Part shown: piece after piece, positions 1 to 64,000 of the stretch
Position numbering within the stretch: the first letter of the stretch is position 1
Layout of the letters: each line of letters opens with the position of its first letter
Assembly: GCA_024103355.1 (NCBI GenBank)
Contig: JAGFIU010000024.1
Coordinates: forward strand, 62,001 to 126,000
DNA: 64,000 bases
Source: Bacteroidota bacterium
GTDB lineage: Bacteria > Bacteroidota > Bacteroidia > NS11-12g > UBA955
Direction of reading: 5' to 3'
The notes under the pieces: generated by a model
What the model was told of the DNA's origin: nothing
The model's input: the letters and a program-made list of their open reading frames with translations, nothing else
Database searches by the model: none
Translations under genes and position numbers: made by a program

Positions 1-574
1 CTGCACTTGGCTCTTTGTTTATGATATTTTCAGGAATTAAACTGTTTTTATTTAGATGCCGAGCAAGTTCATAAACTTGTGTTTTATATAAACTCCCAAT
101 CACTGATACTGCACCACATAAATCACCATACAATGTTCCATACCCAACAGATAATTCACTTTTATTACTAGTATTGAGCAGCAAGTGCTGCTTTTTATTG
201 CTAAATGCCATTAGTAAGTTTGCTCGGATACGCGCCTGTAAATTTTCTTCAGTGATATCAAAATGAGTCTCTCCGTAAACATCATTCTTTAAAACTTCTA
301 GATATGTGTGATACAAAGAGGATATATTGACAATGTGATACGAATTGCCAAGATTTTTGCTCAATGCAACAGCATCTTCTACCGAACTGCGAGATGAAAA
401 TGATGAAGGCATAATGAGCGCAACAACATTATCCGCTCCCAAGGTATTAACCGCTATAGTTTGAACTACTGCTGAATCAATGCCACCCGAACTACCGAGA
501 ACCGCTTTAGTAAAGCCGGAATTAATAAAAAAATCTTTTAATTTTTTTTCGAGTTCAATCTTTAACTTCTCCAT
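1..574 (-). CDS. nadE: NAD+ synthetase, ammonia-type (partial, C-terminus off the window)
   Basis: Makes NAD+ from deamido-NAD+ by ATP-dependent amidation in the cytoplasm. About 191 N-terminal residues are visible. The PP-loop ATP-binding motif GSSGGIDSA lies at residues 27-35, and the conserved TSNKSELSVGYGT stretch follows near residue 145. There is no N-terminal nitrilase (glutaminase) domain: the ATG at 574 is only 20 bases after the stop of the PorT-like gene on the same strand, so this is the short, ammonia-using form. The two genes probably share a transcript. The end of the gene lies beyond base 1. Identification is from motif recognition. Confidence 0.93.
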   Translation of the reverse strand, partial: MEKLKIELEKKLKDFFINSGFTKAVLGSSGGIDSAVVQTIAVNTLGADNVVALIMPSSFSSRSSVEDAVALSKNLGNSYHIVNISSLYHTYLEVLKNDVYGETHFDITEENLQARIRANLLMAFSNKKQHLLLNTSNKSELSVGYGTLYGDLCGAVSVIGSLYKTQVYELARHLNKNSLIPENIINKEPSA

Positions 575-594
575 TTTGCTCAGGAAGGAAACTA

Positions 595-1353
595 TTAAAA
601 TAATATTCCTGCGTGTAACGCCACAAATGTATTGTGAACTGCCGCTTTTTTGTCAGATAAAATATCATTCAAACCATTATTAAATCTTATACTTGAAACA
701 AATGCAGTATTCCCTGAGAAGCGATACTCCATTCCGGCACCGATAAAAGTGGCTATTCTATAAAATCTAATATCATCTCTATATTCACTAAATTCCTGCA
801 TTGTACTCTCCTCATCATCTGAGTTATTATTAAAATATTCAGTTGTTAACTTGTCTTGAGACCCTACTCTTTCTGCTTTAAATTTTGCTTGTGTTCTATA
901 GAGAATACCGGGAGAGAGTCCAAATTGTGCAAACCATGTTATATAGCCAATCTCGTTGATTTTTAGTTTTAATGATATAGGGATTTCAATATAGGTAAGT
1001 TTATAGGTATGTTCAATATTCTCATAATTGAGAGAATCCTTTTTACTTAGGAATGGTGTATTGTTATCCAATTTTATTCTTGTTCTCACATTCGTTGATA
1101 GGAAATCAAATGATAAGAAGTAATTGTTTTTAGACTTCAGTAGATTCCAATCACCGGTTATCCCAATTGAATATCCAACACCCATTCCATTAGAATAAGC
1201 GGGTTTAACAGCTCGATTTGTCCAACAAAAGTTAGCAGAACCGGTAAGCCCCAACTGAAATGCCTTACCGCCTTCCTGGGCAATTAATGAATTTGAAAAT
1301 CCAAAAAATGATATGGCAAGTACCCATACTTTCAAATTAAAATTTTGTTTCAT
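595..1353 (-). CDS. PorT-family outer-membrane beta-barrel protein
   Basis: A 252-residue protein with a Sec signal peptide (hydrophobic run at residues 8-25, ending in LIAQ) and then alternating hydrophobic strands. Its layout matches the PorT/OMP_b-brl_2 family of Bacteroidota. PorT itself is needed for T9SS secretion, but the family is broad and many members have no known role, so I do not name this porT. It sits just upstream of nadE on the same strand and is divergent from gldB, whose product belongs to the gliding/T9SS system. That context makes an envelope or T9SS-related role plausible, not proven. Confidence 0.75.
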   Translation of the reverse strand: MKQNFNLKVWVLAISFFGFSNSLIAQEGGKAFQLGLTGSANFCWTNRAVKPAYSNGMGVGYSIGITGDWNLLKSKNNYFLSFDFLSTNVRTRIKLDNNTPFLSKKDSLNYENIEHTYKLTYIEIPISLKLKINEIGYITWFAQFGLSPGILYRTQAKFKAERVGSQDKLTTEYFNNNSDDEESTMQEFSEYRDDIRFYRIATFIGAGMEYRFSGNTAFVSSIRFNNGLNDILSDKKAAVHNTFVALHAGILF

Positions 1354-1409
1354 ATCTCAAGTAAATAAATAGACGTTTATTTTGCGCAAAAATCAACAAA
1401 AAATAATTA

Positions 1410-2462
1410 ATGCAGTACATCAATTTAAAAAACTTCATTTTCTCCTTCTTCACTCTTGTATTACTAACTGGGTGTAACCACGATCCACTAAACATAAATA
1501 CAGGCAATATTGAGGTTAAACTTAAAATCAAACGATTTGAGCAGGATTTTTATAAACTAAAAGAGGTCATAAATTCTGATGAGAAATTCACTTTAGGGTT
1601 AAAAGAACTCAAGGATAAATATGGTAGTTTCTATTATGATTGGGTACAAGCACCTGGATTAATGGGTATTGGTGATGCAAATTCTCCTGAAACAAAACAG
1701 GTCTTAAAAGAAATCTTGGCAAGCCAAACACTTGAAAAATTAATGAAAATAATCAATGCACACTTTAAAGATTTTAGATCTCAAGAAAGACAACTCACCA
1801 ATGCATTCAAGCATTTCAAATATTATTTCCCAAAAGAACCGATTCCGGATATCGTGACCTTTTTCTCGAATTTCAGCATGACGCTAAATCCTGTAGGTCA
1901 AGGATATGTTGGTATTTCACTGGACATGCACCTAGGGGATACATTTTATATGTATAAGAGCCTACAACCACCCATTGAGAATTATTTTCACAAGTTATTT
2001 GTGCCGGAAAACATAGCTGCATTAACAATGTTAGCGCATGGGAATGATTTATTTTATTATACAAACAAAGACAAAAGTTTTGCGGACAACATGTTTTATT
2101 GGGGTAAACTGCTTTATTTTACTGAAGCAATGATGCCGTACTTGCCAAAACACTATATTATCGGTTATACAAAAGAGGAGTACAAATTTTGCACAGAGGA
2201 AGAGAAAAACATTTGGGACTATATTATCAAATCAGATATACTGTACTCTTCCGAAAAACGGGAATATTACAAATTCTTTTCAGAAGGCCCATTTACTGTT
2301 GCTCAAGGAGTGCCGCCAAAAACGCCCCCTATGTTGGGGAAATTTGTTGGTTGGCAGGCAGTTAGAACATTCATGAAGAAGAATCCTTCAATTACTTTGT
2401 CAGAACTGATGAAAATGGATGATGCAGAAACATTTCTACGAAAAGTGAAATATAAGCCTTAG
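1410..2462 (+). CDS. gldB: Gliding motility lipoprotein GldB
   Basis: A 350-residue lipoprotein: a hydrophobic signal is followed by the lipobox LLTGC, with the lipidated Cys near residue 22. The body matches GldB, with the features IKRFEQDFY near residue 40, GMxNPxGQGYVGISLDxHLG-like sequence around residue 165, and a C-terminal block with VGWQAVRTFM. GldB is one of the proteins required for gliding and T9SS function in Flavobacterium; its biochemical activity is unknown. The gene is divergent from the PorT-like gene, with 56 bp between the starts. The gldC gene that often accompanies gldB is not next to it here. The gene ends with TAG, showing that TAG is a normal stop in this genome. Confidence 0.88.
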   Translation: MQYINLKNFIFSFFTLVLLTGCNHDPLNINTGNIEVKLKIKRFEQDFYKLKEVINSDEKFTLGLKELKDKYGSFYYDWVQAPGLMGIGDANSPETKQVLKEILASQTLEKLMKIINAHFKDFRSQERQLTNAFKHFKYYFPKEPIPDIVTFFSNFSMTLNPVGQGYVGISLDMHLGDTFYMYKSLQPPIENYFHKLFVPENIAALTMLAHGNDLFYYTNKDKSFADNMFYWGKLLYFTEAMMPYLPKHYIIGYTKEEYKFCTEEEKNIWDYIIKSDILYSSEKREYYKFFSEGPFTVAQGVPPKTPPMLGKFVGWQAVRTFMKKNPSITLSELMKMDDAETFLRKVKYKP

Positions 2463-2470
2463 TCTGTTTT

Positions 2471-2478
2471 TATATTTG
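2471..2478 (+). promoter_or_regulatory. -7 promoter element of the PhnP-like gene
   Basis: TATATTTG matches the Bacteroidota -7 consensus TAnnTTTG. It ends 9 bases before the ATG at 2488. A possible in-frame TTG start at 2476 lies inside this element, which argues for the ATG. Confidence 0.6.
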
Positions 2479-2487
2479 CACTCGGCA

Positions 2488-3252
2488 ATGAAAATCACTT
2501 TTTTGGGAACCGGAACTTCGCAGGGCGTACCTGTTATTGCTTGTCCTTGTGAAGTATGCCAATCCCAAGATCCCAAAGACAAAAGACTCAGAACATCAGT
2601 TAAAATTGAAATCAACGGAAATGTTTTTGTAATCGATTCCGGACCGGATTTTAGGCAACAAATGCTTGCAAGCAATACCAAACAATTAGATGCACTGATT
2701 TTCACTCATGAACACAAAGACCATATTGCAGGAATGGATGATATCAGGGCGTTTAACTATTTTTCTAAAAAAGCCATTGACATATATGCAACAGAGCGAG
2801 TTCAACAAGCTCTCAAAAGAGAGTTTTACTATGTCTTCTCAGACGAAAAATATCCCGGCATTCCTGAGGTAAATCTGCATACAATCAACGAAAAAGAACC
2901 CTTTACTATTAACGGAGTTACGTTCTCCCCTATAAGGGTACTTCATTATTATCTGCCTGTTTTGGGATTTAGGGTAGGCGATTTTGTTTATATCACAGAT
3001 GCAAACAAAATTGAAGCTGATGAGTTTGAGAAAATGAGAGGAGTAAAAGTGCTGGTACTTAATGCACTACGCAAACAAAAGCATATATCCCATTTTACAC
3101 TTGATGAAGCAATTGAAATTGCCCAAAGAACAAGAGCTGAACGAACTTTTCTCACTCATATTAGTCACCAACTCGGGAAACATAATGAAGTTGAGAAAGA
3201 ACTTCCAAATGGAATATTTCTAGGATTTGATGGCATGGAGATTAAATTATAG
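2488..3252 (+). CDS. MBL-fold metallohydrolase, PhnP-like
   Basis: A 254-residue cytoplasmic metallo-beta-lactamase-fold enzyme. It begins MKITFLGTGTSQG, as PhnP-type phosphodiesterases do, and carries the metal-binding motif THEHKDH at residues 73-79; further conserved histidines occur at VLHYY and in the C-terminal LTHISHQLG. PhnP proteins hydrolyse cyclic phosphodiesters, and Bacteroidota members near lipB/gldB have been annotated simply as MBL hydrolases, so the substrate is not certain. I chose the ATG at 2488 because the upstream TTG overlaps the promoter. It follows gldB by 25 bp but has its own promoter. Confidence 0.85.
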   Translation: MKITFLGTGTSQGVPVIACPCEVCQSQDPKDKRLRTSVKIEINGNVFVIDSGPDFRQQMLASNTKQLDALIFTHEHKDHIAGMDDIRAFNYFSKKAIDIYATERVQQALKREFYYVFSDEKYPGIPEVNLHTINEKEPFTINGVTFSPIRVLHYYLPVLGFRVGDFVYITDANKIEADEFEKMRGVKVLVLNALRKQKHISHFTLDEAIEIAQRTRAERTFLTHISHQLGKHNEVEKELPNGIFLGFDGMEIKL

Positions 3253-3291
3253 CAGATTCACCAATTAACCAAAAATGTGTTTGTTTCATTT

Positions 3292-5535
3292 CTAATGTTC
3301 ATCTTTTGGCAAATCAATGCGTTTAACTTTCATATATTTATGAGTGTTTGTAATACTACTTATTAACTCATCCAGATGTTTCGTATCTGAAATATATAAA
3401 AGAATTTTACCTTCAAATGTACCCGCATTAGACTCTAAAGTTATTGATTTAATGTTAACCTTCATTGCTTTAGAGATAATATCCGTGAGACTACTAAGCA
3501 CACCAACATCATCTATACCTTCAATCTTTACACCCACCAAAAATTGTTTACTACTATTGTAATATTGTTCTTTCCATTCAGCTTTGACAACTCTATATCC
3601 ATAATTGGACATAAGAGCAATACCGTTGGGGCAGTTTGTTCTGTGAATTTTAATTCCTTCACCCACAGTGATAAATCCAAAAATATCATCTCCGGGTATA
3701 GGATTACAACATGGTGCTAACTTATAGTCAAGTTCTGGGGTATCTCCAACAACAATTTCAGAGGTTTTATCCGGGAAATGTATTATTGGTGCCGGTTTAA
3801 CGTCTACAACTCTTTTTCTAGCTCTCTTTGTTAGAATTCCTTTAAGTTCAATACTTTCTTTTGCTATCAGTCCTTGACCTATAGAGGCAAACAGATCGGT
3901 AGCTGTACGCGCTCTATAAAAATCGACTACTTTATTAATGTAATCATCACTAAAAGCAAGTTTAGCAGTTTTAAATTTTCTTCTTAACACCTCTTTACCC
4001 TCTTCTGCAAACTTTCTTTTTTCTTCATTAAAAAAATCTTTAAGTTTTGCTTTTGCCTTACCGGTAACCACATACCCAAACCATTCTTCTTTTGGTTTCT
4101 GTTTATCAGATGTAAGTATTTCTACCTGATCTCCATTAGTTAATTTTGTTCTAAGTTGGACCAGTTTATTATTGACTTTTGCACCAATACAATGTATCCC
4201 TATTTCAGTATGAATCTCAAATGCAAAATCAAGTGTAGTAGAATTTGCGGGCATTCTTTTTAATTCTCCTTTAGGAGTAAACACAAATATCTCTTCCTCT
4301 AGTAACTGACTCTTAAATTCATCCAAGAAATCTAATGCATTTGGACCTGGATTTTCGAGTACATCTTTCACCCTGAGCAGCCATTCATCCAGTCCCTTAT
4401 CAGAGTCTTTCCCAGATGAATTGTTCTTGTATTTCCAATGTGCAGCATAGCCCTGTTCAGCAACCTCATCCATTCGCTTAGAACGAATTTGAACTTCAAC
4501 CCACAAACCATCCATTCCCATCACAGTAGTATGTAATGATTCGTAGCCATTGCTCTTGGGTTGTGATATCCAATCTCTTAAACGCGATGGATTGGGGTAA
4601 TAAATATCTGTAACCAATGAATAAACTCGCCAACACTCTGCCTTCTCTATTTCTTTTTCAGTGTCTACAATAATTCGTATTGCAAAAAGATCATATACTT
4701 CTTCAAATGGAACCTGCTGTTTCTCCATTTTTTGAAGAATACTGTAAATTGACTTTACTCGTCCTTTCATTTCATAAGCAATTCCATGTTTGTCCAAAGC
4801 CGTCTTGATAGGTTCTGCAAATTTTCGCATATACCTATCACGCGAGGCCTTAGTTTCTCTAAGTTTTGTGCTTATTTCACTGTATTTTTTTCTCTCAGTA
4901 TATTTAATAGATAGGTCTTCCAACTCGGTTTTAATTGCATACAAACCAAGTCTATGAGCGAGTGGTGCATAAAAGAACAGCGTTTCAGAAGCAATTTTAA
5001 GCTGGTTTTTTCGCGACATAGACTCCAAAGTTCTCATATTATGCAACCTATCACATAATTTAATCAAGATTACTCTTACATCCTTAGACAATGTGAGTAA
5101 CATCTTTCGAAAATTCTCTGCTTGCATAGAATCAGCATAATCAAAAACTCCCGAAATCTTTGTTAGCCCATCAACAATCAACGCTACTTTCTGACCAAAT
5201 TTTTTCTCAATATACTCTATTGAATAATCGCTATCTTCAACAACATCATGTATAAGCGCACATGCTATTGAGGTCGCTCCCAAACCAATCTCTTTGGCAG
5301 CAATACGTGCAACTTCTATTGGATGAAAAATATATGGAACCCCGGATTTCCGTCTAACCCCTTTATGTGCATCCAATGCCAAATCAAAAGCATCTCGAAT
5401 CAGCTTCTTATCTTCTTTGGTCAAAGTAAATCTTATAGAACGCAACAACCTCCTATAACGATTGATGATTTCTTTGTTTTCAAGTTCTTCTTTGCTTAGT
5501 TCCAATAATGTAGATTTACTCTTTTCTTTTGTCAT
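3292..5535 (-). CDS. rsh: RelA/SpoT-family (p)ppGpp synthetase/hydrolase
   Basis: A 747-residue long RSH protein that makes and degrades the stringent-response alarmone (p)ppGpp. Domains in order: HD hydrolase (His71, His96-Asp97, Glu100-Asp101 in ALIHDVVEDSD), RelA/SpoT synthetase at about 255-370 (GRVKSIYSILQKM, DWISQPKSNGYESLHT), TGS at about 405-465 and a C-terminal ACT domain at about 670-747. Both halves look intact, so it should be bifunctional like SpoT/Rel. A -7 element (CAAAACTA read on the plus strand, 5557-5564) lies 22 bases before the start. Confidence 0.95.
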   Translation of the reverse strand: MTKEKSKSTLLELSKEELENKEIINRYRRLLRSIRFTLTKEDKKLIRDAFDLALDAHKGVRRKSGVPYIFHPIEVARIAAKEIGLGATSIACALIHDVVEDSDYSIEYIEKKFGQKVALIVDGLTKISGVFDYADSMQAENFRKMLLTLSKDVRVILIKLCDRLHNMRTLESMSRKNQLKIASETLFFYAPLAHRLGLYAIKTELEDLSIKYTERKKYSEISTKLRETKASRDRYMRKFAEPIKTALDKHGIAYEMKGRVKSIYSILQKMEKQQVPFEEVYDLFAIRIIVDTEKEIEKAECWRVYSLVTDIYYPNPSRLRDWISQPKSNGYESLHTTVMGMDGLWVEVQIRSKRMDEVAEQGYAAHWKYKNNSSGKDSDKGLDEWLLRVKDVLENPGPNALDFLDEFKSQLLEEEIFVFTPKGELKRMPANSTTLDFAFEIHTEIGIHCIGAKVNNKLVQLRTKLTNGDQVEILTSDKQKPKEEWFGYVVTGKAKAKLKDFFNEEKRKFAEEGKEVLRRKFKTAKLAFSDDYINKVVDFYRARTATDLFASIGQGLIAKESIELKGILTKRARKRVVDVKPAPIIHFPDKTSEIVVGDTPELDYKLAPCCNPIPGDDIFGFITVGEGIKIHRTNCPNGIALMSNYGYRVVKAEWKEQYYNSSKQFLVGVKIEGIDDVGVLSSLTDIISKAMKVNIKSITLESNAGTFEGKILLYISDTKHLDELISSITNTHKYMKVKRIDLPKDEH

Positions 5536-5556
5536 AAATATTGACTTTTACTACTG

Positions 5557-5564
5557 CAAAACTA
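5557..5564 (-). promoter_or_regulatory. -7 promoter element of rsh
   Basis: On the minus strand this reads TAGTTTTG, a full match to TAnnTTTG, 21 bases before the rsh ATG at 5535. Confidence 0.5.
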
Positions 5565-5699
5565 ACAAATACCCATACTGACTGCATTTTAATTATCCAA
5601 GATGATGTCAATATTTGACACTAAAAAAACTGTAAAACCCATAATTCCTGCATTACAAATAATTTTTCATATTGATTTCATTATTGACAACAGATAATA

Positions 5700-5707
5700 T
5701 ATATTTG
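5700..5707 (+). promoter_or_regulatory. -7 promoter element of tRNA-Leu and possibly tig
   Basis: TATATTTG matches TAnnTTTG and lies 36 bases before the tRNA. TTGACA starts at 5684 but is closer than usual for a -33 element. Confidence 0.5.
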
Positions 5708-5743
5708 CACCCCTCAAAAAAAGAGTTCTTTACTTAAAAAAAT

Positions 5744-5825
5744 GCGGATGTGGCGAAATTGGTAGACGCACTAGACTTAGGATCTAGCGGGGAAACCCGT
5801 GGGGGTTCGACTCCCTTCATCCGCA
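5744..5825 (+). tRNA. tRNA-Leu (anticodon UAG)
   Basis: An 82-nt class II tRNA. The acceptor stem GCGGATG pairs with CATCCGC, and the discriminator is A. The anticodon stem CTAGA/TCTAG encloses the loop CTTAGGA with anticodon TAG at 5778-5780, so it reads CUN leucine codons. The long variable arm CGGGGAAACCCG and the T loop GGTTCGACTCC are typical of leucine tRNAs. CCA is not encoded. G36-G37 is the recognition context for TrmD, whose gene is in this window at 11239. The trigger factor gene follows 37 bp downstream and may share the promoter. Confidence 0.97.
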
Positions 5826-5862
5826 CTCTTTTTATTTTTCATTTCAATTTATAATTAATTCT

Positions 5863-7245
5863 GTGGATATTCAATTTCAAAAAAATGATGACTTGTCAGC
5901 AAAATTGACAGTAACTTTTACTCCTGAAGATTATCAACCCAAGGTTGATGAGCAACTAAAAAAACAACAAAAGAAAGTATCAATAAAAGGTTTCAGGCCG
6001 GGAAAAGCCCCTATGGGAATGGTTAAAAAAATGTATGGGGAATCTGTTCTTATCAATGAGATTAATGAATTGACCAACAAAACTGTAAATGACTATCTCA
6101 AAGATAACAAGATAGAAATCCTTGCCCGACCTATAGAATCCGAAGACCAAAAACCTTTGGATTTTGCGAACCCTGTTGATTTTAGTTTATCTTTTGACAT
6201 TGGATTAGCTCCCGAAGTCAATCTTAATATCTCTGATAAGGATGTGGTAAAAAGATACAAAATACAATTACCCGAAAATGAGTTAGAGGATGAAATCAAA
6301 TTCCTGACAGAGAGATTTGGCGATATGAAAGACAAGGATGTAGTTGAAGCTGACGACCTTATTTATGCTGCTATCAATGAACTTGACAATGATGGGAAGC
6401 ATCTTGAAGGCGGTCTTCATCACAAGCATATTTCTTTTTCTTTAAAAAATATTGAAGATGAGGAAACAAAGAAACTCTTGATAGGAAAGAAAAAGGATGA
6501 GGTTTTCAACATAGATTTATTCAAAATTTACAAGGATGACAAAGCAATGATTACACGTACACTTGAAGTAAGTGAAGATATTGTCAATGACATGAACCCT
6601 GTTGTAGAACTTGAAATACACGAAATAAAATCCCATCAACCTGCACAAGTAAACAAAGACTTGTTTGATAAGGTATTTCCTAATAGCGGTATCACAGAAG
6701 AGACTGCTTTTAGAGAAAAACTAAAAGAAAACATGGGTGAATATTATGCAGAAGAGGCTGAACAACTCTTTGAACACTATCTTGATAAGAAACTAGATGA
6801 GAACCACCCTCTTCCTTTACCTGACAGTTTCTTAAAAAGATGGTTGTTAGAAAGCAAGGAAAGAGAATACAATGAGAGTAATATAGAGGAACGATATGCT
6901 CAAGAAGCATTTGCTCTCAGAAGAATGTTGGTTCGCGAGAAAATTGCAGCAGAAAACAAAATTGAAATCTCCGCAGAAGAAATTGAAGATACTGCTATTG
7001 CATATTCTATCGGGCTTTTCAGACAATATGGAATTCCAAATGCGACTGCTGATATGGTTAAAGACTATGCAATGAAGCAGTTAAAAGAATATTCTTTTGC
7101 GCAAAAAATGCATGATATCGCTCAAAGAAGAAAAGTTACCAATAAACTCAAAGAGATTGTTACAATTCAAGAGGAAGAAATCGGCAAAGAAGATTTCTAC
7201 AAGAAAGTAAATGAGCAAAGAGGCAGCGAAACGGCAACTGCTTAA
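5863..7245 (+). CDS. tig: Trigger factor
   Basis: A 460-residue ribosome-associated chaperone that shields nascent chains. The ribosome-binding signature GFRPGKAP is at residues 43-50. A divergent middle (PPIase-position) region at about 150-245 and a helical C-terminal cradle to residue about 430 follow. The GTG start at 5863 is chosen because MDIQFQKNDDLSAKL aligns with the usual beginning of the family and there is no upstream ATG before the tRNA. The stop is directly abutted by the stop of the convergent gene, with no spacer and no visible terminator between them. Confidence 0.93.
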   Translation: MDIQFQKNDDLSAKLTVTFTPEDYQPKVDEQLKKQQKKVSIKGFRPGKAPMGMVKKMYGESVLINEINELTNKTVNDYLKDNKIEILARPIESEDQKPLDFANPVDFSLSFDIGLAPEVNLNISDKDVVKRYKIQLPENELEDEIKFLTERFGDMKDKDVVEADDLIYAAINELDNDGKHLEGGLHHKHISFSLKNIEDEETKKLLIGKKKDEVFNIDLFKIYKDDKAMITRTLEVSEDIVNDMNPVVELEIHEIKSHQPAQVNKDLFDKVFPNSGITEETAFREKLKENMGEYYAEEAEQLFEHYLDKKLDENHPLPLPDSFLKRWLLESKEREYNESNIEERYAQEAFALRRMLVREKIAAENKIEISAEEIEDTAIAYSIGLFRQYGIPNATADMVKDYAMKQLKEYSFAQKMHDIAQRRKVTNKLKEIVTIQEEEIGKEDFYKKVNEQRGSETATA

Positions 7246-8322
7246 TTACTTCTGTATCAATCTCAGTATTGCATATTGTGGATATTGAGGGCTATTAAAA
7301 AACTCAATGGATGCTGGGTCTAATGTTATATCAGATATCCGAATTGTATTACGACTCGAAAACAACCCTAAAGCATTACTTACATTACTATAATCAGTTT
7401 GTTTCTGAACAATTCCTATTGAGGGGGTAGAAGCTTCAACAAAGTCTGCCAAATCTTGTGATGCACTAATTAACACAAAATCTGTTTTAACAATCTTTCT
7501 TTGATAGTTTGGGTTTGTATTAAAGACTCCATTATCCATATTTCCTAAAAAGAAATCAAAGAATCCAATTCCGGGTACAACTGCTACTCGATTTGAAGGG
7601 GAATATGGGGGGCCACCTTCATTGATAATATTAGAAGCAAAACGCCAAGAAATTTTTTTAATAACAGATTGACTTGTATCTGATTCGGGAAATTCTGCTA
7701 CCCAAAATTCAAAATAGGCATCTTGAGTTTTTGCATTTAATCCATTTACAAAACGTAGATTAATATTAAGTTTGGGTGAGACTGACCAAAAAGGATTCGA
7801 GAAGGATACAGGATAGTTAATTACGGGGTTATTAACAATAATTGTTTTTCCTGTAGCGGTATATCCTGTTTTGTTATCTTTTATCCATAATCGATATGAA
7901 TATTTTGGATTAATTATCTCATTTGAAGAATAAATGACATTTGAACTATTTTGGAAAAAACCTGAATCTTTTGAAATTGAATCAGTTGGAAAAAAGATAA
8001 TTTCTTTCCCGGTTTGCTCCTCAATCAGTTTTATGGTTGCATCCTCAAAATACAATGAATCTTTTATTTGCGCTATCTCATGAGCTGAGATGTTTGGATT
8101 GAGAAAAGTCTTTCCTATTTTCAGATATTGAGTTTGCATACCCAAATCAAGCAAACCATAAACTACTGCTTGTTCTTTATATTCAGTAAAAACTTCAATA
8201 TCATTCTTGCAAGAATATTGCAGCATTAGGATGAATATCACAGCAAACACACCCAAATAATTTCCAACATTCCTTGATATTAAATGTAATTTCAATCTGA
8301 TTGATTTTACTACTTTTGCCAT
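7246..8322 (-). CDS. Putative lipoprotein, DUF4249-like
   Basis: A 358-residue protein whose N-terminal hydrophobic stretch (residues 22-36) ends in a likely lipobox LQYSC, so it is probably anchored in the periplasm or outer membrane. The rest resembles DUF4249-type Bacteroidota lipoproteins: a beta-rich first half (ATIKLIEEQTGKEI, an SYRLWIKD strand) and a C-terminal SNALGLFSSRNTI stretch. The family has no known function and is often found near outer-membrane transport genes, but none is next to it here. The assignment to DUF4249 is from general resemblance only. Confidence 0.6.
   Translation of the reverse strand: MAKVVKSIRLKLHLISRNVGNYLGVFAVIFILMLQYSCKNDIEVFTEYKEQAVVYGLLDLGMQTQYLKIGKTFLNPNISAHEIAQIKDSLYFEDATIKLIEEQTGKEIIFFPTDSISKDSGFFQNSSNVIYSSNEIINPKYSYRLWIKDNKTGYTATGKTIIVNNPVINYPVSFSNPFWSVSPKLNINLRFVNGLNAKTQDAYFEFWVAEFPESDTSQSVIKKISWRFASNIINEGGPPYSPSNRVAVVPGIGFFDFFLGNMDNGVFNTNPNYQRKIVKTDFVLISASQDLADFVEASTPSIGIVQKQTDYSNVSNALGLFSSRNTIRISDITLDPASIEFFNSPQYPQYAILRLIQK
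8311..8318 (+). promoter_or_regulatory. -7 promoter element of the coiled-coil secreted protein
   Basis: TACTTTTG matches TAnnTTTG, 25 bases before the ATG at 8344. It lies inside the first codons of the divergent lipoprotein gene. Confidence 0.5.
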
Positions 8323-8343
8323 ACGCTAAAACGAAGCGCAAAT

Positions 8344-9720
8344 ATGAAACTTTTCAAATTCATTTTACTTGCATTTATACCAACGAGCCTTTTTTGTCAG
8401 GAAGTGGCAAATGATTTTAATAAAATTTTGTTTAAAGATAACTTTGAATCTACAAAGGATGACATCTGGACACAGACATACAATGTCGACAATCTTTTTA
8501 TCAAACAATCCAATAGCTTTGACTTAATTAGAAAAAATCCTGAGCTCGGATATTTCGTCATTCCAAATCATAATGAGAAATACAATTCTTATGAAATTAA
8601 AGTGGGGCTTAGTCTAATAAAGCTAAACCGTAAGAAATCATCAGCCGGAATCCTGATAATGGCTGATAGAGACAAATCCTCCGGCATTTTAATCGAAATC
8701 AACCAAAAAAGGCAATATAGAATTTGTCGAGTATATCCGGATCGAATTGCACCCATATCTAAAGGAAAAGAAGGGTGGATAAATTATCCCTTTGCAGTTA
8801 CAAAAGAATACAATGAAATATTAGTTAGAACGAATAACAAGGTCTATGATCTTTATATCAACCAGAAATATATTACGACATTCTCAGAAATAGAACTCTC
8901 TAAGGGGAATTTTGGTTTATATATTGGACCTGCCTCACGCGCTTCATTCAAATTTATTGAATTATTGGGAGAAGACATCAAACAAAATCCCAAAACAGAC
9001 CCTAAGACAAGCCCTGAGGATGCTGCATTATCTCAAATTATCATCCAACTACGCAATGATTTAGCTAAAAAGGATGCAGAAATTGAAGATTTAAAAACCA
9101 AACTTAAAAATTGCAATGGAACAACCAGTCTTAATACCACTCAGAACCACGGGATCGACACTGCATTGACAAATAGAAACAGAGAGCTGACCTCACTAAA
9201 CCGCGATTTAGAAAACGAAAATAACACTCTAAAAGCTGAACTCCTAAAAGCTAAAGCCGAATTGGTGAGATTACAAAAATTTAAAGACGAAATTCAAACC
9301 CAACAGAGTGGAGACATTATCATTAATCTGACCAATTTGGTCACTACCCAAAAAGATAAAATCTCAGAATTAGAAACAAAAACAACACTGATGCAAGACG
9401 AAATTACTCAGGTAAAAAATGATAATACGGTTCTCACAAATCAGATAATGAAGCGAGATGAACATATAAATAACCTCGAAATCAAAAATCATGAGTTGGA
9501 CTCCATTAATGCAAAATATCGTGACATTTTGCTGAGATTCAATATAGACCCAAATAATCCTATTGCGCCAGTTCTTGAAAACAAAGAAGACAATACTACT
9601 CAAAATCCTCCACCCAAAACCGAAATCATTGACCAAGACTATATTAACAAGTTGATTGAAAAAGAAAGAGAAGAAAAGAAGCGAAAAGAAGAGGAAGAAA
9701 GAAAACGAAATGGCAATTAA
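8344..9720 (+). CDS. Secreted protein with LamG-like N-terminus and long coiled coil
   Basis: A 458-residue protein of unknown function. It has a Sec signal peptide (residues 1-18, ending LFCQ). Residues 30-205 look like a concanavalin/LamG-type beta-sandwich of the kind in DUF1080-like proteins, with SAGILIMADRDKSSGILIEI and GNFGLYIGPASRASFKF. Residues 225-400 are predominantly heptad-like and charged (LRNDLAKKDAEIEDLKTKLK), suggesting a long coiled coil, and the tail is a run of Lys/Glu/Arg. Its stop overlaps the start of the following thioesterase by one base, so the two are probably cotranscribed. No T9SS tail is present. Confidence 0.7.
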   Translation: MKLFKFILLAFIPTSLFCQEVANDFNKILFKDNFESTKDDIWTQTYNVDNLFIKQSNSFDLIRKNPELGYFVIPNHNEKYNSYEIKVGLSLIKLNRKKSSAGILIMADRDKSSGILIEINQKRQYRICRVYPDRIAPISKGKEGWINYPFAVTKEYNEILVRTNNKVYDLYINQKYITTFSEIELSKGNFGLYIGPASRASFKFIELLGEDIKQNPKTDPKTSPEDAALSQIIIQLRNDLAKKDAEIEDLKTKLKNCNGTTSLNTTQNHGIDTALTNRNRELTSLNRDLENENNTLKAELLKAKAELVRLQKFKDEIQTQQSGDIIINLTNLVTTQKDKISELETKTTLMQDEITQVKNDNTVLTNQIMKRDEHINNLEIKNHELDSINAKYRDILLRFNIDPNNPIAPVLENKEDNTTQNPPPKTEIIDQDYINKLIEKEREEKKRKEEEERKRNGN

Positions 9721-10127
9721 TGATGAATCAACGATTTAAGACAGGAGACAAAAAATACTATTCCAAAACAGTCACAAAAGAAGATACAGCGGCATTTGAC
9801 AGCGGAATGGTTCACCCTGTTTATGCCACATTTGCTCTTGGCCGTGATGCAGAATGGGTATGCAGATTATTTGTACTTGAGATGAAAGATGAAAATGAGG
9901 AAGGGATAGGAACATTTCTGAACATTCAACACCTCTCCCCTGCTTTGTTAGGTCAAACTGTAGAGTTTGAAGCCGAAATCAATGAACTAAAATCCAATTC
10001 AATCAATTGTATTTTCACAGCTCGAGTGGGCAACAGAATTATTGCTACCGGTACACAAGGGCAGAAAATTTTGCCAAAAGATAAAATAAACAATCTGTTT
10101 AACTCCCTTATAGAAAATAATGGCTAA
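9720..10127 (+). CDS. Hotdog-fold thioesterase, FlK-like
   Basis: A 135-residue protein resembling the hotdog family that includes fluoroacetyl-CoA thioesterase (FlK): MVHPVYATFALGRDAEWVCRL is the active-site helix region near residue 30, followed by a strand HLSPALLGQTVEFEAEI and GNRIIATGTQGQ. It probably hydrolyses an acyl-CoA; the substrate is unknown. Two ATGs (9720 and 9723) overlap the previous stop codon. It overlaps smpB by 8 bases, so the three genes 8344-10560 look like one operon. Confidence 0.7.
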   Translation: MMNQRFKTGDKKYYSKTVTKEDTAAFDSGMVHPVYATFALGRDAEWVCRLFVLEMKDENEEGIGTFLNIQHLSPALLGQTVEFEAEINELKSNSINCIFTARVGNRIIATGTQGQKILPKDKINNLFNSLIENNG

Positions 10128-10560
10128 CCTGAATATTGTCAACAAAAAAGCCGGTTTTAATTTTCAGTTGGAACAAAGATTTACCGCAGGTCTTTCTCTA
10201 ACGGGAACAGAAGTAAAATCTATCCGAAACAACAATGCCTCTATCTCAGAATCCTACTGTGTCTTTGTCGGCAATGAACTTTTTATAAAAAACATGCATA
10301 TCTCCGAGTGGAAATTCGGAAGTTATCTCAACCACGAACCTCTCAGAGACAGAAAACTGCTTCTGACCAAACGCGAACTTCGCAAACTAAAAAAAGGAGT
10401 TGAGGTCGAGGGATATACAATTGTTCCAATAAAAGTTTTTTTGAGTGAAAGAGGATTGATTAAAATTGAAATCGCTTTAGCAAAAGGGAAAAAACAGTTT
10501 GATAAACGCGAGGATATCAAGAAAAAGGATTTGGAAAGAGAAAGTAAACTTAAATTCTGA
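10120..10560 (+). CDS. smpB: SsrA-binding protein SmpB
   Basis: A 146-residue partner of tmRNA in rescue of stalled ribosomes. The typical blocks are present: KKAGFNFQLEQRFTAGLSLTGTEVKSIR near the N-terminus, HEPLRDRKLLLTKRE in the middle, and a basic C-terminal tail (KGKKQFDKREDIKKKD) that occupies the mRNA channel. The length is usual for the family. It overlaps the preceding thioesterase gene by 8 bases. The ssrA gene itself was not seen in the window. Confidence 0.95.
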   Translation: MANLNIVNKKAGFNFQLEQRFTAGLSLTGTEVKSIRNNNASISESYCVFVGNELFIKNMHISEWKFGSYLNHEPLRDRKLLLTKRELRKLKKGVEVEGYTIVPIKVFLSERGLIKIEIALAKGKKQFDKREDIKKKDLERESKLKF

Positions 10561-10569
10561 CAATAAAAT

Positions 10570-10577
10570 TATCTTTG
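10570..10577 (+). promoter_or_regulatory. -7 promoter element of the small barrel gene
   Basis: TATCTTTG matches TAnnTTTG and ends only 4 bases before the ATG at 10582, so the transcript is probably leaderless or nearly so. Confidence 0.55.
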
Positions 10578-10581
10578 TCCT

Positions 10582-11181
10582 ATGTTTTGCAATAAAAAGC
10601 TGTTGTTTGTCCTATTCTGTTTACTTCTGTCAGGGATGAGCAACGGCCAAATCATAAGGAACCGGTATATTGCAATACAAGGAGGTGCGATTGATTTTTC
10701 AACGCGATGGCTCAAGAACCCTCAACCTCAAAACCACAGAATCTCTGCGTTTAGCTGTATTGAATACGGCTATCCCATTTCTGACTTTTTCACAGTTTAT
10801 TCCAATATAAGTTTAGGTCATCTCAAAAATATGGGTGCCGATTTTCAAAGTGAGATTGGCTCTGATTTTTTCAGAATCGGACTTGGACTTTTGCTGAACC
10901 CCAATAATGGAAAATTCTTTCTAAATAACAGGTCAAAAATGATAGAGCCTTATGGAATTATCGGCTACAATTTTGACATTATCAATCAAAACCCAACAGC
11001 CGGCTTCAACAGGACAATTGGCAGTGTGTGTTTTGGTGCAGGATTTTGGACACCCATTGCAGACAAACTCTGCGTGGGTTATCGCTATTCCATCAACCAA
11101 AGACTTGCACAGGACTATAGGACATTTAATCAGCACACAATCGGTATGCTGATTAGTTTGGGAGATAATTCTGCTGACTAA
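10582..11181 (+). CDS. Predicted outer-membrane beta-barrel protein, function unknown
   Basis: A 199-residue protein with a Sec signal peptide (residues 1-22, ending SNGQ) and alternating strands such as VYSNISLGHL, FFRIGLGLLLN, MIEPYGIIGYNF, SVCFGAGFW and LCVGYRYSINQRL, ending in TIGMLISLG. This is the pattern of a small eight-stranded barrel of the OmpX/PorT type. I do not recognise a specific family. Confidence 0.65.
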   Translation: MFCNKKLLFVLFCLLLSGMSNGQIIRNRYIAIQGGAIDFSTRWLKNPQPQNHRISAFSCIEYGYPISDFFTVYSNISLGHLKNMGADFQSEIGSDFFRIGLGLLLNPNNGKFFLNNRSKMIEPYGIIGYNFDIINQNPTAGFNRTIGSVCFGAGFWTPIADKLCVGYRYSINQRLAQDYRTFNQHTIGMLISLGDNSAD

Positions 11182-11221
11182 AGTCCCGATTTCCGGAGGA
11201 AAGCCTGCAAAGTTTTTTCAA

Positions 11222-11229
11222 TAACTTTG
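11222..11229 (+). promoter_or_regulatory. -7 promoter element of trmD
   Basis: TAACTTTG matches TAnnTTTG, 9 bases before the ATG at 11239. The in-frame TTG at 11227 lies within it and is therefore unlikely to be the start. Confidence 0.5.
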
Positions 11230-11238
11230 GCAGCTTCT

Positions 11239-11913
11239 ATGAGAATCGATATCATAACTGTTTTGCCGGAGTTGCTGCAAAGTCCGTTCAATTACTCCAT
11301 AGTAAAGCGAGCACAAGACAAGGGGCTTGCAGAACTCCATATTCACAATCTGAGAGATTATGCAGATAACAAATACAAACAGGTTGATGACTACCCTTAT
11401 GGTGGGGGTGCAGGAATGGTGATTATTCCCGTTCCTCTTTCAAAATGTATAGAGAAATTAAAAAGCGAAAGAGTTTATGATGAGATTATCTTCTTAACAC
11501 CTGATGGAATCCCGGCAAAACAAAAAATAGTCAATACACTTTCTCTCAAAGAGAATCTGCTGATTATCAGCGGTCATTACAAAGGAATTGATCAAAGAAT
11601 CAGAGATAAATATGTGACCATGGAACTCAGTATTGGAGATTTTGTGGTAACAGGAGGCGAAATACCGACAGCATTGTTGGTGGACGGTATTGTGCGATTG
11701 ATACCCGGGGTAATCAGCAATGAAGAGAGCGCATTATCAGACAGTTTCCAAGACGGGTTGCTTGCACCTCCTGTATATACTCGCCCTGCTGATTTTGATG
11801 GAATGAAAGTCCCTGAGATTTTGCTTTCAGGAAATTTTAAAGAAATAGAAAAATGGCGTATGGAACAAGCAGAAAAACTTACTCAAGAAAAAAGGCCTGA
11901 TTTATTTGAATAG
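11239..11913 (+). CDS. trmD: tRNA (guanine-37-N1)-methyltransferase TrmD
   Basis: A 224-residue SPOUT methyltransferase that puts m1G at position 37 of tRNAs with G36-G37, which prevents frameshifting. The sequence begins [13 protein letters not shown]. The knot region carries [12 protein letters not shown] (usually GHYEGIDQR) and [12 protein letters not shown], which bind S-adenosylmethionine, and the end has PVYTRPADF and [13 protein letters not shown]. The usual Glu of GHYEGID is Lys here, which is a common variant in the phylum as far as I recall. It is transcribed from its own promoter. Confidence 0.95.
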
Positions 11914-11961
11914 AATATCCCATTCATCGTATAAGTCTTTGCCACAGAGATACAAATGCCA

Positions 11962-11969
11962 TAAATTTG
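11962..11969 (+). promoter_or_regulatory. -7 promoter element of the exonuclease gene
   Basis: TAAATTTG matches TAnnTTTG and ends 4 bases before the GTG at 11974; TTTG at 11938 is a candidate -33 element 20 bases upstream. Confidence 0.55.
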
Positions 11970-11973
11970 AAGC

Positions 11974-12753
11974 GTGAATTTACAGTTAAATAAAAACCTT
12001 GTTGTACTGGATATTGAAAGTACCGGTGTCAATTTCATCAAAGACAAAATCGTTGAATTGTTTTTGTTAAAAATAAAACCAAATGGTGATAAAGAAGAGT
12101 TCCTGCAACGATTTAACCCTCAGGTTATCATGACTCCGGATGTTATAGCAGTTCACGGAATCACCAATGAGATGGTAGCCAATGAGCCTATTTTTGAAGA
12201 GAAGGCTAAAGCGATTATGAATTTTATTGGGGATGCAGATTTAGCCGGTTTTAACTCTGACAAATTTGACATTCCAATGCTGATGGAAGAATTGGGAAGA
12301 GCAGGAATTGATTTAGAAATTGAAAAGCGCAAAACAATTGATGTTCAAAGAATATTTCATAAAATGGAGCCGCGAAATTTGTCAGCAGCATATAAATTCT
12401 ATTGCAACAAAGATTTAGAAGGTGCACATTCTGCAAGTGCTGACACCATTGCAACTTGGGAAATTCTGGATGCACAGATTGGGAGATATAGCGAACTTTC
12501 CAAAACTGTTGCCGGGCTGCATGCCTTTACCTCAAATGGCGAAACCCTTGACTTATCAGGTCGAATCGTTTATAACAACAGTAAAGTTCCTGTTTTCAAT
12601 TTTGGTAAATACAAGGGCTTTGCTGTAAAAGAAGTATTTCAAAAGGAGCCTACTTATTTTGATTGGATTATGAATTCCGATTTTTCTATGCAGACAAAGA
12701 AAGTAATCACAAGATTGCGATTGGAAATGATGAGCGATACCACAGCTAAATAA
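11974..12753 (+). CDS. DnaQ-like 3'-5' exonuclease with ExoX-type C-terminus
   Basis: A 259-residue nuclease of the DEDD superfamily. Exo I is VVLDIESTGV (Asp and Glu near residues 13-15), exo II is FNSDKFDIPML near residue 92, and exo III is GAHSASADTIAT near residue 150, which gives a DEDDh active site. Residues about 205-245 (VFNFGKYKGFAVKEVFQKEP and FDWIM) form the small C-terminal domain seen in ExoX-like exonucleases. It is called a DNA polymerase III epsilon-like protein in many genomes, but the C-terminal domain suggests a stand-alone nuclease. The start is GTG, supported by the promoter just upstream. Confidence 0.85.
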   Translation: MNLQLNKNLVVLDIESTGVNFIKDKIVELFLLKIKPNGDKEEFLQRFNPQVIMTPDVIAVHGITNEMVANEPIFEEKAKAIMNFIGDADLAGFNSDKFDIPMLMEELGRAGIDLEIEKRKTIDVQRIFHKMEPRNLSAAYKFYCNKDLEGAHSASADTIATWEILDAQIGRYSELSKTVAGLHAFTSNGETLDLSGRIVYNNSKVPVFNFGKYKGFAVKEVFQKEPTYFDWIMNSDFSMQTKKVITRLRLEMMSDTTAK

Positions 12754-12762
12754 AGAGGTTTC

Positions 12763-13491
12763 ATGAAAGAAAATCGAAAAAAGGGATTGTCCGTCATTTT
12801 TGAAGATGAGCATTATTTGGTTATTGATAAACCTTCCGGAGTAGCCAGTCTTGATGAACATGTATTTTCCACTCCTTCCGTTTTAAGGTTACTCAAAGAC
12901 AGATATCCCGGTGCTCAGCTTTGCCACCGTTTGGATAAAGAAACTTCTGGGTGCTTGCTTGCTTCTAAACATACAGAAGCATACAGACATGCAGCTATTC
13001 TGTTTGAAAAAAGATTAGTGGACAAAACCTATATTGCAATTTGCAACGGAACTTCTAATTTTTCCAAGCAAATCATTGACTTGCCTTTGCAGATTTCGGG
13101 CAAAAGGGTAAAAGTATCTCATCGTTACGGAAAAGCAGCACAAACCATACTGAATACCATTGAGCAGTTCAAACATTTTTCTGTTGTGGAATGCAAACCG
13201 CTATCAGGGCGAACCCATCAAATCAGGGTGCATCTTGCCGAACAAAACAACCCTATTGTAAATGATATCCTATATGGAGGTGAAGCTCCTTTACTTTCAA
13301 AGATTAAACGCCATTTTCATTTATCAAAAAATGAAGAACACGAAAGTCCAATTATTGAACGAATTGCACTACACGCCTCAGGGCTTTCTTTCACAAGTAT
13401 TGACGGGAAACAAATAAGTGTTCAATGCACGCTGAGCAAGGATTTAGAAGCTTTTTTAAAGATTCTGAGAAAATATGATGTAATCTCTTAG
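12763..13491 (+). CDS. RluA-family RNA pseudouridine synthase
   Basis: A 242-residue enzyme that isomerises uridine in rRNA or tRNA. The catalytic motif HRLDKETSG (nucleophile Asp) is at residues 54-62, preceded by YLVIDKPSGVASL and followed by the binding motif PLSGRTHQIRVHL near residue 150. There is no S4 domain, so it resembles the short RluA/TruC types, and the target base is not predictable. It follows the exonuclease by 9 bases and is probably cotranscribed with it. Confidence 0.9.
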   Translation: MKENRKKGLSVIFEDEHYLVIDKPSGVASLDEHVFSTPSVLRLLKDRYPGAQLCHRLDKETSGCLLASKHTEAYRHAAILFEKRLVDKTYIAICNGTSNFSKQIIDLPLQISGKRVKVSHRYGKAAQTILNTIEQFKHFSVVECKPLSGRTHQIRVHLAEQNNPIVNDILYGGEAPLLSKIKRHFHLSKNEEHESPIIERIALHASGLSFTSIDGKQISVQCTLSKDLEAFLKILRKYDVIS

Positions 13492-13504
13492 GAGCGTGTT
13501 TAAC

Positions 13505-14290
13505 TTAATCAATTAAGTCTTCTGCTTTAGCAATCAACTCAGCAATATCAATAACTTTCATATCATTTTCTTTGCCGCAGGCTTTAATTCCGTCTTGTAG
13601 CATAATCATACAGAAGGGACAATTTGATGCAACCACCTTAGCACCTGTTTCAATGGCTTGTTCAATACGAGCGGTATTGATTTCTTTTTTTCCTTTTTCA
13701 GATTCTTTAAAGACCTGGGCTCCTCCTGCACCACAACACATTCCTTTGCTTCTGCAGGTTTTCATTTCCACAAGGTCTGCTTCCATAGCGGCAATAACCT
13801 CTCTGGGGGCTTCATACACTCCATTTCCACGACCGAGGTAACAACTGTCATGATAGGTGATTTTCTTTCCTTTGTAGAATCCGCCTTTTATTTTAAGCCT
13901 GCCTTCATTGATAAGGCTTTGTAAAAACTGAGTGTGGTGAAGCACTTCATAATTTCCGCCAAGTTCGGGATATTCATTTTTGATTGTGTTAAAACAATGC
14001 GGACAAGTTGCCACGATTTTCTTAACTCCATAACCGTTAAGTACCGCAATGTTATTACTTGCCTGCATTTGGAACAAAAACTCATTACCAGCTCTTTTTG
14101 CAGGGTCTCCGGTACAACTTTCTTCGTTGCCCAAAACAGCAAACTTTACACCTGCATAATCCAAAATTTTTGCAAAAGCTTTGGTTACTCTTTGTGCCCT
14201 TTGGTCGAAACTACCGGCACATCCTACCCAAAAAAGTATTTCAGGCGTTTCGCCTGCTGCTAAATAATCTGCATAAGTTCTTACTTTCAT
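13505..14290 (-). CDS. CCG-domain Fe-S protein, HdrB-like
   Basis: A 261-residue protein with two cysteine-rich CCG domains, as in heterodisulfide reductase subunit HdrB, GlpC and LutA. The first has CAGSFDQRA, ESCTGDPAKRAG and CPHCFNTIKNEYP. The second has HDSCYLGRGN, MCCGAGGAQVF and CPFCMIMLQDG. These cysteines ligate non-cubane or coupled Fe-S clusters. It is 12 bases downstream of the membrane Fe-S gene on the same strand, so the pair should act as one complex that moves electrons between a soluble donor and quinone. The donor is unknown; ETF or a dehydrogenase are candidates by analogy only. Confidence 0.85.
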   Translation of the reverse strand: MKVRTYADYLAAGETPEILFWVGCAGSFDQRAQRVTKAFAKILDYAGVKFAVLGNEESCTGDPAKRAGNEFLFQMQASNNIAVLNGYGVKKIVATCPHCFNTIKNEYPELGGNYEVLHHTQFLQSLINEGRLKIKGGFYKGKKITYHDSCYLGRGNGVYEAPREVIAAMEADLVEMKTCRSKGMCCGAGGAQVFKESEKGKKEINTARIEQAIETGAKVVASNCPFCMIMLQDGIKACGKENDMKVIDIAELIAKAEDLID

Positions 14291-14302
14291 TTTCGTCTGA
14301 TT

Positions 14303-15613
14303 TTAATTTTCGTCTTTTTTGCTTTCATTCTCGAGGTCGATAGCCCAATTGGCTCTTTCGCTTTGTGCAAACTGCCATGGGGCACCATTATTTTCAATAT
14401 TGCTAAACATCATATTCCATTCCTGTGGTGCTGCTGATTCTTCCATAACCAAATATTGTCGCATATTCACTATAATATCCATTGGATTGATATTAATAGG
14501 ACAAACTTCAACACAAGCGTTGCAAGTAGTACAAGCCAATAGTTCCTCTTTGGTTATATAGGTATGCAAATCTTTGGGCTGTTCCGGTTCAGGCAAAACA
14601 CCATCTCTTATTTTGCCTACTTCTTCCAAGCGGTCGCGTGTGTCCATCATCACTTTGCGTGGTGAGAGAAGTTTTCCGGTAGTATTTGCAGGACATACAG
14701 AAGTACAACGTCCACATTCCGTACATGAATAAGCATCCAACAAGTTTTTCCATGTTAAATCTTCAACGTCTTTCACTCCAAACCTCGGGTTCTCAACCGT
14801 TGGCGGAGTAAACGAAGTATCCATCATGGCTTTAACCTCATTGCTGACCAACTCATTATTTTTGAATTTGGCTTTAGGGTCAAGATTGGTGTAATAAGTG
14901 TTTGGGAAAGCCAGAATAATATGAAGATGCTTGCTATAAGGGACATAGTTCAAAAACCAAAGTATTCCAACAAAGTGAAACCACCATGCTGCTTGCACCC
15001 AAAGATGTGCTGAAGAATCGCTCATATTTTCAAACATTGGATATAGAAAACTGCTGACCGGCATTGAAGCATCTGCTTGAAAAGAGCGGTCTGCCGCATT
15101 CATTACAATAAGAGCAACCATCAAAACTATTTCAACCACCAAAATTACGTTGGCATCAAAAAACGGCCATCCCTTGAGTTCCGGTGATTGGAAACGGTAT
15201 ATCTTCATAGCATTTCTTCTGAACAGAAAAATAATACATGAGATAATCACAAGCAGACCAAGGATTTCGAAGAAAGCAATTGAGAAATCATAAAGTCCTC
15301 CCAAGACTGGTCTAAATACTCTGTGAGTTCCGGCAATTCCATCAATAATAATTTCTAATACTTCAATATTGATTAGGACAAACCCTAAATACACAAACAC
15401 ATGCAATATGCCGGCAATAGGTTTAATTTTTGTCATTTTGCCTTGCCCTACTGCAAAACGGAGCATATTCTTCCAGCGTTTGGCTTTGTTATCACTGAGG
15501 TCTATGTCTTTCCCCAGTTTAATATTTCGGATGATTCGATTGATACTTCTATAGAAGAAATAAACTCCTGCACCGAGTATTAGTATAAATAAGATTTGTG
15601 AAAGATACTGCAT
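14303..15613 (-). CDS. Membrane Fe-S oxidoreductase, HdrC/DsrM-like
   Basis: A 436-residue protein. About five or six transmembrane helices (residues 1-25, 60-90, 105-130, 150-175, 205-230) form an NarI/DsrM-like heme b or quinone-binding region. A cytoplasmic part follows with two [4Fe-4S] motifs, CTECGRCTSVCP near residue 290 and CTTCNACVEVCP near residue 345. It is partner to the HdrB-like protein encoded directly downstream. The pair resembles the ETF:quinone or lactate-utilisation type of respiratory modules in Bacteroidota, but no substrate-specific subunit lies beside it. Confidence 0.82.
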   Translation of the reverse strand: MQYLSQILFILILGAGVYFFYRSINRIIRNIKLGKDIDLSDNKAKRWKNMLRFAVGQGKMTKIKPIAGILHVFVYLGFVLINIEVLEIIIDGIAGTHRVFRPVLGGLYDFSIAFFEILGLLVIISCIIFLFRRNAMKIYRFQSPELKGWPFFDANVILVVEIVLMVALIVMNAADRSFQADASMPVSSFLYPMFENMSDSSAHLWVQAAWWFHFVGILWFLNYVPYSKHLHIILAFPNTYYTNLDPKAKFKNNELVSNEVKAMMDTSFTPPTVENPRFGVKDVEDLTWKNLLDAYSCTECGRCTSVCPANTTGKLLSPRKVMMDTRDRLEEVGKIRDGVLPEPEQPKDLHTYITKEELLACTTCNACVEVCPININPMDIIVNMRQYLVMEESAAPQEWNMMFSNIENNGAPWQFAQSERANWAIDLENESKKDEN

Positions 15614-15668
15614 GTGGAATTATTTTGGGTTCAATATTAGAGAAAAAACTTGCTCTTTTTTTCACCCC

Positions 15669-18590
15669 TTAATATATAAAAGCATTATAAATAAGGTCTT
15701 GTATCCTTGTTCTATAGTTGCCTTTTATGAGTTCTTTATTTTCTTCATCAGGGAAAATTCTATTAGAAAGGAAAACATAAACCAAGTCATATTCCGGGTC
15801 AACCCAAATGCAAGTACCTGTAAAACCTGTATGTCCAAAAGTTTTATCGGATGCTAATTTAGAAGAAGGTGAAGCTCCATTGCCAAACTCGGGTCTATCC
15901 CATCCCAAACCCCTTCTGGAATGAGAATTTTGTTTTGATGTAAATAACTCAATAGTCTCAGACTTCAATATCCTCTTACCATTATATACTCCCCCGTTAA
16001 GTAACATTTGTCCAATAGCTGCCAAGTCATAGGCAGTAGAAAACAAACCTGCATTTCCTGAAACACCTCCCAACATAGCCGCACAAGGGTCATGCACATA
16101 GCCCTGAACAAGTTGTTTTCTATAAACCTGATCATATTGGGTTGGCACTAAACGATTTTTATTATAGCAACAAAGAGGATTAAAGGTTATGTTATCCAAG
16201 TACATCGGAATATAAAAATTCTGATTAATGTACCATTCATAAGGCTCTCCGGATGCTTGTTCTATAATCTCTTTAAGTAAAACCATTCCCAAATCACTAT
16301 ACAAATATTTTTTAGGTCCGAGAGGTGCTTCAATAATTTGAGAATAAATGCTATAGCGATAATCGTTTTTCATAAACATTCGATCAGCTATCTGAACGCA
16401 ATACAGTGAATCTTCTCTTTTCTTATACAAACTGTCATACATCACACCCAAAGTACTTTTATAAAAAGGTATCCATGCAGGCAAACCTGATTCGTGAAGC
16501 AATAATTGGCGGATGGTAATATGTTCCTTATTACTATTGCGTGCCCAAACTAAAAATTTCCCAATTGGGTCATTCAATTTAATTTTACCGTCTTCATACA
16601 ATTTCATCACTGCTAATGTGGTTGCCGCAACTTTGGTTACTGATGCTAAATCATATAAATCATAAGGGTTTACTGGTTCTTTGTCATCATAAGTATGAAA
16701 TCCGTAACTCAAATCATAAACAGGTTCTCCTTGATATAGTACCAAAATTCTGCATCCCGGTGCTGCATGATTTGCAACAATTTGTTGTGCAATGGTATCA
16801 ATGCTCTTGAGCTTGTTCACATCCAATTTATGCTTTGAATTTCCGGTTTTAACAGGAGCTTGCGGTTTTGCAGGTTCAATGGTTTTGATTGCCATACTTG
16901 TTCCTGCTTTGTAATCCCCAATACTTACCGACATGATTCCTTCAAATGGAATTTTTCCTTTGATTAATTCTATCGCAGAAACCTGAAACCAATAATCATC
17001 CTCATGCGCCATTACCACTGTTTTAAGGTTTTTGAAATTACCAAGAATGTATGGATTCGCAAAAAACACATTGCAACTTTGGGTCAATACATTCATATTC
17101 TGAATAAACTTGATTTCGTTATCGGAAAAACCATAGGTTTTTGTAGTCCAAATTTTGGGTTGATGAATTGATATAACATAATGGGTATTAGCAGCACGTT
17201 TATTTATTTGCGACTGATAGCTATCCCAAGTACTGCCTCGTTTAATAAAGATAATATCCGCGTTTTTAAACTCTGATTTTATATTATTGATATAATCTTC
17301 CGGCCTCTCATTTCCCAAAACAATAAAGGTTATATTGGCTTGGGGATTAGCACCCAACGGCAACATCCCGTTCCGGTCTCCAAGCAATGTGATACTCTGT
17401 TCTGCAATATTCTTTATGAGTGGCTCTGCATCATCCGGGAATAAGTTTTTTTGCAGCGCATCAATATCAATGGGTCTGTAATTACTCAAACCTGCCCATT
17501 CTTTCCATTTTAAAATTTCTAATACCCTCCGGTTCAATTCTTCTGTTGTCACTCTCCCATCTTCAATTGCCTTTTTGATTTGAATAATTGCAGACGGAAT
17601 ATTATCAGGGAACAACAAAATATGATTTCCTGCAAGAAAAGCTTCCAATTCTCCCAAGCCTGCCGGGAAAGTATTGCGGACACCTTTCATATTCATTGCA
17701 TCTGTGATTGCAAGTCCTCTGAATCCCAATTCATTTTTTAGCAAATCGGTAACTACTGATTTTGAAAGTGACACAGGTCTTCCTTGCCTGTTATCCAATG
17801 CGGGTACATACAAGTGTCCCAGCATGATGCTTGCAATATTGCGGTTAATCAAATAGCGAAAAGGATATAATTCCAGAGAATCCAAACGCTGTCTGCTGTA
17901 TGGAATTAACGGAAGTTCTTTGTGGCTGTCTGCATCGGTGTCGCCATGTCCGGGGAAATGTTTTGCGCAAGCCAACACCCCTACATCCTGCATTCCTTCG
18001 GCATACGCCCATGCTTTTTCGGCAACCTTTTGCCTATTTTCACCAAATGACCTGAAATTAATAATAGGATTTGAGGGATTATTATTGATATCAGCAACCG
18101 GAGCAAAATTGATATGAATCCCTAATGCTTTTAACTGCAAACCAATTTGTTTTCCCATTTCATAAATCAAAGTATCATTATTCAGACTCCCCAAAGTGAG
18201 TTGGTAGGGATATTTAACAGATGGTTTAATTCTCATACTCAAACCCCATTCAGCATCAATCCCTATGAACAAAGGATATTTTGATATTCCCTGATAATAG
18301 TTTGTCAAATATGCTTGCTTGAGAGGATCCCCCTGAAAAAAAATCAATCCACCAATATGATAGTTTTCAATCAAATCCTCTATTTGCTTGGTGTGAGCAG
18401 CATCTTTATTAGAATAGGCTGCCACCATAAACAATTGACCAATCTTTTCGTCCAAAGTCATTCCCTTGATTACCTGTTCATACCATCTAACATCAATGGT
18501 AGAGCTAATTACAGGAGGAGGCTCTACACGTTTAGCACCTAATCCTGCGAAAGCAATAAACACAAAAAGAAAGAAATACCTGATTTTCAT
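15669..18590 (-). CDS. GH3 beta-N-acetylglucosaminidase (NagZ-like) fused to a beta-lactamase-family domain
   Basis: A 973-residue exported protein; the start at 18590 gives a clear signal peptide (residues 1-19, ending FAGLGA), whereas the longer reading frame does not. Residues 35-375 are a GH3 domain with the NagZ signature KHFPGHGDTDADSH near residue 210 and the nucleophile Asp in AITDAMNMKG. A GH3 C-terminal region follows. Residues about 590-960 are a serine hydrolase of the class C beta-lactamase fold, with SVTK (Ser near 648), YSD in place of YxN, and HTG near the end. It probably acts on peptidoglycan fragments: the first domain cuts GlcNAc links, and the second could be an esterase or peptidase. 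This fusion occurs widely in Bacteroidota. Confidence 0.88.
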   Translation of the reverse strand: MKIRYFFLFVFIAFAGLGAKRVEPPPVISSTIDVRWYEQVIKGMTLDEKIGQLFMVAAYSNKDAAHTKQIEDLIENYHIGGLIFFQGDPLKQAYLTNYYQGISKYPLFIGIDAEWGLSMRIKPSVKYPYQLTLGSLNNDTLIYEMGKQIGLQLKALGIHINFAPVADINNNPSNPIINFRSFGENRQKVAEKAWAYAEGMQDVGVLACAKHFPGHGDTDADSHKELPLIPYSRQRLDSLELYPFRYLINRNIASIMLGHLYVPALDNRQGRPVSLSKSVVTDLLKNELGFRGLAITDAMNMKGVRNTFPAGLGELEAFLAGNHILLFPDNIPSAIIQIKKAIEDGRVTTEELNRRVLEILKWKEWAGLSNYRPIDIDALQKNLFPDDAEPLIKNIAEQSITLLGDRNGMLPLGANPQANITFIVLGNERPEDYINNIKSEFKNADIIFIKRGSTWDSYQSQINKRAANTHYVISIHQPKIWTTKTYGFSDNEIKFIQNMNVLTQSCNVFFANPYILGNFKNLKTVVMAHEDDYWFQVSAIELIKGKIPFEGIMSVSIGDYKAGTSMAIKTIEPAKPQAPVKTGNSKHKLDVNKLKSIDTIAQQIVANHAAPGCRILVLYQGEPVYDLSYGFHTYDDKEPVNPYDLYDLASVTKVAATTLAVMKLYEDGKIKLNDPIGKFLVWARNSNKEHITIRQLLLHESGLPAWIPFYKSTLGVMYDSLYKKREDSLYCVQIADRMFMKNDYRYSIYSQIIEAPLGPKKYLYSDLGMVLLKEIIEQASGEPYEWYINQNFYIPMYLDNITFNPLCCYNKNRLVPTQYDQVYRKQLVQGYVHDPCAAMLGGVSGNAGLFSTAYDLAAIGQMLLNGGVYNGKRILKSETIELFTSKQNSHSRRGLGWDRPEFGNGASPSSKLASDKTFGHTGFTGTCIWVDPEYDLVYVFLSNRIFPDEENKELIKGNYRTRIQDLIYNAFIY

Positions 18591-18774
18591 GGGAACTCTA
18601 ATAATAACGAATAATAATTGGGCAAATTTCATTCCACCTGCCCAAACAATATCAAATACTTTCAAACAGCTGTGGACGAAAAAAATATTGTACAAATTGA
18701 AATTCTAACATAGAGATTAGCAATACATTTATCCTAAAATTAATGAGTAGAATAAAATAACTCTGTCTTCACTT

Positions 18775-18782
18775 TACCTTTG
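18775..18782 (+). promoter_or_regulatory. -7 promoter element of the CDF transporter
   Basis: TACCTTTG matches TAnnTTTG, 20 bases before the ATG at 18803. Confidence 0.5.
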
Positions 18783-18802
18783 TACTCTCATTAGAGCATC
18801 TA

Positions 18803-19684
18803 ATGCATAAACAAGAATACAAAATCAAGGCTATTCACACTGCCACTTTCAGCATACTTTCAAATGCGGCATTGGCAGTTATAAAATGGATTGCCGGCAT
18901 TTTCGGTAACTCCTATGCTTTGATAGCTGATGCTATTGAATCCACCACTGATGTTTGTGCGTCATTGCTTATATTATTTGGAATTAAATATACTCAAAAA
19001 CCTGCCGATGAAAACCACCCTTACGGACATGGGCGACTTGAACCTCTCATTACTTTTATGGTGGTTGCATTCCTTGTTATTTCAGCCGTTGTTATTGCCT
19101 TTCAGGCCATTCAAAATATCAATACACCTCATCCATCGCCAAAACTATTTACTCTTTTTGTTTTGGCACCTATTATTCTTTGGAAAGAAATCTCCTACCA
19201 TATAGTGATACGCAAATCGAAACAATTGGGCAGTTTGTCATTAAAGGCTGATGCTTGGCATCACCGAAGCGATGCCATTACATCTGTAGCAGCATTTATA
19301 GGAATTAGTATTGCCCTGATAATGGGCAAAGGCTATGAAACAGCAGATGACTGGGCAGCCTTATTTGCATCAGCTTTTATTCTTTTTAATGCTTATCGTA
19401 TTTTCAGACCTGCCTTGGGAGAGATTATGGATGAACACTTATATGATGATATTGTTGCGGAAATCAGAGAAACAGCTAGCACTGTATCAGGAGTTATCAA
19501 TACAGAAAAGTGCCATATTCGTAAAACAGGAATGACCTATTTCGCTGATTTGCACATTACTGTTGATGCTCATATAACCGTTAAAGAAGGTCATGATATC
19601 GCTCATATTCTTAAAGAAAAACTTAAATCTAAATTGCCTCAATTGGAGGATGTCCTTATCCATGTCGAACCGGACGAATTTTAA
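18803..19684 (+). CDS. Cation diffusion facilitator (CDF) metal transporter
   Basis: A 293-residue inner-membrane exporter of divalent metal ions driven by proton exchange. Six transmembrane helices are visible to about residue 205, followed by a cytoplasmic ferredoxin-like domain (residues 210-290, with CHIRKTGMTYFADLHITVD). The metal-site helices carry Asp43 and Glu46-xxx-Asp50 in TM2 and HHRSD (His-xxx-Asp) in TM5. The TM2 position is ExxxD instead of HxxxD or DxxxD, so the metal preference (Zn, Fe, Mn, Co) cannot be called. It is a single gene with its own promoter. Confidence 0.9.
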   Translation: MHKQEYKIKAIHTATFSILSNAALAVIKWIAGIFGNSYALIADAIESTTDVCASLLILFGIKYTQKPADENHPYGHGRLEPLITFMVVAFLVISAVVIAFQAIQNINTPHPSPKLFTLFVLAPIILWKEISYHIVIRKSKQLGSLSLKADAWHHRSDAITSVAAFIGISIALIMGKGYETADDWAALFASAFILFNAYRIFRPALGEIMDEHLYDDIVAEIRETASTVSGVINTEKCHIRKTGMTYFADLHITVDAHITVKEGHDIAHILKEKLKSKLPQLEDVLIHVEPDEF

Positions 19685-19706
19685 TATAACACAATTTAGT
19701 CCATAG

Positions 19707-19744
19707 ATAAAAAAAACCGCCCTACAATGAATATGTAAAGCGGT
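19707..19744 (-). terminator. Rho-independent terminator of the esterase gene
   Basis: On the minus strand an ACCGC...GCGGT stem, with an inner TACA/TGTA pairing, is followed by a run of eight T. It lies 28 bases after the stop of the esterase gene. Confidence 0.65.
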
Positions 19745-19771
19745 CTGTGAAGATTGGTTGTTTACTCTGAA

Positions 19772-21226
19772 TTATCGCTGAATGATTAGTTTTGTGTAAT
19801 TAATCACACCATTATTATCTTTTACCCTCAGTATATATGCTCCTACTTCAATATTAGAAACATCAAGTACTATTGTTCTTCCGTTTTGATTATCCGTACT
19901 TAGTACCGAACGTCCGCATAAATCTATTATGCTGATGTTGGAAACCGACTTTTTCTTTGACTCTATGGTAATTTTGCTTTGAGCAGGATTGGGGTACATT
20001 TTATAATTGTTTTCAAACTCAATAGATGCTACTGACTCATTATTGTCATCCTCTAAATAGGGAAGCATAAAGAGCCATGCTGCGGGGTAAGCGCTGAAGG
20101 AACATCCGTGATGATCCAAGATATCGTCCGGAGTATCCATAGTATCGCCTCTAACTATATTAGGGTCTGCTCCCAAAGCGTACATAGAATCCAAACACAT
20201 AACGCTGTTTTCATATAGTACATTACTATCTCCGAAGCAATAATACAGTCTCGTTGGTGATTCAGGAATCCAATTACAAACATTATTCTCTCTTATATTT
20301 TTATTTACGATGTAATCAGGGTTATTCTGAATAGAGTCATAAATATTATCTAACAAGATATTGCGAAGAAGACTAGAACCAAATTCCGCAACCATTTTAT
20401 TATGAAGAGAGTCGTCAACAGTTATCCAATCAGCATCATCGTCATAATATAATTTGATTATATCAGCATAATCAGGTTTAAAAAACTCAGAAAGAGTATC
20501 AAAATAATGATACTGCTCATTAAATCCAATTATCACGGTTATATAAGTAACAAAATCATAAGGTAATGGATTATTATTCAATATTCCTTCTCTTATAAAG
20601 GAAGAAAGGTTATAAATTCCTGCAATATGTGCAGCCGCAGTAACGAAAGAAGCTCCATATTTCTCTTGCATTAGCTTCTGAGTAGCCATTGAGCCATATC
20701 CTCCTTGAGAAAAGCCAAAAAGGAATAATTTACTACTGTTGGAATAGTTTTTGGCTTTAACAGCTTTTAACATATCATCTGCAGCACTAAAAAACGTTCC
20801 GGCATGTAAGTACGTTTGAACACCTCTTCCGGTTCCCATTCCGACATAATCCGGTATCATAACTATCATCCCTATACTAGCAGAAATAAACCCATCCAAT
20901 GCCGCATCAAGGTAATCGGGGTTTGTTGGAACACATGTTTTACTATCCGCTGAACCATGAAATGAAATAGCATAAGGGAAATTAATTCCTGTAGTGTCAG
21001 GCTTAATGAGCAATCCCGACAAGGTATCAGGCGCTCCTTTTGCATCCACGGAAGTGTAAGTAACTATGTAAACATTTGCATCATAGTTCAAATAAGGAAG
21101 TGGCGCAGTTGCAAACTAATCATCCTTAGTAATCGTAGTAACATAATTTTCGCTTACTATCTGTTGAGAGAATAGCGAGGGGCTGAACATAAATGATAAC
21201 AGCCCGATGAGTAATAATTTTTTCAT
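19772..21226 (-). pseudogene. T9SS-exported alpha/beta-hydrolase (secretory lipase-like), interrupted by one in-frame TAG
   Basis: Read from the ATG at 21226 this is a complete secreted protein: signal peptide MKKLLLIGLLSFMFSPSLFS, then QQIVSENYVTTITKDD, then TAG at 21116-21118, and the same frame continues as FATAPLPYLNYDANVYIV to the end. The body has a hydrolase fold with HGS (oxyanion region), PDYVGMG and the nucleophile motif GFSQGG. A Por_Secre_tail T9SS sorting domain closes it (MYPNPAQSKITIES to the final LIIQR). Without readthrough only a short peptide is made from the ATG, and an internal start would lack the signal needed for export. A promoter and terminator are intact, which suggests a recent nonsense mutation or a base-call error. 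Confidence 0.85.
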
Positions 21227-21248
21227 TTTTTATTGTTTAAATTTTCGG

Positions 21249-21256
21249 CAAATGTA
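21249..21256 (-). promoter_or_regulatory. -7 promoter element of the esterase gene
   Basis: On the minus strand this reads TACATTTG, a full match to TAnnTTTG, 22 bases before the ATG at 21226. Confidence 0.55.
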
Positions 21257-21271
21257 TTTTTTAATTCCAAT

Positions 21272-21289
21272 AACTAACATTTGTTAGTT
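21272..21289. promoter_or_regulatory. 18-bp perfect palindrome at the -33 region (possible operator)
   Basis: AACTAACA and TGTTAGTT are perfect inverted repeats separated by TT. The site lies 15 bases upstream of the esterase -7 element, where the -33 contact would be. Confidence 0.5.
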
Positions 21290-21532
21290 CTTGTATTTCG
21301 GCATTTAGTCCATACTTTATGAAGTTTTATCGATTTATACGCAAAGGCACTATAAAAAGCAAACCTGATTTCTTAAAATTAATTAGCTGAATATAAATTA
21401 CTTACATCTATAAAAGAAAAGATATTATATAATCAAATGTGGAAAGAAATAAAGAAATCAGAAAACAAAAAGAATCAGAGAATAAATATTACCGAAACAA
21501 CAGAAAGAATAAAGAAATGAAATAGATTAAAA

Positions 21533-22147
21533 TCAAGCGACCTTAATAAATTTCACATTCAGCATAAAAAAGTCTTTTGCTGTGAGTTCAAATTGACTTT
21601 GCATAGCATAGGGTACTGCCATAATCAAAGACCCTTTTTCAGTGTATGTTTTTTCCTCAATTCTTGCTTGGGTTAATCGTGCTAACTGCCATACATGCGG
21701 CTCATCTTCATAACCAAACTCAACTTTAAAATAGGACTCTATGGACTTCTCTTCAATTTGACATCCTTGAAGTGCCAACCTTGCAGATTCTCCGTAGGCC
21801 TCTATCAAACCGGGTACTCCCAGTAGTTTTCCGCCAAAATAACGAACCACAATTACCAAAGTATTGGTCAAGTCAAAAGATAAAATTTGTCGTAAAATAG
21901 GTCGTCCTGCTGTATTTGCAGGCTCCCCGTCATCATTAAAACGTTGATTACTTTTATCAATATTTAAAACATAAGAATAACACCAATGAGTTGCATCGGG
22001 ATATTGTTGTTTGATATTTTCCAAATGTTGCTTAACCTGCTCTTCATTTGAAACAGGAAATAAGAAACCATAAAACTTACTTCCCCTAATGTTAAAACGT
22101 GACTCGGAAGCATTAACAGGAATTTTATAGCTTGTTTCAAAAAGCAT
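21533..22147 (-). CDS. YigZ/IMPACT-family protein
   Basis: A 204-residue protein of the YigZ (UPF0029/IMPACT) family. The signature region HWCYSYVLN...RFNDDGEPANTAGRPIL near residues 50-90 and VIVVRYFGGKLLGVPGLIEAYG near 105-125 are characteristic, followed by a small C-terminal ferredoxin-like domain. Its function is not established; eukaryotic IMPACT proteins act in translational control. The chosen ATG at 22147 overlaps the end of ribD by about 10 bases, so it is the last gene of the pyrE-ribD-yigZ operon. Confidence 0.9.
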   Translation of the reverse strand: MLFETSYKIPVNASESRFNIRGSKFYGFLFPVSNEEQVKQHLENIKQQYPDATHWCYSYVLNIDKSNQRFNDDGEPANTAGRPILRQILSFDLTNTLVIVVRYFGGKLLGVPGLIEAYGESARLALQGCQIEEKSIESYFKVEFGYEDEPHVWQLARLTQARIEEKTYTEKGSLIMAVPYAMQSQFELTAKDFFMLNVKFIKVA

Positions 22148-23180
22148 TTTTATACAAAACAATCAAATTGTCATCTTTCAAATCTTGTTCAATATATTCT
22201 TGTTGAGGCATTTCAGGTGCTTTGACACCATTCTTAAACAATTTATATTTAGATTTAAAAACCCTTATCTCATTCCAAAAGCCGGCATTGATAAAACTCT
22301 CCAAAACTTTCTTTCCTCCCTCAACAACCAACGAACTCAATTGCTCTTGCATAACAAACTCCAGAACCGCTTCTATATTATGGGGGTCAAAAGAAACCAA
22401 CTCTGCATTGTGAATCTGTTGAACCCCGTGAGACATACCGATCAGATAGGTCGGTTCATTCACTTTAAAAAAAGGAAGTTGTAAATATGCAACATCAGCA
22501 TTTCCCAACACAACTCGCACCGGATTATTTCCGCTCCACAATCTATTGGTTAGCAATGGAGAATCATGCAACAAAGTATTTTTACCAATCAAAAATGCTG
22601 ACTCTTCACTGCGCCAACGATGTAATAGCAATTGCGCCAAAGAACCGCTAATCTGCTTTTGACCCGGCTCATTTCCTGCTATAAAACCATCTGCCGTCTC
22701 AGCCCATTTGAGAATAACATAAGGTTTATGCTTCTCTTGATTCCACAAGAATCTACGATTAACAAATGCTGCCTCTTCTTTCAAAAACCCTACTCTCACA
22801 TTCACACCTGCATTTTTGAGTTTTTCAACTCCCTTTCCGGCAACTTTCTCAAAAGGATCAAGATGGGCTATCACTACATTGGGTATGTTTTTTTCTAAAA
22901 TTAAATCAGTGCATGGCGGTGTTTTTCCATAGTGACAGCACGGTTCAAGTGTTACATAAAGGGTAGATTTATCTAAAAACTGTTTATCATTTTCTGATAC
23001 ACTCCTAATAGCTTCTACCTCCGCATGTGCAGCCCCGTATCCTGTATGATATCCCTCGCCAATGACTCTGTCATTATATGCAATTACACACCCAACCAAA
23101 GGATTTGTGTGTGTTTGTCCCAAGCCTTTCTCAGAAAGCCGGATAGCACGTTGCATATAATGAGAATCAATAGAAGACAA
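22137..23180 (-). CDS. ribD: Bifunctional riboflavin deaminase/reductase RibD
   Basis: A 347-residue enzyme that deaminates the pyrimidine intermediate of riboflavin synthesis and then reduces its ribosyl group with NADPH. The N-terminal deaminase has the zinc site HAEVEAIR and PCCHYGKTPPC. The C-terminal reductase (from about residue 150) begins YVILKWAETADGFIAG and ends with VVEGGKKVLESF. The start is probably the TTG at 23180: it places six residues ahead of the HYMQRAI helix, as in other RibD proteins, whereas the first ATG at 23156 would cut into that helix. It begins 9 bases after the pyrE stop. Confidence 0.93.
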   Translation of the reverse strand: MSSIDSHYMQRAIRLSEKGLGQTHTNPLVGCVIAYNDRVIGEGYHTGYGAAHAEVEAIRSVSENDKQFLDKSTLYVTLEPCCHYGKTPPCTDLILEKNIPNVVIAHLDPFEKVAGKGVEKLKNAGVNVRVGFLKEEAAFVNRRFLWNQEKHKPYVILKWAETADGFIAGNEPGQKQISGSLAQLLLHRWRSEESAFLIGKNTLLHDSPLLTNRLWSGNNPVRVVLGNADVAYLQLPFFKVNEPTYLIGMSHGVQQIHNAELVSFDPHNIEAVLEFVMQEQLSSLVVEGGKKVLESFINAGFWNEIRVFKSKYKLFKNGVKAPEMPQQEYIEQDLKDDNLIVLYKNAF

Positions 23181-23189
23181 GGTATCAAA

Positions 23190-23837
23190 TTATTTATGTG
23201 CAGCAGCCCATGCCACAGGATCTGCACTCCATGATTCTAAAGCATCTTTATTTTGTGAAGTCACATAGCCGGACTTTACTGCTTCCTCTAACAGTACTGA
23301 ATAATTACTTAAATAGATATAAGGGCAATCCGCTTGTTTAAATCGTTCCAATGCCTCCGGGAAACCATAGGTAAAGATAGAAACCAAACCAAGTGCGACA
23401 CCTCCGCTATTTCTCAGATTATCCAATGCTGCCAAGCTGCTTTTGCCTGTCGAAACCAAATCCTCTACCAAAACAGTTTTTGACCCCTCTTTCAAAAAAC
23501 CTTCTACAGAGTTTTTCATCCCGTGTTTTTTAGGTTCCGGACGAATATATACATAAGGAATTCCCATTTCTTGTGCAACAAGTGCTCCTTGTGCAATACC
23601 GGCAGTTGCGATACCTGCAATACATTCTACATCACTAAAATATTCTTTGATAATTTTCACAAACATATCCCGAATGTATGTGCGAACTTCAGGATAAGAG
23701 AGTGTTACCCTATTATCGCAATAAATAGGAGAAATCAAGCCCGAAGTCCAGGTAAAAGGGTTTTGGGGATTAAGTTTTACTGCTTTTACATCGAGCAGGT
23801 AATTTGCTACTTTTGCGGATATTTCTTTGTCAATCAT
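23190..23837 (-). CDS. pyrE: Orotate phosphoribosyltransferase
   Basis: A 215-residue enzyme that joins orotate to PRPP in pyrimidine synthesis. The PRPP-binding motif VLVEDLVSTGKSS lies near residue 120, and the N-terminal part carries FTWTSGLISPIYCDNR, which binds orotate and phosphate. The ATG at 23837 is chosen because the TTG two codons upstream is unsupported. This ATG overlaps, in the shared tetranucleotide CATG, the ATG of the divergent Nudix gene. ribD follows directly on the same strand. Confidence 0.94.
   Translation of the reverse strand: MIDKEISAKVANYLLDVKAVKLNPQNPFTWTSGLISPIYCDNRVTLSYPEVRTYIRDMFVKIIKEYFSDVECIAGIATAGIAQGALVAQEMGIPYVYIRPEPKKHGMKNSVEGFLKEGSKTVLVEDLVSTGKSSLAALDNLRNSGGVALGLVSIFTYGFPEALERFKQADCPYIYLSNYSVLLEEAVKSGYVTSQNKDALESWSADPVAWAAAHK
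23808..23815 (+). promoter_or_regulatory. -7 promoter element of the Nudix gene (inside pyrE)
   Basis: TACTTTTG matches TAnnTTTG, 20 bases before the ATG at 23836, and lies inside the coding sequence of pyrE. Confidence 0.5.
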
Positions 23838-24462
23838 GAGCAAACAAAATTATACTATTTTCACAAACCAAAATTCCATTTCCTTAGTTTCTGTTGCTCA
23901 AAAATTCAATCCTGAAATTTCACTTTCTTTTCTTAAAAAATATGCAAAACAATGTCTCAATAAAGACGAGAATATTGTTGAGCATTTTGTTGTCAAAACC
24001 CATTCTCCTGCTCATCTTATTCGATTACTCAAAAATGAATTTAAGTTTATACAGGCAGCGGGCGGTATAGTTGAAGAAAACGGAAAATTTTTGTATATCA
24101 AACGCTTTGATCATTGGGATTTACCCAAAGGGAAACTCGAAAAAAACGAAAGTGAGAAAGAAGGGGCTTTGAGGGAGGTGAGAGAGGAATGTGGTATCCA
24201 AAATTTAAAAATAATCTCAGAACTCCCAAAGAGTTATCATCTTTATTTATTCAATGGCAAGCCGGCATTAAAAGAAACTTTTTGGTTTTTGATGCGTTCG
24301 ACTGAGAAAATAACAAATCTAAAACCTCAAACTGAAGAAGGTATTACAGAAGTAAGATTTGAAAACCAAAACTTTCTCTTGCAACCCAATACTAAGACTT
24401 ATCCCAGTTTAGTGGATTTGATAAAAAAGACTGAATCTTACCTTACCTCTATTAAAAAGTAA
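23836..24462 (+). CDS. Nudix hydrolase
   Basis: A 208-residue protein. The Nudix box is complete, [20 protein letters not shown] plus CGI, near residues 101-123, with all the Gx5Ex7REUxEExGU positions. About 70 N-terminal residues precede the fold and have no recognised domain. It should hydrolyse a nucleoside diphosphate-linked compound, but the substrate cannot be read from the sequence. Its last 25 bases overlap the 3' end of the convergent tyrS gene. Confidence 0.88.
23845..23852 (-). promoter_or_regulatory. -7 promoter element of pyrE (inside the Nudix gene)
   Basis: On the minus strand this reads TAATTTTG, a full match, 7 bases before the pyrE ATG at 23837. It lies inside the first codons of the Nudix gene. 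Confidence 0.5.
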
Positions 24463-25733
24463 TTCTTTTTGCCTTTTTGCACCAACAAAAACTTTTCGAA
24501 GATCAAATTATCCTTGTTTACTTGTGCTTCTGAGTCAGTATGTTTTTGCTTGTTAAAACTCAACGCATTGGCTTGTATCATTTTTCTCGCTTCTCCTTTG
24601 GAAGGGAAAACGGAGGTTTCTACAGCCAACAAATCAAGTATGTGAATACCTGACCGTAATTTTTCTTTAGCTATGCTAAATGTCGGCACACCTTCCATAG
24701 CACTCAAAAAAGTCTTCTCTCCCAAACTGAGTAGCTCATTAGGGTCTGCGTTGCCAAACAATATTTGAGAAGCTTTTACGGAAGTTTCATAATCTGATGC
24801 CGAATGAACCAAAGTTGTAAGCTCTTTTGCCAATGTTTTTTGTAACAAGCGCAAATGCGGTTCTTGTCTATGTTGGTCAATTAGTTCGGTTGTTTGGGCT
24901 CGTGAAAATTCTGTAAATACTTTTATCAGCTTTTCGGCATCTTCATCACTGACATTAAGCCAGAATTGGTAAAAAGTATAAGGACTTGTTTTATTAGAGT
25001 CAAGCCAAACATTTCCTCCTTCGGATTTTCCAAATTTAGTTCCATCTGCTTTGGTTAGCAATGGTGCTGTGAGCGCATAAGCCTCTCCGCCTCCCATTCT
25101 CCTGATTAACTCCGTTCCGGTTGTGATATTTCCCCATTGGTCACTGCCACCCATTTGGAGTTTTACACCATGATTTTTATACAAATAATAAAAATCATAT
25201 CCTTGAATCAGTTGATATGAAAACTCTGTAAATGAGATTCCTGTTTCCAGACGATTTTTTACAGAATCTTTTGCCATCATATAGCTGATGGAAATGTGTT
25301 TACCCACCTCTCGTATAAAATCAAGAAACTTGAATTCCTTAAACCAATCGTAGTTATTCACCATCTGTGCTGCATTGGTCTTTGATTCAAAATCCAGAAA
25401 TTTTTCAAGCTGTTTTTTTATTGCAGCTTGATTTCTTTGGAGTAATTCTAAATCCAAGAGATTTCTTTCCGCTGATTTTCCTGAAGGGTCACCAATCATT
25501 CCTGTTGCTCCACCCACAAGAGCAAAAGGTTTGTGTCCTGCTTTTTGTAGTTTGCGCAATAAAGTAATCGCGACCAAGTTGCCTACATGCAAACTATCAG
25601 CAGTAGGGTCAAAACCCACATAGCCGCTTATTTGTTCTTTTTGTAAAACATTTTCAGTCTCGGGAAAAGTATCATGTACCAAGCCCCGCCAGCGCAATTC
25701 TTCTACAAGATTATAGTTAGGAGAAAATGACAT
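24438..25733 (-). CDS. tyrS: Tyrosyl-tRNA synthetase
   Basis: A 431-residue class I aminoacyl-tRNA synthetase. The HIGH-type motif is HVGNLVAI near residue 46, the tyrosine-binding region includes QGYDFYYLY and [10 protein letters not shown], and the KMSKS loop is the TyrRS variant [12 protein letters not shown] near residue 234. A C-terminal S4-like RNA-binding domain occupies about 355-431. It starts one base after the pyrD stop and is probably cotranscribed with it. Confidence 0.96.
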
Positions 25734-25734
25734 A

Positions 25735-26796
25735 TCAATTAACTGTATTTTTTTCTGTGTTGTTTATCTCTTTTAATATTTCACCAATCAACGCGGGGCC
25801 TTTATAAACAAAACCGGTATAAATCTGTATCAGGTCCGCGCCCGCTAGTATTTTCTTAAGAGCATCTTTACCGGTAAAGATACCGCCAACTCCTATAATT
25901 AATTTGTCTTTATTAAGCATAGTGCGTGCTTTGGCAAGAATGTCTGTTGATTTTTCGAATAAGGGTTTACCGCTCAAACCACCTGCTCCTATGGTTTCAA
26001 CTTCATTTATAGGTGTGAGCAAATTATCTCTACTGATGGTTGTATTGGTAAGCACTATTCCCTCTAAGGTTGTATTATTTACGAATTGAATAATTTCAGC
26101 CAATTGTTCATCTGTAATATCCGGTGCAAATTTGACAAAAACAGGTACATGAAATTTCCCTTGTTTTTTTAGCAATTCTCTTGTTTTGAGAATGGGAGCT
26201 ACAATATGCTCCAACTCCGTTATGCTTTGCAAATCTCTCAATCCGGGTGTATTTGGAGAACTCACATTGATTACAAAATAATCTACGTAATCATAGAGCG
26301 TGTCAAAACAAAGTAGGTAATCATTGGCTGCAAACTGGTTTTCAGTAATTTTATTTTTACCGATATTGCCTCCAACCACAAGTCCTTTCGGACGTTTTTT
26401 TAACCTTTGTTTCACCGCATCCAAACCAGAATTATTAAATCCCATTCTGTTAATAATCGCATGGTCTTTAACTAATCTAAAAAGTCGCGGTTTGGGATTT
26501 CCATCTTGGGGCTTAGGTGTAACAGTGCCTATTTCAACAAAACCAAAACCTAATTTTTTCCAAACTTTCAGATATTTTGCGTCTTTATCAAATCCTGCGG
26601 CAAGCCCAACAATATTTGAAAATCTAATTCCGGCTATATGCTTTGATTGCTTACCGTTACTCCAATCTCCAAGCATTTTTTTTAGAAGATTGAGAGAAAA
26701 TGGGATATTGGTCAGAAAGGATAGCATACTCATAGTAAAATGGTGCGCTCTTTCCGGTGGCATTTTGAATAAACATTTCCTTATCAGACCAAACAT
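25735..26796 (-). CDS. pyrD: Dihydroorotate dehydrogenase (quinone), class 2
   Basis: A 353-residue FMN enzyme that oxidises dihydroorotate and passes electrons to the quinone pool. The N-terminal amphipathic membrane-binding extension (residues 1-45) marks class 2. FMN and substrate motifs include [44 protein letters not shown]-like sequence and [11 protein letters not shown]. It is a membrane-linked step of pyrimidine synthesis, in keeping with pyrE about 2 kb away. A -7 element precedes it. Confidence 0.95.
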
Positions 26797-26815
26797 AAAC
26801 TAAAAAAATGGGCTG

Positions 26816-26823
26816 CAAAGGTA
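26816..26823 (-). promoter_or_regulatory. -7 promoter element of pyrD
   Basis: On the minus strand this reads TACCTTTG, 19 bases before the pyrD ATG at 26796. Confidence 0.5.
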
Positions 26824-26902
26824 GAGAAAGAAGCGTTATGGTCTTACTAAAATACGACTAATTCCTAGTAACATAGAATGATTTTAAATTACAAAAATAA
26901 AA

Positions 26903-26930
26903 TTGGGTTAAGACTATAATTATAATTTTG
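26903..26930 (+). promoter_or_regulatory. Promoter of the sdhCAB operon
   Basis: TTG at 26903 and TAATTTTG at 26923-26930 are separated by 17 bases, fitting the Bacteroidota -33/-7 pattern. The sdhC ATG follows 29 bases after the -7 element. Confidence 0.6.
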
Positions 26931-26959
26931 CGCGTGTCAAAAAAAAATTACAATACAAC

Positions 26960-27742
26960 ATGAGTTCAATATCAATATTCCTTAATTCATCGGTGGGGAA
27001 AAAAGTACTAATGTCCCTCACAGGTCTATTCTTGATGCTCTTTCTGGTAATTCATTTACTTGGGAATTTGCAATTACTCAAGCATGACGATGGATATGCA
27101 TTTAATACTTATGCAGCATTTATGACTACAAACCCATTGATAAAAATTGTTTCGTGGGGTACCTATTTCATTATTATTATTCATGCAATCAGAGGCATCT
27201 CATTAGAAAGGGCAAACAGAAGCAATAGGACTAACAAATACGTAATTTCAAATTATCACAGAAGCACACATTGGACAGCTCGTAAAATGGGGCTTTTGGG
27301 AGCAATTATTCTTTTGTTTATCGTTTTTCACATGAGTGACTTTTGGTGGAAGTATAAGTTTGGTGAAACACCTTGGACGAAATACACCGTAGAACTCACA
27401 ACCGGGAATATTAGCAGTCCTGAGGATGTCACAGGTCAAGGTATAACCAAATTTACAAAATATACTGACGCTGCCAACGCTTCAGAAATTGTGATTGCAA
27501 AAGACCTTTATAAAAAGGTTGTAGAAACTTTTTCTAATATCTTCTTTGTCTTATTCTATGCTGTTTCAATGCTTGCAATTGCTTTCCACTTGTGGCATGG
27601 ATTTGCAAGTTCATTCCAGTCATTGGGTATTAACCATAAGAAATACAACCCATTGATAAAAGGTTTAGGCAAAGCCTTCTCTATTATTATTCCTATACTT
27701 TTTGCCCTGATTCCAATTATTATGTTTTTCACACACCAATAA
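26960..27742 (+). CDS. sdhC: Succinate dehydrogenase cytochrome b subunit
   Basis: A 260-residue membrane anchor with five transmembrane helices, the B-type arrangement used with menaquinone. It carries several membrane histidines for two hemes b, for example VIHLLGNLQ, IIHAIRGI, VFHMSDFWWK and AFHLWHGF. The N-terminal SSVGKKVLMSLTGL stretch is standard for this family in Bacteroidota. It is the first gene of sdhCAB and is transcribed from the promoter just upstream. Confidence 0.94.
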   Translation: MSSISIFLNSSVGKKVLMSLTGLFLMLFLVIHLLGNLQLLKHDDGYAFNTYAAFMTTNPLIKIVSWGTYFIIIIHAIRGISLERANRSNRTNKYVISNYHRSTHWTARKMGLLGAIILLFIVFHMSDFWWKYKFGETPWTKYTVELTTGNISSPEDVTGQGITKFTKYTDAANASEIVIAKDLYKKVVETFSNIFFVLFYAVSMLAIAFHLWHGFASSFQSLGINHKKYNPLIKGLGKAFSIIIPILFALIPIIMFFTHQ

Positions 27743-27763
27743 ACCATTTTAGAAAAGATTATT

Positions 27764-29773
27764 ATGAGCGAAAATAAATTAAATTCAAAAGTACCGGAAG
27801 GTCCTTTATCAGATAAATGGACAAATCATAAAAACCATATAAGACTTGTAAATCCTGCAAATAAGCGTCAATTAGAAATAATAGTGGTAGGAACCGGTCT
27901 TGCCGGGGCGTCAGCTGCTGCATCATTAGCAGAGATGGGATACAAAGTTAAAACGTTTTGTTTTCAAGATTCTCCTAGGAGAGCACACTCGATTGCAGCT
28001 CAGGGCGGTATAAATGCTGCAAAAAATTATCAAAATGATGGCGACTCTACATATCGATTATTTTATGATACTATTAAAGGGGGTGACTATCGTTCTCGTG
28101 AAGCCAACACATACCGATTAGCTGAAGTTTCCGCTAATATAATAGACCAATGTGTTGCACAAGGGGTTCCCTTTGCAAGAGAATACGGGGGGCTGCTAGA
28201 TAACCGTTCTTTTGGTGGAGTACAAGTATCAAGAACTTTTTATGCAAAAGGGCAAACCGGTCAACAGTTACTATTGGGTGCATATTCAGCTTTAAATAGA
28301 CAAATCAGTAAAGGAAATGTCACATCCTATACAAGGCATGAAATGCTTGACCTTGTTTTAATTGAAGGCAAGGCACGAGGGATTATCGCTAGAAATTTAA
28401 TTACCGGTGAAATAGAAAGACATGCTGCTCATGCTGTTGTTCTATGCACAGGTGGTTATGGTAATGTATTCTTTCTTTCAACAAATGCCATGGGTTCAAA
28501 TGTTACAGCGGCATGGAAAGCTCATAAGAAAGGTGCATTCATGGCAAACCCCTGTTACACCCAGATTCACCCAACTTGTATTCCTGTTTCTGGTCATTAC
28601 CAGTCAAAATTGACTCTGATGTCTGAATCATTACGAAATGACGGAAGAATATGGGTGCCAAAGAAAAAGGAAGATGTAGAGGCAATTAGAAATGGAAGTA
28701 AAAAACCAAAGGATATTCCTGCAGAAGATAGAGACTATTATCTTGAAAGACGTTATCCCGCCTTCGGTAATTTAGTCCCAAGGGATGTTGCATCAAGGGC
28801 TGCAAAGGAGCGATGTGATGCAGGGTTTGGAGTGAACAAAACAGGCGAGGCAGTATTCCTTGACTTTGCAAGCTCATTTGAGAGATATGGTGAAATAGAA
28901 GCTCATGTTCAAGGTAAACATAATGCAACTAAGGAAGAAATAATTGCACTTGGTAAAAAGGTTGTAGAAAAGAAATATGGTAATTTATTTCAAATGTATG
29001 AAAAAATTACCGCTGAAAATCCCTATGAAACCCCTATGAAAATATATCCTGCTGTTCACTATACAATGGGAGGTCTTTGGGTTGACTATAATTTAATGAG
29101 TACCGTCCCCGGTTTATATGTTTGTGGTGAAGCAAACTTCTCCGATCATGGCGCCAATCGACTAGGGGCTTCAGCTTTGATGCAGGGTTTGGCAGATGGG
29201 TATTTTGTTTTACCCTATACGATTGGTGATTATTTAGCTGACGATATAAGAACCGGCAAGATATCTACTGATTTGCCTGAATTTAAGGAAGCAGAAGAAA
29301 AAGTAAAAGAAACCATTTCGAAACTATTTAGTATCAAAGGTTCTGAATCGGTTGACAGTTTCCATAAAAGACTAGGAAAAATTATGTGGGACAAATGCGG
29401 AATGGCTCGAAATGCTCAAGGACTACAAGAAGCCATCGGAGAGATTAGGACATTAAGGGAGGAGTTTTGGAAGAATGTTCGAATTACTGGCGAACCCAAC
29501 GAACTTAATAACGAACTTGAAAAAGCAATGAGAGTCGCTGACTTCTTAGAATTAGGTGAGTTAATGTGTGTTGACGCACTCAATAGAAACGAATCTTGCG
29601 GAGGACATTTCAGAGAAGAATATCAAACTCAAGATGGAGAAGCTAAGAGAGATGATGGAAACTTTGCACATGTTGCAGCATGGGAATTCGTTGGAGATCC
29701 GGGCAAAGCATTACTACACAAAGAAGAATTGAAATTTGAAAATATTAAATTAGTCCAAAGGAGTTATAAATAA
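27764..29773 (+). CDS. sdhA: Succinate dehydrogenase flavoprotein subunit
   Basis: A 669-residue catalytic subunit with covalent FAD. The FAD-binding GxGxxG is in [19 protein letters not shown] near residue 41, and the FAD-linking His is expected in [17 protein letters not shown]. The substrate site includes HPTCIPVSG and the catalytic Arg region SRAAKERCD. Near the end [21 protein letters not shown] is the second FAD block. Length and features fit the SdhA of Bacteroidota. It begins 21 bases after sdhC. Confidence 0.96.
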
Positions 29774-29779
29774 AATATC

Positions 29780-30529
29780 ATGAAACTTACATTGAAAATC
29801 TGGAGACAGAAAAATAAAAATGCCCATGGCGAAATGAAAACATATCAAGTTGATCATATCTCTGATGATATGTCATTTCTTGAGATGATTGATGTATTAA
29901 ATGAAGAATTAGTTGAAAAAAATGATGACCCTGTAGCTTTTGACCACGACTGCCGTGAAGGAATTTGCGGAATGTGCTCTATGGTTATCAATGGACAGCC
30001 ACACGGCCCGGGAAAAGGAATCACTACATGTCAATTACACATGCGCGAGTTCAATGATGGCGATACTATTTATATAGAACCATTTAGAGCAGATGCTTTC
30101 CCAATTATTAAAGATTTGGTAGTTGACCGTTCTGCATTTGACCGTATTCAACAAGCAGGTGGATTTATTTCTGTGAATACAAGTGGGAATACTATTGATG
30201 CTAATGCTATTCCCGTACCTAAGGAAAATGCAGACACTGCTTTTGACTCAGCAACATGTATTGGCTGTGGTGCTTGTGTTGCTGCATGTAAAAACTCCTC
30301 TGCCATTCTTTTTGTAAGTGCGAAGGTATCTCAATTTGCCTTGTTACCTCAAGGAGAACTTGAGAGAAAAGAGAGGGCACTTAAAATGGTTGAACAGATG
30401 GACAAAGAAGGGTTTGGTTCTTGCACAAATATTGGCGACTGTGCAGCAGAATGTCCAAAAGAAATAAGCCTCGAGAACATTGCAAGATTGAATAGAGAAT
30501 ATATTTCTGCTACTATCAAAAGCAAATAA
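29780..30529 (+). CDS. sdhB: Succinate dehydrogenase iron-sulfur subunit
   Basis: A 249-residue electron carrier between FAD and quinone. The [2Fe-2S] ligands are in [15 protein letters not shown] with a later Cys in TTCQLH; the [4Fe-4S] site is [11 protein letters not shown], and the third cluster uses [15 protein letters not shown]. It begins 6 bases after sdhA. No good terminator was seen after it. Confidence 0.96.
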
Positions 30530-30615
30530 TAATTAAGGTTTCATTTGTTGAAATCTCTAAGTTTATTAGTTTCAATATTTTAACCTTTCCGTTGCAGGTT
30601 TGTTGCAATTGGCTC

Positions 30616-30623
30616 TATCTTTG
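30616..30623 (+). promoter_or_regulatory. -7 promoter element of the rhomboid gene
   Basis: TATCTTTG matches TAnnTTTG, 12 bases before the ATG at 30636. Confidence 0.5.
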
Positions 30624-30635
30624 CCGTCCTAATAG

Positions 30636-31505
30636 ATGAGCAATATATTTGAAGAAATAAAAAACAGTTTTAATAGAGGAGACAATGCAATACGCAAATT
30701 GATTTTTATCAATTCAGCAGTTTTTATTGTTACAACAATTCTCGGTAAAATCCCATTTGAATGGACAAAAATTATCCTTGAAAATTTACCGTTACCCCAC
30801 CTGTTTCATGTATTTATCAAGCAACCATGGTCATTGTTTACATACATTTTTATGCATGCCAATATATGGCATATACTTTCTAATATGCTGTGGCTGTATT
30901 TTATTGGTGAAATATTTCGAAATTTAGTCGGTAATAAGCATATCTACCAAACATTCATTTTGGGAGGAATATCAGGAGGAATACTCTATCTGATTGTGTT
31001 AAATATTGTTCCACACTATGCTGAGATGAATGAAGCTATCAGGCTGGTAGGCGCATCGGGAGGGGTAACCGCAGTAATCATAGCAACCGCAACGTTTATA
31101 CCTGAATATGAAATTAGACCTTTCGGGTTATTTAGTATCAAACTAAAGTGGATTGCAACAATATTTATTTTATATAATATACTTGCACTAGGAAATGGAG
31201 ATAATGACGGTGGGATACTAGCCCACCTTGGGGGTGCTATTTTTGGCTTTGTATATGTAAAATGGATGAAAGGGCAATACTTTCTTCCTAATCTTAAGGG
31301 GGTTTTTAAATTTAAAAAGAAAGTAAAAAGGCCTATACGAGATTTTAAAGTAAATATTAATAACCAATCATATACATCTAAAACAAGCGATGCTCATTCT
31401 CAAAAGGAAATAGATTCTATCTTAGATAAAATTTCAAAATCAGGATATGACTCTCTCACAAAGAAAGAAAAAGAAATTCTATTCAAAGCAAGTAAAGAGT
31501 TGTAA
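30636..31505 (+). CDS. Rhomboid-family intramembrane serine protease
   Basis: A 289-residue membrane protease with about six transmembrane helices to residue 215. The oxyanion Asn lies in HANIWHILSNMLWLY, the catalytic Ser in VGASGGVTAV (GxSG), and the catalytic His in LAHLGGAIFGF. The soluble C-terminus has the short motif seen in Bacteroidota rhomboids, KEIDSILDKISKSGYDSL. The substrate is unknown. Confidence 0.92.
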   Translation: MSNIFEEIKNSFNRGDNAIRKLIFINSAVFIVTTILGKIPFEWTKIILENLPLPHLFHVFIKQPWSLFTYIFMHANIWHILSNMLWLYFIGEIFRNLVGNKHIYQTFILGGISGGILYLIVLNIVPHYAEMNEAIRLVGASGGVTAVIIATATFIPEYEIRPFGLFSIKLKWIATIFILYNILALGNGDNDGGILAHLGGAIFGFVYVKWMKGQYFLPNLKGVFKFKKKVKRPIRDFKVNINNQSYTSKTSDAHSQKEIDSILDKISKSGYDSLTKKEKEILFKASKEL

Positions 31506-31548
31506 CACAAGCGATACCGAATGATTTTATAAAATTCATTTTAAACAC

Positions 31549-31578
31549 TTTGTAAATCAAATAGTCATTATATATTTG
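31549..31578 (+). promoter_or_regulatory. Promoter of the PorE-like lipoprotein gene
   Basis: TTTG at 31549 and TATATTTG at 31571-31578 with an 18-base spacer; the ATG is 43 bases further on. Confidence 0.6.
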
Positions 31579-31621
31579 CTTCATTAAAATCAACCTATCT
31601 CAAACAGTTATATATTAAAGA

Positions 31622-34600
31622 ATGAAAAGAAAACTTACCTTATTTCTAAGTATGATTACATTGGTTGGAGCACTTATTATTCAACAAGGATGTTCAAAGA
31701 TTTCAATGCAAAAAGCCAATGAATTAAAAGAGACAAGACAATATGCTCAAGCAGCTGAAATGTACTCAAAACTTTCATCTAGTAAAAAACTCTCAAAAGA
31801 ATTGAAACAAGAAGCAACATATAAAGCTGCGGAGTGCTATAGAAAGGCGAACGAATTTAAGAAAGCAAAACGAGCCTATGAAAAAATTCTTAGAAAGGAA
31901 CCTAAGAATTCAGAAGCTCTTTATCAATTGGGGATATTGACAATGAAAGAAGCTGCAGAACAAACAAATTTAGATATCTACAAGAAAGCACGTGAATACT
32001 TCTCTAGCTATCTAAATGAGGTTCCCGGGGATGAAAATGCCTTTAAAAAGATTGCCAGTTGCGACTCAGCTGAGAGTTGGTTAACTCAAGAATCAAGGTT
32101 TGTTGTCACAAATTTCAGAGAAACCAATACGAAATACAGCGACTACTCTCCAATGATTGCAGACAAAAAAGACCAGGCATTATTTTTTGTTTCTGACAGA
32201 GAGGGTGGTTATAACAAGAAAAAAATTTATGGGGGAACAGCTCGCTTTTTTTCAGATGTATGGATGATTGAACTAGAAAAATTAAAAAGAGGAAAATACA
32301 GATGGGGAAAGCCCAGACTGGTACCTGGAGAAATTAATGCTAAATTTAACGATGGAGTTCAAGACTTTGATAGAAGATATTCAACAATATACTTCACGAG
32401 ATGTAATGGTACAGATGGCAAAACACCTTTCTGTAAAATATATGAAGCAAAAAAGAGGGGAAATGAATGGGTTGAAGTTACTGTTCTTCCCTTCTGCGAT
32501 CTTGACAGCGCAAATTATTCCCATCCCACCTTATCTCCGGACGGGAACAACCTTTATTTTACTTCTGATAGAGAAGGTGGTTATGGCGGCTATGACTTAT
32601 ACGTTGTTAACTATATAAAAAGAGGAAGAACATGGAGCGACCCAATAAATCTTGGCAACACTATTAATACCAGCAAAGATGAGATGTTCCCATACTATAA
32701 TTCACATGATAATAGCTTGTATTTTTCTTCAAACGGTCATATAGGGATGGGAGGATTAGACATATTTAGAAGCGAAGGAGTTGGAAACGAATGGAACGAA
32801 CCGGAGAATTTAAGATTCCCTCTTAATACCGGAGCTGATGATTTCGGAATCACCTTCGATAATAACAATCAATTCCATGGCTACTTCTCCTCAAACCGTC
32901 CCGGAGGACGCGGGGAGGAAGATATCTACGAATTCAAAATTCTCCCACTTTATTTTAAACTAACCGGCACTGTAACCGACTGTAAGACAGGCAAGCCTCT
33001 ACCCAACTCGTTAGTAGAAATTACCAATGACCTCGATACTGTAAAGATATCTCTCAGAACAAATGAAGATGGAGATTATGATACAGTTGTATTAGCAGAA
33101 AAAGCTACCTACAAGATATCAGTTACTAACAGAGAAGCCTATTACTTTGATGCAGAAGATAATCCTAGAACAATAACAACTGTAGGGCTTAAAAAATCCC
33201 ATACTTTTATTGAAGATTTTTGTTTGAATCCACAATTGGACTTTGCCAAAGTACTTCCGATTTTCTATGACTTAGATAAAGCAAATATCAAACCAGCTGC
33301 CGCTAAGGTTCTTTCGGATTCATTATTGCCTCTTCTATTAAAATATCCTAAAATCAGGATTGAGCTTGGATCTCACACAGACTGCCGCTCATCCTATGCT
33401 TATAACATCTCACTCTCTCAGAGAAGGGCTGATTCAGCAGTTGCTTATTTGATAAGTAAAGGAATTGACCCGAGAAGAATTATTGCAAAAGGTTATGGAG
33501 AGTCTCAATTAATCAATGATTGCGCATGCGAAGGAAGAGATATTGTGGCCAATACAAAATATGATTTAGGATTAAGCCCTATAACCAACATGCCTATTGT
33601 TGCCAAGAAAAAAATCGAAACAGGAGACCAATATATTTATAAAACATACGAACCGAGCGAAATCAAAGTAATAAACAATATTAAATACGTTCCATGCGAT
33701 GAGTATCAACATTCGCAGAACAGAAGAACTACATTCAGAATCATGGACGTAAACTTTGATCCTAATATGAAAGTGGTAGATTCAGATGATCCTAATAATC
33801 AAAATGCTCAGATTGTTATTGTTAAATTAGAAAAAGAAGGGAACAATTACAAAGGACAAGTTTCTGCAAATAATGTCCCTTCTGCCGGCCCCTCCATTTT
33901 TGTAGATTCTGATAAAATGGAAATCTCATTGATAGAATTAAAAAATCTAATCGAAAGAAAAGCTCTTACTCCTGATGCGCTAAGAGGAGTAACTCCACAA
34001 CAAGTAATCAGTGGAAGAATTCCACCTAATGCATCCGTTGTTGTGGATACCCTTCTTATCGGAACTCAAGAACTAGGCAAGACTTACGAAAATGTCGAAT
34101 TACAAATAAGTAGCTTTACCGCTTCATACAGACTAGGGTTCAAAGTTTTAGACTCAACATTTGGAGCTACCTTTAACAAAGAAGAAAGCGAATTGGCATT
34201 AACTCATATCAATAAAGAAGCTCTGCAAGATGGCCCTATAGATTCTAAATTAACAACACCGCAAGAACCTAAAATTGATTGGAATACGATACCCGGGGTA
34301 ATTAAACTTAAAGTAATTGAAGAAAATGGCATTAAATACATCTCTGTGATGGTGAACGATAAAGAAGCTATAATGTTTAATTATGAATTCACAGGAAGAA
34401 ACACATGGATTGATGTACCTACTGCCATCAAACTCTACCAATCCAAAACAATTGGCAAACAGCACTTCACAGATGGAGACAAATACAAAGTTGAGGGCGT
34501 TAAATTTCCAAGCAATCAATTTGAATTTGAAAAGATGCAATTAGGCGAAACTATTGTTACAGATGTTAAATTTAAGATTTCTGACAAAGCTGAATATCCA

Positions 34601-34696
34601 ACTCTAGGAAGAGCATTTTTCCGCAAATTCAAAGATTGGCACGAAGAAAATGGCTTTATTTATCTAGTACCAAAACCGGAAAGAGGTAAAAAATAA
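31622..34696 (+). CDS. PorE-like OmpA-family lipoprotein with TPR, PD40 propeller and a long C-terminal extension
   Basis: A 1024-residue outer-membrane or periplasmic lipoprotein; the lipobox IQQGC puts the lipidated Cys near residue 24. Domains in order: TPR repeats (about 30-140), PD40-type propeller blades (about 175-440, e.g. YFTSDREGGYGGYDLY), a carboxypeptidase-regulatory-like domain (about 443-540, TGTVTDCKTGKPLP), and an OmpA peptidoglycan-binding domain (about 545-705). This order is that of the T9SS component PorE. The OmpA domain is split by an insertion of about 60 residues with a CAC motif before NRRTTFRIM. Residues 705-1024 are extra and look like two degenerate retropepsin-like domains. 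Bacteroidota carry several PD40-OmpA paralogues, so I leave it unnamed. Confidence 0.82.
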   Translation: MKRKLTLFLSMITLVGALIIQQGCSKISMQKANELKETRQYAQAAEMYSKLSSSKKLSKELKQEATYKAAECYRKANEFKKAKRAYEKILRKEPKNSEALYQLGILTMKEAAEQTNLDIYKKAREYFSSYLNEVPGDENAFKKIASCDSAESWLTQESRFVVTNFRETNTKYSDYSPMIADKKDQALFFVSDREGGYNKKKIYGGTARFFSDVWMIELEKLKRGKYRWGKPRLVPGEINAKFNDGVQDFDRRYSTIYFTRCNGTDGKTPFCKIYEAKKRGNEWVEVTVLPFCDLDSANYSHPTLSPDGNNLYFTSDREGGYGGYDLYVVNYIKRGRTWSDPINLGNTINTSKDEMFPYYNSHDNSLYFSSNGHIGMGGLDIFRSEGVGNEWNEPENLRFPLNTGADDFGITFDNNNQFHGYFSSNRPGGRGEEDIYEFKILPLYFKLTGTVTDCKTGKPLPNSLVEITNDLDTVKISLRTNEDGDYDTVVLAEKATYKISVTNREAYYFDAEDNPRTITTVGLKKSHTFIEDFCLNPQLDFAKVLPIFYDLDKANIKPAAAKVLSDSLLPLLLKYPKIRIELGSHTDCRSSYAYNISLSQRRADSAVAYLISKGIDPRRIIAKGYGESQLINDCACEGRDIVANTKYDLGLSPITNMPIVAKKKIETGDQYIYKTYEPSEIKVINNIKYVPCDEYQHSQNRRTTFRIMDVNFDPNMKVVDSDDPNNQNAQIVIVKLEKEGNNYKGQVSANNVPSAGPSIFVDSDKMEISLIELKNLIERKALTPDALRGVTPQQVISGRIPPNASVVVDTLLIGTQELGKTYENVELQISSFTASYRLGFKVLDSTFGATFNKEESELALTHINKEALQDGPIDSKLTTPQEPKIDWNTIPGVIKLKVIEENGIKYISVMVNDKEAIMFNYEFTGRNTWIDVPTAIKLYQSKTIGKQHFTDGDKYKVEGVKFPSNQFEFEKMQLGETIVTDVKFKISDKAEYPTLGRAFFRKFKDWHEENGFIYLVPKPERGKK

Positions 34697-34757
34697 TTTT
34701 AACTAAATCATTGCTTGTTATAAGTAAAGAACGTGTTTCATAGTTTAAGTTTAAATG

Positions 34758-34788
34758 ATAGCGGAGGGGCAATTGCCCCTTTTGCTAT
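34758..34788 (+). terminator. Hairpin terminator after the PorE-like gene
   Basis: The perfect palindrome AGGGGCAATTGCCCCT (34765-34780) sits inside an outer ATAGC/GCTAT pairing. It lies 62 bases after the stop and just before the purM promoter. The T tract is weak. Confidence 0.6.
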
Positions 34789-34811
34789 TATATTAATAGA
34801 CAAATAACTTC

Positions 34812-34819
34812 TACATTTG
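34812..34819 (+). promoter_or_regulatory. -7 promoter element of purM
   Basis: TACATTTG matches TAnnTTTG and ends 4 bases before the ATG at 34824, so the mRNA is probably leaderless. Confidence 0.55.
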
Positions 34820-34823
34820 CAGC

Positions 34824-35984
34824 ATGACTGATAGATATGAAAAGCGAGGCGTATCTTCTCAAAAAGAGGATGTTCATAAAGCCATAAAAAATATAGACAA
34901 AGGGCTATTTAAAAACACTTTTTGTAAGGTAATTCCTGATGTATTGGGCGGGGATGAACAATACTGTAATATTATTCATGCTGACGGTGCAGGAACAAAA
35001 TCCTCTTTAGCTTATATTTATTGGAAAGAAACAGGAGATTTATCTGTATGGAAAGGCGTTGCACAAGATGCTATTGTGATGAATCTTGATGACATGCTTT
35101 GCGTAGGTGCAACAAATAATTTTTTGCTTTCCAGCACTATCGGCCGAAATAAGACCAGAATCCCCGGAGAAGTTATCGGAGAAATTATAAATGGAACTGA
35201 GGAGTTTATTGCCTCATTAAATGATTATGGAGTAACCATTATTTCAGGAGGTGGCGAAACTGCTGATTTGGGAGACTTAGTCAAAACATTAGTCATTGAC
35301 TCAACAATGACAACACGCTTGGCTCGCAAAGACGTCATAGAAATAAAAATTAAACCAGGAGATGTTATTGTGGGCTTTGCCTCCTATGGCAAAGCTACTT
35401 ATGAAACATTTTGGAACGGAGGCATGGGAAGTAATGGATTGACTTCTGCACGGCATGATGTCTTTCATTCAACATACAGAACAAAATATCCTGAAAGTTT
35501 TGATGAACAAATTCCTACTGATTTAGCTTATACCGGTTCTTTAAAATTAACAGACAAAATATCGGGATTCCCTTGTGATGCCGGGAAAATGGTACTCTCT
35601 CCTACCCGAACCTATGCCCCTTTGTTAAATCAAATTATAAAAAAACACAGAGATACTATCAATGGAATTATACATTGCACCGGAGGAGCCCAGACCAAAG
35701 TGCTGCATTTTATAGATAAGGTTAAGGTTGTGAAAGACAATCTTTTTGACCTCCCTATTTTGTTTCAGACCATTAAAAATGAATCAGGAACAGACTGGAA
35801 AGAGATGTATCGAGTTTTCAATATGGGACACCGGTTAGAGATTTATACAGATATGGATACTGCAAAATCACTGATTGAGATTGCTGCTTCATTCAATATT
35901 GAGAGTAAAATTATCGGAAGTGTAAAAACCTCTGAAAAAAAAGAACTTGAAATACACTCTCCCGAAGGAATATTAACTTATTAA
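34824..35984 (+). CDS. purM: Phosphoribosylformylglycinamidine cyclo-ligase (AIR synthase)
   Basis: A 386-residue enzyme of purine synthesis that closes the imidazole ring of AIR with ATP. It has the PurM core: HADGAGTKSSLAY, VAQDAIVMNLDDMLCVGA, TIISGGGETADLGD and GDVIVGFASYG. It is the Bacteroidota form, about 40 residues longer than E. coli PurM. purN of the same pathway is about 4 kb downstream on the other strand. Confidence 0.92.
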   Translation: MTDRYEKRGVSSQKEDVHKAIKNIDKGLFKNTFCKVIPDVLGGDEQYCNIIHADGAGTKSSLAYIYWKETGDLSVWKGVAQDAIVMNLDDMLCVGATNNFLLSSTIGRNKTRIPGEVIGEIINGTEEFIASLNDYGVTIISGGGETADLGDLVKTLVIDSTMTTRLARKDVIEIKIKPGDVIVGFASYGKATYETFWNGGMGSNGLTSARHDVFHSTYRTKYPESFDEQIPTDLAYTGSLKLTDKISGFPCDAGKMVLSPTRTYAPLLNQIIKKHRDTINGIIHCTGGAQTKVLHFIDKVKVVKDNLFDLPILFQTIKNESGTDWKEMYRVFNMGHRLEIYTDMDTAKSLIEIAASFNIESKIIGSVKTSEKKELEIHSPEGILTY

Positions 35985-36022
35985 TCACCGTAGTAATACT
36001 TTGTTGTACTAACCAATTTTAA

Positions 36023-36030
36023 TACTTTTG
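36023..36030 (+). promoter_or_regulatory. -7 promoter element of the isomerase gene
   Basis: TACTTTTG matches TAnnTTTG, 14 bases before the ATG at 36045. Confidence 0.5.
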
Positions 36031-36044
36031 CCCGCTATTCTTAT

Positions 36045-37019
36045 ATGATTACACACACAAGTTCATTATTGACTTTTGAAGAGCAAATTTACTATGCGCT
36101 CAAAGAGTTTGTCCCAAACAAAATACCCGCACAAGACTTTGATAATATTGTTCTTTGTGGGTTGGGTGGAAGTGGTATTGGCGGAAGAATTGCAAGAGGT
36201 TATTTTTTACAAAAAGCAACTTGTCCCATTGAAGTTTATTCAGATTATTTTCTTCCTAATTACGTAGGCAACAAAACACTTGTGGTACTCTCCTCCTATT
36301 CAGGAAATACAGAGGAAACATTGGAGATGTTTGATATCGCTAAAAATAAGGGCTGTAAGATTATCGGAATATGTTCCGGAGGAGAGCTTGCCGACAAACT
36401 TAAATCAAACAACTATCCTTATTTTACTGTCCCTCAAGGATATCAACCAAGAATGGCACTTGGCTTTTCACTCTCACTGAATTTATTAATCTTAGGAGAA
36501 ATATTCGGAGAAAATATGGCTGATAAACTCCAAGATTGTTTAGCTATTTATGAGGAGAAAAGCAAGTTGCAATCCGAAGCAAATTCAGTTTTTAAAGAGC
36601 TAATATCAAACAAAGAAAATCCCATTCTTGTTTTTTGCGATGAATATTATGCAGGAATAGCAACCCGATTCTGTCAACAAATTCAGGAGAACAGCAAGGG
36701 ACAGGCGTTTCCCTTTATTCTTCCTGAAGCAAATCACAATGTAACCGAAAGCATTTACGGTAATCTAAACTCCAATATTTTGTTTCTTAATTCAGGATCA
36801 AATTCGCGTACTAATAAACGTTTTTCTTTTATTGAAAAATTGTTATCTGACAATGGGAATAGTGTATGCACCATGCCAATTAACGGTGCTGAATTAAAAG
36901 AATTATTCAGGGTGATTTATGTTCTTGATTGGGTGAGCATTTATCTGTCAGAAGCAAAAGGAGTTGACAATATGAAAGTTGATAATATTGAACAACTGAA
37001 AAACTTTTTAAAATCATAA
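36045..37019 (+). CDS. Bifunctional phosphoglucose/phosphomannose isomerase (SIS family)
   Basis: A 324-residue protein with two SIS sugar-isomerase domains. The first has CGLGGSGIGGRIARG, SSYSGNTEETLEM and CSGGELADKL; the second has ATRFCQQIQENSKG and LPEANHNVTES, where Glu and His are expected to be catalytic. These features match the small PGI/PMI enzymes first described in archaea and widespread in Bacteroidota. It should interconvert glucose-6-phosphate or mannose-6-phosphate with fructose-6-phosphate. The next gene starts 6 bases after it. Confidence 0.85.
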   Translation: MITHTSSLLTFEEQIYYALKEFVPNKIPAQDFDNIVLCGLGGSGIGGRIARGYFLQKATCPIEVYSDYFLPNYVGNKTLVVLSSYSGNTEETLEMFDIAKNKGCKIIGICSGGELADKLKSNNYPYFTVPQGYQPRMALGFSLSLNLLILGEIFGENMADKLQDCLAIYEEKSKLQSEANSVFKELISNKENPILVFCDEYYAGIATRFCQQIQENSKGQAFPFILPEANHNVTESIYGNLNSNILFLNSGSNSRTNKRFSFIEKLLSDNGNSVCTMPINGAELKELFRVIYVLDWVSIYLSEAKGVDNMKVDNIEQLKNFLKS

Positions 37020-37025
37020 ATCAAG

Positions 37026-38033
37026 ATGAAATTCGTAACATATATAAAAGACAATCAAGCATCTGCCGGTTTTGTTGTAAATGGCAGGATATATCCTATT
37101 CACAAAATAGATAATTCACTTCCACAGGATATGTTATCATTTGTCCGTGCAGGAGAAGCAACTTTGGAAAGAGCCAGAACTTTGGAACAAGAAGCACTAT
37201 CCGGTAAATATGCAGAATATTCAACAGATTATAACAGTGCTAAATTATTGGCACCGGTTCCAAATCCCATAAGTACAAGAGACGGTTATGCATTCAGACA
37301 GCATGTTGCAGCCGCTCGAAGAAACAGAAAGGTGGAAATGATTCCCGAATTTGATGAATATCCTATTTTTTATTTCACAAATCACAATGCTGTTCAAGGT
37401 CCCGGAGAAATTCTATGTATGCCTGACCACTTCCAAAAACTTGATTTTGAGTTAGAAGCAGCAGTCGTTTTAGGAAAATCAGGACGTAATATAAAAGCTG
37501 AGAAAGCAGATGACTATATTTTTGGATACACCATTATGAACGACATGAGTGCACGAACTCTTCAAATGGAAGAAATGAAACTAAATTTAGGTCCTGCTAA
37601 AGGAAAGGATTTCTCGACTGTAATAGGACCTATATTAGTAACTCCTGACGAGTTAACGGGATACAAAACATCTGCAAAGTCAAATCATACAGGAAATGCT
37701 TTTAGTCTTGATATGAAATGCTGGGTTAATGGAAAGCTGGTTTCACAAGGCAATATGGCCGACATGGATTGGACTTTTGCTGAAATAATCGAGAGATGTG
37801 CTTATGGAGTTGATATTTATCCGGGCGAAGTAATTGGCTCAGGAACCGTTGGCACAGGTTGTTTTCTTGAATTAAACGGAACAGGACTTTTTAATGACCC
37901 CAACTATACTCCTCAATGGCTTCAGCCCAATGATGTAGTGGAAATGGAAATTACAGGTTTGGGGAAATTATACAACAAGATAATCGCTGAGGAAACAGAC
38001 TTTTCTATTCTTGCGCTGAAGAAAAACAAATAG
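37026..38033 (+). CDS. Fumarylacetoacetate hydrolase (FAH)-family protein
   Basis: A 335-residue enzyme of the FAH superfamily. The metal-binding core DFELEAAVVLGKSGRNI lies near residue 140, followed by GYTIMNDMSARTLQ, KGKDFSTVIGPILV and GSGTVGTGCFLE. Members cleave or decarboxylate 2-oxo acids in aromatic amino-acid breakdown; the length and the N-terminal AFRQHVAAARRNR stretch fit the group annotated as fumarylacetoacetase-like. The substrate is unproven, and there are no other tyrosine-catabolism genes beside it. Probably cotranscribed with the isomerase. Confidence 0.83.
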   Translation: MKFVTYIKDNQASAGFVVNGRIYPIHKIDNSLPQDMLSFVRAGEATLERARTLEQEALSGKYAEYSTDYNSAKLLAPVPNPISTRDGYAFRQHVAAARRNRKVEMIPEFDEYPIFYFTNHNAVQGPGEILCMPDHFQKLDFELEAAVVLGKSGRNIKAEKADDYIFGYTIMNDMSARTLQMEEMKLNLGPAKGKDFSTVIGPILVTPDELTGYKTSAKSNHTGNAFSLDMKCWVNGKLVSQGNMADMDWTFAEIIERCAYGVDIYPGEVIGSGTVGTGCFLELNGTGLFNDPNYTPQWLQPNDVVEMEITGLGKLYNKIIAEETDFSILALKKNK

Positions 38034-38074
38034 TTTTTTTTCAGGCTATTTCAGAATCGAATATTATTTAGGAA

Positions 38075-40021
38075 TTATTGGCAGATTATTCTTTTTTGAA
38101 TAATCTTTTCTCCAATTTTAACCTTTACTATGTAAACGCCTTTATTTTCCGGTAATTGGATATTTTTAGAATAAGTATTAAAAATATCAGAATAGATGAT
38201 TTGGCCAAGCATATTCAATACCTCAACTTGTGCCCCAACAACAATATCACTAAGCTCAATTGTAAATACGCCATCATTTGGGTTGGGCGAAATCACAAAA
38301 AAATCATCTTCGAATGGAACAAAGACAGTTGCAATTGACTTCTCCACGGTTACACCATCTATATCAGTTTGCATTAGTTTATACATATTTTTCCCGGGTT
38401 TAAGTTCACTATCATAAACACCATAGGTTTTATATTCATTACTATTACCATTTGCGTTGATAACACTTAATTCAATCCAATTAATTCCATCGAATGATTT
38501 AAGAATGGTAAAATAACTAGCATTAATTTCCATAGAGGTAGCCCAATCAATATATGCCGTTTCCTCATTTATTTTGGTAGCTCTAAAATAAGCTAATTCA
38601 ACAGGTAGAGGGGTATGCCAAAAAGTAAAAATTCCTTTATTATCAACATTCGATGCATTTCCGGCATGGTTATTTGTGCATCCGTTACAATTGAGACCTG
38701 GAGCACCGTTTAGAGTAGTTGTAGTAATATTATTTGTAGGTACATTCTGAGTACTAAAAGCAATAACTCCTTGTGCACCAGCACCACCTCCTCCGTGTGC
38801 ATCGGAATGCACTACTGAAGACCCATTTCCCCCATTGGCTGTAATACTCAAAACACAACCACTCACAACATTCCAATTATTAACATTAAATATAATTGTA
38901 CCTGCAGCTCCTCCACCACCTCCTCCATCGTTTCCCGAAGTCGGGTTTGCACTTTCACCGTTAGCACTTATAGATAATCCTGCACAGTTACCGGTTGTCT
39001 CTATAGTATTTGCTTGAATAAATATAGCTCCTCCTCCATTTCCACCTTTGGTGGCATTATTGGGAGTTTGATTGCCTTGGCCACCTCCCCCCCCTCCTCC
39101 TAGGAATAAGCGGTCAGGTGCAATATGGCCTTCTAATGCAATTCCACCTAAACCACCACAAATGTATGTACATAGACCGTTATTTGAAGGACCACCACCC
39201 CAACCATTGCCGCCAAGCCCTCCGGCTGAAAAATTACCTCCTCCTCCTCCCCCTGCATTATGATAGTTACCTCCTCCTCCTCCTGTTAATATCTTACCTC
39301 TTCGATTCATGAAGTTACTGTCTGTATTCTTATAAATTCCTTCTCCCTTTGCACCCAATTTGCCATCATTTGCAATATAATTGCTTTCTTCAGAAGCTCC
39401 ACAGCTTCCCGAATTATCATCCCAACCGGGGGCTCCCCCTCTGAAACCCTTAGCATCTACATTAATATTGTGTTGTAATGTTAGCGTACTATCTACAACC
39501 ATTACTAACGCTCCTCCAATACTTCCATTCCACGCCAATGCAGTGAGATCGGAAGTGGTTGTATAATTTCCAAAGTGCCTTACTGAGATTACTTGGATTG
39601 ATGATTTATTTCCTAAATTATATGTATTCTTTATTGTGTCAAGATAAATTCTACGGGGTAATCCTGAATTATAGGTAATATTGGTGATTACACTAACCTC
39701 AAACTTCCCTGCATTTCTGATACTGCTTAAATCTCCAAAAGTTGATGTATCACTTGTATTATTCCCAATTACACTATCTTGAATTTGCCATATCAAAACT
39801 TTGTCACCAATTGCAAAAGAATGTTGTGAATAATCATATTGTCCGGAAACTGAACTGACTCTCAGAAATTCAGAGCCATAATTAATATTAGTAACTTTCG
39901 CATAAGCATTGATATACTGCTGCCCATATGAATGCTTTGAGAATAAAAATATCGGAAATAAAGTAAAAACAAAATAAAGTAAAATATTACTTCTTTTATT
40001 TCTTAATATGCTCGCTTTCAT
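38075..40021 (-). CDS. Glycine-rich T9SS cargo protein
   Basis: A 648-residue secreted protein. The ATG at 40021 gives a signal peptide (hydrophobic residues 12-32, ending HSYGQQ); an upstream in-frame start would not. After a beta-rich N-terminus comes a region of about 230 residues (roughly 195-425) dominated by poly-glycine runs with interspersed short strands such as GAIFIQANTI and GTIIFNVNNWNV. A fibronectin-like segment (VELAYFRATKI, ATIDW-like AYIDW) and a Por_Secre_tail (ISPNPNDGVFTIEL to the final IICQ) follow. It should be exported by T9SS and held at the surface. The glycine region may be structural or adhesive; the function is unknown. Confidence 0.85.
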   Translation of the reverse strand: MKASILRNKRSNILLYFVFTLFPIFLFSKHSYGQQYINAYAKVTNINYGSEFLRVSSVSGQYDYSQHSFAIGDKVLIWQIQDSVIGNNTSDTSTFGDLSSIRNAGKFEVSVITNITYNSGLPRRIYLDTIKNTYNLGNKSSIQVISVRHFGNYTTTSDLTALAWNGSIGGALVMVVDSTLTLQHNINVDAKGFRGGAPGWDDNSGSCGASEESNYIANDGKLGAKGEGIYKNTDSNFMNRRGKILTGGGGGNYHNAGGGGGGNFSAGGLGGNGWGGGPSNNGLCTYICGGLGGIALEGHIAPDRLFLGGGGGGGQGNQTPNNATKGGNGGGAIFIQANTIETTGNCAGLSISANGESANPTSGNDGGGGGGAAGTIIFNVNNWNVVSGCVLSITANGGNGSSVVHSDAHGGGGAGAQGVIAFSTQNVPTNNITTTTLNGAPGLNCNGCTNNHAGNASNVDNKGIFTFWHTPLPVELAYFRATKINEETAYIDWATSMEINASYFTILKSFDGINWIELSVINANGNSNEYKTYGVYDSELKPGKNMYKLMQTDIDGVTVEKSIATVFVPFEDDFFVISPNPNDGVFTIELSDIVVGAQVEVLNMLGQIIYSDIFNTYSKNIQLPENKGVYIVKVKIGEKIIQKRIICQ

Positions 40022-40127
40022 AACTATTAAATTTAAAACGCACGCAATATTACAACAATTCAATCCAAAACTATAGGCTATTTATCGAACAAGTTATCAA
40101 CAAAAAAAAATAAAACAGGAGGAAATA

Positions 40128-40715
40128 TCACTTTCTACAAAATTCAAATACAACCTTTTCAATAATTATAGGGAAGTATTTGTATTCCAGTTTATGTATC
40201 TTTTCTGCTAATATTTCCGGAGTATCCTCCGGCAAGATGTTTACTTCCGTTTGGAATAAGATTTCACCTTTATCAAATTCTTCGTTTACTAAATGAATAG
40301 TAATACCCGAAGTGGATTCTTTGTTTGCTAGCACAGCTTTGTGAACATTCATACCATACATCCCTTTGCCACCATATTTAGGCAAGAGTGCCGGATGAAT
40401 ATTGATAATCTTATTATTGAATTTTTTAACCAAGCTCAGAGGCATTAACCATAAAAAACCGGCTAATACGATAAAGTCAGTTCTAAGTTTCAGCAATTCA
40501 TTTTCGACAATTTCAGAATCATAAAATTCATTTTTCCTGAAAGGATAGGTGGGGATATCGAGCTTATGCATACGGTCAATGACACCGGCTTGCGGGTTAT
40601 TCGTAAAAACCGCACAAATTTCAATTGTTGAGCTATTTTTAAAATATTTTACAATTTGTTCGGCATTTGTTCCGCTGCCTGAAGCAAAAATAACAACTCG
40701 TTTTTTTGAAATCAT
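40128..40715 (-). CDS. purN: Phosphoribosylglycinamide formyltransferase
   Basis: A 195-residue enzyme of purine synthesis that formylates GAR using 10-formyl-tetrahydrofolate. The N-terminal VVIFASGSGTNAEQI is the phosphoribosyl-binding loop, and the catalytic region has INIHPALLPKYGGKGMYG and TSGITIHLVNEEFDKG with the Asn/His/Asp set. Its start overlaps the stop of the DUF4837 gene by 4 bases (ATGA), so it ends a three-gene operon. Confidence 0.95.
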   Translation of the reverse strand: MISKKRVVIFASGSGTNAEQIVKYFKNSSTIEICAVFTNNPQAGVIDRMHKLDIPTYPFRKNEFYDSEIVENELLKLRTDFIVLAGFLWLMPLSLVKKFNNKIINIHPALLPKYGGKGMYGMNVHKAVLANKESTSGITIHLVNEEFDKGEILFQTEVNILPEDTPEILAEKIHKLEYKYFPIIIEKVVFEFCRK

Positions 40716-41752
40716 TGAATGGTATATCCTATAGCCTCTAGTGTTCTGAGATTTTTAGACTTTGATTTATTGGGAGCATAAATAAAGCCTTCATAAAAGA
40801 AAATATACTTATTATCCTTTGATAAGACAGCATAAAGAACATAAGGGCCTCCCATAAACTCTCCCTGAACGGTCCACCACCCTCTGAGTTTCTTTGCATA
40901 CAGCCCATTAATGGTTTGATACTCAGAAAATCTTGGATAAATATCACTTGCAGATGTTGTCATATAAGTTCCTTCACGAGGTCCGGGGACTTGCGCTTTC
41001 ATCATACTATCTCTAAAACTAAACAGATAATTATCATTAAATTGAGATGTGTCAACATAAGGCACCCTATAGCAAAAAATACCGGTTTGTTCATTTGAAT
41101 ATCGCTCACCAAACCAAAAAAAACGTCCGGACTTCTTTAATAATTCAAAATTATCCGAAACCGCAACCCCGGTTCCTAATTCTGATTTTATCTGTTTAAA
41201 CTTTGAATTTGATGTATCACTATGATTAGGGAAAAGGCGAGCACTAAAATCTCTAACTTCGTTATTATATATAGTAGTTAATAAAAACTCCCTATTCTTT
41301 ACTAATTTCTTACCCATGCTTTCTATATCATTTGCGAAAAGGTAATAAATTTTTTGAGGAGTCGCGTATCGATTATTAACAATAATAGGGTTTACATTCT
41401 TATCGTCAAACAATTTATTAATCTCTTCAGGAGACATATTGGGCAAGAATGCCTTTAATTCTGTAAAACTCTCTTTGGTCACCAAAAATAAAATTGTTTG
41501 ATATTCCATAAAACTCCTTCTAAAAGCATCTTTATTCATCTTAGAAATTTTAAAGTATGCTTCATCCATAGCTAACCAAGGCTGAGGTTCATAAAAGACC
41601 GCGTCAATTGTAGAGTCAAGTATGTTATACAATTGGTCTGAAGAGATTAAAATCAACTTTCCGGGTTCACCCTTAGATGTAATCAATTTGGATTGATTTT
41701 GAGTACAAGAAATTAATGTGAAAAAAGTAATCAAAACAAAACAATGTCTCAT
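40712..41752 (-). CDS. DUF4837-family lipoprotein
   Basis: A 346-residue protein with signal and lipobox TLISC, the Cys near residue 16. The body matches DUF4837, a Bacteroidota-only family, by PGPREGTYMTTSAS near residue 255 and the C-terminal GGWWTVQGEFMGGPYVLYAV-like block and EGFIYAPNKSK. Its function is unknown. It overlaps mltD upstream and purN downstream by 4 bases each, so it is translationally coupled to a cell-wall lytic enzyme. That is the main hint to its role. Confidence 0.88.
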   Translation of the reverse strand: MRHCFVLITFFTLISCTQNQSKLITSKGEPGKLILISSDQLYNILDSTIDAVFYEPQPWLAMDEAYFKISKMNKDAFRRSFMEYQTILFLVTKESFTELKAFLPNMSPEEINKLFDDKNVNPIIVNNRYATPQKIYYLFANDIESMGKKLVKNREFLLTTIYNNEVRDFSARLFPNHSDTSNSKFKQIKSELGTGVAVSDNFELLKKSGRFFWFGERYSNEQTGIFCYRVPYVDTSQFNDNYLFSFRDSMMKAQVPGPREGTYMTTSASDIYPRFSEYQTINGLYAKKLRGWWTVQGEFMGGPYVLYAVLSKDNKYIFFYEGFIYAPNKSKSKNLRTLEAIGYTIQ

Positions 41753-43185
41753 AGATCTTGGGTTTTAGGGTACACTTTAATTAAAGTTCCTCTATTTAAA
41801 ACATCCGTTTCAGAAATGATATCATTGTTGTCTAAAGTTGCTTTAATATCACAAATACCAATCTTATCGCAGATATCGATTAATGTCTCTGAATCTGCTA
41901 ATACAACATAATAAGCAAAATTATCATTTTTAAAATCCAAATTCATATCACGCGAAATAGCACGATGAATCTTTAGTGACTGTCCAACATAAAGCGTCTT
42001 TTTGCGCAACGAATTCCATCGAATAATATCTGCTACGTCTACATTATATCTTGCTGCAATTTTATAAAGCGTTTCTCCTCTCTTAACTTTATGATTAACT
42101 ATCTTGTTTGAGCTTTTAAAACTATTCCCAAATATAGATTTCTCTTGAACTGTGTATATAAAATCCTCCATTTCAATAAATTGCATTGCAGCATAATACG
42201 GAAGATAAATTCTCTTGTCAGTATAGAATTCCGGTACAAAATCCAACTTATAAAATGCATTATATTCATTAATAAAACCTTCATCCCAGTTAAGAAGTGC
42301 TGAAACTGAATTTAGATTTAACGGCTTTGAAATTTCAATAGGAATTATTTTATAAAACCTCTCTTCACAAGTAAACAATGGACGTAAATCTACAAAATTC
42401 ATCACAAAGACAGAAGCAATAAACTTAGGTATATACTGTTGTGTCTCTCGCGGAAGGTACTTTCTAACGGACCAATAATCTCTTTTTCCCCCTGAGCGAG
42501 AGATTGCCTTATTGAGATTACCTGGGCCGCAATTGTATGCAGCAAGTGCCATAAACCAATCTCCGTAGAGAGAGTATAGGTTCTCTAAATATGTAAAAGC
42601 TTTCTCCGAAGATTTGACAATATCTTTTCTTTCATCTATTTCTCCATTGATTTGCAGGTTCATCAGTTTTCCGGTACCAGGCATAAACTGCCACAATCCT
42701 GTTGCACCACACCATGAAACTGCATTTGGATTTAGAGCCGACTCAATAACTGCAAGAAATTTAATTTCATCAGGCAACTTTCTTTTGTCAAGAATTTCGC
42801 TAAAAATGGGGAGATAAGTAAGGTTGTTAGGTAACGTTTTTGCCATAAAGGTGCTTGCCGGATTTGTCATATAACCTATCTGCCGTGCAACCTCTTCATT
42901 ATAGACAAATTTCATCCTACTACCAAGAGAGTTCATTTTTTCACAAAAAATCTCTTCAGTAATTGGCTGCTCAAATATATTTATTCTATCCTCAGACTTG
43001 GAATCAAATTGAAGCAGTTGCATGGTCATACTGTCAATGCGACTGATGTTATTACATCTATCACCTTCATCTCCATATGCAAGACCAACGCATACAAAAA
43101 TGAAGAAGAAGAAAAAACTCATATTATTTCTAACATGCTGTGGCATTTTTATACTTGACATCTTATTGTAAGAAGAATCTTGCAT
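41749..43185 (-). CDS. mltD: Membrane-bound lytic transglycosylase, MltD-like, with LysM
   Basis: A 478-residue GH23 peptidoglycan lytic transglycosylase with an N-terminal signal segment (the run of Phe near residues 23-40). The SLT core has VIESALNPNAVSWCGATGLW (catalytic Glu), FMPGTGKLMNL and ALAAYNCGPGNLNKAI. A LysM domain follows near residue 345 (HKVKRGETLYKIAARYNVD). The start at 43185 is chosen because the earlier TTG (43200) lies in the -7 element. Another ATG at 43161 remains possible. Confidence 0.9.
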   Translation of the reverse strand: MQDSSYNKMSSIKMPQHVRNNMSFFFFFIFVCVGLAYGDEGDRCNNISRIDSMTMQLLQFDSKSEDRINIFEQPITEEIFCEKMNSLGSRMKFVYNEEVARQIGYMTNPASTFMAKTLPNNLTYLPIFSEILDKRKLPDEIKFLAVIESALNPNAVSWCGATGLWQFMPGTGKLMNLQINGEIDERKDIVKSSEKAFTYLENLYSLYGDWFMALAAYNCGPGNLNKAISRSGGKRDYWSVRKYLPRETQQYIPKFIASVFVMNFVDLRPLFTCEERFYKIIPIEISKPLNLNSVSALLNWDEGFINEYNAFYKLDFVPEFYTDKRIYLPYYAAMQFIEMEDFIYTVQEKSIFGNSFKSSNKIVNHKVKRGETLYKIAARYNVDVADIIRWNSLRKKTLYVGQSLKIHRAISRDMNLDFKNDNFAYYVVLADSETLIDICDKIGICDIKATLDNNDIISETDVLNRGTLIKVYPKTQDL

Positions 43186-43197
43186 TTTTCTGAACGG

Positions 43198-43205
43198 CAA
43201 ATCTA
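43198..43205 (-). promoter_or_regulatory. -7 promoter element of mltD
   Basis: On the minus strand this reads TAGATTTG, 12 bases before the ATG at 43185. It drives the mltD-DUF4837-purN operon. Confidence 0.5.
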
Positions 43206-43373
43206 AATTTTTATTTTACTCATACAACATTACATCCAAGCATATCTTTTGATATTGTCTATAATAACTTACGGAAGGCAGTTTATAAGTAAATCATTTA
43301 GCACTTTCTGTCGATTCATTTTTGTTGATAAAAGTGTTGTTACTAACACATGTTTTTATGAGAATAAAATTAC

Positions 43374-43381
43374 TACTTTTG
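43374..43381 (+). promoter_or_regulatory. -7 promoter element of gcvP
   Basis: TACTTTTG matches TAnnTTTG, 18 bases before the ATG at 43400; it overlaps the spurious upstream extension of the reading frame. Confidence 0.5.
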
Positions 43382-43399
43382 CGCAACCAAAATCATATT

Positions 43400-46273
43400 A
43401 TGAAATTATCATCAAAACCCTTTCATAGCTTTGTTGACAGGCATTTGGGGCCTGATCAAAACGAGATTGAACAAATGCTTAAAACTCTTGGATTAAATTC
43501 TGTAGATGAATTGATTGACAAGACTGTTCCCAAAAATATACGACTTCAAAAAGACATGGACTTATCTGATGCAATTACAGAAAGCGAGTTGCTCGATAAG
43601 TTGAAAAAAATTGGTTCCAAAAATAAAATCTTCAAAAATTACATCGGGCTTGGTTACTATGACACCTTTACTCCAAATGTTATTTTGCGTAATATCATGG
43701 AGAATCCGGGTTGGTACACTCAATATACCCCATATCAAGCAGAGATTTCCCAAGGTCGGTTAGAGGCTTTGCTCAATTATCAAACTGCAGTTATTGACCT
43801 TACAGGAATGGAAATAGCCAACGCTTCTTTATTGGATGAGGCTACTGCAGCTGCTGAAGCAATGAGTATGTTTAAGAATCTCTCTGCCAACAAAACAGCA
43901 ACCAAATTTTTCGTTGACAAAGAGGTTTTCCCTCAAACATTGGATGTAATAAAAACTCGTTCACTGCCATTGGGCTGGGAAATCGTTGTGGGTGATTTTA
44001 GTACATTTAACCCTAACAATGATTTTTTTGGTGCTTATGTTCAATATCCTAACAACAAAGGGAATATTGTGAGCTATAAGGAATTTACCGAGAAATGCCA
44101 TTCAGCAAATATATTGGTTTGTGCAGGTTCTGATTTATTAGCACTTACCTTATTAACTCCTCCGGCAGAATGGGGTGCTGACTGTGTCATAGGTTCTGCT
44201 CAACGTTTTGGTGTACCAATGGGCTTTGGAGGTCCTCATGCTGCTTTCTTTGCTACAAAAGAAGAATATAAAAGACAAGTTCCCGGGAGAATAATTGGGG
44301 TTTCCATTGATGCAAACAATGACCCTGCTTTGAGAATGGCATTGCAAACTCGTGAACAACACATCAGAAGACAAGCAGCTACCAGCAATATCTGCACTTC
44401 TCAGGTATTACTTGCTATTATGGCTTCTATGTATGCTGTTTATCATGGTCCCAAAGGACTCAAAGCCATTGCTTCAAGAGTCCATAGCAGTGCTAAAACA
44501 CTCGACTCTGCTATTTCTGCAATTGGTTTTAAACAAGAGAATAAACACTATTTCGATACCATATATATTAATGCAGGTTCAAAATTTGAAGCAATTAAAA
44601 ATAATGCGTTCAATGCTCATATAAACTTCAGATACTTTGAAAACAACTATATCGGTATCTCGGTTGATGAAACCACTTCAAAACAAGATATTCAGGATAT
44701 CGTTGATGTATTTGCAAAAGCAGCAGACCTTTCTCATTCTTTATCTTATAGTGACACATTTGACTTAACATGGGATGAAGAATTTATCAGAAAATCCGAT
44801 TATATGACACACCCTGTGTTTAACAGTTGTCATTCTGAACACCAAATGTTGCGATACATAAAACACTTGGAAAGCAAAGATTTATCTCTGTGTCAAAGTA
44901 TGATTTCATTGGGTAGCTGTACAATGAAACTTAACGCAACAACAGAAATGATACCGGTAACATGGACAGAATATAATAGTTTGCATCCTTTCTGCCCAAG
45001 TGACCAAAGAGCAGGATATACAGAGTTGTTAGCAGAATTCGCCTCAGATTTAGCTATCATTACAGGCTTTGATGGTGTTTCATTACAGCCTAATGCCGGT
45101 GCTCAAGGGGAATATACGGGTTTATTGGTAATCAGAGAATACTTCCTCAACAAAGGTGAATCACATAGAAATATTGCACTCATTCCTGAGTCTGCACATG
45201 GTACCAACCCTGCAAGTGCTGTGATGGCAGGAATGAAAGTTGTGGTTGTAAAGACTGATGCCAAAGGCAACGTAGATTTTGAAGATTTAAAATCGAAAGC
45301 AGAAGCCAATAAAGAGAATTTAGCTTGCTTAATGATAACCTATCCTTCAACTTTTGGAGTATTTGAAGAGGGGATTAAAGACATTACAGACCTTATCCAT
45401 TCTTATGGCGGGCAGGTTTATATGGATGGAGCCAATATGAATGCACAAGTTGGTTTGACAAGTCCCGGGAATATTGGTGCAGACGTTTGCCACCTTAATT
45501 TACATAAAACATTCTGTATTCCACATGGAGGAGGCGGACCGGGGATGGGACCCATTTGTGTAGCTTCTCATCTAAAACCTTTCTTACCCGGACATTCTGT
45601 CGTAAATACCGGAGGCGAGAAAGGGATTGGTGCTGTTGCAGCTGCACCGTTTGGCAGTGCAAATATTATCCTCATTTCTTATGCATATATCAAAATGATG
45701 GGTGGACAAGGTTTGAAAAAAGCCACTCAAATTGCCATACTCAATGCAAACTATATGAAAGTAAGGCTTGAAACAGCATATCAAACTGTTTATTCAGGCA
45801 AACACGGATATTGTGCTCATGAGTTTATTTTGGATATCAGACCTTTTAAAGCAACCAGCGGAATCGAAGGTGAAGATGTAGCAAAACGTCTTATGGATTA
45901 CGGATTCCATGCTCCTACCCTATCGTTCCCTATACCTAATACATTGATGATTGAACCTACAGAAAGTGAATCAAAAGAAGAACTTGACAGATTTATTGAT
46001 GCGATGCTTTCAATCAGAAATGAAATTAGAGAGATTGAAAATGGCATGATGTCAAAAGAAGATAATGTTTTAATCAATGCTCCTCATACAGCCAAATCAG
46101 TAATCGCTGATGTTTGGGCACATTCATACAGTAGAGAAAAAGCAGCATACCCTGCATCATTTGTTTTGAAGAACAAATTCTGGGCAACTGTAGCCAGAGT
46201 GAATAACACTTATGGAGACAGAAATCTGATTTGTGCTTGTCCTCCTACTGAAATGTATGCTGAAATGAATTGA
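43400..46273 (+). CDS. gcvP: Glycine dehydrogenase (decarboxylating), P-protein
   Basis: A 957-residue PLP enzyme of the glycine cleavage system that decarboxylates glycine and loads the aminomethyl group on the H-protein. It is the fused form with both halves in one chain. The N-terminal [16 protein letters not shown] is standard, and the PLP lysine lies in [20 protein letters not shown] near residue 705. The ATG at 43400 is chosen because the frame upstream holds the promoter and no conserved sequence. The T- and H-proteins are not in the window. Confidence 0.96.
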
Positions 46274-46328
46274 TAATGAATAACAAAATTCTTTAGTTTA
46301 GAACAAAAAACAATTTATCAAAATTCAA

Positions 46329-46358
46329 TTTGTTAATTACAGATTAAATATACTTTTG
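46329..46358 (+). promoter_or_regulatory. Promoter of the nqr operon
   Basis: TTTG at 46329 and TACTTTTG at 46351-46358 with an 18-base spacer; the nqrA ATG is 23 bases further on. Confidence 0.6.
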
Positions 46359-46381
46359 CAGCGGATTAAAAATGCTTAGGC

Positions 46382-47731
46382 ATGTCTAAAACAATAAAAT
46401 TAAGAAAAGGATACGACATCAGATTAAGTGGCACAGCCCCAAAATTTGAAATGGCAGAGTTTCAATCCAGAATCTTTGCAATTAAACCCAAAGACTTTTA
46501 TGGTTTAGTACCACGACTTCTTGTAGAACAAGGTTCTGAAGTAAAAGCTGGCTCTCCTCTTTTTCAGGACAAAGCAAATGAAAGTATTGTATTTACGTCA
46601 CCTGTAAGTGGAGAAGTGGTTGAGATTATTAGGGGTGAAAGAAGGGTTATATTGGAAATCAGAATCTTAGCTGACTCAAAAAATGAGTTTGTAGATTTTG
46701 GCAAATCCAACCCCAAAGATTTAAATGCTGAAGAAATTAAATCTAAACTTTTAAGTAGTGGTTGTTGGACTCTTATCCGTCAAAGACCATTTAATAAAGT
46801 TCCACAAACAGAAATCACACCAAAAAATATTTTCATTTCCGGTTTTGATTCAACTCCCTATGCAACTGACCTCGAATATGTTGTTACAGGTGAAGAACAA
46901 AATTTGCAAACCGGAATTGATGCGCTTTGCAAATTAACACAAGGAAAAATTTATCTTGGACTTTCTAAAAAACAAGAAGGTAATAGCATATTTGAAAAAC
47001 TTCACAATGTAGAAACAACATATTTTGAAGGGCCTCATCCTGCCGGCAATGTTGGTGTTCAGATTCATCATACTGCACCTATCAATAAAGACGAAACAGT
47101 TTGGACTATTTCGCCACAAGATTTGGTAACAATAGGAAAGCTATTCAACCAAGGAGTTTATGATACAAATAGACTTTTTTCCATATCCGGAGATCCGGTT
47201 AAGAAGAGAGGTTATTTCCGTTCCTATATTGGAGCACAAGTTACAAAAGCAATCGAAAATAACCTTTCAAATGAGCATGTGAGGATTATAAGCGGAAATC
47301 CATTAACAGGAGATAAAATAAACAAGGATGGATTTATAGGTACTTTTCATAATTCTATTTCAGTTATTGAAGAGGGAGATGAGCCCGAGTTTTTCGGATG
47401 GCTATTCCCAACGTACAAAAGACCCTCTCTATCAAAAACCTTTACATCATATATGCAACCACAAGCCGAGTATAAGGTCAACACAAATATGCACGGGGAA
47501 GAAAGAGCATTTGTGATGTCCGGAGAATATGATAAAGTATTACCAATGGATATTCTTCCACTGCAATTTTTTAAAGCATGTTACACTTTTGATATAGACA
47601 ATATGGAAGGGCTAGGTATTTATGAAATTGTTGAGGAAGATATTGCACTTTGCGAGTTTGTTTGTACTTCAAAAATGCCTTTACAACAGATTTTGAGAGA
47701 AGCTATCATTTATTTAGAAAAAGAGTCTTAA
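46382..47731 (+). CDS. nqrA: Na+-translocating NADH:quinone reductase subunit A
   Basis: A 449-residue peripheral subunit of Na+-NQR that lies on the cytoplasmic side. The N-terminus (KTIKLRKGYDIRLSGTAPK) and the following barrel-sandwich region (VEQGSEVKAGSPLFQDK, SPVSGEVVEIIRG) are typical; HPAGNVGVQIHH lies near residue 218. It is the first gene of nqrABCDEF. The complex oxidises NADH, reduces quinone and pumps Na+. Confidence 0.96.
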   Translation: MSKTIKLRKGYDIRLSGTAPKFEMAEFQSRIFAIKPKDFYGLVPRLLVEQGSEVKAGSPLFQDKANESIVFTSPVSGEVVEIIRGERRVILEIRILADSKNEFVDFGKSNPKDLNAEEIKSKLLSSGCWTLIRQRPFNKVPQTEITPKNIFISGFDSTPYATDLEYVVTGEEQNLQTGIDALCKLTQGKIYLGLSKKQEGNSIFEKLHNVETTYFEGPHPAGNVGVQIHHTAPINKDETVWTISPQDLVTIGKLFNQGVYDTNRLFSISGDPVKKRGYFRSYIGAQVTKAIENNLSNEHVRIISGNPLTGDKINKDGFIGTFHNSISVIEEGDEPEFFGWLFPTYKRPSLSKTFTSYMQPQAEYKVNTNMHGEERAFVMSGEYDKVLPMDILPLQFFKACYTFDIDNMEGLGIYEIVEEDIALCEFVCTSKMPLQQILREAIIYLEKES

Positions 47732-47736
47732 AAACA

Positions 47737-48876
47737 ATGAAAGAGTTTTTTAGAAAAAAATTAGAAATAACCCGACCATATTTTGAGAAAGGGGGCAAGT
47801 TTGAAAAGTTTCGTTCCACCTATGATGCCTTTTCAACCTTTATGTTTGTACCCGGACATACAACCAATTCCGGCACACATATTAAAGATGGAATTGACCT
47901 CAAAAGGTCAATGATGACAGTTATTATTGCTTTGTTCCCTGCTTTGTTATTCGGAATGTGGAATGTTGGATTACAACATTTCAGAGCCGTAGGAATAGAA
48001 GCTACTTTTATGCAGCAGTTCAGTTACGGAATTATGCAGGTACTACCAATTATAATTGTATCTTATGCTGTGGGGTTAGGGATTGAGTTCATATTTGCAC
48101 AATTAAGAGGACATTCTGTTAATGAGGGATATTTAGTTACCGGAATGTTGATACCACTAATTTTACCACCCACTATTCCTCTATGGATGGTAGCTGTGGG
48201 TTCTGCATTTAGTGTAATCATAGGCAAAGAAGTATTTGGAGGTACCGGTATGAATGTATTGAATCCGGCATTAACAGCACGTGCATTTTTATTTTTTGCT
48301 TATCCAGTTTCCATGTCAGGCGATATATGGATAGCCGGCAAACCCGATGCTTATTCAGGGGCAACAATCTTAGCCGATATTGCATCTGCTACACCTTCCC
48401 ACTATTCAACTTGGGATATTTTCTTAGGTACCATACCGGGCTCAATCGGAGAAACCTCAACTCTTGCATGTTTGATTGGTGCAATTATTTTAGGTGTAAC
48501 AGGTATTGGAAGCTGGAAAATAATGGTCTCCGTTTTTGCCGGAGGCTTTTTGATGGGCACGTTGATGAATCTTATGCCGGGTGGAAATGCATTTATGCAA
48601 TATCCTGCATGGGAACACTTAATCATCGGAGGTTTTGCATTTGGTGCCATTTTTATGGCAACTGACCCGGTGTCAGCCTCTCAAACTGAAAAAGGAAAAG
48701 TTATTTACGGATTACTTATAGGGATTTTAACTATTATGATAAGAGCGTGGAATCCCGCTTATCCGGAAGGGATGATGCTATCCATTCTATTGATGAATGT
48801 GTTTGCACCATTTATTGACCATTATGTTGTTGAAGCTAATAAAAAAAGGAGATTAAGCCGTGCCAAAACCTACTAA
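47737..48876 (+). CDS. nqrB: Na+-NQR subunit B
   Basis: A 379-residue integral membrane subunit with about ten helices and a covalently bound FMN. The flavinylation motif SGAT is in DAYSGATILADIA near residue 207. NPALTARAFLFFAYP and MATDPVSASQT are conserved stretches. The ATG at 47737, 6 bases after nqrA, is preferred over an upstream start inside nqrA. The related RnfD family is excluded by the neighbouring NqrA and NqrF. Confidence 0.96.
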   Translation: MKEFFRKKLEITRPYFEKGGKFEKFRSTYDAFSTFMFVPGHTTNSGTHIKDGIDLKRSMMTVIIALFPALLFGMWNVGLQHFRAVGIEATFMQQFSYGIMQVLPIIIVSYAVGLGIEFIFAQLRGHSVNEGYLVTGMLIPLILPPTIPLWMVAVGSAFSVIIGKEVFGGTGMNVLNPALTARAFLFFAYPVSMSGDIWIAGKPDAYSGATILADIASATPSHYSTWDIFLGTIPGSIGETSTLACLIGAIILGVTGIGSWKIMVSVFAGGFLMGTLMNLMPGGNAFMQYPAWEHLIIGGFAFGAIFMATDPVSASQTEKGKVIYGLLIGILTIMIRAWNPAYPEGMMLSILLMNVFAPFIDHYVVEANKKRRLSRAKTY

Positions 48877-49597
48877 TTCTTACATTTTAATTTTTATGAT
48901 AACACTGTCAGTATTGTCAGCAGTTATCCTTGCTTTCGTATCAGAAAGTTTAAAGCCAGCTCAAATTGCAAATATTGAACTGGAAAAGAAAAAATCAATT
49001 TTAGGTACTTTTGTAGATGTATCACAGATGTCAAAAGAAGAGATTAACAAACTCTATGCTACTAAAGTAAAGCCGATTGTTGTCTCTTATGATGCCAAAA
49101 GCCTTGAACTCAAGGAATCTGACGTGGATGTATCTGAAGAATATAGAAAGGAACTAAAAGAACGAAAATTACCTGTTTACCAAATAATGAATGACAAAGG
49201 TGAATTAGAATACTCCGTTCTACCACTCTACGGGCATGGTCTGTATGATGACATTTGGGGTTACGTTGCAATCAATCCTGACATGAAAACTATAAATGGA
49301 GTAGTCTTGGATAACAAAGGTGAAACACCCGGATTAGGAGCAAGAATGTCCGAGAAACAAATTGCTGATAGATATAAGGGGAAATCGATAAGAGATGACA
49401 AGGGTCAAGTAGTAACAATTGTAATGCAGAAAGGGGAAAGGGGAGGCGGTGAAGTAAGCATCAAAGCCTTCGAAAATGAACCACATCAAGTAGATGGTCT
49501 TTCTGGTGCCACAAACACCGCAAAAGGAATAAACAAAATGTTTGAAGATTATCTTAGTGCCTATACTGCATATTTAAATTTAGAATTAAAAAAATAA
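48860..49597 (+). CDS. nqrC: Na+-NQR subunit C
   Basis: A 245-residue subunit with one N-terminal transmembrane helix and a periplasmic FMN domain. The flavinylation site is in GLSGATNTAKG near residue 215. The start is GTG at 48860, inside the end of nqrB, giving a 17-base overlap. The signal-anchor segment SYILIFMITLSVLSAVILAF begins only seven residues from it, which supports this start. Confidence 0.95.
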   Translation: MPKPTNSYILIFMITLSVLSAVILAFVSESLKPAQIANIELEKKKSILGTFVDVSQMSKEEINKLYATKVKPIVVSYDAKSLELKESDVDVSEEYRKELKERKLPVYQIMNDKGELEYSVLPLYGHGLYDDIWGYVAINPDMKTINGVVLDNKGETPGLGARMSEKQIADRYKGKSIRDDKGQVVTIVMQKGERGGGEVSIKAFENEPHQVDGLSGATNTAKGINKMFEDYLSAYTAYLNLELKK

Positions 49598-49601
49598 AGC
49601 C

Positions 49602-50255
49602 ATGAGTACAGAAAGTATTGAACAACCAATAAAACAAAAATCAGAGCCTCTTTTTGGTAAAAAGAATCGAAAACTACTATCAAACCCACTTGATGCGGAC
49701 AATCCCGTTACGGTTCAGATACTAGGGATATGTTCTGCACTTGCCGTTACTGTGCAAATGAAACCGGCATTATTTATGGCAGTCGGAGTAACCATCATAG
49801 TTGGTCTTTCAAGTTTTATCATATCATTAATGCGTAATCTTATTCCAAATAGAGTCAGAATTATTGTGCAATTAATGGTTGCTGCAACTCTTGTTGTTAT
49901 CATTGATCAACTTTTTAAAGCATATGCTTATGATATTTCAAAACAACTTTCAGTTTATATCAGTTTGATCTTAACAAACTGTATATTATTGGGAAGAATT
50001 GAAGCATTTGCTATGGGTAACAAACCATGGCCATCATTATTAGATGGGATTGGGAATGGAGCAGGCTACGGAGCTATTTTAATGATAACTGCTGTTTTCA
50101 GAGAGTTATTAGGCTCCGGTTCTTTATTTGGTTACAAATTATTGGGAAGTAGTTATATTGGAAACGGAGTTATGATTCTTCCTGCAGGTGCCTGTTTTGT
50201 TATTGGACTTGTAGTTTGGATGCAAAGAGCAAGAAATGGTTACAGAGAAGAATAA
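49602..50255 (+). CDS. nqrD: Na+-NQR subunit D
   Basis: A 217-residue six-helix membrane subunit that with NqrE forms the pseudo-symmetric pair holding an intramembrane Fe-S cluster. NPVTVQILGICSALAVT near the N-terminus and TNCILLGRIEAFAMGNKPW (with the conserved Cys in TNC) are characteristic. It starts 4 bases after nqrC. Confidence 0.95.
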   Translation: MSTESIEQPIKQKSEPLFGKKNRKLLSNPLDADNPVTVQILGICSALAVTVQMKPALFMAVGVTIIVGLSSFIISLMRNLIPNRVRIIVQLMVAATLVVIIDQLFKAYAYDISKQLSVYISLILTNCILLGRIEAFAMGNKPWPSLLDGIGNGAGYGAILMITAVFRELLGSGSLFGYKLLGSSYIGNGVMILPAGACFVIGLVVWMQRARNGYREE

Positions 50256-50279
50256 TTTATAATTTAAAAGAAGTTCACA

Positions 50280-50897
50280 ATGCAAAGTATAATATCAATA
50301 TTCGTAAAATCAGTCTTTGTTGACAACATGATTTTTGCATACTTCCTTGGAATGTGCACATTTATTGCAATTTCTAAAGAAGTAAAAGCTGCGTTTTCAC
50401 TTGGAGTAGCCGTAATTGTTGCGCTTACTGTTACAGTACCGTTAAATTGGATTTTTTATCATTATTTTTTGGCAGAAGGTGCTCTAGCTTGGACAGGAAT
50501 AGAAGCACTAGCTACTATTGACCTTAGTTTCTTAGGTTTACTTACTTATATTTCTATCATTGCTGCATTTATTCAACTCTTAGAAATGATTGTAGAAAAA
50601 TATTACCCAAGTCTATACAACACTTTAGGAATATTCCTACCACTGCTTGCTGTAAACTGTGCAATTTTGGCCGGCTCACTATTCATGGTTGGGAGACCCT
50701 ATAATTTGGCAGAAGCAACTGCATACGGAGCAGGTTCAGGTGTGGGTTGGTTTCTTGCAATTACATCTTTGGCTGCTTTGAGAGAAAAAATCAAATACTC
50801 AAATGTCCCGGCTCCTTTGAGAGGTGTAGGTATTACATTCATCTTAATCGGGCTAATGGCTTTCGGATATCTTAGTTTTATAGGTTTTACAATATAA
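50280..50897 (+). CDS. nqrE: Na+-NQR subunit E
   Basis: A 205-residue six-helix membrane subunit, homologous to NqrD and RnfA. The conserved cysteines are in [16 protein letters not shown] and [14 protein letters not shown]. It lies 24 bases after nqrD in the operon and is the partner of NqrD in binding the intramembrane iron centre. Confidence 0.95.
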
Positions 50898-50904
50898 TTA
50901 AACA

Positions 50905-52224
50905 ATGAACACCCTACTCAGTATAAATCCAACACTTTTGATAGTAAGCGTAGTAGTATTCTTAGTTATCTTACTCTTCCTTGTTATCTTAATTTTATTT
51001 GCTGCTAAAAAGATGGTGCAGCAAGGAGATGTAAAAATTACCATTAATGATGAGAAAGTTGTGAGCGTTCCTGCCGGAGGCAGCCTTCTAACTACGCTTT
51101 CAAGTGCCGGTATTTTTCTTCCTTCTGCTTGTGGAGGTAAAGGAACTTGCGCAGAGTGTAAATGTCAAGTTATGGAAGGTGGTGGTTCAATTCTCCCGAC
51201 AGAAACAGGACACATTAAAAGAAAAGCTCAAAAAGAACATTGGAGACTTTCTTGTCAGGTTAAAGTTAAAAATGATCTTAAGATACAAGTTTCCGAAGAA
51301 GTCTTTGGTATCAAGAAGTGGGAGTGTGAGGTTGTTTCTAACTACAACGTTGCATCTTTTATCAAAGAGTTTGTCGTTAAACTTCCTGAAGGTGAAACAT
51401 TAAATTTTAAAGCAGGTGGATATGTACAAGTTGACGTACCTGTTTGTGAAGTAAATTATAAGGATATTGATATTACTTCACATCCTAGAATGGGGAAACC
51501 TGCTAATGAATTCCAATCAGAGTGGGATAAATTCAAACTTTGGGGTTTAAAAATGAAAAATGATGAACCTATTTTCAGAGCTTATTCAATGGCAAATCAT
51601 CCGGCAGAAGGGAATATTGTAATGTTAAACATTCGTATCGCTACTCCTCCATGGGATAGGGCCAAGAACAATTGGATGGATGTAAACCCGGGTATTTGCT
51701 CTTCTTATGTATTTAGTAAAAAGCCCGGTGATAAAGTAACAATCTCAGGCCCTTATGGAGAGTTCTTTATCAAAGATACAAAAGCAGAGATGATATATGT
51801 TGGAGGTGGTGCAGGAATGGCTCCTTTGCGCTCTCACCTATTCCACTTATTCCATACGCTTAAAACTACTGATAGAAAGGTTTCTTTCTGGTACGGGGGA
51901 CGTTCTAAAAGAGAACTATTCTATATAGATGACTTTAAAGCTATCGAAAAAGAATATCCTAATTTTAGATTCTATCTTGTACTCTCAGAACCACTTCCTG
52001 AAGATAATTGGAAAGTGAAAACGGATATAGATGATAGAGAAGGTGACGGTTTTGTCGGCTTTGTTCACCAAGCACTGATTGATAATTATTTAAATAAACA
52101 TAAAGCTCCCGAGGATATAGAATACTATTTCTGCGGACCTCCAATGATGAATGCTGCTGTAGTTAAAATGACAGAAGACTTTGGAGTTCCTGCTGAGAAT
52201 GTAGCATTTGATGATTTCGGTTAA
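50905..52224 (+). CDS. nqrF: Na+-NQR subunit F (NADH-oxidising)
   Basis: A 439-residue subunit that takes electrons from NADH. It has one N-terminal helix (residues 10-33), a [2Fe-2S] ferredoxin domain with ligands in [14 protein letters not shown] and a later Cys in RLSCQVK, an FAD domain with [12 protein letters not shown], and an NADH domain with [14 protein letters not shown] and [14 protein letters not shown]. It is the last gene, followed by a strong terminator. Confidence 0.96.
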
Positions 52225-52238
52225 TACTTCAAAAATAT

Positions 52239-52276
52239 AACAAAAAAGCCCTTGAGAACACAAGGGCTTTTTTGTT
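52239..52276 (+). terminator. Strong hairpin terminator of the nqr operon
   Basis: A perfect 16-bp stem, AACAAAAAAGCCCTTG with its complement, around the loop AGAACA and ending in TTTTTTGTT. It begins 15 bases after the nqrF stop and is symmetrical, so it could work in both directions. Confidence 0.9.
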
Positions 52277-52311
52277 ATTTTTTGGTTCACACTAAATTCA
52301 TTAATCTCATT

Positions 52312-53040
52312 ATGCCCAACTCCGTTTTCAAATTCAAACAATTTAAAATAGAACAAAAAGCGAATACAATGAAAATCACAACAGATGCTTGTGTATTCGG
52401 TGCTTTGGCAGACTTCTTAGGATGCTGCAATATCTTGGATATCGGTGCGGGAACAGGCTTGTTAACCTTAATGTTAGCACAAAAGATGAATCAAAATACG
52501 CTTTTTACTGCAATTGAACTTGATAAATCCGCATCTGATGAACTAAAAATAAATTGCATTCAATCACCATGGGCAGAAAAAATCACTGTTATCAATGAAG
52601 ACATTAAAATATTTGCTTCCAAACCTTCTAATCATGCACTATTTGACGGCATAATCGCAAATCCTCCCTTTTTTAGTTCTGATTTAAAATCACCTAATTA
52701 TCAAAAAAATGCAGTAAGACATGAGGAGAATAATCTGAGTATGGTCGAATTGCTTCAATGCGCAAAGCTTCTTCTTTCTAAAAGAGGAAAATTATTGTGT
52801 CTTTATCCGATAAGGAGATTGGATGAATTTAAAGAAAAGACGAGTGTTATCTCATTCAGAATTAAGCGTTTAACCTATCTACATCACAATAAAAATAAAG
52901 CGGCTCATCTATTTATGGCAGAATTATCAAACCAAAACGAATCTGAAACTATAGAAAGTCAATTTTTCATCAAAGACAATAATGAATACAGTAACGAGTT
53001 TGTTTCACTACTAAAAGATTATTATTTAAAACTCATATAG
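52312..53040 (+). CDS. TrmN6-like tRNA1(Val) adenine-37-N6 methyltransferase
   Basis: A 242-residue class I methyltransferase of the TrmN6/YfiC family. The S-adenosylmethionine motif ILDIGAGTGLLTLMLAQ is near residue 42, and the base-binding motif NPPFF near residue 117, which marks adenine-N6 enzymes. FKFKQFKIEQ...MKITTDACVFGA at the start is typical of the family. The ATG at 52312 is chosen because the frame upstream runs through the nqr terminator. The target tRNA is inferred from the family. Confidence 0.85.
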   Translation: MPNSVFKFKQFKIEQKANTMKITTDACVFGALADFLGCCNILDIGAGTGLLTLMLAQKMNQNTLFTAIELDKSASDELKINCIQSPWAEKITVINEDIKIFASKPSNHALFDGIIANPPFFSSDLKSPNYQKNAVRHEENNLSMVELLQCAKLLLSKRGKLLCLYPIRRLDEFKEKTSVISFRIKRLTYLHHNKNKAAHLFMAELSNQNESETIESQFFIKDNNEYSNEFVSLLKDYYLKLI

Positions 53041-53091
53041 CGGTTGCAATCATTCATATCATACCTTCTTTAAATATCCCCTAAACTTCAC

Positions 53092-53099
53092 TACCTTTG
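53092..53099 (+). promoter_or_regulatory. -7 promoter element of the ABC-F gene
   Basis: TACCTTTG matches TAnnTTTG, 29 bases before the ATG at 53129. Confidence 0.5.
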
Positions 53100-53128
53100 C
53101 AGCCCTTATAAAATTGATAGGACAATAA

Positions 53129-54760
<1,632 letters not shown>

Positions 54761-54769
54761 TTAAATACA

Positions 54770-55192
54770 ATGAGAATCCTCATCCTTCATGGCCCTAACC
54801 TTAATTTATTAGGTAAACGTCAACCCGATATTTATGGTTATGAAAACTTTGAGTCTTTCTTAGAATATCTTCGCAAATCATTTTCCAACTTCAAGATTGA
54901 ATATGCACAAAGCAATCATGAAGGGGATTTGATTGATATTATTCATCAATCAGAAGAAACTTTTGATGGGGTAATTTTCAATGCCGGTGGCTATTCTCAC
55001 ACTTCTGTAGCCATTGCAGATGCTGTTGCTTCAGTAAAAACACCTTTTATAGGAATTCATATCAGCAATATATATGCACGCGAGCAAGAAAGGCATATAG
55101 ATTTATTGGCAAAATACTGTATTGGAACTATCACCGGACTGGGATTAAAAGGATATGAGTTAGCATTAAGATTCTTTGCAGAAAAGCAATAA
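54770..55192 (+). CDS. aroQ: 3-dehydroquinate dehydratase, type II
   Basis: A 140-residue enzyme of the shikimate pathway. All type II signatures are present: ILHGPNLNLLGKRQPDIYG at the start (with the catalytic Tyr), FNAGGYSHTSVAIADA near residue 73, and HISNIYAREQERH near residue 100 with the catalytic His and Arg. It is probably cotranscribed with the ABC-F gene. Confidence 0.96.
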   Translation: MRILILHGPNLNLLGKRQPDIYGYENFESFLEYLRKSFSNFKIEYAQSNHEGDLIDIIHQSEETFDGVIFNAGGYSHTSVAIADAVASVKTPFIGIHISNIYAREQERHIDLLAKYCIGTITGLGLKGYELALRFFAEKQ

Positions 55193-55221
55193 ACTCCTTT
55201 AATTGATTGTTTGGATATTCT

Positions 55222-57162
55222 TTATTTTACTTCTTGCAAAGCACCTTCTTTAAAGATAATAAAAGTACCATCTCCTTTCTTTAGTTTGACATTGTCAATG
55301 CGATATTTAACATCAGGGAAAGCCTTTTCTTGCATTTCAACATCAACTGCATTTTCATTGAGTACCAATTGGGTATAAATGAACATTGCAATATCACTGC
55401 GGATTCCTCGAGGTTTGTATTCTTTCTCGTAAAGTAATTGCTTGGTTTCAGAAGAATAGATTCTGAGCATCACATCACTACGCTTCTTCACAACGGGTTT
55501 GAGCGTCCTCATGTGTATAGCTCCTGAATTATTTTGCTCATACTCCTCCGGAGTGGAGATATACTTAAAATTGACAATCAAAGTTTTCTCCTTAGGATTA
55601 AAAAAATGAATAGTCGTACTGCTCAGAGGAATCATCAATGCAAAAAACAAGGTCATTATCAGGACTGAAATGATATGATGTTTCTTTCTGTTATCTTCAA
55701 TCCCCGGTTCATTATAACCATTATTGCTAACTTCTTGTTTGGTAAAATCAGATAATTTTTCTTTTGAGTACTGCGTGAGTGTAAACAATTTAACATTTCC
55801 TGCATCGTATTTTTTGGAAAACAAAGGTGCTCTTTTTCTGTTGAATCTGTTTACAGTCCAAGTTTTTCCTAAACGATAATAGCAGTCTTCACAACTCAAT
55901 AATGCTACTTTTTTGGTGTTATTATCCAACATTTCCTGCACATCTCGCGGATAGACGCTGCCAATACAGGGAACTCTATAGTGTTTTATGTTCAAATCCT
56001 GAGGTATTTCGGGTTCAGGAAAATAGCTACAACTGAATAAGGTTACATCTGATTTTTGGTTCTCAACTTGTACATTTAGTTGCGGAAACAAATCGTGTGA
56101 AATAGCATGCGTATGACAAGAGCCTATACAGATATTACACCCAACACATTTGTCAGGTGAAAGAATTGCTTTTCTTTCTCCACCTTTGTTCATCATATCA
56201 ATTGCCTCGTAGGGGCAATCAAAAGCACATAAATTGCAACCATCACAAGCATCCAAGTCAATACGTACCGGAGGATTGTCTTTGCGTTTAAAAAAAAATG
56301 GAATACATGTTAAGAAAGCACCGGACACAATCAGATAAACCCAATTCATGTTACTGCTAGATACTTTCATAAAATAGTATCCAAAATAATAATACCAATC
56401 AAAAGTGGTTTGAGTTGGCAAGTAAGACATTTGAGCCGGAGGGTCGCTTTTTACAGGAAAAACAAATGAAATGACAGTTAGAGCGATAATCGAATAATAA
56501 GTCAATTGTTGTGGCGGAAAAATCTTTGGCTTCGAAATACGCATTACATGAATCCAAATGATGAAAACTGTCAATAAAGAAAGGGCAATATGTCCAAACA
56601 CCGCAACTTTAAAAAAACCTCCAACCGTATTCAAATCATTCATCAAAAATGCTCCGGCAATTGATGGGTCGAAAATGGGTAATGCCGCAAAAAGTTTCGC
56701 GGTCAAATATCCCGTGAGCTTAGCTTTTTGATCCCAAACCAATATAAATCCTGTAATTCCAATAATAAGCACAACCATAATGGAGACAACTCCGCTTATC
56801 CAAGCAAGTAATCTTTTGAATTTGGATACTATGATTACCTGAATAAAATGTAGTGCCATAAAGATAATCAGCAAATCTGAAGAATAGCGGTGGATAGTTC
56901 GCATATAGCCATTGAATATATTGGAGGACATGGCATCTACAGACTCCCAAGCCATACGAGGATTAATATTATAAAAGATAAAAACATAAATACCGGAAAT
57001 ACAAGCAATTGCAAACATTATCACAGCTATACCTCCAAGATAATAAAGAGGGTTCAATTCTGTTGAATATATTTTTCCTATAATGGTAGCGAATTTTTGA
57101 AATAACTGATGTCCTCGAGTGTGTTTTTTTATTGATTCAGATTCAATGTTTTTTTGATTCAT
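55222..57162 (-). CDS. Cytochrome b-ferredoxin-MvhD fusion protein
   Basis: A 646-residue membrane protein that joins three electron-transfer modules. Residues 35-220 are a cytochrome b N-terminal domain with four heme histidines, H91 and H105, then H191 and H205, each pair 14 apart. Further helices and DWYYYFGYYFM (compare PEWY) follow to about 290. Residues 300-350 are a 2x[4Fe-4S] ferredoxin (C306/309/312/316 and C339/342/345/349). Residues 372-445 resemble MvhD/FlpD of hydrogenase-heterodisulfide reductase complexes (C378, C399, C424, C427). A last helix (about 497-515) leads to a C-terminal soluble domain of about 130 residues I do not recognise. It is the last gene of the oxidase-like operon, 2 bases after sco. 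Confidence 0.85.
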   Translation of the reverse strand: MNQKNIESESIKKHTRGHQLFQKFATIIGKIYSTELNPLYYLGGIAVIMFAIACISGIYVFIFYNINPRMAWESVDAMSSNIFNGYMRTIHRYSSDLLIIFMALHFIQVIIVSKFKRLLAWISGVVSIMVVLIIGITGFILVWDQKAKLTGYLTAKLFAALPIFDPSIAGAFLMNDLNTVGGFFKVAVFGHIALSLLTVFIIWIHVMRISKPKIFPPQQLTYYSIIALTVISFVFPVKSDPPAQMSYLPTQTTFDWYYYFGYYFMKVSSSNMNWVYLIVSGAFLTCIPFFFKRKDNPPVRIDLDACDGCNLCAFDCPYEAIDMMNKGGERKAILSPDKCVGCNICIGSCHTHAISHDLFPQLNVQVENQKSDVTLFSCSYFPEPEIPQDLNIKHYRVPCIGSVYPRDVQEMLDNNTKKVALLSCEDCYYRLGKTWTVNRFNRKRAPLFSKKYDAGNVKLFTLTQYSKEKLSDFTKQEVSNNGYNEPGIEDNRKKHHIISVLIMTLFFALMIPLSSTTIHFFNPKEKTLIVNFKYISTPEEYEQNNSGAIHMRTLKPVVKKRSDVMLRIYSSETKQLLYEKEYKPRGIRSDIAMFIYTQLVLNENAVDVEMQEKAFPDVKYRIDNVKLKKGDGTFIIFKEGALQEVK

Positions 57163-57164
57163 GT

Positions 57165-57896
57165 TTAGTCTATAATAAAGGATTTGATAAAAAGTCTTGA
57201 AACAAGTAGAATAATAAGGAGGCCGGCAGAGGTTGAAATAATAAATCTCCAATCCACCTTGTAAGTTTTATTAAGCGGGTCATATTTGAGGCATCTCAGA
57301 TAAAAACCTGTAAACAATCCGGGTCGGGTAATTTTTGCCTGTGCTTCCATCACAGATATTTTTAAATCTTTCTTTGAAGGTGTAACACCATAAATGTATC
57401 TTGAAACAGTTCCTTCGGGTGTCAGAACTACCAATAGAGGAGGATGGTCATATTCTTTTGTTGAGGGGATATAATCGTATTCAACACCAATAGAAGACAT
57501 AAACTTGCGAATATTTTGCGGGGTAGCAGATAACGCCATCCATTTCTTCCCGTCAATAATCCAACGACTTTCATAAACGGCCAGACTTCTGGGGTTTTCG
57601 GTGCTATCAAATGAAAAACTCACCACTGTGTAGTCATCTCCCAAACCATCCATATCTTTAATGACATTCTGAACTCCACTGCTCACAATGCCACAGATTG
57701 AATAACAACGAGTATAAACGGGAGATATAATGATAGGCTTCCCATTAAAAATTGAGGAGAATTGTAAAACCTCTCCTTTAGAATTAAACATGGGAATATC
57801 TGCTACTTTCTGAGCGAGATGTTTTTTTTCATTTGGGAAGTTAAAACTGCTCCACAAAAACCAAAACGGTACCAACCACAAAAAATATTTCCTCAT
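57165..57896 (-). CDS. SCO1/SenC-family copper chaperone
   Basis: A 243-residue exported, membrane-anchored thioredoxin-fold protein that delivers copper, typically to CuA. The copper-binding CxxxC is in YTRCYSICG near residue 60, and the third ligand His in YDHPPLLVVL. An N-terminal signal and a C-terminal helix (about 220-240) are present, which is longer than the usual family. It lies between coxI-like and cytochrome b genes, fitting a role in assembling this CuA enzyme. Confidence 0.9.
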   Translation of the reverse strand: MRKYFLWLVPFWFLWSSFNFPNEKKHLAQKVADIPMFNSKGEVLQFSSIFNGKPIIISPVYTRCYSICGIVSSGVQNVIKDMDGLGDDYTVVSFSFDSTENPRSLAVYESRWIIDGKKWMALSATPQNIRKFMSSIGVEYDYIPSTKEYDHPPLLVVLTPEGTVSRYIYGVTPSKKDLKISVMEAQAKITRPGLFTGFYLRCLKYDPLNKTYKVDWRFIISTSAGLLIILLVSRLFIKSFIID

Positions 57897-57911
57897 AAAT
57901 CACGTCAAAAA

Positions 57912-57941
57912 GAAGGGTTATTGTCGTTACAATAACCCTTC
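57912..57941 (-). terminator. Perfect 12-bp hairpin between the subunit I and sco genes
   Basis: GAAGGGTTATTG and its complement flank the loop TAACGA (minus strand) and are followed by CTTTTTG-like sequence. It may be a partial terminator or an mRNA-stabilising stem inside the operon. Confidence 0.6.
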
Positions 57942-57951
57942 AACTATTGGA

Positions 57952-59619
57952 TTAATTAACGTTCCATGTTGCTGCAAGCCATTTCCAGTTGAGGAAGAAA
58001 AGAGCAAGGAAGACAAGAAGGAACAAGAATGTAAGTACAAGAGTACCCGGGGCTTCAAAACCTTTATGAGGTTTGCCTTCGGGAGGTAGAGGAGAAATTG
58101 TCAATTGCATATCTTGAGGGCCGTTAACCTTTGGTCCCCAAAATACAGAGAAAACAACAATCAATATCCAGATTAACGTTGCAGTGAATGCAATAACACC
58201 ACCCAACATTGTAATTACCCAGAAGAAATCAACAGCAGGGTTAAAATTATGTGAGAAAGGACCGCCTGAGAATGTGTTATCCCAATGTCTTCTTGGAACA
58301 CCAAGCTGACCTAATACAATCATACCAATAGAAAGCATTGCAATTCCTATAAAAAATAACCAAGGTTGCCATTGAGCCAATTTGAATCCTACAATCTTTC
58401 TTCTGAAAATCAATGGGATTAAATAATATGTAATACCCATGAAAGTAAGTGTGGTACCAATCACAACTGTGCCTTTGAAGTGTCCGGGAATTGCAATTGT
58501 GTTGTGAACAATGATATTGGTTTGTTCCATACCAAAAATAACACCGGTAGTTCCACCAATAAATCCAAAACCGATGATAGCTAGAATAATAGCAGAGAAA
58601 GCAGGATTCCCCCAAGGCGCCTTAGCTAACCATTGGAATAAACCTTTATTAAATCCCCATTTACGCTGCGCCACCTCAAAAGAAGAAGGAACTGCAAATG
58701 CGTGTATCATGGACGCAAGAACTGCGAGATACATAGCATAACTGGTGTTCCAAACTTTCCATGCACTACTCACTCCTGGGTCTGTCAACAAATGGTGCGC
58801 AGAAGCAAGGCAGATGAAAAGAATGTATAGTACAAATGCAGAACGAGATACCTTCTCATTAATTGAGGTACCGCCCACTGTCAAAAATGAAGTCATGTAC
58901 CATATAGAAACCATAGCTGCCACGTTAATTTGTTGAGAGGAGTGTCCCAATCCCCACCAAATCAGTTTATACATTGCCGGGTCAACATTATCGATTAATC
59001 CCAAAGACCAAAGGAATGTAGGAATATAAATTAATGCACCTGAGGCAAGGGTAATCACTGCAATAATGGCTGCGGTCATCAAACCATAAGCCACAAGAGG
59101 CATTGTTTCGCCATAGGTTTTTTCACGTCTGGCAATCATTAAGTTTCCGAAAAATAAAATCACTGCAATAAGAGCACCTACGGCAAACAGTATAATTCCA
59201 AGATAGTAAAGAGGATGCGCTTTCAAAGGAGTATAAGAAGTCAGCATGACATCCGCTTTTCCCATCAAAATGATAATATTTGAAATTACAAGACCCGCAA
59301 CCATCAATCCAAATGCCCACCAACCGGTTTTGGGTGAACAAAATCTTGTGTTCAGTATGACGGTTGAACCAAAATACAACCCTGCAACCTCAAAGAAAAT
59401 TATCCAAAATATAAGTGCATTCAATCCGTGAAAAGTTACCAAACGATAGTACCATTCTGCACCTAACAAATGCATAGGCTGATACCTTGTAAACACTAAT
59501 AATAGAGCGGCAACTACTGCCATTAATAATGAAATAACGGCAAACACCGCATTATATCGAATGAGTTTTTCTGACCTTAAGTCAACTTTAAACCCAGTTA
59601 TATCACATGTTCTAAACAT
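57952..59619 (-). CDS. B-family heme-copper oxidase subunit I with altered active site
   Basis: A 555-residue membrane protein with 12-14 helices, resembling Thermus ba3-type (B-family) subunit I. Conserved: low-spin heme His64 (VTFHGLNAL), CuB ligands His226 (WWGLGHSSQQ) and His275-His276 (SAHHLLTDPG), high-spin heme His380 (IPGHFKGTV). Changed: the position of the cross-linked Tyr (four residues after His226) is Gln230, and the position of the second low-spin heme His (two after His380) is Lys382. Typical O2 reductases have Tyr and His there. It is therefore a candidate NO reductase-like member of the superfamily. Flanked by CuA subunit II and sco. Confidence 0.85.
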   Translation of the reverse strand: MFRTCDITGFKVDLRSEKLIRYNAVFAVISLLMAVVAALLLVFTRYQPMHLLGAEWYYRLVTFHGLNALIFWIIFFEVAGLYFGSTVILNTRFCSPKTGWWAFGLMVAGLVISNIIILMGKADVMLTSYTPLKAHPLYYLGIILFAVGALIAVILFFGNLMIARREKTYGETMPLVAYGLMTAAIIAVITLASGALIYIPTFLWSLGLIDNVDPAMYKLIWWGLGHSSQQINVAAMVSIWYMTSFLTVGGTSINEKVSRSAFVLYILFICLASAHHLLTDPGVSSAWKVWNTSYAMYLAVLASMIHAFAVPSSFEVAQRKWGFNKGLFQWLAKAPWGNPAFSAIILAIIGFGFIGGTTGVIFGMEQTNIIVHNTIAIPGHFKGTVVIGTTLTFMGITYYLIPLIFRRKIVGFKLAQWQPWLFFIGIAMLSIGMIVLGQLGVPRRHWDNTFSGGPFSHNFNPAVDFFWVITMLGGVIAFTATLIWILIVVFSVFWGPKVNGPQDMQLTISPLPPEGKPHKGFEAPGTLVLTFLFLLVFLALFFLNWKWLAATWNVN

Positions 59620-59637
59620 AATTTTTATTTTTAAAGG

Positions 59638-60561
59638 TTAGTTTTTTAATGATTTTATAAAGGCAGTAATTTGAGCAATCTCTTTGTCTGACATTGGAGT
59701 AGGAGGCATCATTGTTGATTCAAATCCAATTGTAATTTTCTTCTGTGGTTCTAAAATAGACTCTTTAATATAAGCATCATCAACGGTTACGGTTGATTTT
59801 TTACCACCTTCTTTTATATCTTCGGTTTTACCATAAAGCCCTTTCCATGAAGGTGCAAGCAAAACAGAGCCATCGGTGCTGTGGCAACCAATACAACCTT
59901 TGAGGGCATACAGCTGTTCACCCAATGTAACCATTTGTTCCTCTGACAAAGGTTTGTCGTCACTCTCTTCAATAATGGGGTCAGGTTTTGTCTTCATATT
60001 CTCATATCCATACAATTTAAGGTCTTCGTCTTTTTCAATCACGATTATCTTGCCAATCATTGTATGGTGACCAATACCACAGAACTCATTACAAACTATC
60101 TTGAACTCTCCGGTCTCAGTAGGTGTAAATTTTAGCACATAGTCATACCCGGGATAAATCTGAAAATTCATATTTACGGGTTGAAGTGAAAAGCCATGTA
60201 CTAAATCTTTGGAAGAGATATGAAAATTGTATGATTGGTCTTTTATCAATATCATAGCAGGACTAAATCTCCACATTTCTGCCAATAAAAAGACATCAGA
60301 ATTTGGCTCAGGACGAACAACAGGAACTCCGTTATCCATTCCAACCAAATTTCGTTTGATATACGCTTCGCTAAGTTTTGCAAATTCTGTGGTAGTTGTG
60401 CGATAAGTGATGCTTGAGGGATTTTGTTTACCGTAAACGTGCCATAAAATCATCCAAACAAACATTGCCAGACATAAAATCAAGGCAATCACCATCCACA
60501 TTTTTTCGTCTTTGGACACCTTCGTGTCGTACCAACCTTCTTTAGGACTTAATAAACTCAT
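59638..60561 (-). CDS. Subunit II with CuA site and fused cytochrome c
   Basis: A 307-residue protein. One N-terminal helix (residues 21-42) anchors a cupredoxin domain whose CuA ligands are all present: His122 (VHGFS), Cys157 and Cys161 with Glu159 (CNEFC), His165 and Met168 (CGIGHHTM). A cytochrome c domain follows, with heme motif CIGCH at 223-227 and a likely axial Met in STMMPP. It therefore takes electrons from a soluble or membrane cytochrome c. It is 18 bases upstream of subunit I. Confidence 0.93.
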   Translation of the reverse strand: MSLLSPKEGWYDTKVSKDEKMWMVIALILCLAMFVWMILWHVYGKQNPSSITYRTTTTEFAKLSEAYIKRNLVGMDNGVPVVRPEPNSDVFLLAEMWRFSPAMILIKDQSYNFHISSKDLVHGFSLQPVNMNFQIYPGYDYVLKFTPTETGEFKIVCNEFCGIGHHTMIGKIIVIEKDEDLKLYGYENMKTKPDPIIEESDDKPLSEEQMVTLGEQLYALKGCIGCHSTDGSVLLAPSWKGLYGKTEDIKEGGKKSTVTVDDAYIKESILEPQKKITIGFESTMMPPTPMSDKEIAQITAFIKSLKN

Positions 60562-60584
60562 AATTTTAGATTTTTAAGTGATAA

Positions 60585-60773
60585 TTACTTGATTAAATTT
60601 GACTTGACTTCATCCGGAATCCCCGGAAGATTTGATAATTCCATTACTCCCCACAAGAGGTAAAAAATGGCGTAGATAGTTACTCCCAAGAATAATAACA
60701 GCATGAAATCATCCATTATCATTCTGTAGAAAGGAACTCTTTTTGGGTCTTGATTTTGTTGTTCTTGTTCCAT
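60585..60773 (-). CDS. Small single-helix subunit of the oxidase-like complex
   Basis: A 62-residue protein with one transmembrane helix (residues 24-47: FMLLLFLGVTIYAIFYLLWGV). Its place as the first gene before subunit II is that of the small subunit IIa or CcoQ-like proteins of B-family oxidases. No sequence motif identifies it more exactly. Confidence 0.75.
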   Translation of the reverse strand: MEQEQQNQDPKRVPFYRMIMDDFMLLLFLGVTIYAIFYLLWGVMELSNLPGIPDEVKSNLIK

Positions 60774-60814
60774 ATTGATTAGTATTTAATAGGTTTTGAA
60801 TATGAACTCATCGG

Positions 60815-60822
60815 CAAAACTA
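60815..60822 (-). promoter_or_regulatory. -7 promoter element of the oxidase-like operon
   Basis: On the minus strand this reads TAGTTTTG, a full match to TAnnTTTG, 41 bases before the ATG at 60773. No convincing TTG is found at the -33 spacing, which would suit an activator-dependent promoter. Confidence 0.55.
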
Positions 60823-60864
60823 TTTCCTATGCGGATGAACGCTTCTGAACAAGAGTTAAAAATG

Positions 60865-60896
60865 TTTCAAAAAATACGTTTTCGTACTTTTTGAAA
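60865..60896. promoter_or_regulatory. 32-bp near-perfect palindrome upstream of the oxidase-like operon
   Basis: TTTCAAAAAATACG, TTTT, CGTACTTTTTGAAA: two 14-base arms with one mismatch around a 4-base centre. It is centred about 62 bases upstream of the -7 element, in the fnr-to-operon gap. It may be a regulator site or the end hairpin of fnr. Confidence 0.55.
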
Positions 60897-60925
60897 TCTT
60901 AATAATAAATAAATGAGAAATAAAA

Positions 60926-61666
60926 TTACATTGAAGTGCTCAAAGGTTCGCTGAAGTTAGGGTTTGAAAGTGCTAACAATCCTTTGATATTGAGAAAATG
61001 GAATTTTTTGGCAGTGCATTTTATCAAGCCTTCTTTTTCAAAGTCTTTGAGAATTTTGGAAACTTGTTCTTTTGTGGTTCCAATCAAATCAGCTATGTCT
61101 TGTCTTTGAAAATTTATTTTAAAACTTTGGCTACCCCCTTCATATTGATACACTTCTGCAAGCATCAACAATGCTTCTGCAAGGTTTTCTCTTACAGTTT
61201 TGATAGCCAGATTTACCGCTTTTGTTTCTGCAAAATTCAATTCTTCTATTGATTGGTTAATTATCTCTTGTTTGAGATTTGAAGATTTTGCAACAATGTT
61301 TTTGAAAACGATATTGGGTACATAACAATATTCTACATCAGAACCGGCTACTGCAGAAAATGTATGAATTTTATGTTTTTCATTTATATTGATTCTACTT
61401 CCTAAAATTGCACCTTTACTAACTATTCTTAGAATTAAGGGTCTTCCGTTTCTCCCCATAGATTCAATTTTAATAAACCCATTTTTTATGAAGTAAACTC
61501 CTTTAATCTCATCGCCTTTGGAAAAGAGTGCCTCTCCATTTTTCAATGCCCCACGAATCTTAAATGTGCTTAGGGCTTGAAGAGTTTCGTAATTACAATC
61601 TTTCAGAATTGAGCAATCTCGGGTTTTGCAATGAATACAATCGTAGCGTGATTTGTCCAAATTCAT
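60926..61666 (-). CDS. FNR-type Crp-family regulator with Fe-S cysteines
   Basis: A 246-residue transcription factor. The N-terminus has C10, C13, C18 and C24 (CIHCKTRDCSILKDC), close to E. coli FNR (AIHCQDCSISQLC), and C114 in VEYCYVPN aligns with FNR Cys122. A [4Fe-4S] sensor of oxygen or NO is therefore likely. A cyclic-nucleotide-type fold (about 30-150) is followed by an HTH domain with the recognition helix TTKEQVSKILK: Glu200 and Ser203 match the FNR contacts, while Lys204 replaces the usual Arg. It is transcribed toward the oxidase-like operon, which it is likely to regulate. Confidence 0.88.
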   Translation of the reverse strand: MNLDKSRYDCIHCKTRDCSILKDCNYETLQALSTFKIRGALKNGEALFSKGDEIKGVYFIKNGFIKIESMGRNGRPLILRIVSKGAILGSRININEKHKIHTFSAVAGSDVEYCYVPNIVFKNIVAKSSNLKQEIINQSIEELNFAETKAVNLAIKTVRENLAEALLMLAEVYQYEGGSQSFKINFQRQDIADLIGTTKEQVSKILKDFEKEGLIKCTAKKFHFLNIKGLLALSNPNFSEPLSTSM

Positions 61667-61692
61667 AGAGTTAAGCGAAAATAAAAATATGG

Positions 61693-61700
61693 CAAATATA
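61693..61700 (-). promoter_or_regulatory. -7 promoter element of the fnr-type gene
   Basis: On the minus strand this reads TATATTTG, a full match, 26 bases before the ATG at 61666. Confidence 0.5.
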
Positions 61701-61709
61701 GGTTGATAT

Positions 61710-64000
61710 TTATTTCAAAAATAAGCCTTTATGATTCAGAGGACAGATGGCAACATTAAATGTTAGTTCCTCTTCTCTGATTCCGAACATTCTACTAAAA
61801 GTAATAATTGGAGTTGTGTCCTTATTGATAATTGGGCATACTTTATTATTATGGATTTCATTATTATAATACGACCCGGAGAAAGTATCAATTGTATGAG
61901 TTGTATCTATTTTTGAATTATTAACAGAGTCATATTTAACCCATTTTCTCAGGCTATTAAACTCTTTGCGATAATATACTCCAAATCCAAATGTATTAAC
62001 GGGTGCAGCTGCGATGTTTGCATCACTATAAATAGATTGGTTTTTAGAGAACACTTTTAGTTTCACAGTCCCGTCCTTGGTAGCCAAATATTCCATATTA
62101 AAGCTATTGTTGGCATATCCAAATTGGGTGGTACCATAAGTAACATCGATAATAAAACGATTGTTTGCAAATTTACGTCCGAGTTTAAAAATCATATCTG
62201 CTCTCTGGTCAGGAGAAATATTAGCCAAACTGAAATCCACCAACCACTTATCATCAATTTGGGAAAGCCAAGCATCAATTTGACTAGAAACCAAATCAGC
62301 AATTCCGTTATTAACCATAGAACGAGGATTTAATGCAAGATCATTCCCAATTTGTGTGGTAACAAAGGTAGGAGTCATAAAGTTCCCAAAAACTAACAAA
62401 CTAAATACTTGGCGACTTACCTCATCATAATCACTTTGAATTCTTTGTAAAACATTGGAAAGTTCGGTCATTCCTTGGTCAGCAAGGTCAGGAATTTTCA
62501 ACCCAAATGTAACTTCAGGGCTGAACAAATTTCCTTTAATTTTTATCTCGCTTCGGGCTTGAACCATTGTTAGAGATTGTGATGTACTAGTGCTTGTTGA
62601 ACTTCTACCTAGTAGAGGGTTGGGTGAAGCTTTTTGAATATTATAAGTAAGTAAATCAATTGTAGCTTGAAGCGGGTCTCCATCCCATCTGATTGTCCCC
62701 CCCTTTTCTATGAAAAACTTCTTATTCACCATATTATTAAAGGCTACAAAGTTGTAGTCTCCTCTATCTACCTCTATTCCACCTCGCATTGTAAAAACAT
62801 CATCTTCACCCAATTCCATAGTAATATGACCGGTTCCCGCTCCCTTTATAGTTTCTCCTGTTTGCTCATCCAATACCAATTGTATTTCCATATCGGGAGT
62901 TATTTCCATATCAATCAACATCGTATTTAGAAAACCAACATCTAATTGATGTTTAATGGTAGAATCTTTCTTATCAGACTTAAAGGTAATGTAGGGTACT
63001 TGTCCAGCAGCCTCTGTATCTCCTAATGGCATAACGATTAATGAACCCGGTTTTGATTTTGCTTTTATTGAAATATTAAACTTATCAAAAGTACCAAAAA
63101 ACTTTGCGCTGCCATCTGCATAAGCATTTCCGAAATACAAATCATTATCTTTTCTTGTAGTACCAAGTACATGAAAATCTTTGAGATTCTCTATGCTCAT
63201 ATTATAGTTCCATTGGGTAAAATTGGTATGGTTCAATACTCCTGAAATAGTTCCGATATGCCCTTTATCATCTTTAATTTGCGATCCTTTTTCTATGGTA
63301 ATTTTATTTTTCTCAACAACAACATTTGAGTTGATTGTGAATGGAACCTTTAAATAATCAATAATAAATTTCACATCCTCAACATAGAGCTTGCCATTTA
63401 GTAGCGGCTTTGAAGGTTCTCCTGTAATATTCACAGTACCTCCAACACCTCCTTTCAATCCGGAAATTCCTTTAAGAAACTGACCAAAAATCCCGACATC
63501 AGACTTTGGCATATTGAGGTTTAAATTGAGTTCGTCAAACTTTTTTGAAGTTCCAATTGTGCCATTTAGTGTAACTCCATTGAAAATCCCACTCTGTATA
63601 TCACAATCTAATTCATTTTGGAATGCATTAATTCTTTTGGTTTTGATTCCAATAGTACCGACAGTATCTGAATTTATTGCAAAATTGTCAATTTTTATAT
63701 CTGAGATAATCTCCAACATTCCGTTAAGTTTGGGTCTAAAATCTATACCCCCATTACCTACGCCAAAAAACTCAGGATAATTTTTGGGTGTAAATTCATT
63801 GATATTCTCAATCTGAAACTTATTTAGACTGAGTGCGATTTTCTTATTATCATCTGTCCCAACATATTCTGCACTAATACTTTGTTCTTTATTAAAGAGT
63901 TCAATAGGGCGCAACATAAAATTTGTTCCGAGAACCATTCCGGTCGTATCTCGCAAATTCCATTCTTGACCTTTGATATTGAGGATAATATCTTCGATAA
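61710..64000 (-). CDS. TamB-family translocation/assembly protein (partial, N-terminus off the window)
   Basis: At least 763 C-terminal residues of a very large envelope protein of the TamB/DUF490 family, which bridges the periplasm for lipid transport or outer-membrane assembly. The visible part is made of repeated short beta-strands with the TamB pattern (LNGKLYVEDVKF, GSAKFFGTFDKFNISIKAK, VDRGDYNFVAFNNMVNKKF). It ends with the C-terminal domain, including LVFGNFMTP, DLVSSQIDAWLSQIDDKWLVDF and GVYYRKEF. The reading frame is open through base 64000 and no real start is in the window; the TTG at 63956 is not one. Confidence 0.88.
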   Translation of the reverse strand, partial: IEDIILNIKGQEWNLRDTTGMVLGTNFMLRPIELFNKEQSISAEYVGTDDNKKIALSLNKFQIENINEFTPKNYPEFFGVGNGGIDFRPKLNGMLEIISDIKIDNFAINSDTVGTIGIKTKRINAFQNELDCDIQSGIFNGVTLNGTIGTSKKFDELNLNLNMPKSDVGIFGQFLKGISGLKGGVGGTVNITGEPSKPLLNGKLYVEDVKFIIDYLKVPFTINSNVVVEKNKITIEKGSQIKDDKGHIGTISGVLNHTNFTQWNYNMSIENLKDFHVLGTTRKDNDLYFGNAYADGSAKFFGTFDKFNISIKAKSKPGSLIVMPLGDTEAAGQVPYITFKSDKKDSTIKHQLDVGFLNTMLIDMEITPDMEIQLVLDEQTGETIKGAGTGHITMELGEDDVFTMRGGIEVDRGDYNFVAFNNMVNKKFFIEKGGTIRWDGDPLQATIDLLTYNIQKASPNPLLGRSSTSTSTSQSLTMVQARSEIKIKGNLFSPEVTFGLKIPDLADQGMTELSNVLQRIQSDYDEVSRQVFSLLVFGNFMTPTFVTTQIGNDLALNPRSMVNNGIADLVSSQIDAWLSQIDDKWLVDFSLANISPDQRADMIFKLGRKFANNRFIIDVTYGTTQFGYANNSFNMEYLATKDGTVKLKVFSKNQSIYSDANIAAAPVNTFGFGVYYRKEFNSLRKWVKYDSVNNSKIDTTHTIDTFSGSYYNNEIHNNKVCPIINKDTTPIITFSRMFGIREEELTFNVAICPLNHKGLFLK

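Follow-up and report, generated by a model that had tools for sequence, protein, structure and literature searches.

The window, by which we mean the whole 64,000-nucleotide stretch of Bacteroidota DNA analysed here, carries a CuA/heme-copper operon whose 3′ gene encodes a membrane protein that we call P1 (Table 1). The first-pass annotation of this DNA described P1 as a 646-residue three-part fusion of cytochrome b, a 2x[4Fe-4S] ferredoxin and an MvhD-like domain. Its coordinates and length are correct, and the gene reads on the minus strand from an ATG at 57162 to a stop at 55222. The fusion is real, conserved and far outside what chance would produce, with all three domains found in one chain by Pfam and in an alignment of 25 family members (the window copy plus relatives from fetched loci). 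An incidental fusion or an assembly error was rejected, since the fusion is conserved in about 30 loci. The AlphaFold2 (AF2) model of P1 has a pLDDT of 80.7 and a pTM of 0.77. A scan of viral contigs returned no relative.

Table 1. Positions in the window of the P1 gene, the regions of its product and the neighbouring genes.
Feature	Position	Strand	Basis or remark
P1: cytochrome b - 2x[4Fe-4S] - FlpD - transmembrane helix - beta domain	55222..57162	-	646 aa
P1, cytochrome b helices A-D, residues 28-209	56536..57081	-	PF00033
P1, heme His codons H91, H105, H191, H205	56890-56892, 56848-56850, 56590-56592, 56548-56550	-	
P1, helices E and F of cytochrome b, including the ef (quinol-site) loop FDWYYY	56293..56511	-	profile and AF2
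P1, 2x[4Fe-4S] ferredoxin domain, Cys 306, 309, 312, 316, 339, 342, 345, 349	56095..56271	-	Fer4
P1, FlpD/MvhD-like domain, residues 370-480, Cys 378, 399, 424, 427	55723..56055	-	PF02662
P1, last transmembrane helix, residues 496-514	55621..55677	-	AF2 models
P1, C-terminal beta-sandwich, residues 526-646, predicted periplasmic	55225..55587	-	AF2
SCO1/SenC copper chaperone	57165..57896	-	PF02630
Heme-copper subunit I, eNOR-type	57952..59619	-	PF00115 and ba3 oxidase alignment
Subunit II: CuA domain (CNEFCGIGHHTM) fused to mono-heme cytochrome c (CxxCH)	59638..60561	-	PF00116 and PF00034
62-aa single-helix protein, upstream of subunit II	60585..60773	-	
FNR-family regulator, Cys 10, 13, 18, 24, 114	60926..61666	-	

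Domain architecture of P1

The N-terminal part of P1 matches Cytochrome_B (PF00033) with 55.2 bits against a cut-off of 27.2, and its AF2 fold matches the cytochrome b of bc1/b6f complexes. The four heme-b histidines at 14-residue spacing that had been noted earlier are present as two pairs (H91/H105 and H191/H205) and are invariant in 25 of 25 members. This part is longer than first described, continuing through helices E and F and a quinol-site-like loop. Here the AF2 model has helices at residues 218-234, 256-267 and 270-290, and a profile of the region matches nothing in the PDB but b6f subunit IV and cytochrome b, weakly (E 0.02-0.4). In this weak profile match the invariant D255 (56398-56400) aligns with the Glu of PEWY, the motif of the quinol site, and this acid is the only invariant residue of the motif. 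P1 resembles the cytochrome b of bc1/b6f complexes in its fold, in the four heme histidines and in having helices E/F with an ef loop, but reads FDWY for PEWY, carries cytoplasmic Fe-S domains and belongs to an operon with neither a Rieske protein nor cytochrome c1/f. Since no Rieske protein was matched in this genome, the possibility that the operon encodes a bc1 complex was rejected.

Fer4 motifs follow at residues 300-355 (Pfam), and all eight ferredoxin cysteines that had been claimed are invariant (25/25). The next domain matches FlpD (PF02662) at residues 391-475 with 26.3 bits (cut-off 22.3), and the same family is found in 24 of the 25 P1 relatives at E 0.01. The MvhD/FlpD assignment, on which the first-pass annotation had staked its description, was borne out when a family profile of this region recovered six MvhD/F420-non-reducing-hydrogenase delta chains from the PDB (E 1.7e-9 to 4e-4, hence below 1e-3), the sole further match listed being at E 1.1. 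The proposed MvhD-like cysteine set stands in part: C378, C399 and C424 are invariant in 25 of 25 members, but C427 occurs in 19 of 25, with Pro or Ala in distant Bacteroidota relatives. P1 lacks the second member of the first MvhD cysteine pair, and the cysteines that it does have are putative [2Fe-2S] ligands. Because the distant Bacteroidota forms lack C427, the [2Fe-2S] cluster of P1 may not be essential.

The NCBIfam model HdrA2 (NF040770) spans the ferredoxin and FlpD domains together with 45.4 bits, well short of the cut-off set for the whole protein, and this single match over both domains suggests that the soluble module of P1 resembles the C-terminal half of an HdrA-MvhD fusion. HdrA2 of Methanosarcina acetivorans is such a fusion (PMC5296606), in which the ferredoxin domain is likewise followed directly by the MvhD/FlpD domain. 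Unlike HdrA2, P1 lacks the HdrA flavin domain, is fused to a membrane cytochrome b and has no HdrBC partners in its operon.

A search of the operon revealed no hydrogenase, formate dehydrogenase or Hdr beside P1. The earlier statement to this effect holds for the operon but needs qualifying for the whole window, which contains an HdrB-like/HdrC-like pair 40 kb away. This pair (13505-15613, minus strand) consists of an HdrB-like protein with two CCG domains and a membrane HdrC-like Fe-S protein, and is a possible quinone-linked oxidoreductase. When 27 P1 genomes were searched for FlpD domains, 25 yielded one match, which was P1 itself; in the other two, the FlpD domain of P1 fell below the threshold and no other FlpD was found either. 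P1 therefore holds the sole FlpD domain in the genomes searched, which leaves no separate MvhD-type partner, and a hydrogenase-linked MvhD was rejected as its identity on the same ground. The search for a soluble partner of the P1 FlpD module likewise returned none.

The further helix and unrecognised soluble domain reported at the C-terminus are both present, the latter as a beta-sandwich with pLDDT mostly above 90 and no recognisable relative: it has no reliable Pfam family, and a PDB fold search gave nothing below E 0.001 (best E 0.0097, weak). R561, P584 and G586 of this domain are invariant in the 25-member alignment, as is the pair H550-M551, which is Asn-Met in a plasmid-borne form from Defluviimonas. 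Three relatives (L033, L039 and L046) encode the beta domain as a separate downstream gene. The membrane topology of cytochrome b is well established and was used to orient P1, which on this basis would have its Fe-S and FlpD parts in the cytoplasm and, by way of the last transmembrane helix, its C-terminal domain in the periplasm.

The operon and its heme-copper subunit I

A survey of domain order and neighbouring genes in other genomes, as the first-pass annotation had proposed, showed that both the fusion and the operon core recur. The order subunit I, SCO, P1 is fixed in 21 of 21 MAG loci, and subunit II, which combines CuA with cytochrome c, precedes subunit I wherever the contig reaches; the motifs of subunit II are also seen in relatives. 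Distant operons keep the core order at 25-38% identity for P1 and 51-75% for subunit I. An alphaproteobacterial plasmid, from Defluviimonas, carries an operon of CuA subunit, subunit I, heme o synthase, SCO, P1 and a split C-terminal domain, and this one plasmid constitutes the cross-phylum evidence. The 62-aa single-helix gene, possibly encoding a small structural subunit, is kept in Bacteroidota and in the Defluviimonas operon. In most loci the regulator gene precedes the operon, and its FNR-type cysteines are conserved in 19-20 of 20. A search upstream of the operon gave no conserved FNR-type box (2 hits against 2.2 expected). Since the other flanking genes vary between loci, and among the family and order relatives searched P1 was found only in a genome of the window's genus, the operon resembles a mobile cassette. 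Distant operons also encode, upstream of subunit II, an extra heme-copper-fold subunit of about 470-490 aa (L034:12191-13603; similar in L035, L036, L038 and L039). In this subunit the adjacent pair of CuB histidines is missing and the histidines of helix X are retained, so that it looks like a non-catalytic heme-copper paralogue.

The best solved relative of subunit I is ba3 oxidase (E 1.8e-47), and in the alignment with it the CuB and high-spin heme histidines are kept. The catalytic helix VI Tyr is replaced by Gln230 (58930-58932) in the motif GHSSQQ, and Gln occupies this site in 22 of 22 close relatives and in every aligned distant subunit I from P1 operons. The active-site Tyr cross-linked to a CuB His, which distinguishes O2 oxidases, is thus absent. 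Neither is there a Tyr at the cbb3-type helix VII site, which we take to lie six residues before H275 in the C family (cbb3); residue 269 is Ile. Gln at the helix VI Tyr site is the published signature of eNOR (PMC8756737, Table A4), and because of this match we read the enzyme as probably an eNOR-type (B-family-derived, CuA-containing) NO reductase, with a subunit I that is probably not an oxidase. As in eNOR (PMC8756737), a B-family-type subunit I with Gln for Tyr is encoded beside, and immediately downstream of, a CuA cupredoxin subunit II; unlike eNOR, the operon adds the cytochrome b-ferredoxin-FlpD protein, its subunit II has a fused cytochrome c, and its subunit I has Lys at the low-spin-heme position. 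The earlier description of the operon as CuA oxidase-like is right in assigning P1 to a CuA/heme-copper operon, of which it is the 3′ gene, but an oxidase function is at odds with GHSSQQ and with the denitrification genes of the hosts. CuA-type NO reductases are often misannotated as oxidases.

The Lys in question, Lys382 (58474-58476), stands at the ba3 low-spin-heme His position, so that helix X reads HFK rather than HFH. It is invariant in the window's clade (22 sequences) and also present in an eNOR-type enzyme encoded on a Thermus thermophilus plasmid (L064), whereas other relatives keep His. Because of this Lys, the heme set of the window-clade subunit I is uncertain, and a His/Lys-ligated heme in a heme-copper enzyme is possible. 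The eNOR-type enzymes of Thermus, Thermomicrobium and other Bacteroidota occur without P1.

Distribution of P1 and gene content of its hosts

In a phylum sample of 395 genomes, P1 was detected in 9 of 9 genomes whose subunit I is at least 52% identical and in none of the 7 at 41-43%. Placed on the subunit I tree, its presence corresponds to one change, with weak support (36/79). Eight of the nine P1 genomes have nosZ compared to 120 of 386 without P1 (p=7e-4), which is an association only, the genomes being related. Across the 27 P1 genomes searched, nosZ is present in 24 (one copy being split over two reading frames) and NirK exceeds the cut-off in 15. The genome studied here encodes NarG (1463 bits, cut-off 1084), one NrfD-type protein, a type found in alternative complex III, and a NirK (L074) that is open for 375 codons, with one TAA counted inside the search match; nosZ was not found in it. 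According to their record titles, several P1 relatives are bioreactor or groundwater MAGs.

Possible roles of P1

We propose, with a probability of roughly 55%, that P1 is a dedicated electron-supply subunit of the eNOR-type NO reductase, and it would probably serve as the reductase's own feed in bacteria living on nitrate and nitrite. The anatomy of P1 fits the electron role between a soluble donor, quinone and the reductase that had been predicted for it. Electrons would enter on the cytoplasmic side through the HdrA2-like FlpD/ferredoxin module from a soluble reductant, from menaquinol at the bc1-like site, or from both. The presence of the cytoplasmic module points to a soluble donor of low potential, that of the bc-like site to menaquinol. 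The two b hemes could then carry them across the membrane for a periplasmic handover, at the C-terminal beta domain, to the cytochrome c/CuA of subunit II, which would pass them to the NO-reducing site for N2O formation. NO reduction would in this way be independent of the cell's general quinol:cytochrome c complex. The donor role is supported by a gene order that is fixed in the MAG loci, the distant Bacteroidota and the alphaproteobacterial plasmid, by the tracking of P1 with subunit I type (9/9 vs 0/7, with Gln throughout), by hosts that have denitrification genes, by the lack of a Rieske protein in this genome, and by the lack of any other FlpD in the genomes searched. Counting against it, no cofactor linking the b hemes to cytochrome c is visible in the sequence, P1-less eNOR-type enzymes exist elsewhere, this genome has no nosZ, C427 is lost in some members, and Lys382 replaces a heme ligand position.

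It is unlikely, in our estimation, that P1 is instead an assembly or maturation factor, which would use cytoplasmic electrons to reduce copper or disulfides (CuA, SCO, CuB) during assembly of the reductase. CcoG, an Fe-S protein that serves the cbb3 oxidase, provides a model for such a role; P1 is encoded directly beside SCO, its nearly invariant periplasmic His-Met pair could bind copper, and the existence of eNOR-type enzymes without P1 would also be compatible with it. However, a complete bc-type cytochrome b that conserves the acid of the quinol site would be excess machinery for this task, the clean split of subunit I with and without P1 suggests a structural partner, and the His-Met pair has become Asn-Met in the plasmid form. 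We regard as improbable an O2 reductase or mixed NO/O2 reductase with P1 as its quinol/ferredoxin donor, the reading that the first-pass annotation implied. Subunits I and II do score against oxidase families, and ba3 oxidase is the best solved relative, but every operon sequence examined has the published eNOR signature of Gln for the helix VI Tyr, and the genome already holds further long heme-copper subunit I genes.

The least probable alternative is bifurcation. Menaquinol would be split at the bc1-like site; its first electron would pass to the NO reductase, its second along the b hemes into the cytoplasmic Fe-S/FlpD module, and the energy released by NO reduction would drive the reduction of NAD+ or ferredoxin. 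Both the bc1-type His spacing with its ef loop and the cytoplasmic HdrA2-like module, a type known from electron-bifurcating enzymes (NF040770; PMC5296606), are consistent with this scheme. Against it, the genome offers no Rieske protein to accept the first electron, the PEWY motif is not intact, distant members have lost one of the FlpD cysteines and no cytoplasmic flavoprotein partner is known. A membrane bifurcating NO reductase lacking a Rieske protein is a very doubtful description of the P1 complex.

In the preferred role as electron donor, P1 may be compared with NosR and NapH (PMC5928378), transmembrane Fe-S proteins that supply electrons to N2O reductase and nitrate reductase, a likeness of role only and not of sequence. 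The common traits are a membrane protein with 2x[4Fe-4S], a periplasmic domain (in NosR) and service to one periplasmic reductase; in contrast to these donors, P1 has a heme-b cytochrome as its membrane part, an added FlpD domain, and neither an FMN domain nor their CX3CP motifs. No FMN-binding family matched P1, and CX3CP strings occur only within the ferredoxin motif, with none in the membrane part.

To our knowledge, little is known about the electron supply of CuA-type NO reductases. The eNOR families were reportedly defined by Murali et al. in PNAS in 2024. A literature search for FlpD/MvhD with cytochrome b and a heme-copper or NO reductase returned no title or abstract describing P1; the enzyme is of a known kind, and its P1 donor subunit is undescribed as far as the literature covered shows, the eNOR-defining PNAS paper lying outside that coverage. 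If our reading is correct, P1 would represent a purpose-built donor made from bc-complex and methanogen-type parts, a marker for such operons in Bacteroidota of nitrogen-removal systems, and an FlpD domain at work outside hydrogenase/heterodisulfide chemistry. It would also make the electron source of N2O formation (quinol or ferredoxin) directly testable.

Genes resembling other NO reductases were also observed. Contig C31 of the genome studied here (L072:6539-8231) encodes a NorC-like cytochrome c and, after it, a protein of 436 aa that is NorB/CcoN-like; helix VI of this protein (YGSLVGAWNQL) is without the usual metal-binding His and Glu. The operon norSY-senC-orf1, which we take to be the sNOR operon of Nitrosomonas, resembles the P1 operon by combining a CuA subunit, a heme-copper NOR subunit I and SenC with one additional gene. 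At the Tyr site, sNOR carries Asn (PMC8756737) where the P1 operon enzyme carries Gln. The genome studied here encodes a second Tyr-less CuA-type enzyme with Asn at this site (HTIAN; contig C29, L073:5725-8464), which is sNOR/bNOR-like and adjoins SCO and narGH, so that two different Tyr-less enzymes are present in one genome.

Follow-up and report, generated by a model that had tools for sequence, protein, structure and literature searches.

A probable eNOR-type nitric oxide reductase of a Bacteroidota bacterium with lysine in place of a low-spin heme histidine

Gene organization and active-site residues

The window, that is, the whole 64,000-nucleotide stretch of DNA analyzed here, contains a gene for subunit I of a heme-copper enzyme. 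The genes for subunit II and an FNR-type regulator lie upstream of it, and those for a SCO1-like protein and a cytochrome b fusion lie downstream.

55222-57252, minus strand: diheme cytochrome b fused to two 4Fe-4S clusters and an MvhD/FlpD-like Cys domain (PF00033, PF00037, PF02662)
57165-57896, minus strand: SCO1/SenC-like protein (PF02630; CxxxC seen by eye)
57952-59619, minus strand: probable eNOR-type heme-copper subunit I, 555 amino acids (COX1, PF00115, 217 bits; Gln-type side of the tree; AlphaFold2 model)
58474-58476, minus strand: codon AAA of Lys382, replacing the second low-spin heme His (ba3 His386), by codon reading and alignment
58930-58932, minus strand: codon CAA of Gln230, replacing the cross-linked Tyr, by codon reading and alignment
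59638-60561, minus strand: subunit II with a CuA cupredoxin domain (His122, Cys157, Glu159, Cys161, His165, and Met168), Glu19 near the N terminus, and a C-terminal cytochrome c domain (PF00116, PF00034)
60926-61666, minus strand: FNR-type regulator with Cys10, Cys13, Cys18, Cys24, and Cys114 (CRP/FNR domains)

The start codon of the fusion gene is uncertain, and its open reading frame overlaps the SCO gene. Elsewhere in the window, at 49602-52224, the apparent end of an Na+-NQR operon (NqrD, E, and F) was seen by eye.

The best solved-structure matches of subunit I were ba3-type oxygen reductases (E about 2e-47). Besides, an AlphaFold2 model made with a 59-row alignment (pLDDT 87.9, pTM 0.90) had the ba3 oxidase 3s8f as its best solved match in Foldseek (E 1.2e-19, TM 0.77). 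We read the codons of the key residues singly and aligned the protein with the ba3 oxidase of Thermus thermophilus (1ehk), whose residues we take to have the functional roles named here. His64 (CAC), His226 (CAC), His275 (CAC), His276 (CAT), His372 (CAC), and His380 (CAC) align with His72, His233, His282, His283, His376, and His384 of ba3, respectively. The alignment is gap-free over the HNT-to-HFx stretch and around HxxxY, and thus His380, Lys382, and Gln230 can be equated with His384, His386, and Tyr237. These readings bear out the preliminary description, which had placed the CuB ligands at His226, His275, and His276 and the high-spin heme ligand at His380, with Gln at the site of the cross-linked Tyr and Lys at the site of the second low-spin heme His.

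A filter of six conserved histidines, covering the CuB/Fe site and both hemes, has been used for the heme-copper superfamily (excerpt of PMC3084760). Subunit I of the window fails this rule with five of the six, Lys382 replacing the second low-spin heme His. Its membership in the superfamily holds nonetheless by sequence family, tree, and fold.

Family assignment

Relatives were collected from plasmid proteins and from genome contigs. The plasmid search gave proteins 47 to 51% identical in Defluviimonas, Thermomicrobium, and Thermus, and the remaining 55 of 67 records, among the matches listed, were at most 35% identical. One Geobacillus plasmid locus (L014), with no annotated subunit I under the match, was omitted from later alignments. 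The genome-contig scan supplied 80 loci with 50 to 96% identity, the best 80 of 345 confirmed relatives, and the closest among these 80 (96%) belongs to a Bacteroidia bacterium. The eNOR records found by the search carry the label cytochrome c oxidase. A search of 395 genomes of the phylum gave a match above 570 bits in 16, the window's own genome included, and the 14 weaker matches examined were all Tyr types.

The alignment of 119 rows (the window included, the genome-contig loci being the best 80 of 345) contained 101 sequences with Gln at the Tyr site and 18 with Tyr. Gln230 was present in 101 of 101 Gln-type rows, and Tyr in 18 of 18 outgroup rows. After the rows had been thinned by identity from 119 to 79 and the Lys and Gln columns removed, a first tree split 72 Gln rows from 7 Tyr rows at 100/100.

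According to Table A4 of PMC8756737, Gln at this site is diagnostic of eNOR, whereas the residue is Asn in sNOR and in CuANOR (bNOR), Asp in gNOR, and Glu in cNOR and qNOR. An excerpt of PMC11388526, citing Murali et al. 2024, describes eNOR as a biochemically characterized NO reductase related to the B family. The window agrees with eNOR in its Gln230, in its grouping with Gln types apart from Tyr-type B-family oxidases, and in the cupredoxin subunit II (PF00116, full CuA motif) encoded immediately upstream at 59638-60561. The rows in this comparison, which include the plasmid copies of T. thermophilus and Thermomicrobium, are assigned to eNOR by their Gln.

Other heme-copper types were considered and rejected. 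Membership in sNOR, CuANOR (bNOR), or gNOR is ruled out by Gln230 in place of Asn, Asn, or Asp, and membership in cNOR or qNOR by Gln230 together with the CuA subunit II. An oxygen reductase of the A or B family would carry the cross-linked Tyr in helix VI, where the window has Gln230. A displaced Tyr of the cbb3 type was also rejected, since residue 269, at the presumed position of the cbb3 Tyr, is Ile in 75 and Leu in 26 of the 101 Gln-type rows. Only the Gln types have Tyr265 and Tyr294 as invariant residues, so that a radical Tyr elsewhere in these proteins is conceivable.

Distribution and origin of the lysine variant

Position 382 was His in 67 and Lys in 34 of the 101 Gln rows, shares that come from a similarity-ranked sample (the best 80 of 345 genome-contig relatives). 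The Lys codons were AAA in 22 and AAG in 12, and the His codons CAC in 50 and CAT in 17. It had been argued from the sequence alone that a base-call error was improbable, a change from Lys to His taking two base changes; we can now dismiss such an error, since Lys382 occurs in 34 of 101 rows from many separate assemblies and with both codons, which argues against chance as well.

The Lys rows come from Bacteroidota, Aquificota, "Bacterium HR19," and T. thermophilus, the last alone representing Thermus, with two sequences (L011 and L012). When 101 Aquificota genomes were searched, eNOR was found in 12 (E of 1e-120 or better), with Lys in all 12; these include the genomes of L042, L043, and L085.

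In the first tree, the 15 non-Thermus Lys rows formed a single clade (100/100), and Thermus lay apart from it, beside His-type sequences (87/35). An AU test on this tree did not reject a single Lys clade (p 0.316). For a second tree, of 55 rows, two Aquificota rows were added, and the His-type rows beside Thermus, Thermomicrobium, four rows of the outgroup, and 17 further rows were omitted. Thermus was again drawn apart, and a single Lys clade appeared in 2% of bootstraps; on this second data set, a tree with a single Lys clade was 10.4 log units better (p 0.723). One origin of the lysine and two origins are both possible.

His64, the other low-spin heme ligand, was kept in 101 of 101 Gln-type rows, and the alignment held no replacement His, Met, or Cys common to all 34 Lys rows. 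Of the 32 non-Thermus Lys rows, 31 share a new residue, Met364, and Gly250, Thr251, Trp420, Leu429, and Leu436 are sites that track Lys in both lineages. The conservation pattern of the lysine, together with the kept His64, fits lysine as the sixth ligand without proving it.

Subunit II and neighboring genes

His122, Cys157, Cys161, His165, Met168, and Glu19 were present in 98 of 98 aligned subunits II, and Glu159 in 96 of 98. A cytochrome c domain was fused to subunit II in 25 of 33 Lys loci, all 25 from Bacteroidota, versus 0 of 66 His loci. A general link between Lys and this fusion was rejected, since the fusion is absent from the Lys loci L011, L012, L036, L041-L044, and L085.

A SCO match follows subunit I in the Lys loci of the other Bacteroidota and of HR19 and in most of those of Aquificota. 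Many other eNOR loci, including some in distant phyla, have homologues of the cytochrome b fusion, in some cases encoded on the opposite strand. Among 74 aligned homologues over 450 amino acids, His121, His135, His221, and His235 were kept in 73 to 74 and the eight cluster Cys in 70 to 74, and the fusion is possibly an electron-input partner of the enzyme. For the FNR-type regulator, Cys10, Cys13, Cys18, Cys24, and Cys114 were kept in 16 to 19 of 20 aligned sequences. Of the 26 other Lys loci of Bacteroidota, 19 have a homologue more than 40% identical, and the HR19, Aquificota, and Thermus loci have none. A hemerythrin-like gene was also seen in 15 of the searched eNOR loci, from Proteobacteria (L009, L065, L073-L075, L078, L079, L081-L084, L089, L091, L092, and L094).

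Sources of NO and other heme-copper genes

The window's genome has a NirK that scored 335 bits, over the curated cutoff, with a frame open over 382 amino acids; in a control, 1 of 14 well-known genomes was over the cutoff. The cytochrome d1 (NirS) model had no match in the window's genome, and the three NosZ matches were all far below the cutoff. With NirK present, d1 absent, and no NosZ over the cutoff, this genome would produce N2O from nitrite. A search of relatives covering 57 genomes, the window's own included, found eNOR in two genomes, which were also the two with NirK; this co-occurrence counts as one event because both genomes belong to one genus.

The scans for NirK and NirS covered the genomes of every Lys-type genome-contig locus except L029 (28 of 29), these loci being drawn from the best 80 of 345. 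NirK was over the cutoff in 16 of 23 Lys-type Bacteroidota genomes, not over it in the other 7, and over it in 0 of the 5 other Lys-type genomes; NirS was found in all 5 of these Aquificota and HR19 genomes and in 0 of the 23 Bacteroidota. Thus, 21 of 28 Lys-type genomes had NirK or NirS. The same scan gave NirK over the cutoff in 7 of 20 His-type eNOR genomes, so that a tie between NirK and Lys in particular was rejected, the link being with eNOR.

In L042, L043, and the Thermus locus L011, no more than a few kilobases separate NirS from the Lys-type eNOR. No NirS was found in the HR19 locus or in the 25 kb that surround the other Thermus copy (L012), and loci L044 and L085 end too soon to show it. 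In L045, L077, and L095, the distance between NirK and the His-type eNOR is about 6 kb or less, and NirK or a piece of it was found in loci L045, L052, L077, L095, L106, and L112. An eNOR-NirK operon is recorded for Ardenticatena (excerpt of PMC4653789).

The window's genome also has an A-family-like oxidase and a cbb3 oxidase. Besides, a second NO-reductase-like subunit I (L004; contig C29, 1384-2862, minus strand) carries Asn in place of the Tyr (by eye, in GHTIAN) and adjoins its own CuA-type subunit II and a SCO-like protein; its nearest plasmid match (35%) is from Ruegeria pomeroyi DSS-3. The Asn would fit sNOR or CuANOR (Table A4 of PMC8756737), which makes L004 a candidate NO reductase, and NirK may therefore serve either enzyme. 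On contig C31 (1471-2778, plus strand), a 436-amino-acid ccoN-like protein (L005) scored 44.8 bits, far below the cutoff, and by eye its first CuB His motif is seemingly missing.

Discussion

According to papers that cite them, the eNOR family is that of Hemp and Gennis 2008 and Murali et al. 2024. The gene of the window very probably encodes an NO reductase. For the whole reading, an eNOR-type NO reductase fed by cytochrome c whose low-spin heme is probably bound by His64 and Lys382, we set the probability at about 0.8. The earlier suggestion of an NO reductase of a newer family is strengthened by the Gln mark, the tree split, and the frequent NO-forming nitrite reductases. The contrary outcome that it had named, a place inside the O2 reductases with a displaced Tyr, was looked for and not seen in the tree split or at residue 269 (Ile or Leu). 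In our judgment, the NO chemistry is that of an ordinary eNOR, but the enzyme belongs to a branch with a conserved lysine, which does not satisfy the six-histidine rule.

Like the eNOR family, the enzyme has Gln at the Tyr site, a cupredoxin subunit II encoded immediately upstream, and a relationship to the B family, and NirK or NirS is found near several members (the loci described here; excerpt of PMC4653789). It differs from the family in belonging to a branch with Lys at one low-spin heme His site and in the fusion of subunit II with cytochrome c, which among the loci compared was seen in Lys loci alone. With T. thermophilus ba3 (1ehk, 3s8f), it shares the fold, five of the six metal-binding His, the CuA subunit II, and a Glu near the N terminus of subunit II, presumably equivalent to Glu15; it differs in Gln for the cross-linked Tyr, Lys for His386, His306 for Thr312, and Val237 for Tyr244. 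An axial His/Lys pair would be shared with heme 2 of Allochromatium vinosum TsdA, although the known His/Lys hemes listed in an excerpt of PMC6879331 are those of thiosulfate dehydrogenase and hemoglobins, none of them a heme-copper enzyme.

The electron and proton routes that we infer, with NO as the substrate and lysine as an iron ligand, would run as follows. The cytochrome c domain of subunit II would receive electrons from a soluble cytochrome c or a comparable donor and pass them to CuA. From there they would reach the low-spin heme of subunit I, with His64 and most probably Lys382 as its ligands, and then the site of the high-spin heme (His380) and CuB (His226, His275, and His276), where 2 NO + 2 e- + 2 H+ would give N2O + H2O. 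NO can come from NirK in the same cell. Gln230 takes the place of the Tyr from which O2 reductases draw a fourth electron; the reduction of NO has no need of one. For eNOR, a single proton channel is predicted, and in the window's enzyme, protons would probably enter from the cytoplasm by a modified form of the B-family channel with Glu19 of subunit II, Tyr241, Ser303, and His306, Glu19 being presumably equivalent by eye to the channel-entry Glu15 of ba3 subunit II. Tyr241 and Ser303 are present in 101 of 101 Gln-type rows, as is His306, at whose position (ba3 Thr312) 18 of 18 Tyr-type rows have Thr; the position of ba3 Tyr244 is Val or Ile in Gln-type rows. One paper calls eNorB quinol dependent (excerpt of PMC13274419), a report that does not agree with a CuA subunit and counts against the CuA route.

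NO reduction by the window's enzyme has good support, and reduction of O2 by a B-family enzyme that lost its Tyr, perhaps through a radical on another Tyr, is very improbable. Its nearest matches among solved structures are ba3 oxygen reductases, and the invariant Tyr265 and Tyr294 could offer such a radical site; in the tree, however, the Gln types and the Tyr types stand apart, the genome already has its A-family-like and cbb3 oxidases, eNOR keeps company with NirK and NirS, and it is cited as a characterized NO reductase (PMC11388526, in an excerpt citing Murali 2024). A role mainly in protection from the NO of neighbors in anoxic communities, rather than in respiration, also seems improbable, if less so. 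The 7 of 23 Lys-type Bacteroidota genomes with NirK not over the cutoff and the 0 of 23 with NirS, most being metagenome-assembled genomes whose completeness is not given, would suit protection, but NirK is present in the window's own genome and in the other 16, and CuA and Glu19 are conserved.

The hypothesis that Lys382 is a low-spin heme ligand with His64 as its partner, a possibility already raised from the sequence alone, seems somewhat more likely than not. In the rival reading, which is less likely yet deserves weight, the enzyme is an eNOR with a low-spin heme that is five-coordinate or has water or another residue as its ligand, and Lys382 serves another purpose, such as holding a propionate or a proton: the evidence for ligation is one of position only, Met364 was gained in most Lys rows, and natural His/Lys hemes are few and rarely reported, their Lys often being labile (excerpt of PMC6879331). 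What speaks against a nonligand Lys382 is that Lys persists in several phyla and is encoded by either of its codons, that His64 is kept in all 101 Gln-type rows, and that the Lys rows have no substitute ligand in common. We tentatively propose, at slightly under even odds, a deep eNOR branch of Bacteroidota, Aquificota, and Thermus with a His-Lys low-spin heme, breaking the six-histidine rule. The amine ligand would shift the potential of this heme or detach reversibly, thereby gating the flow of electrons into the NO site.

We found no description of the Lys variant in the literature considered, the main eNOR study (Murali et al. 2024, PNAS) being outside its scope. The excerpts of PMC8756737, PMC4653789, PMC11388526, PMC9270275, PMC12569097, PMC13274419, PMC12548093, PMC3084760, PMC8780969, and PMC6879331 make no mention of it.

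The eNORs are producers of N2O, a greenhouse gas, in many phyla. A six-histidine filter, used in at least one classifier (excerpt of PMC3084760), would miss real members, and if the present reading is true, surveys filtering on six histidines would have discarded the enzymes of the Lys branch. If this branch ligates heme with lysine, a ligand set deemed fixed across respiratory heme-copper enzymes would be changeable, and natural His and Lys versions of one enzyme would permit redox potential, electron input, and N2O output to be compared.
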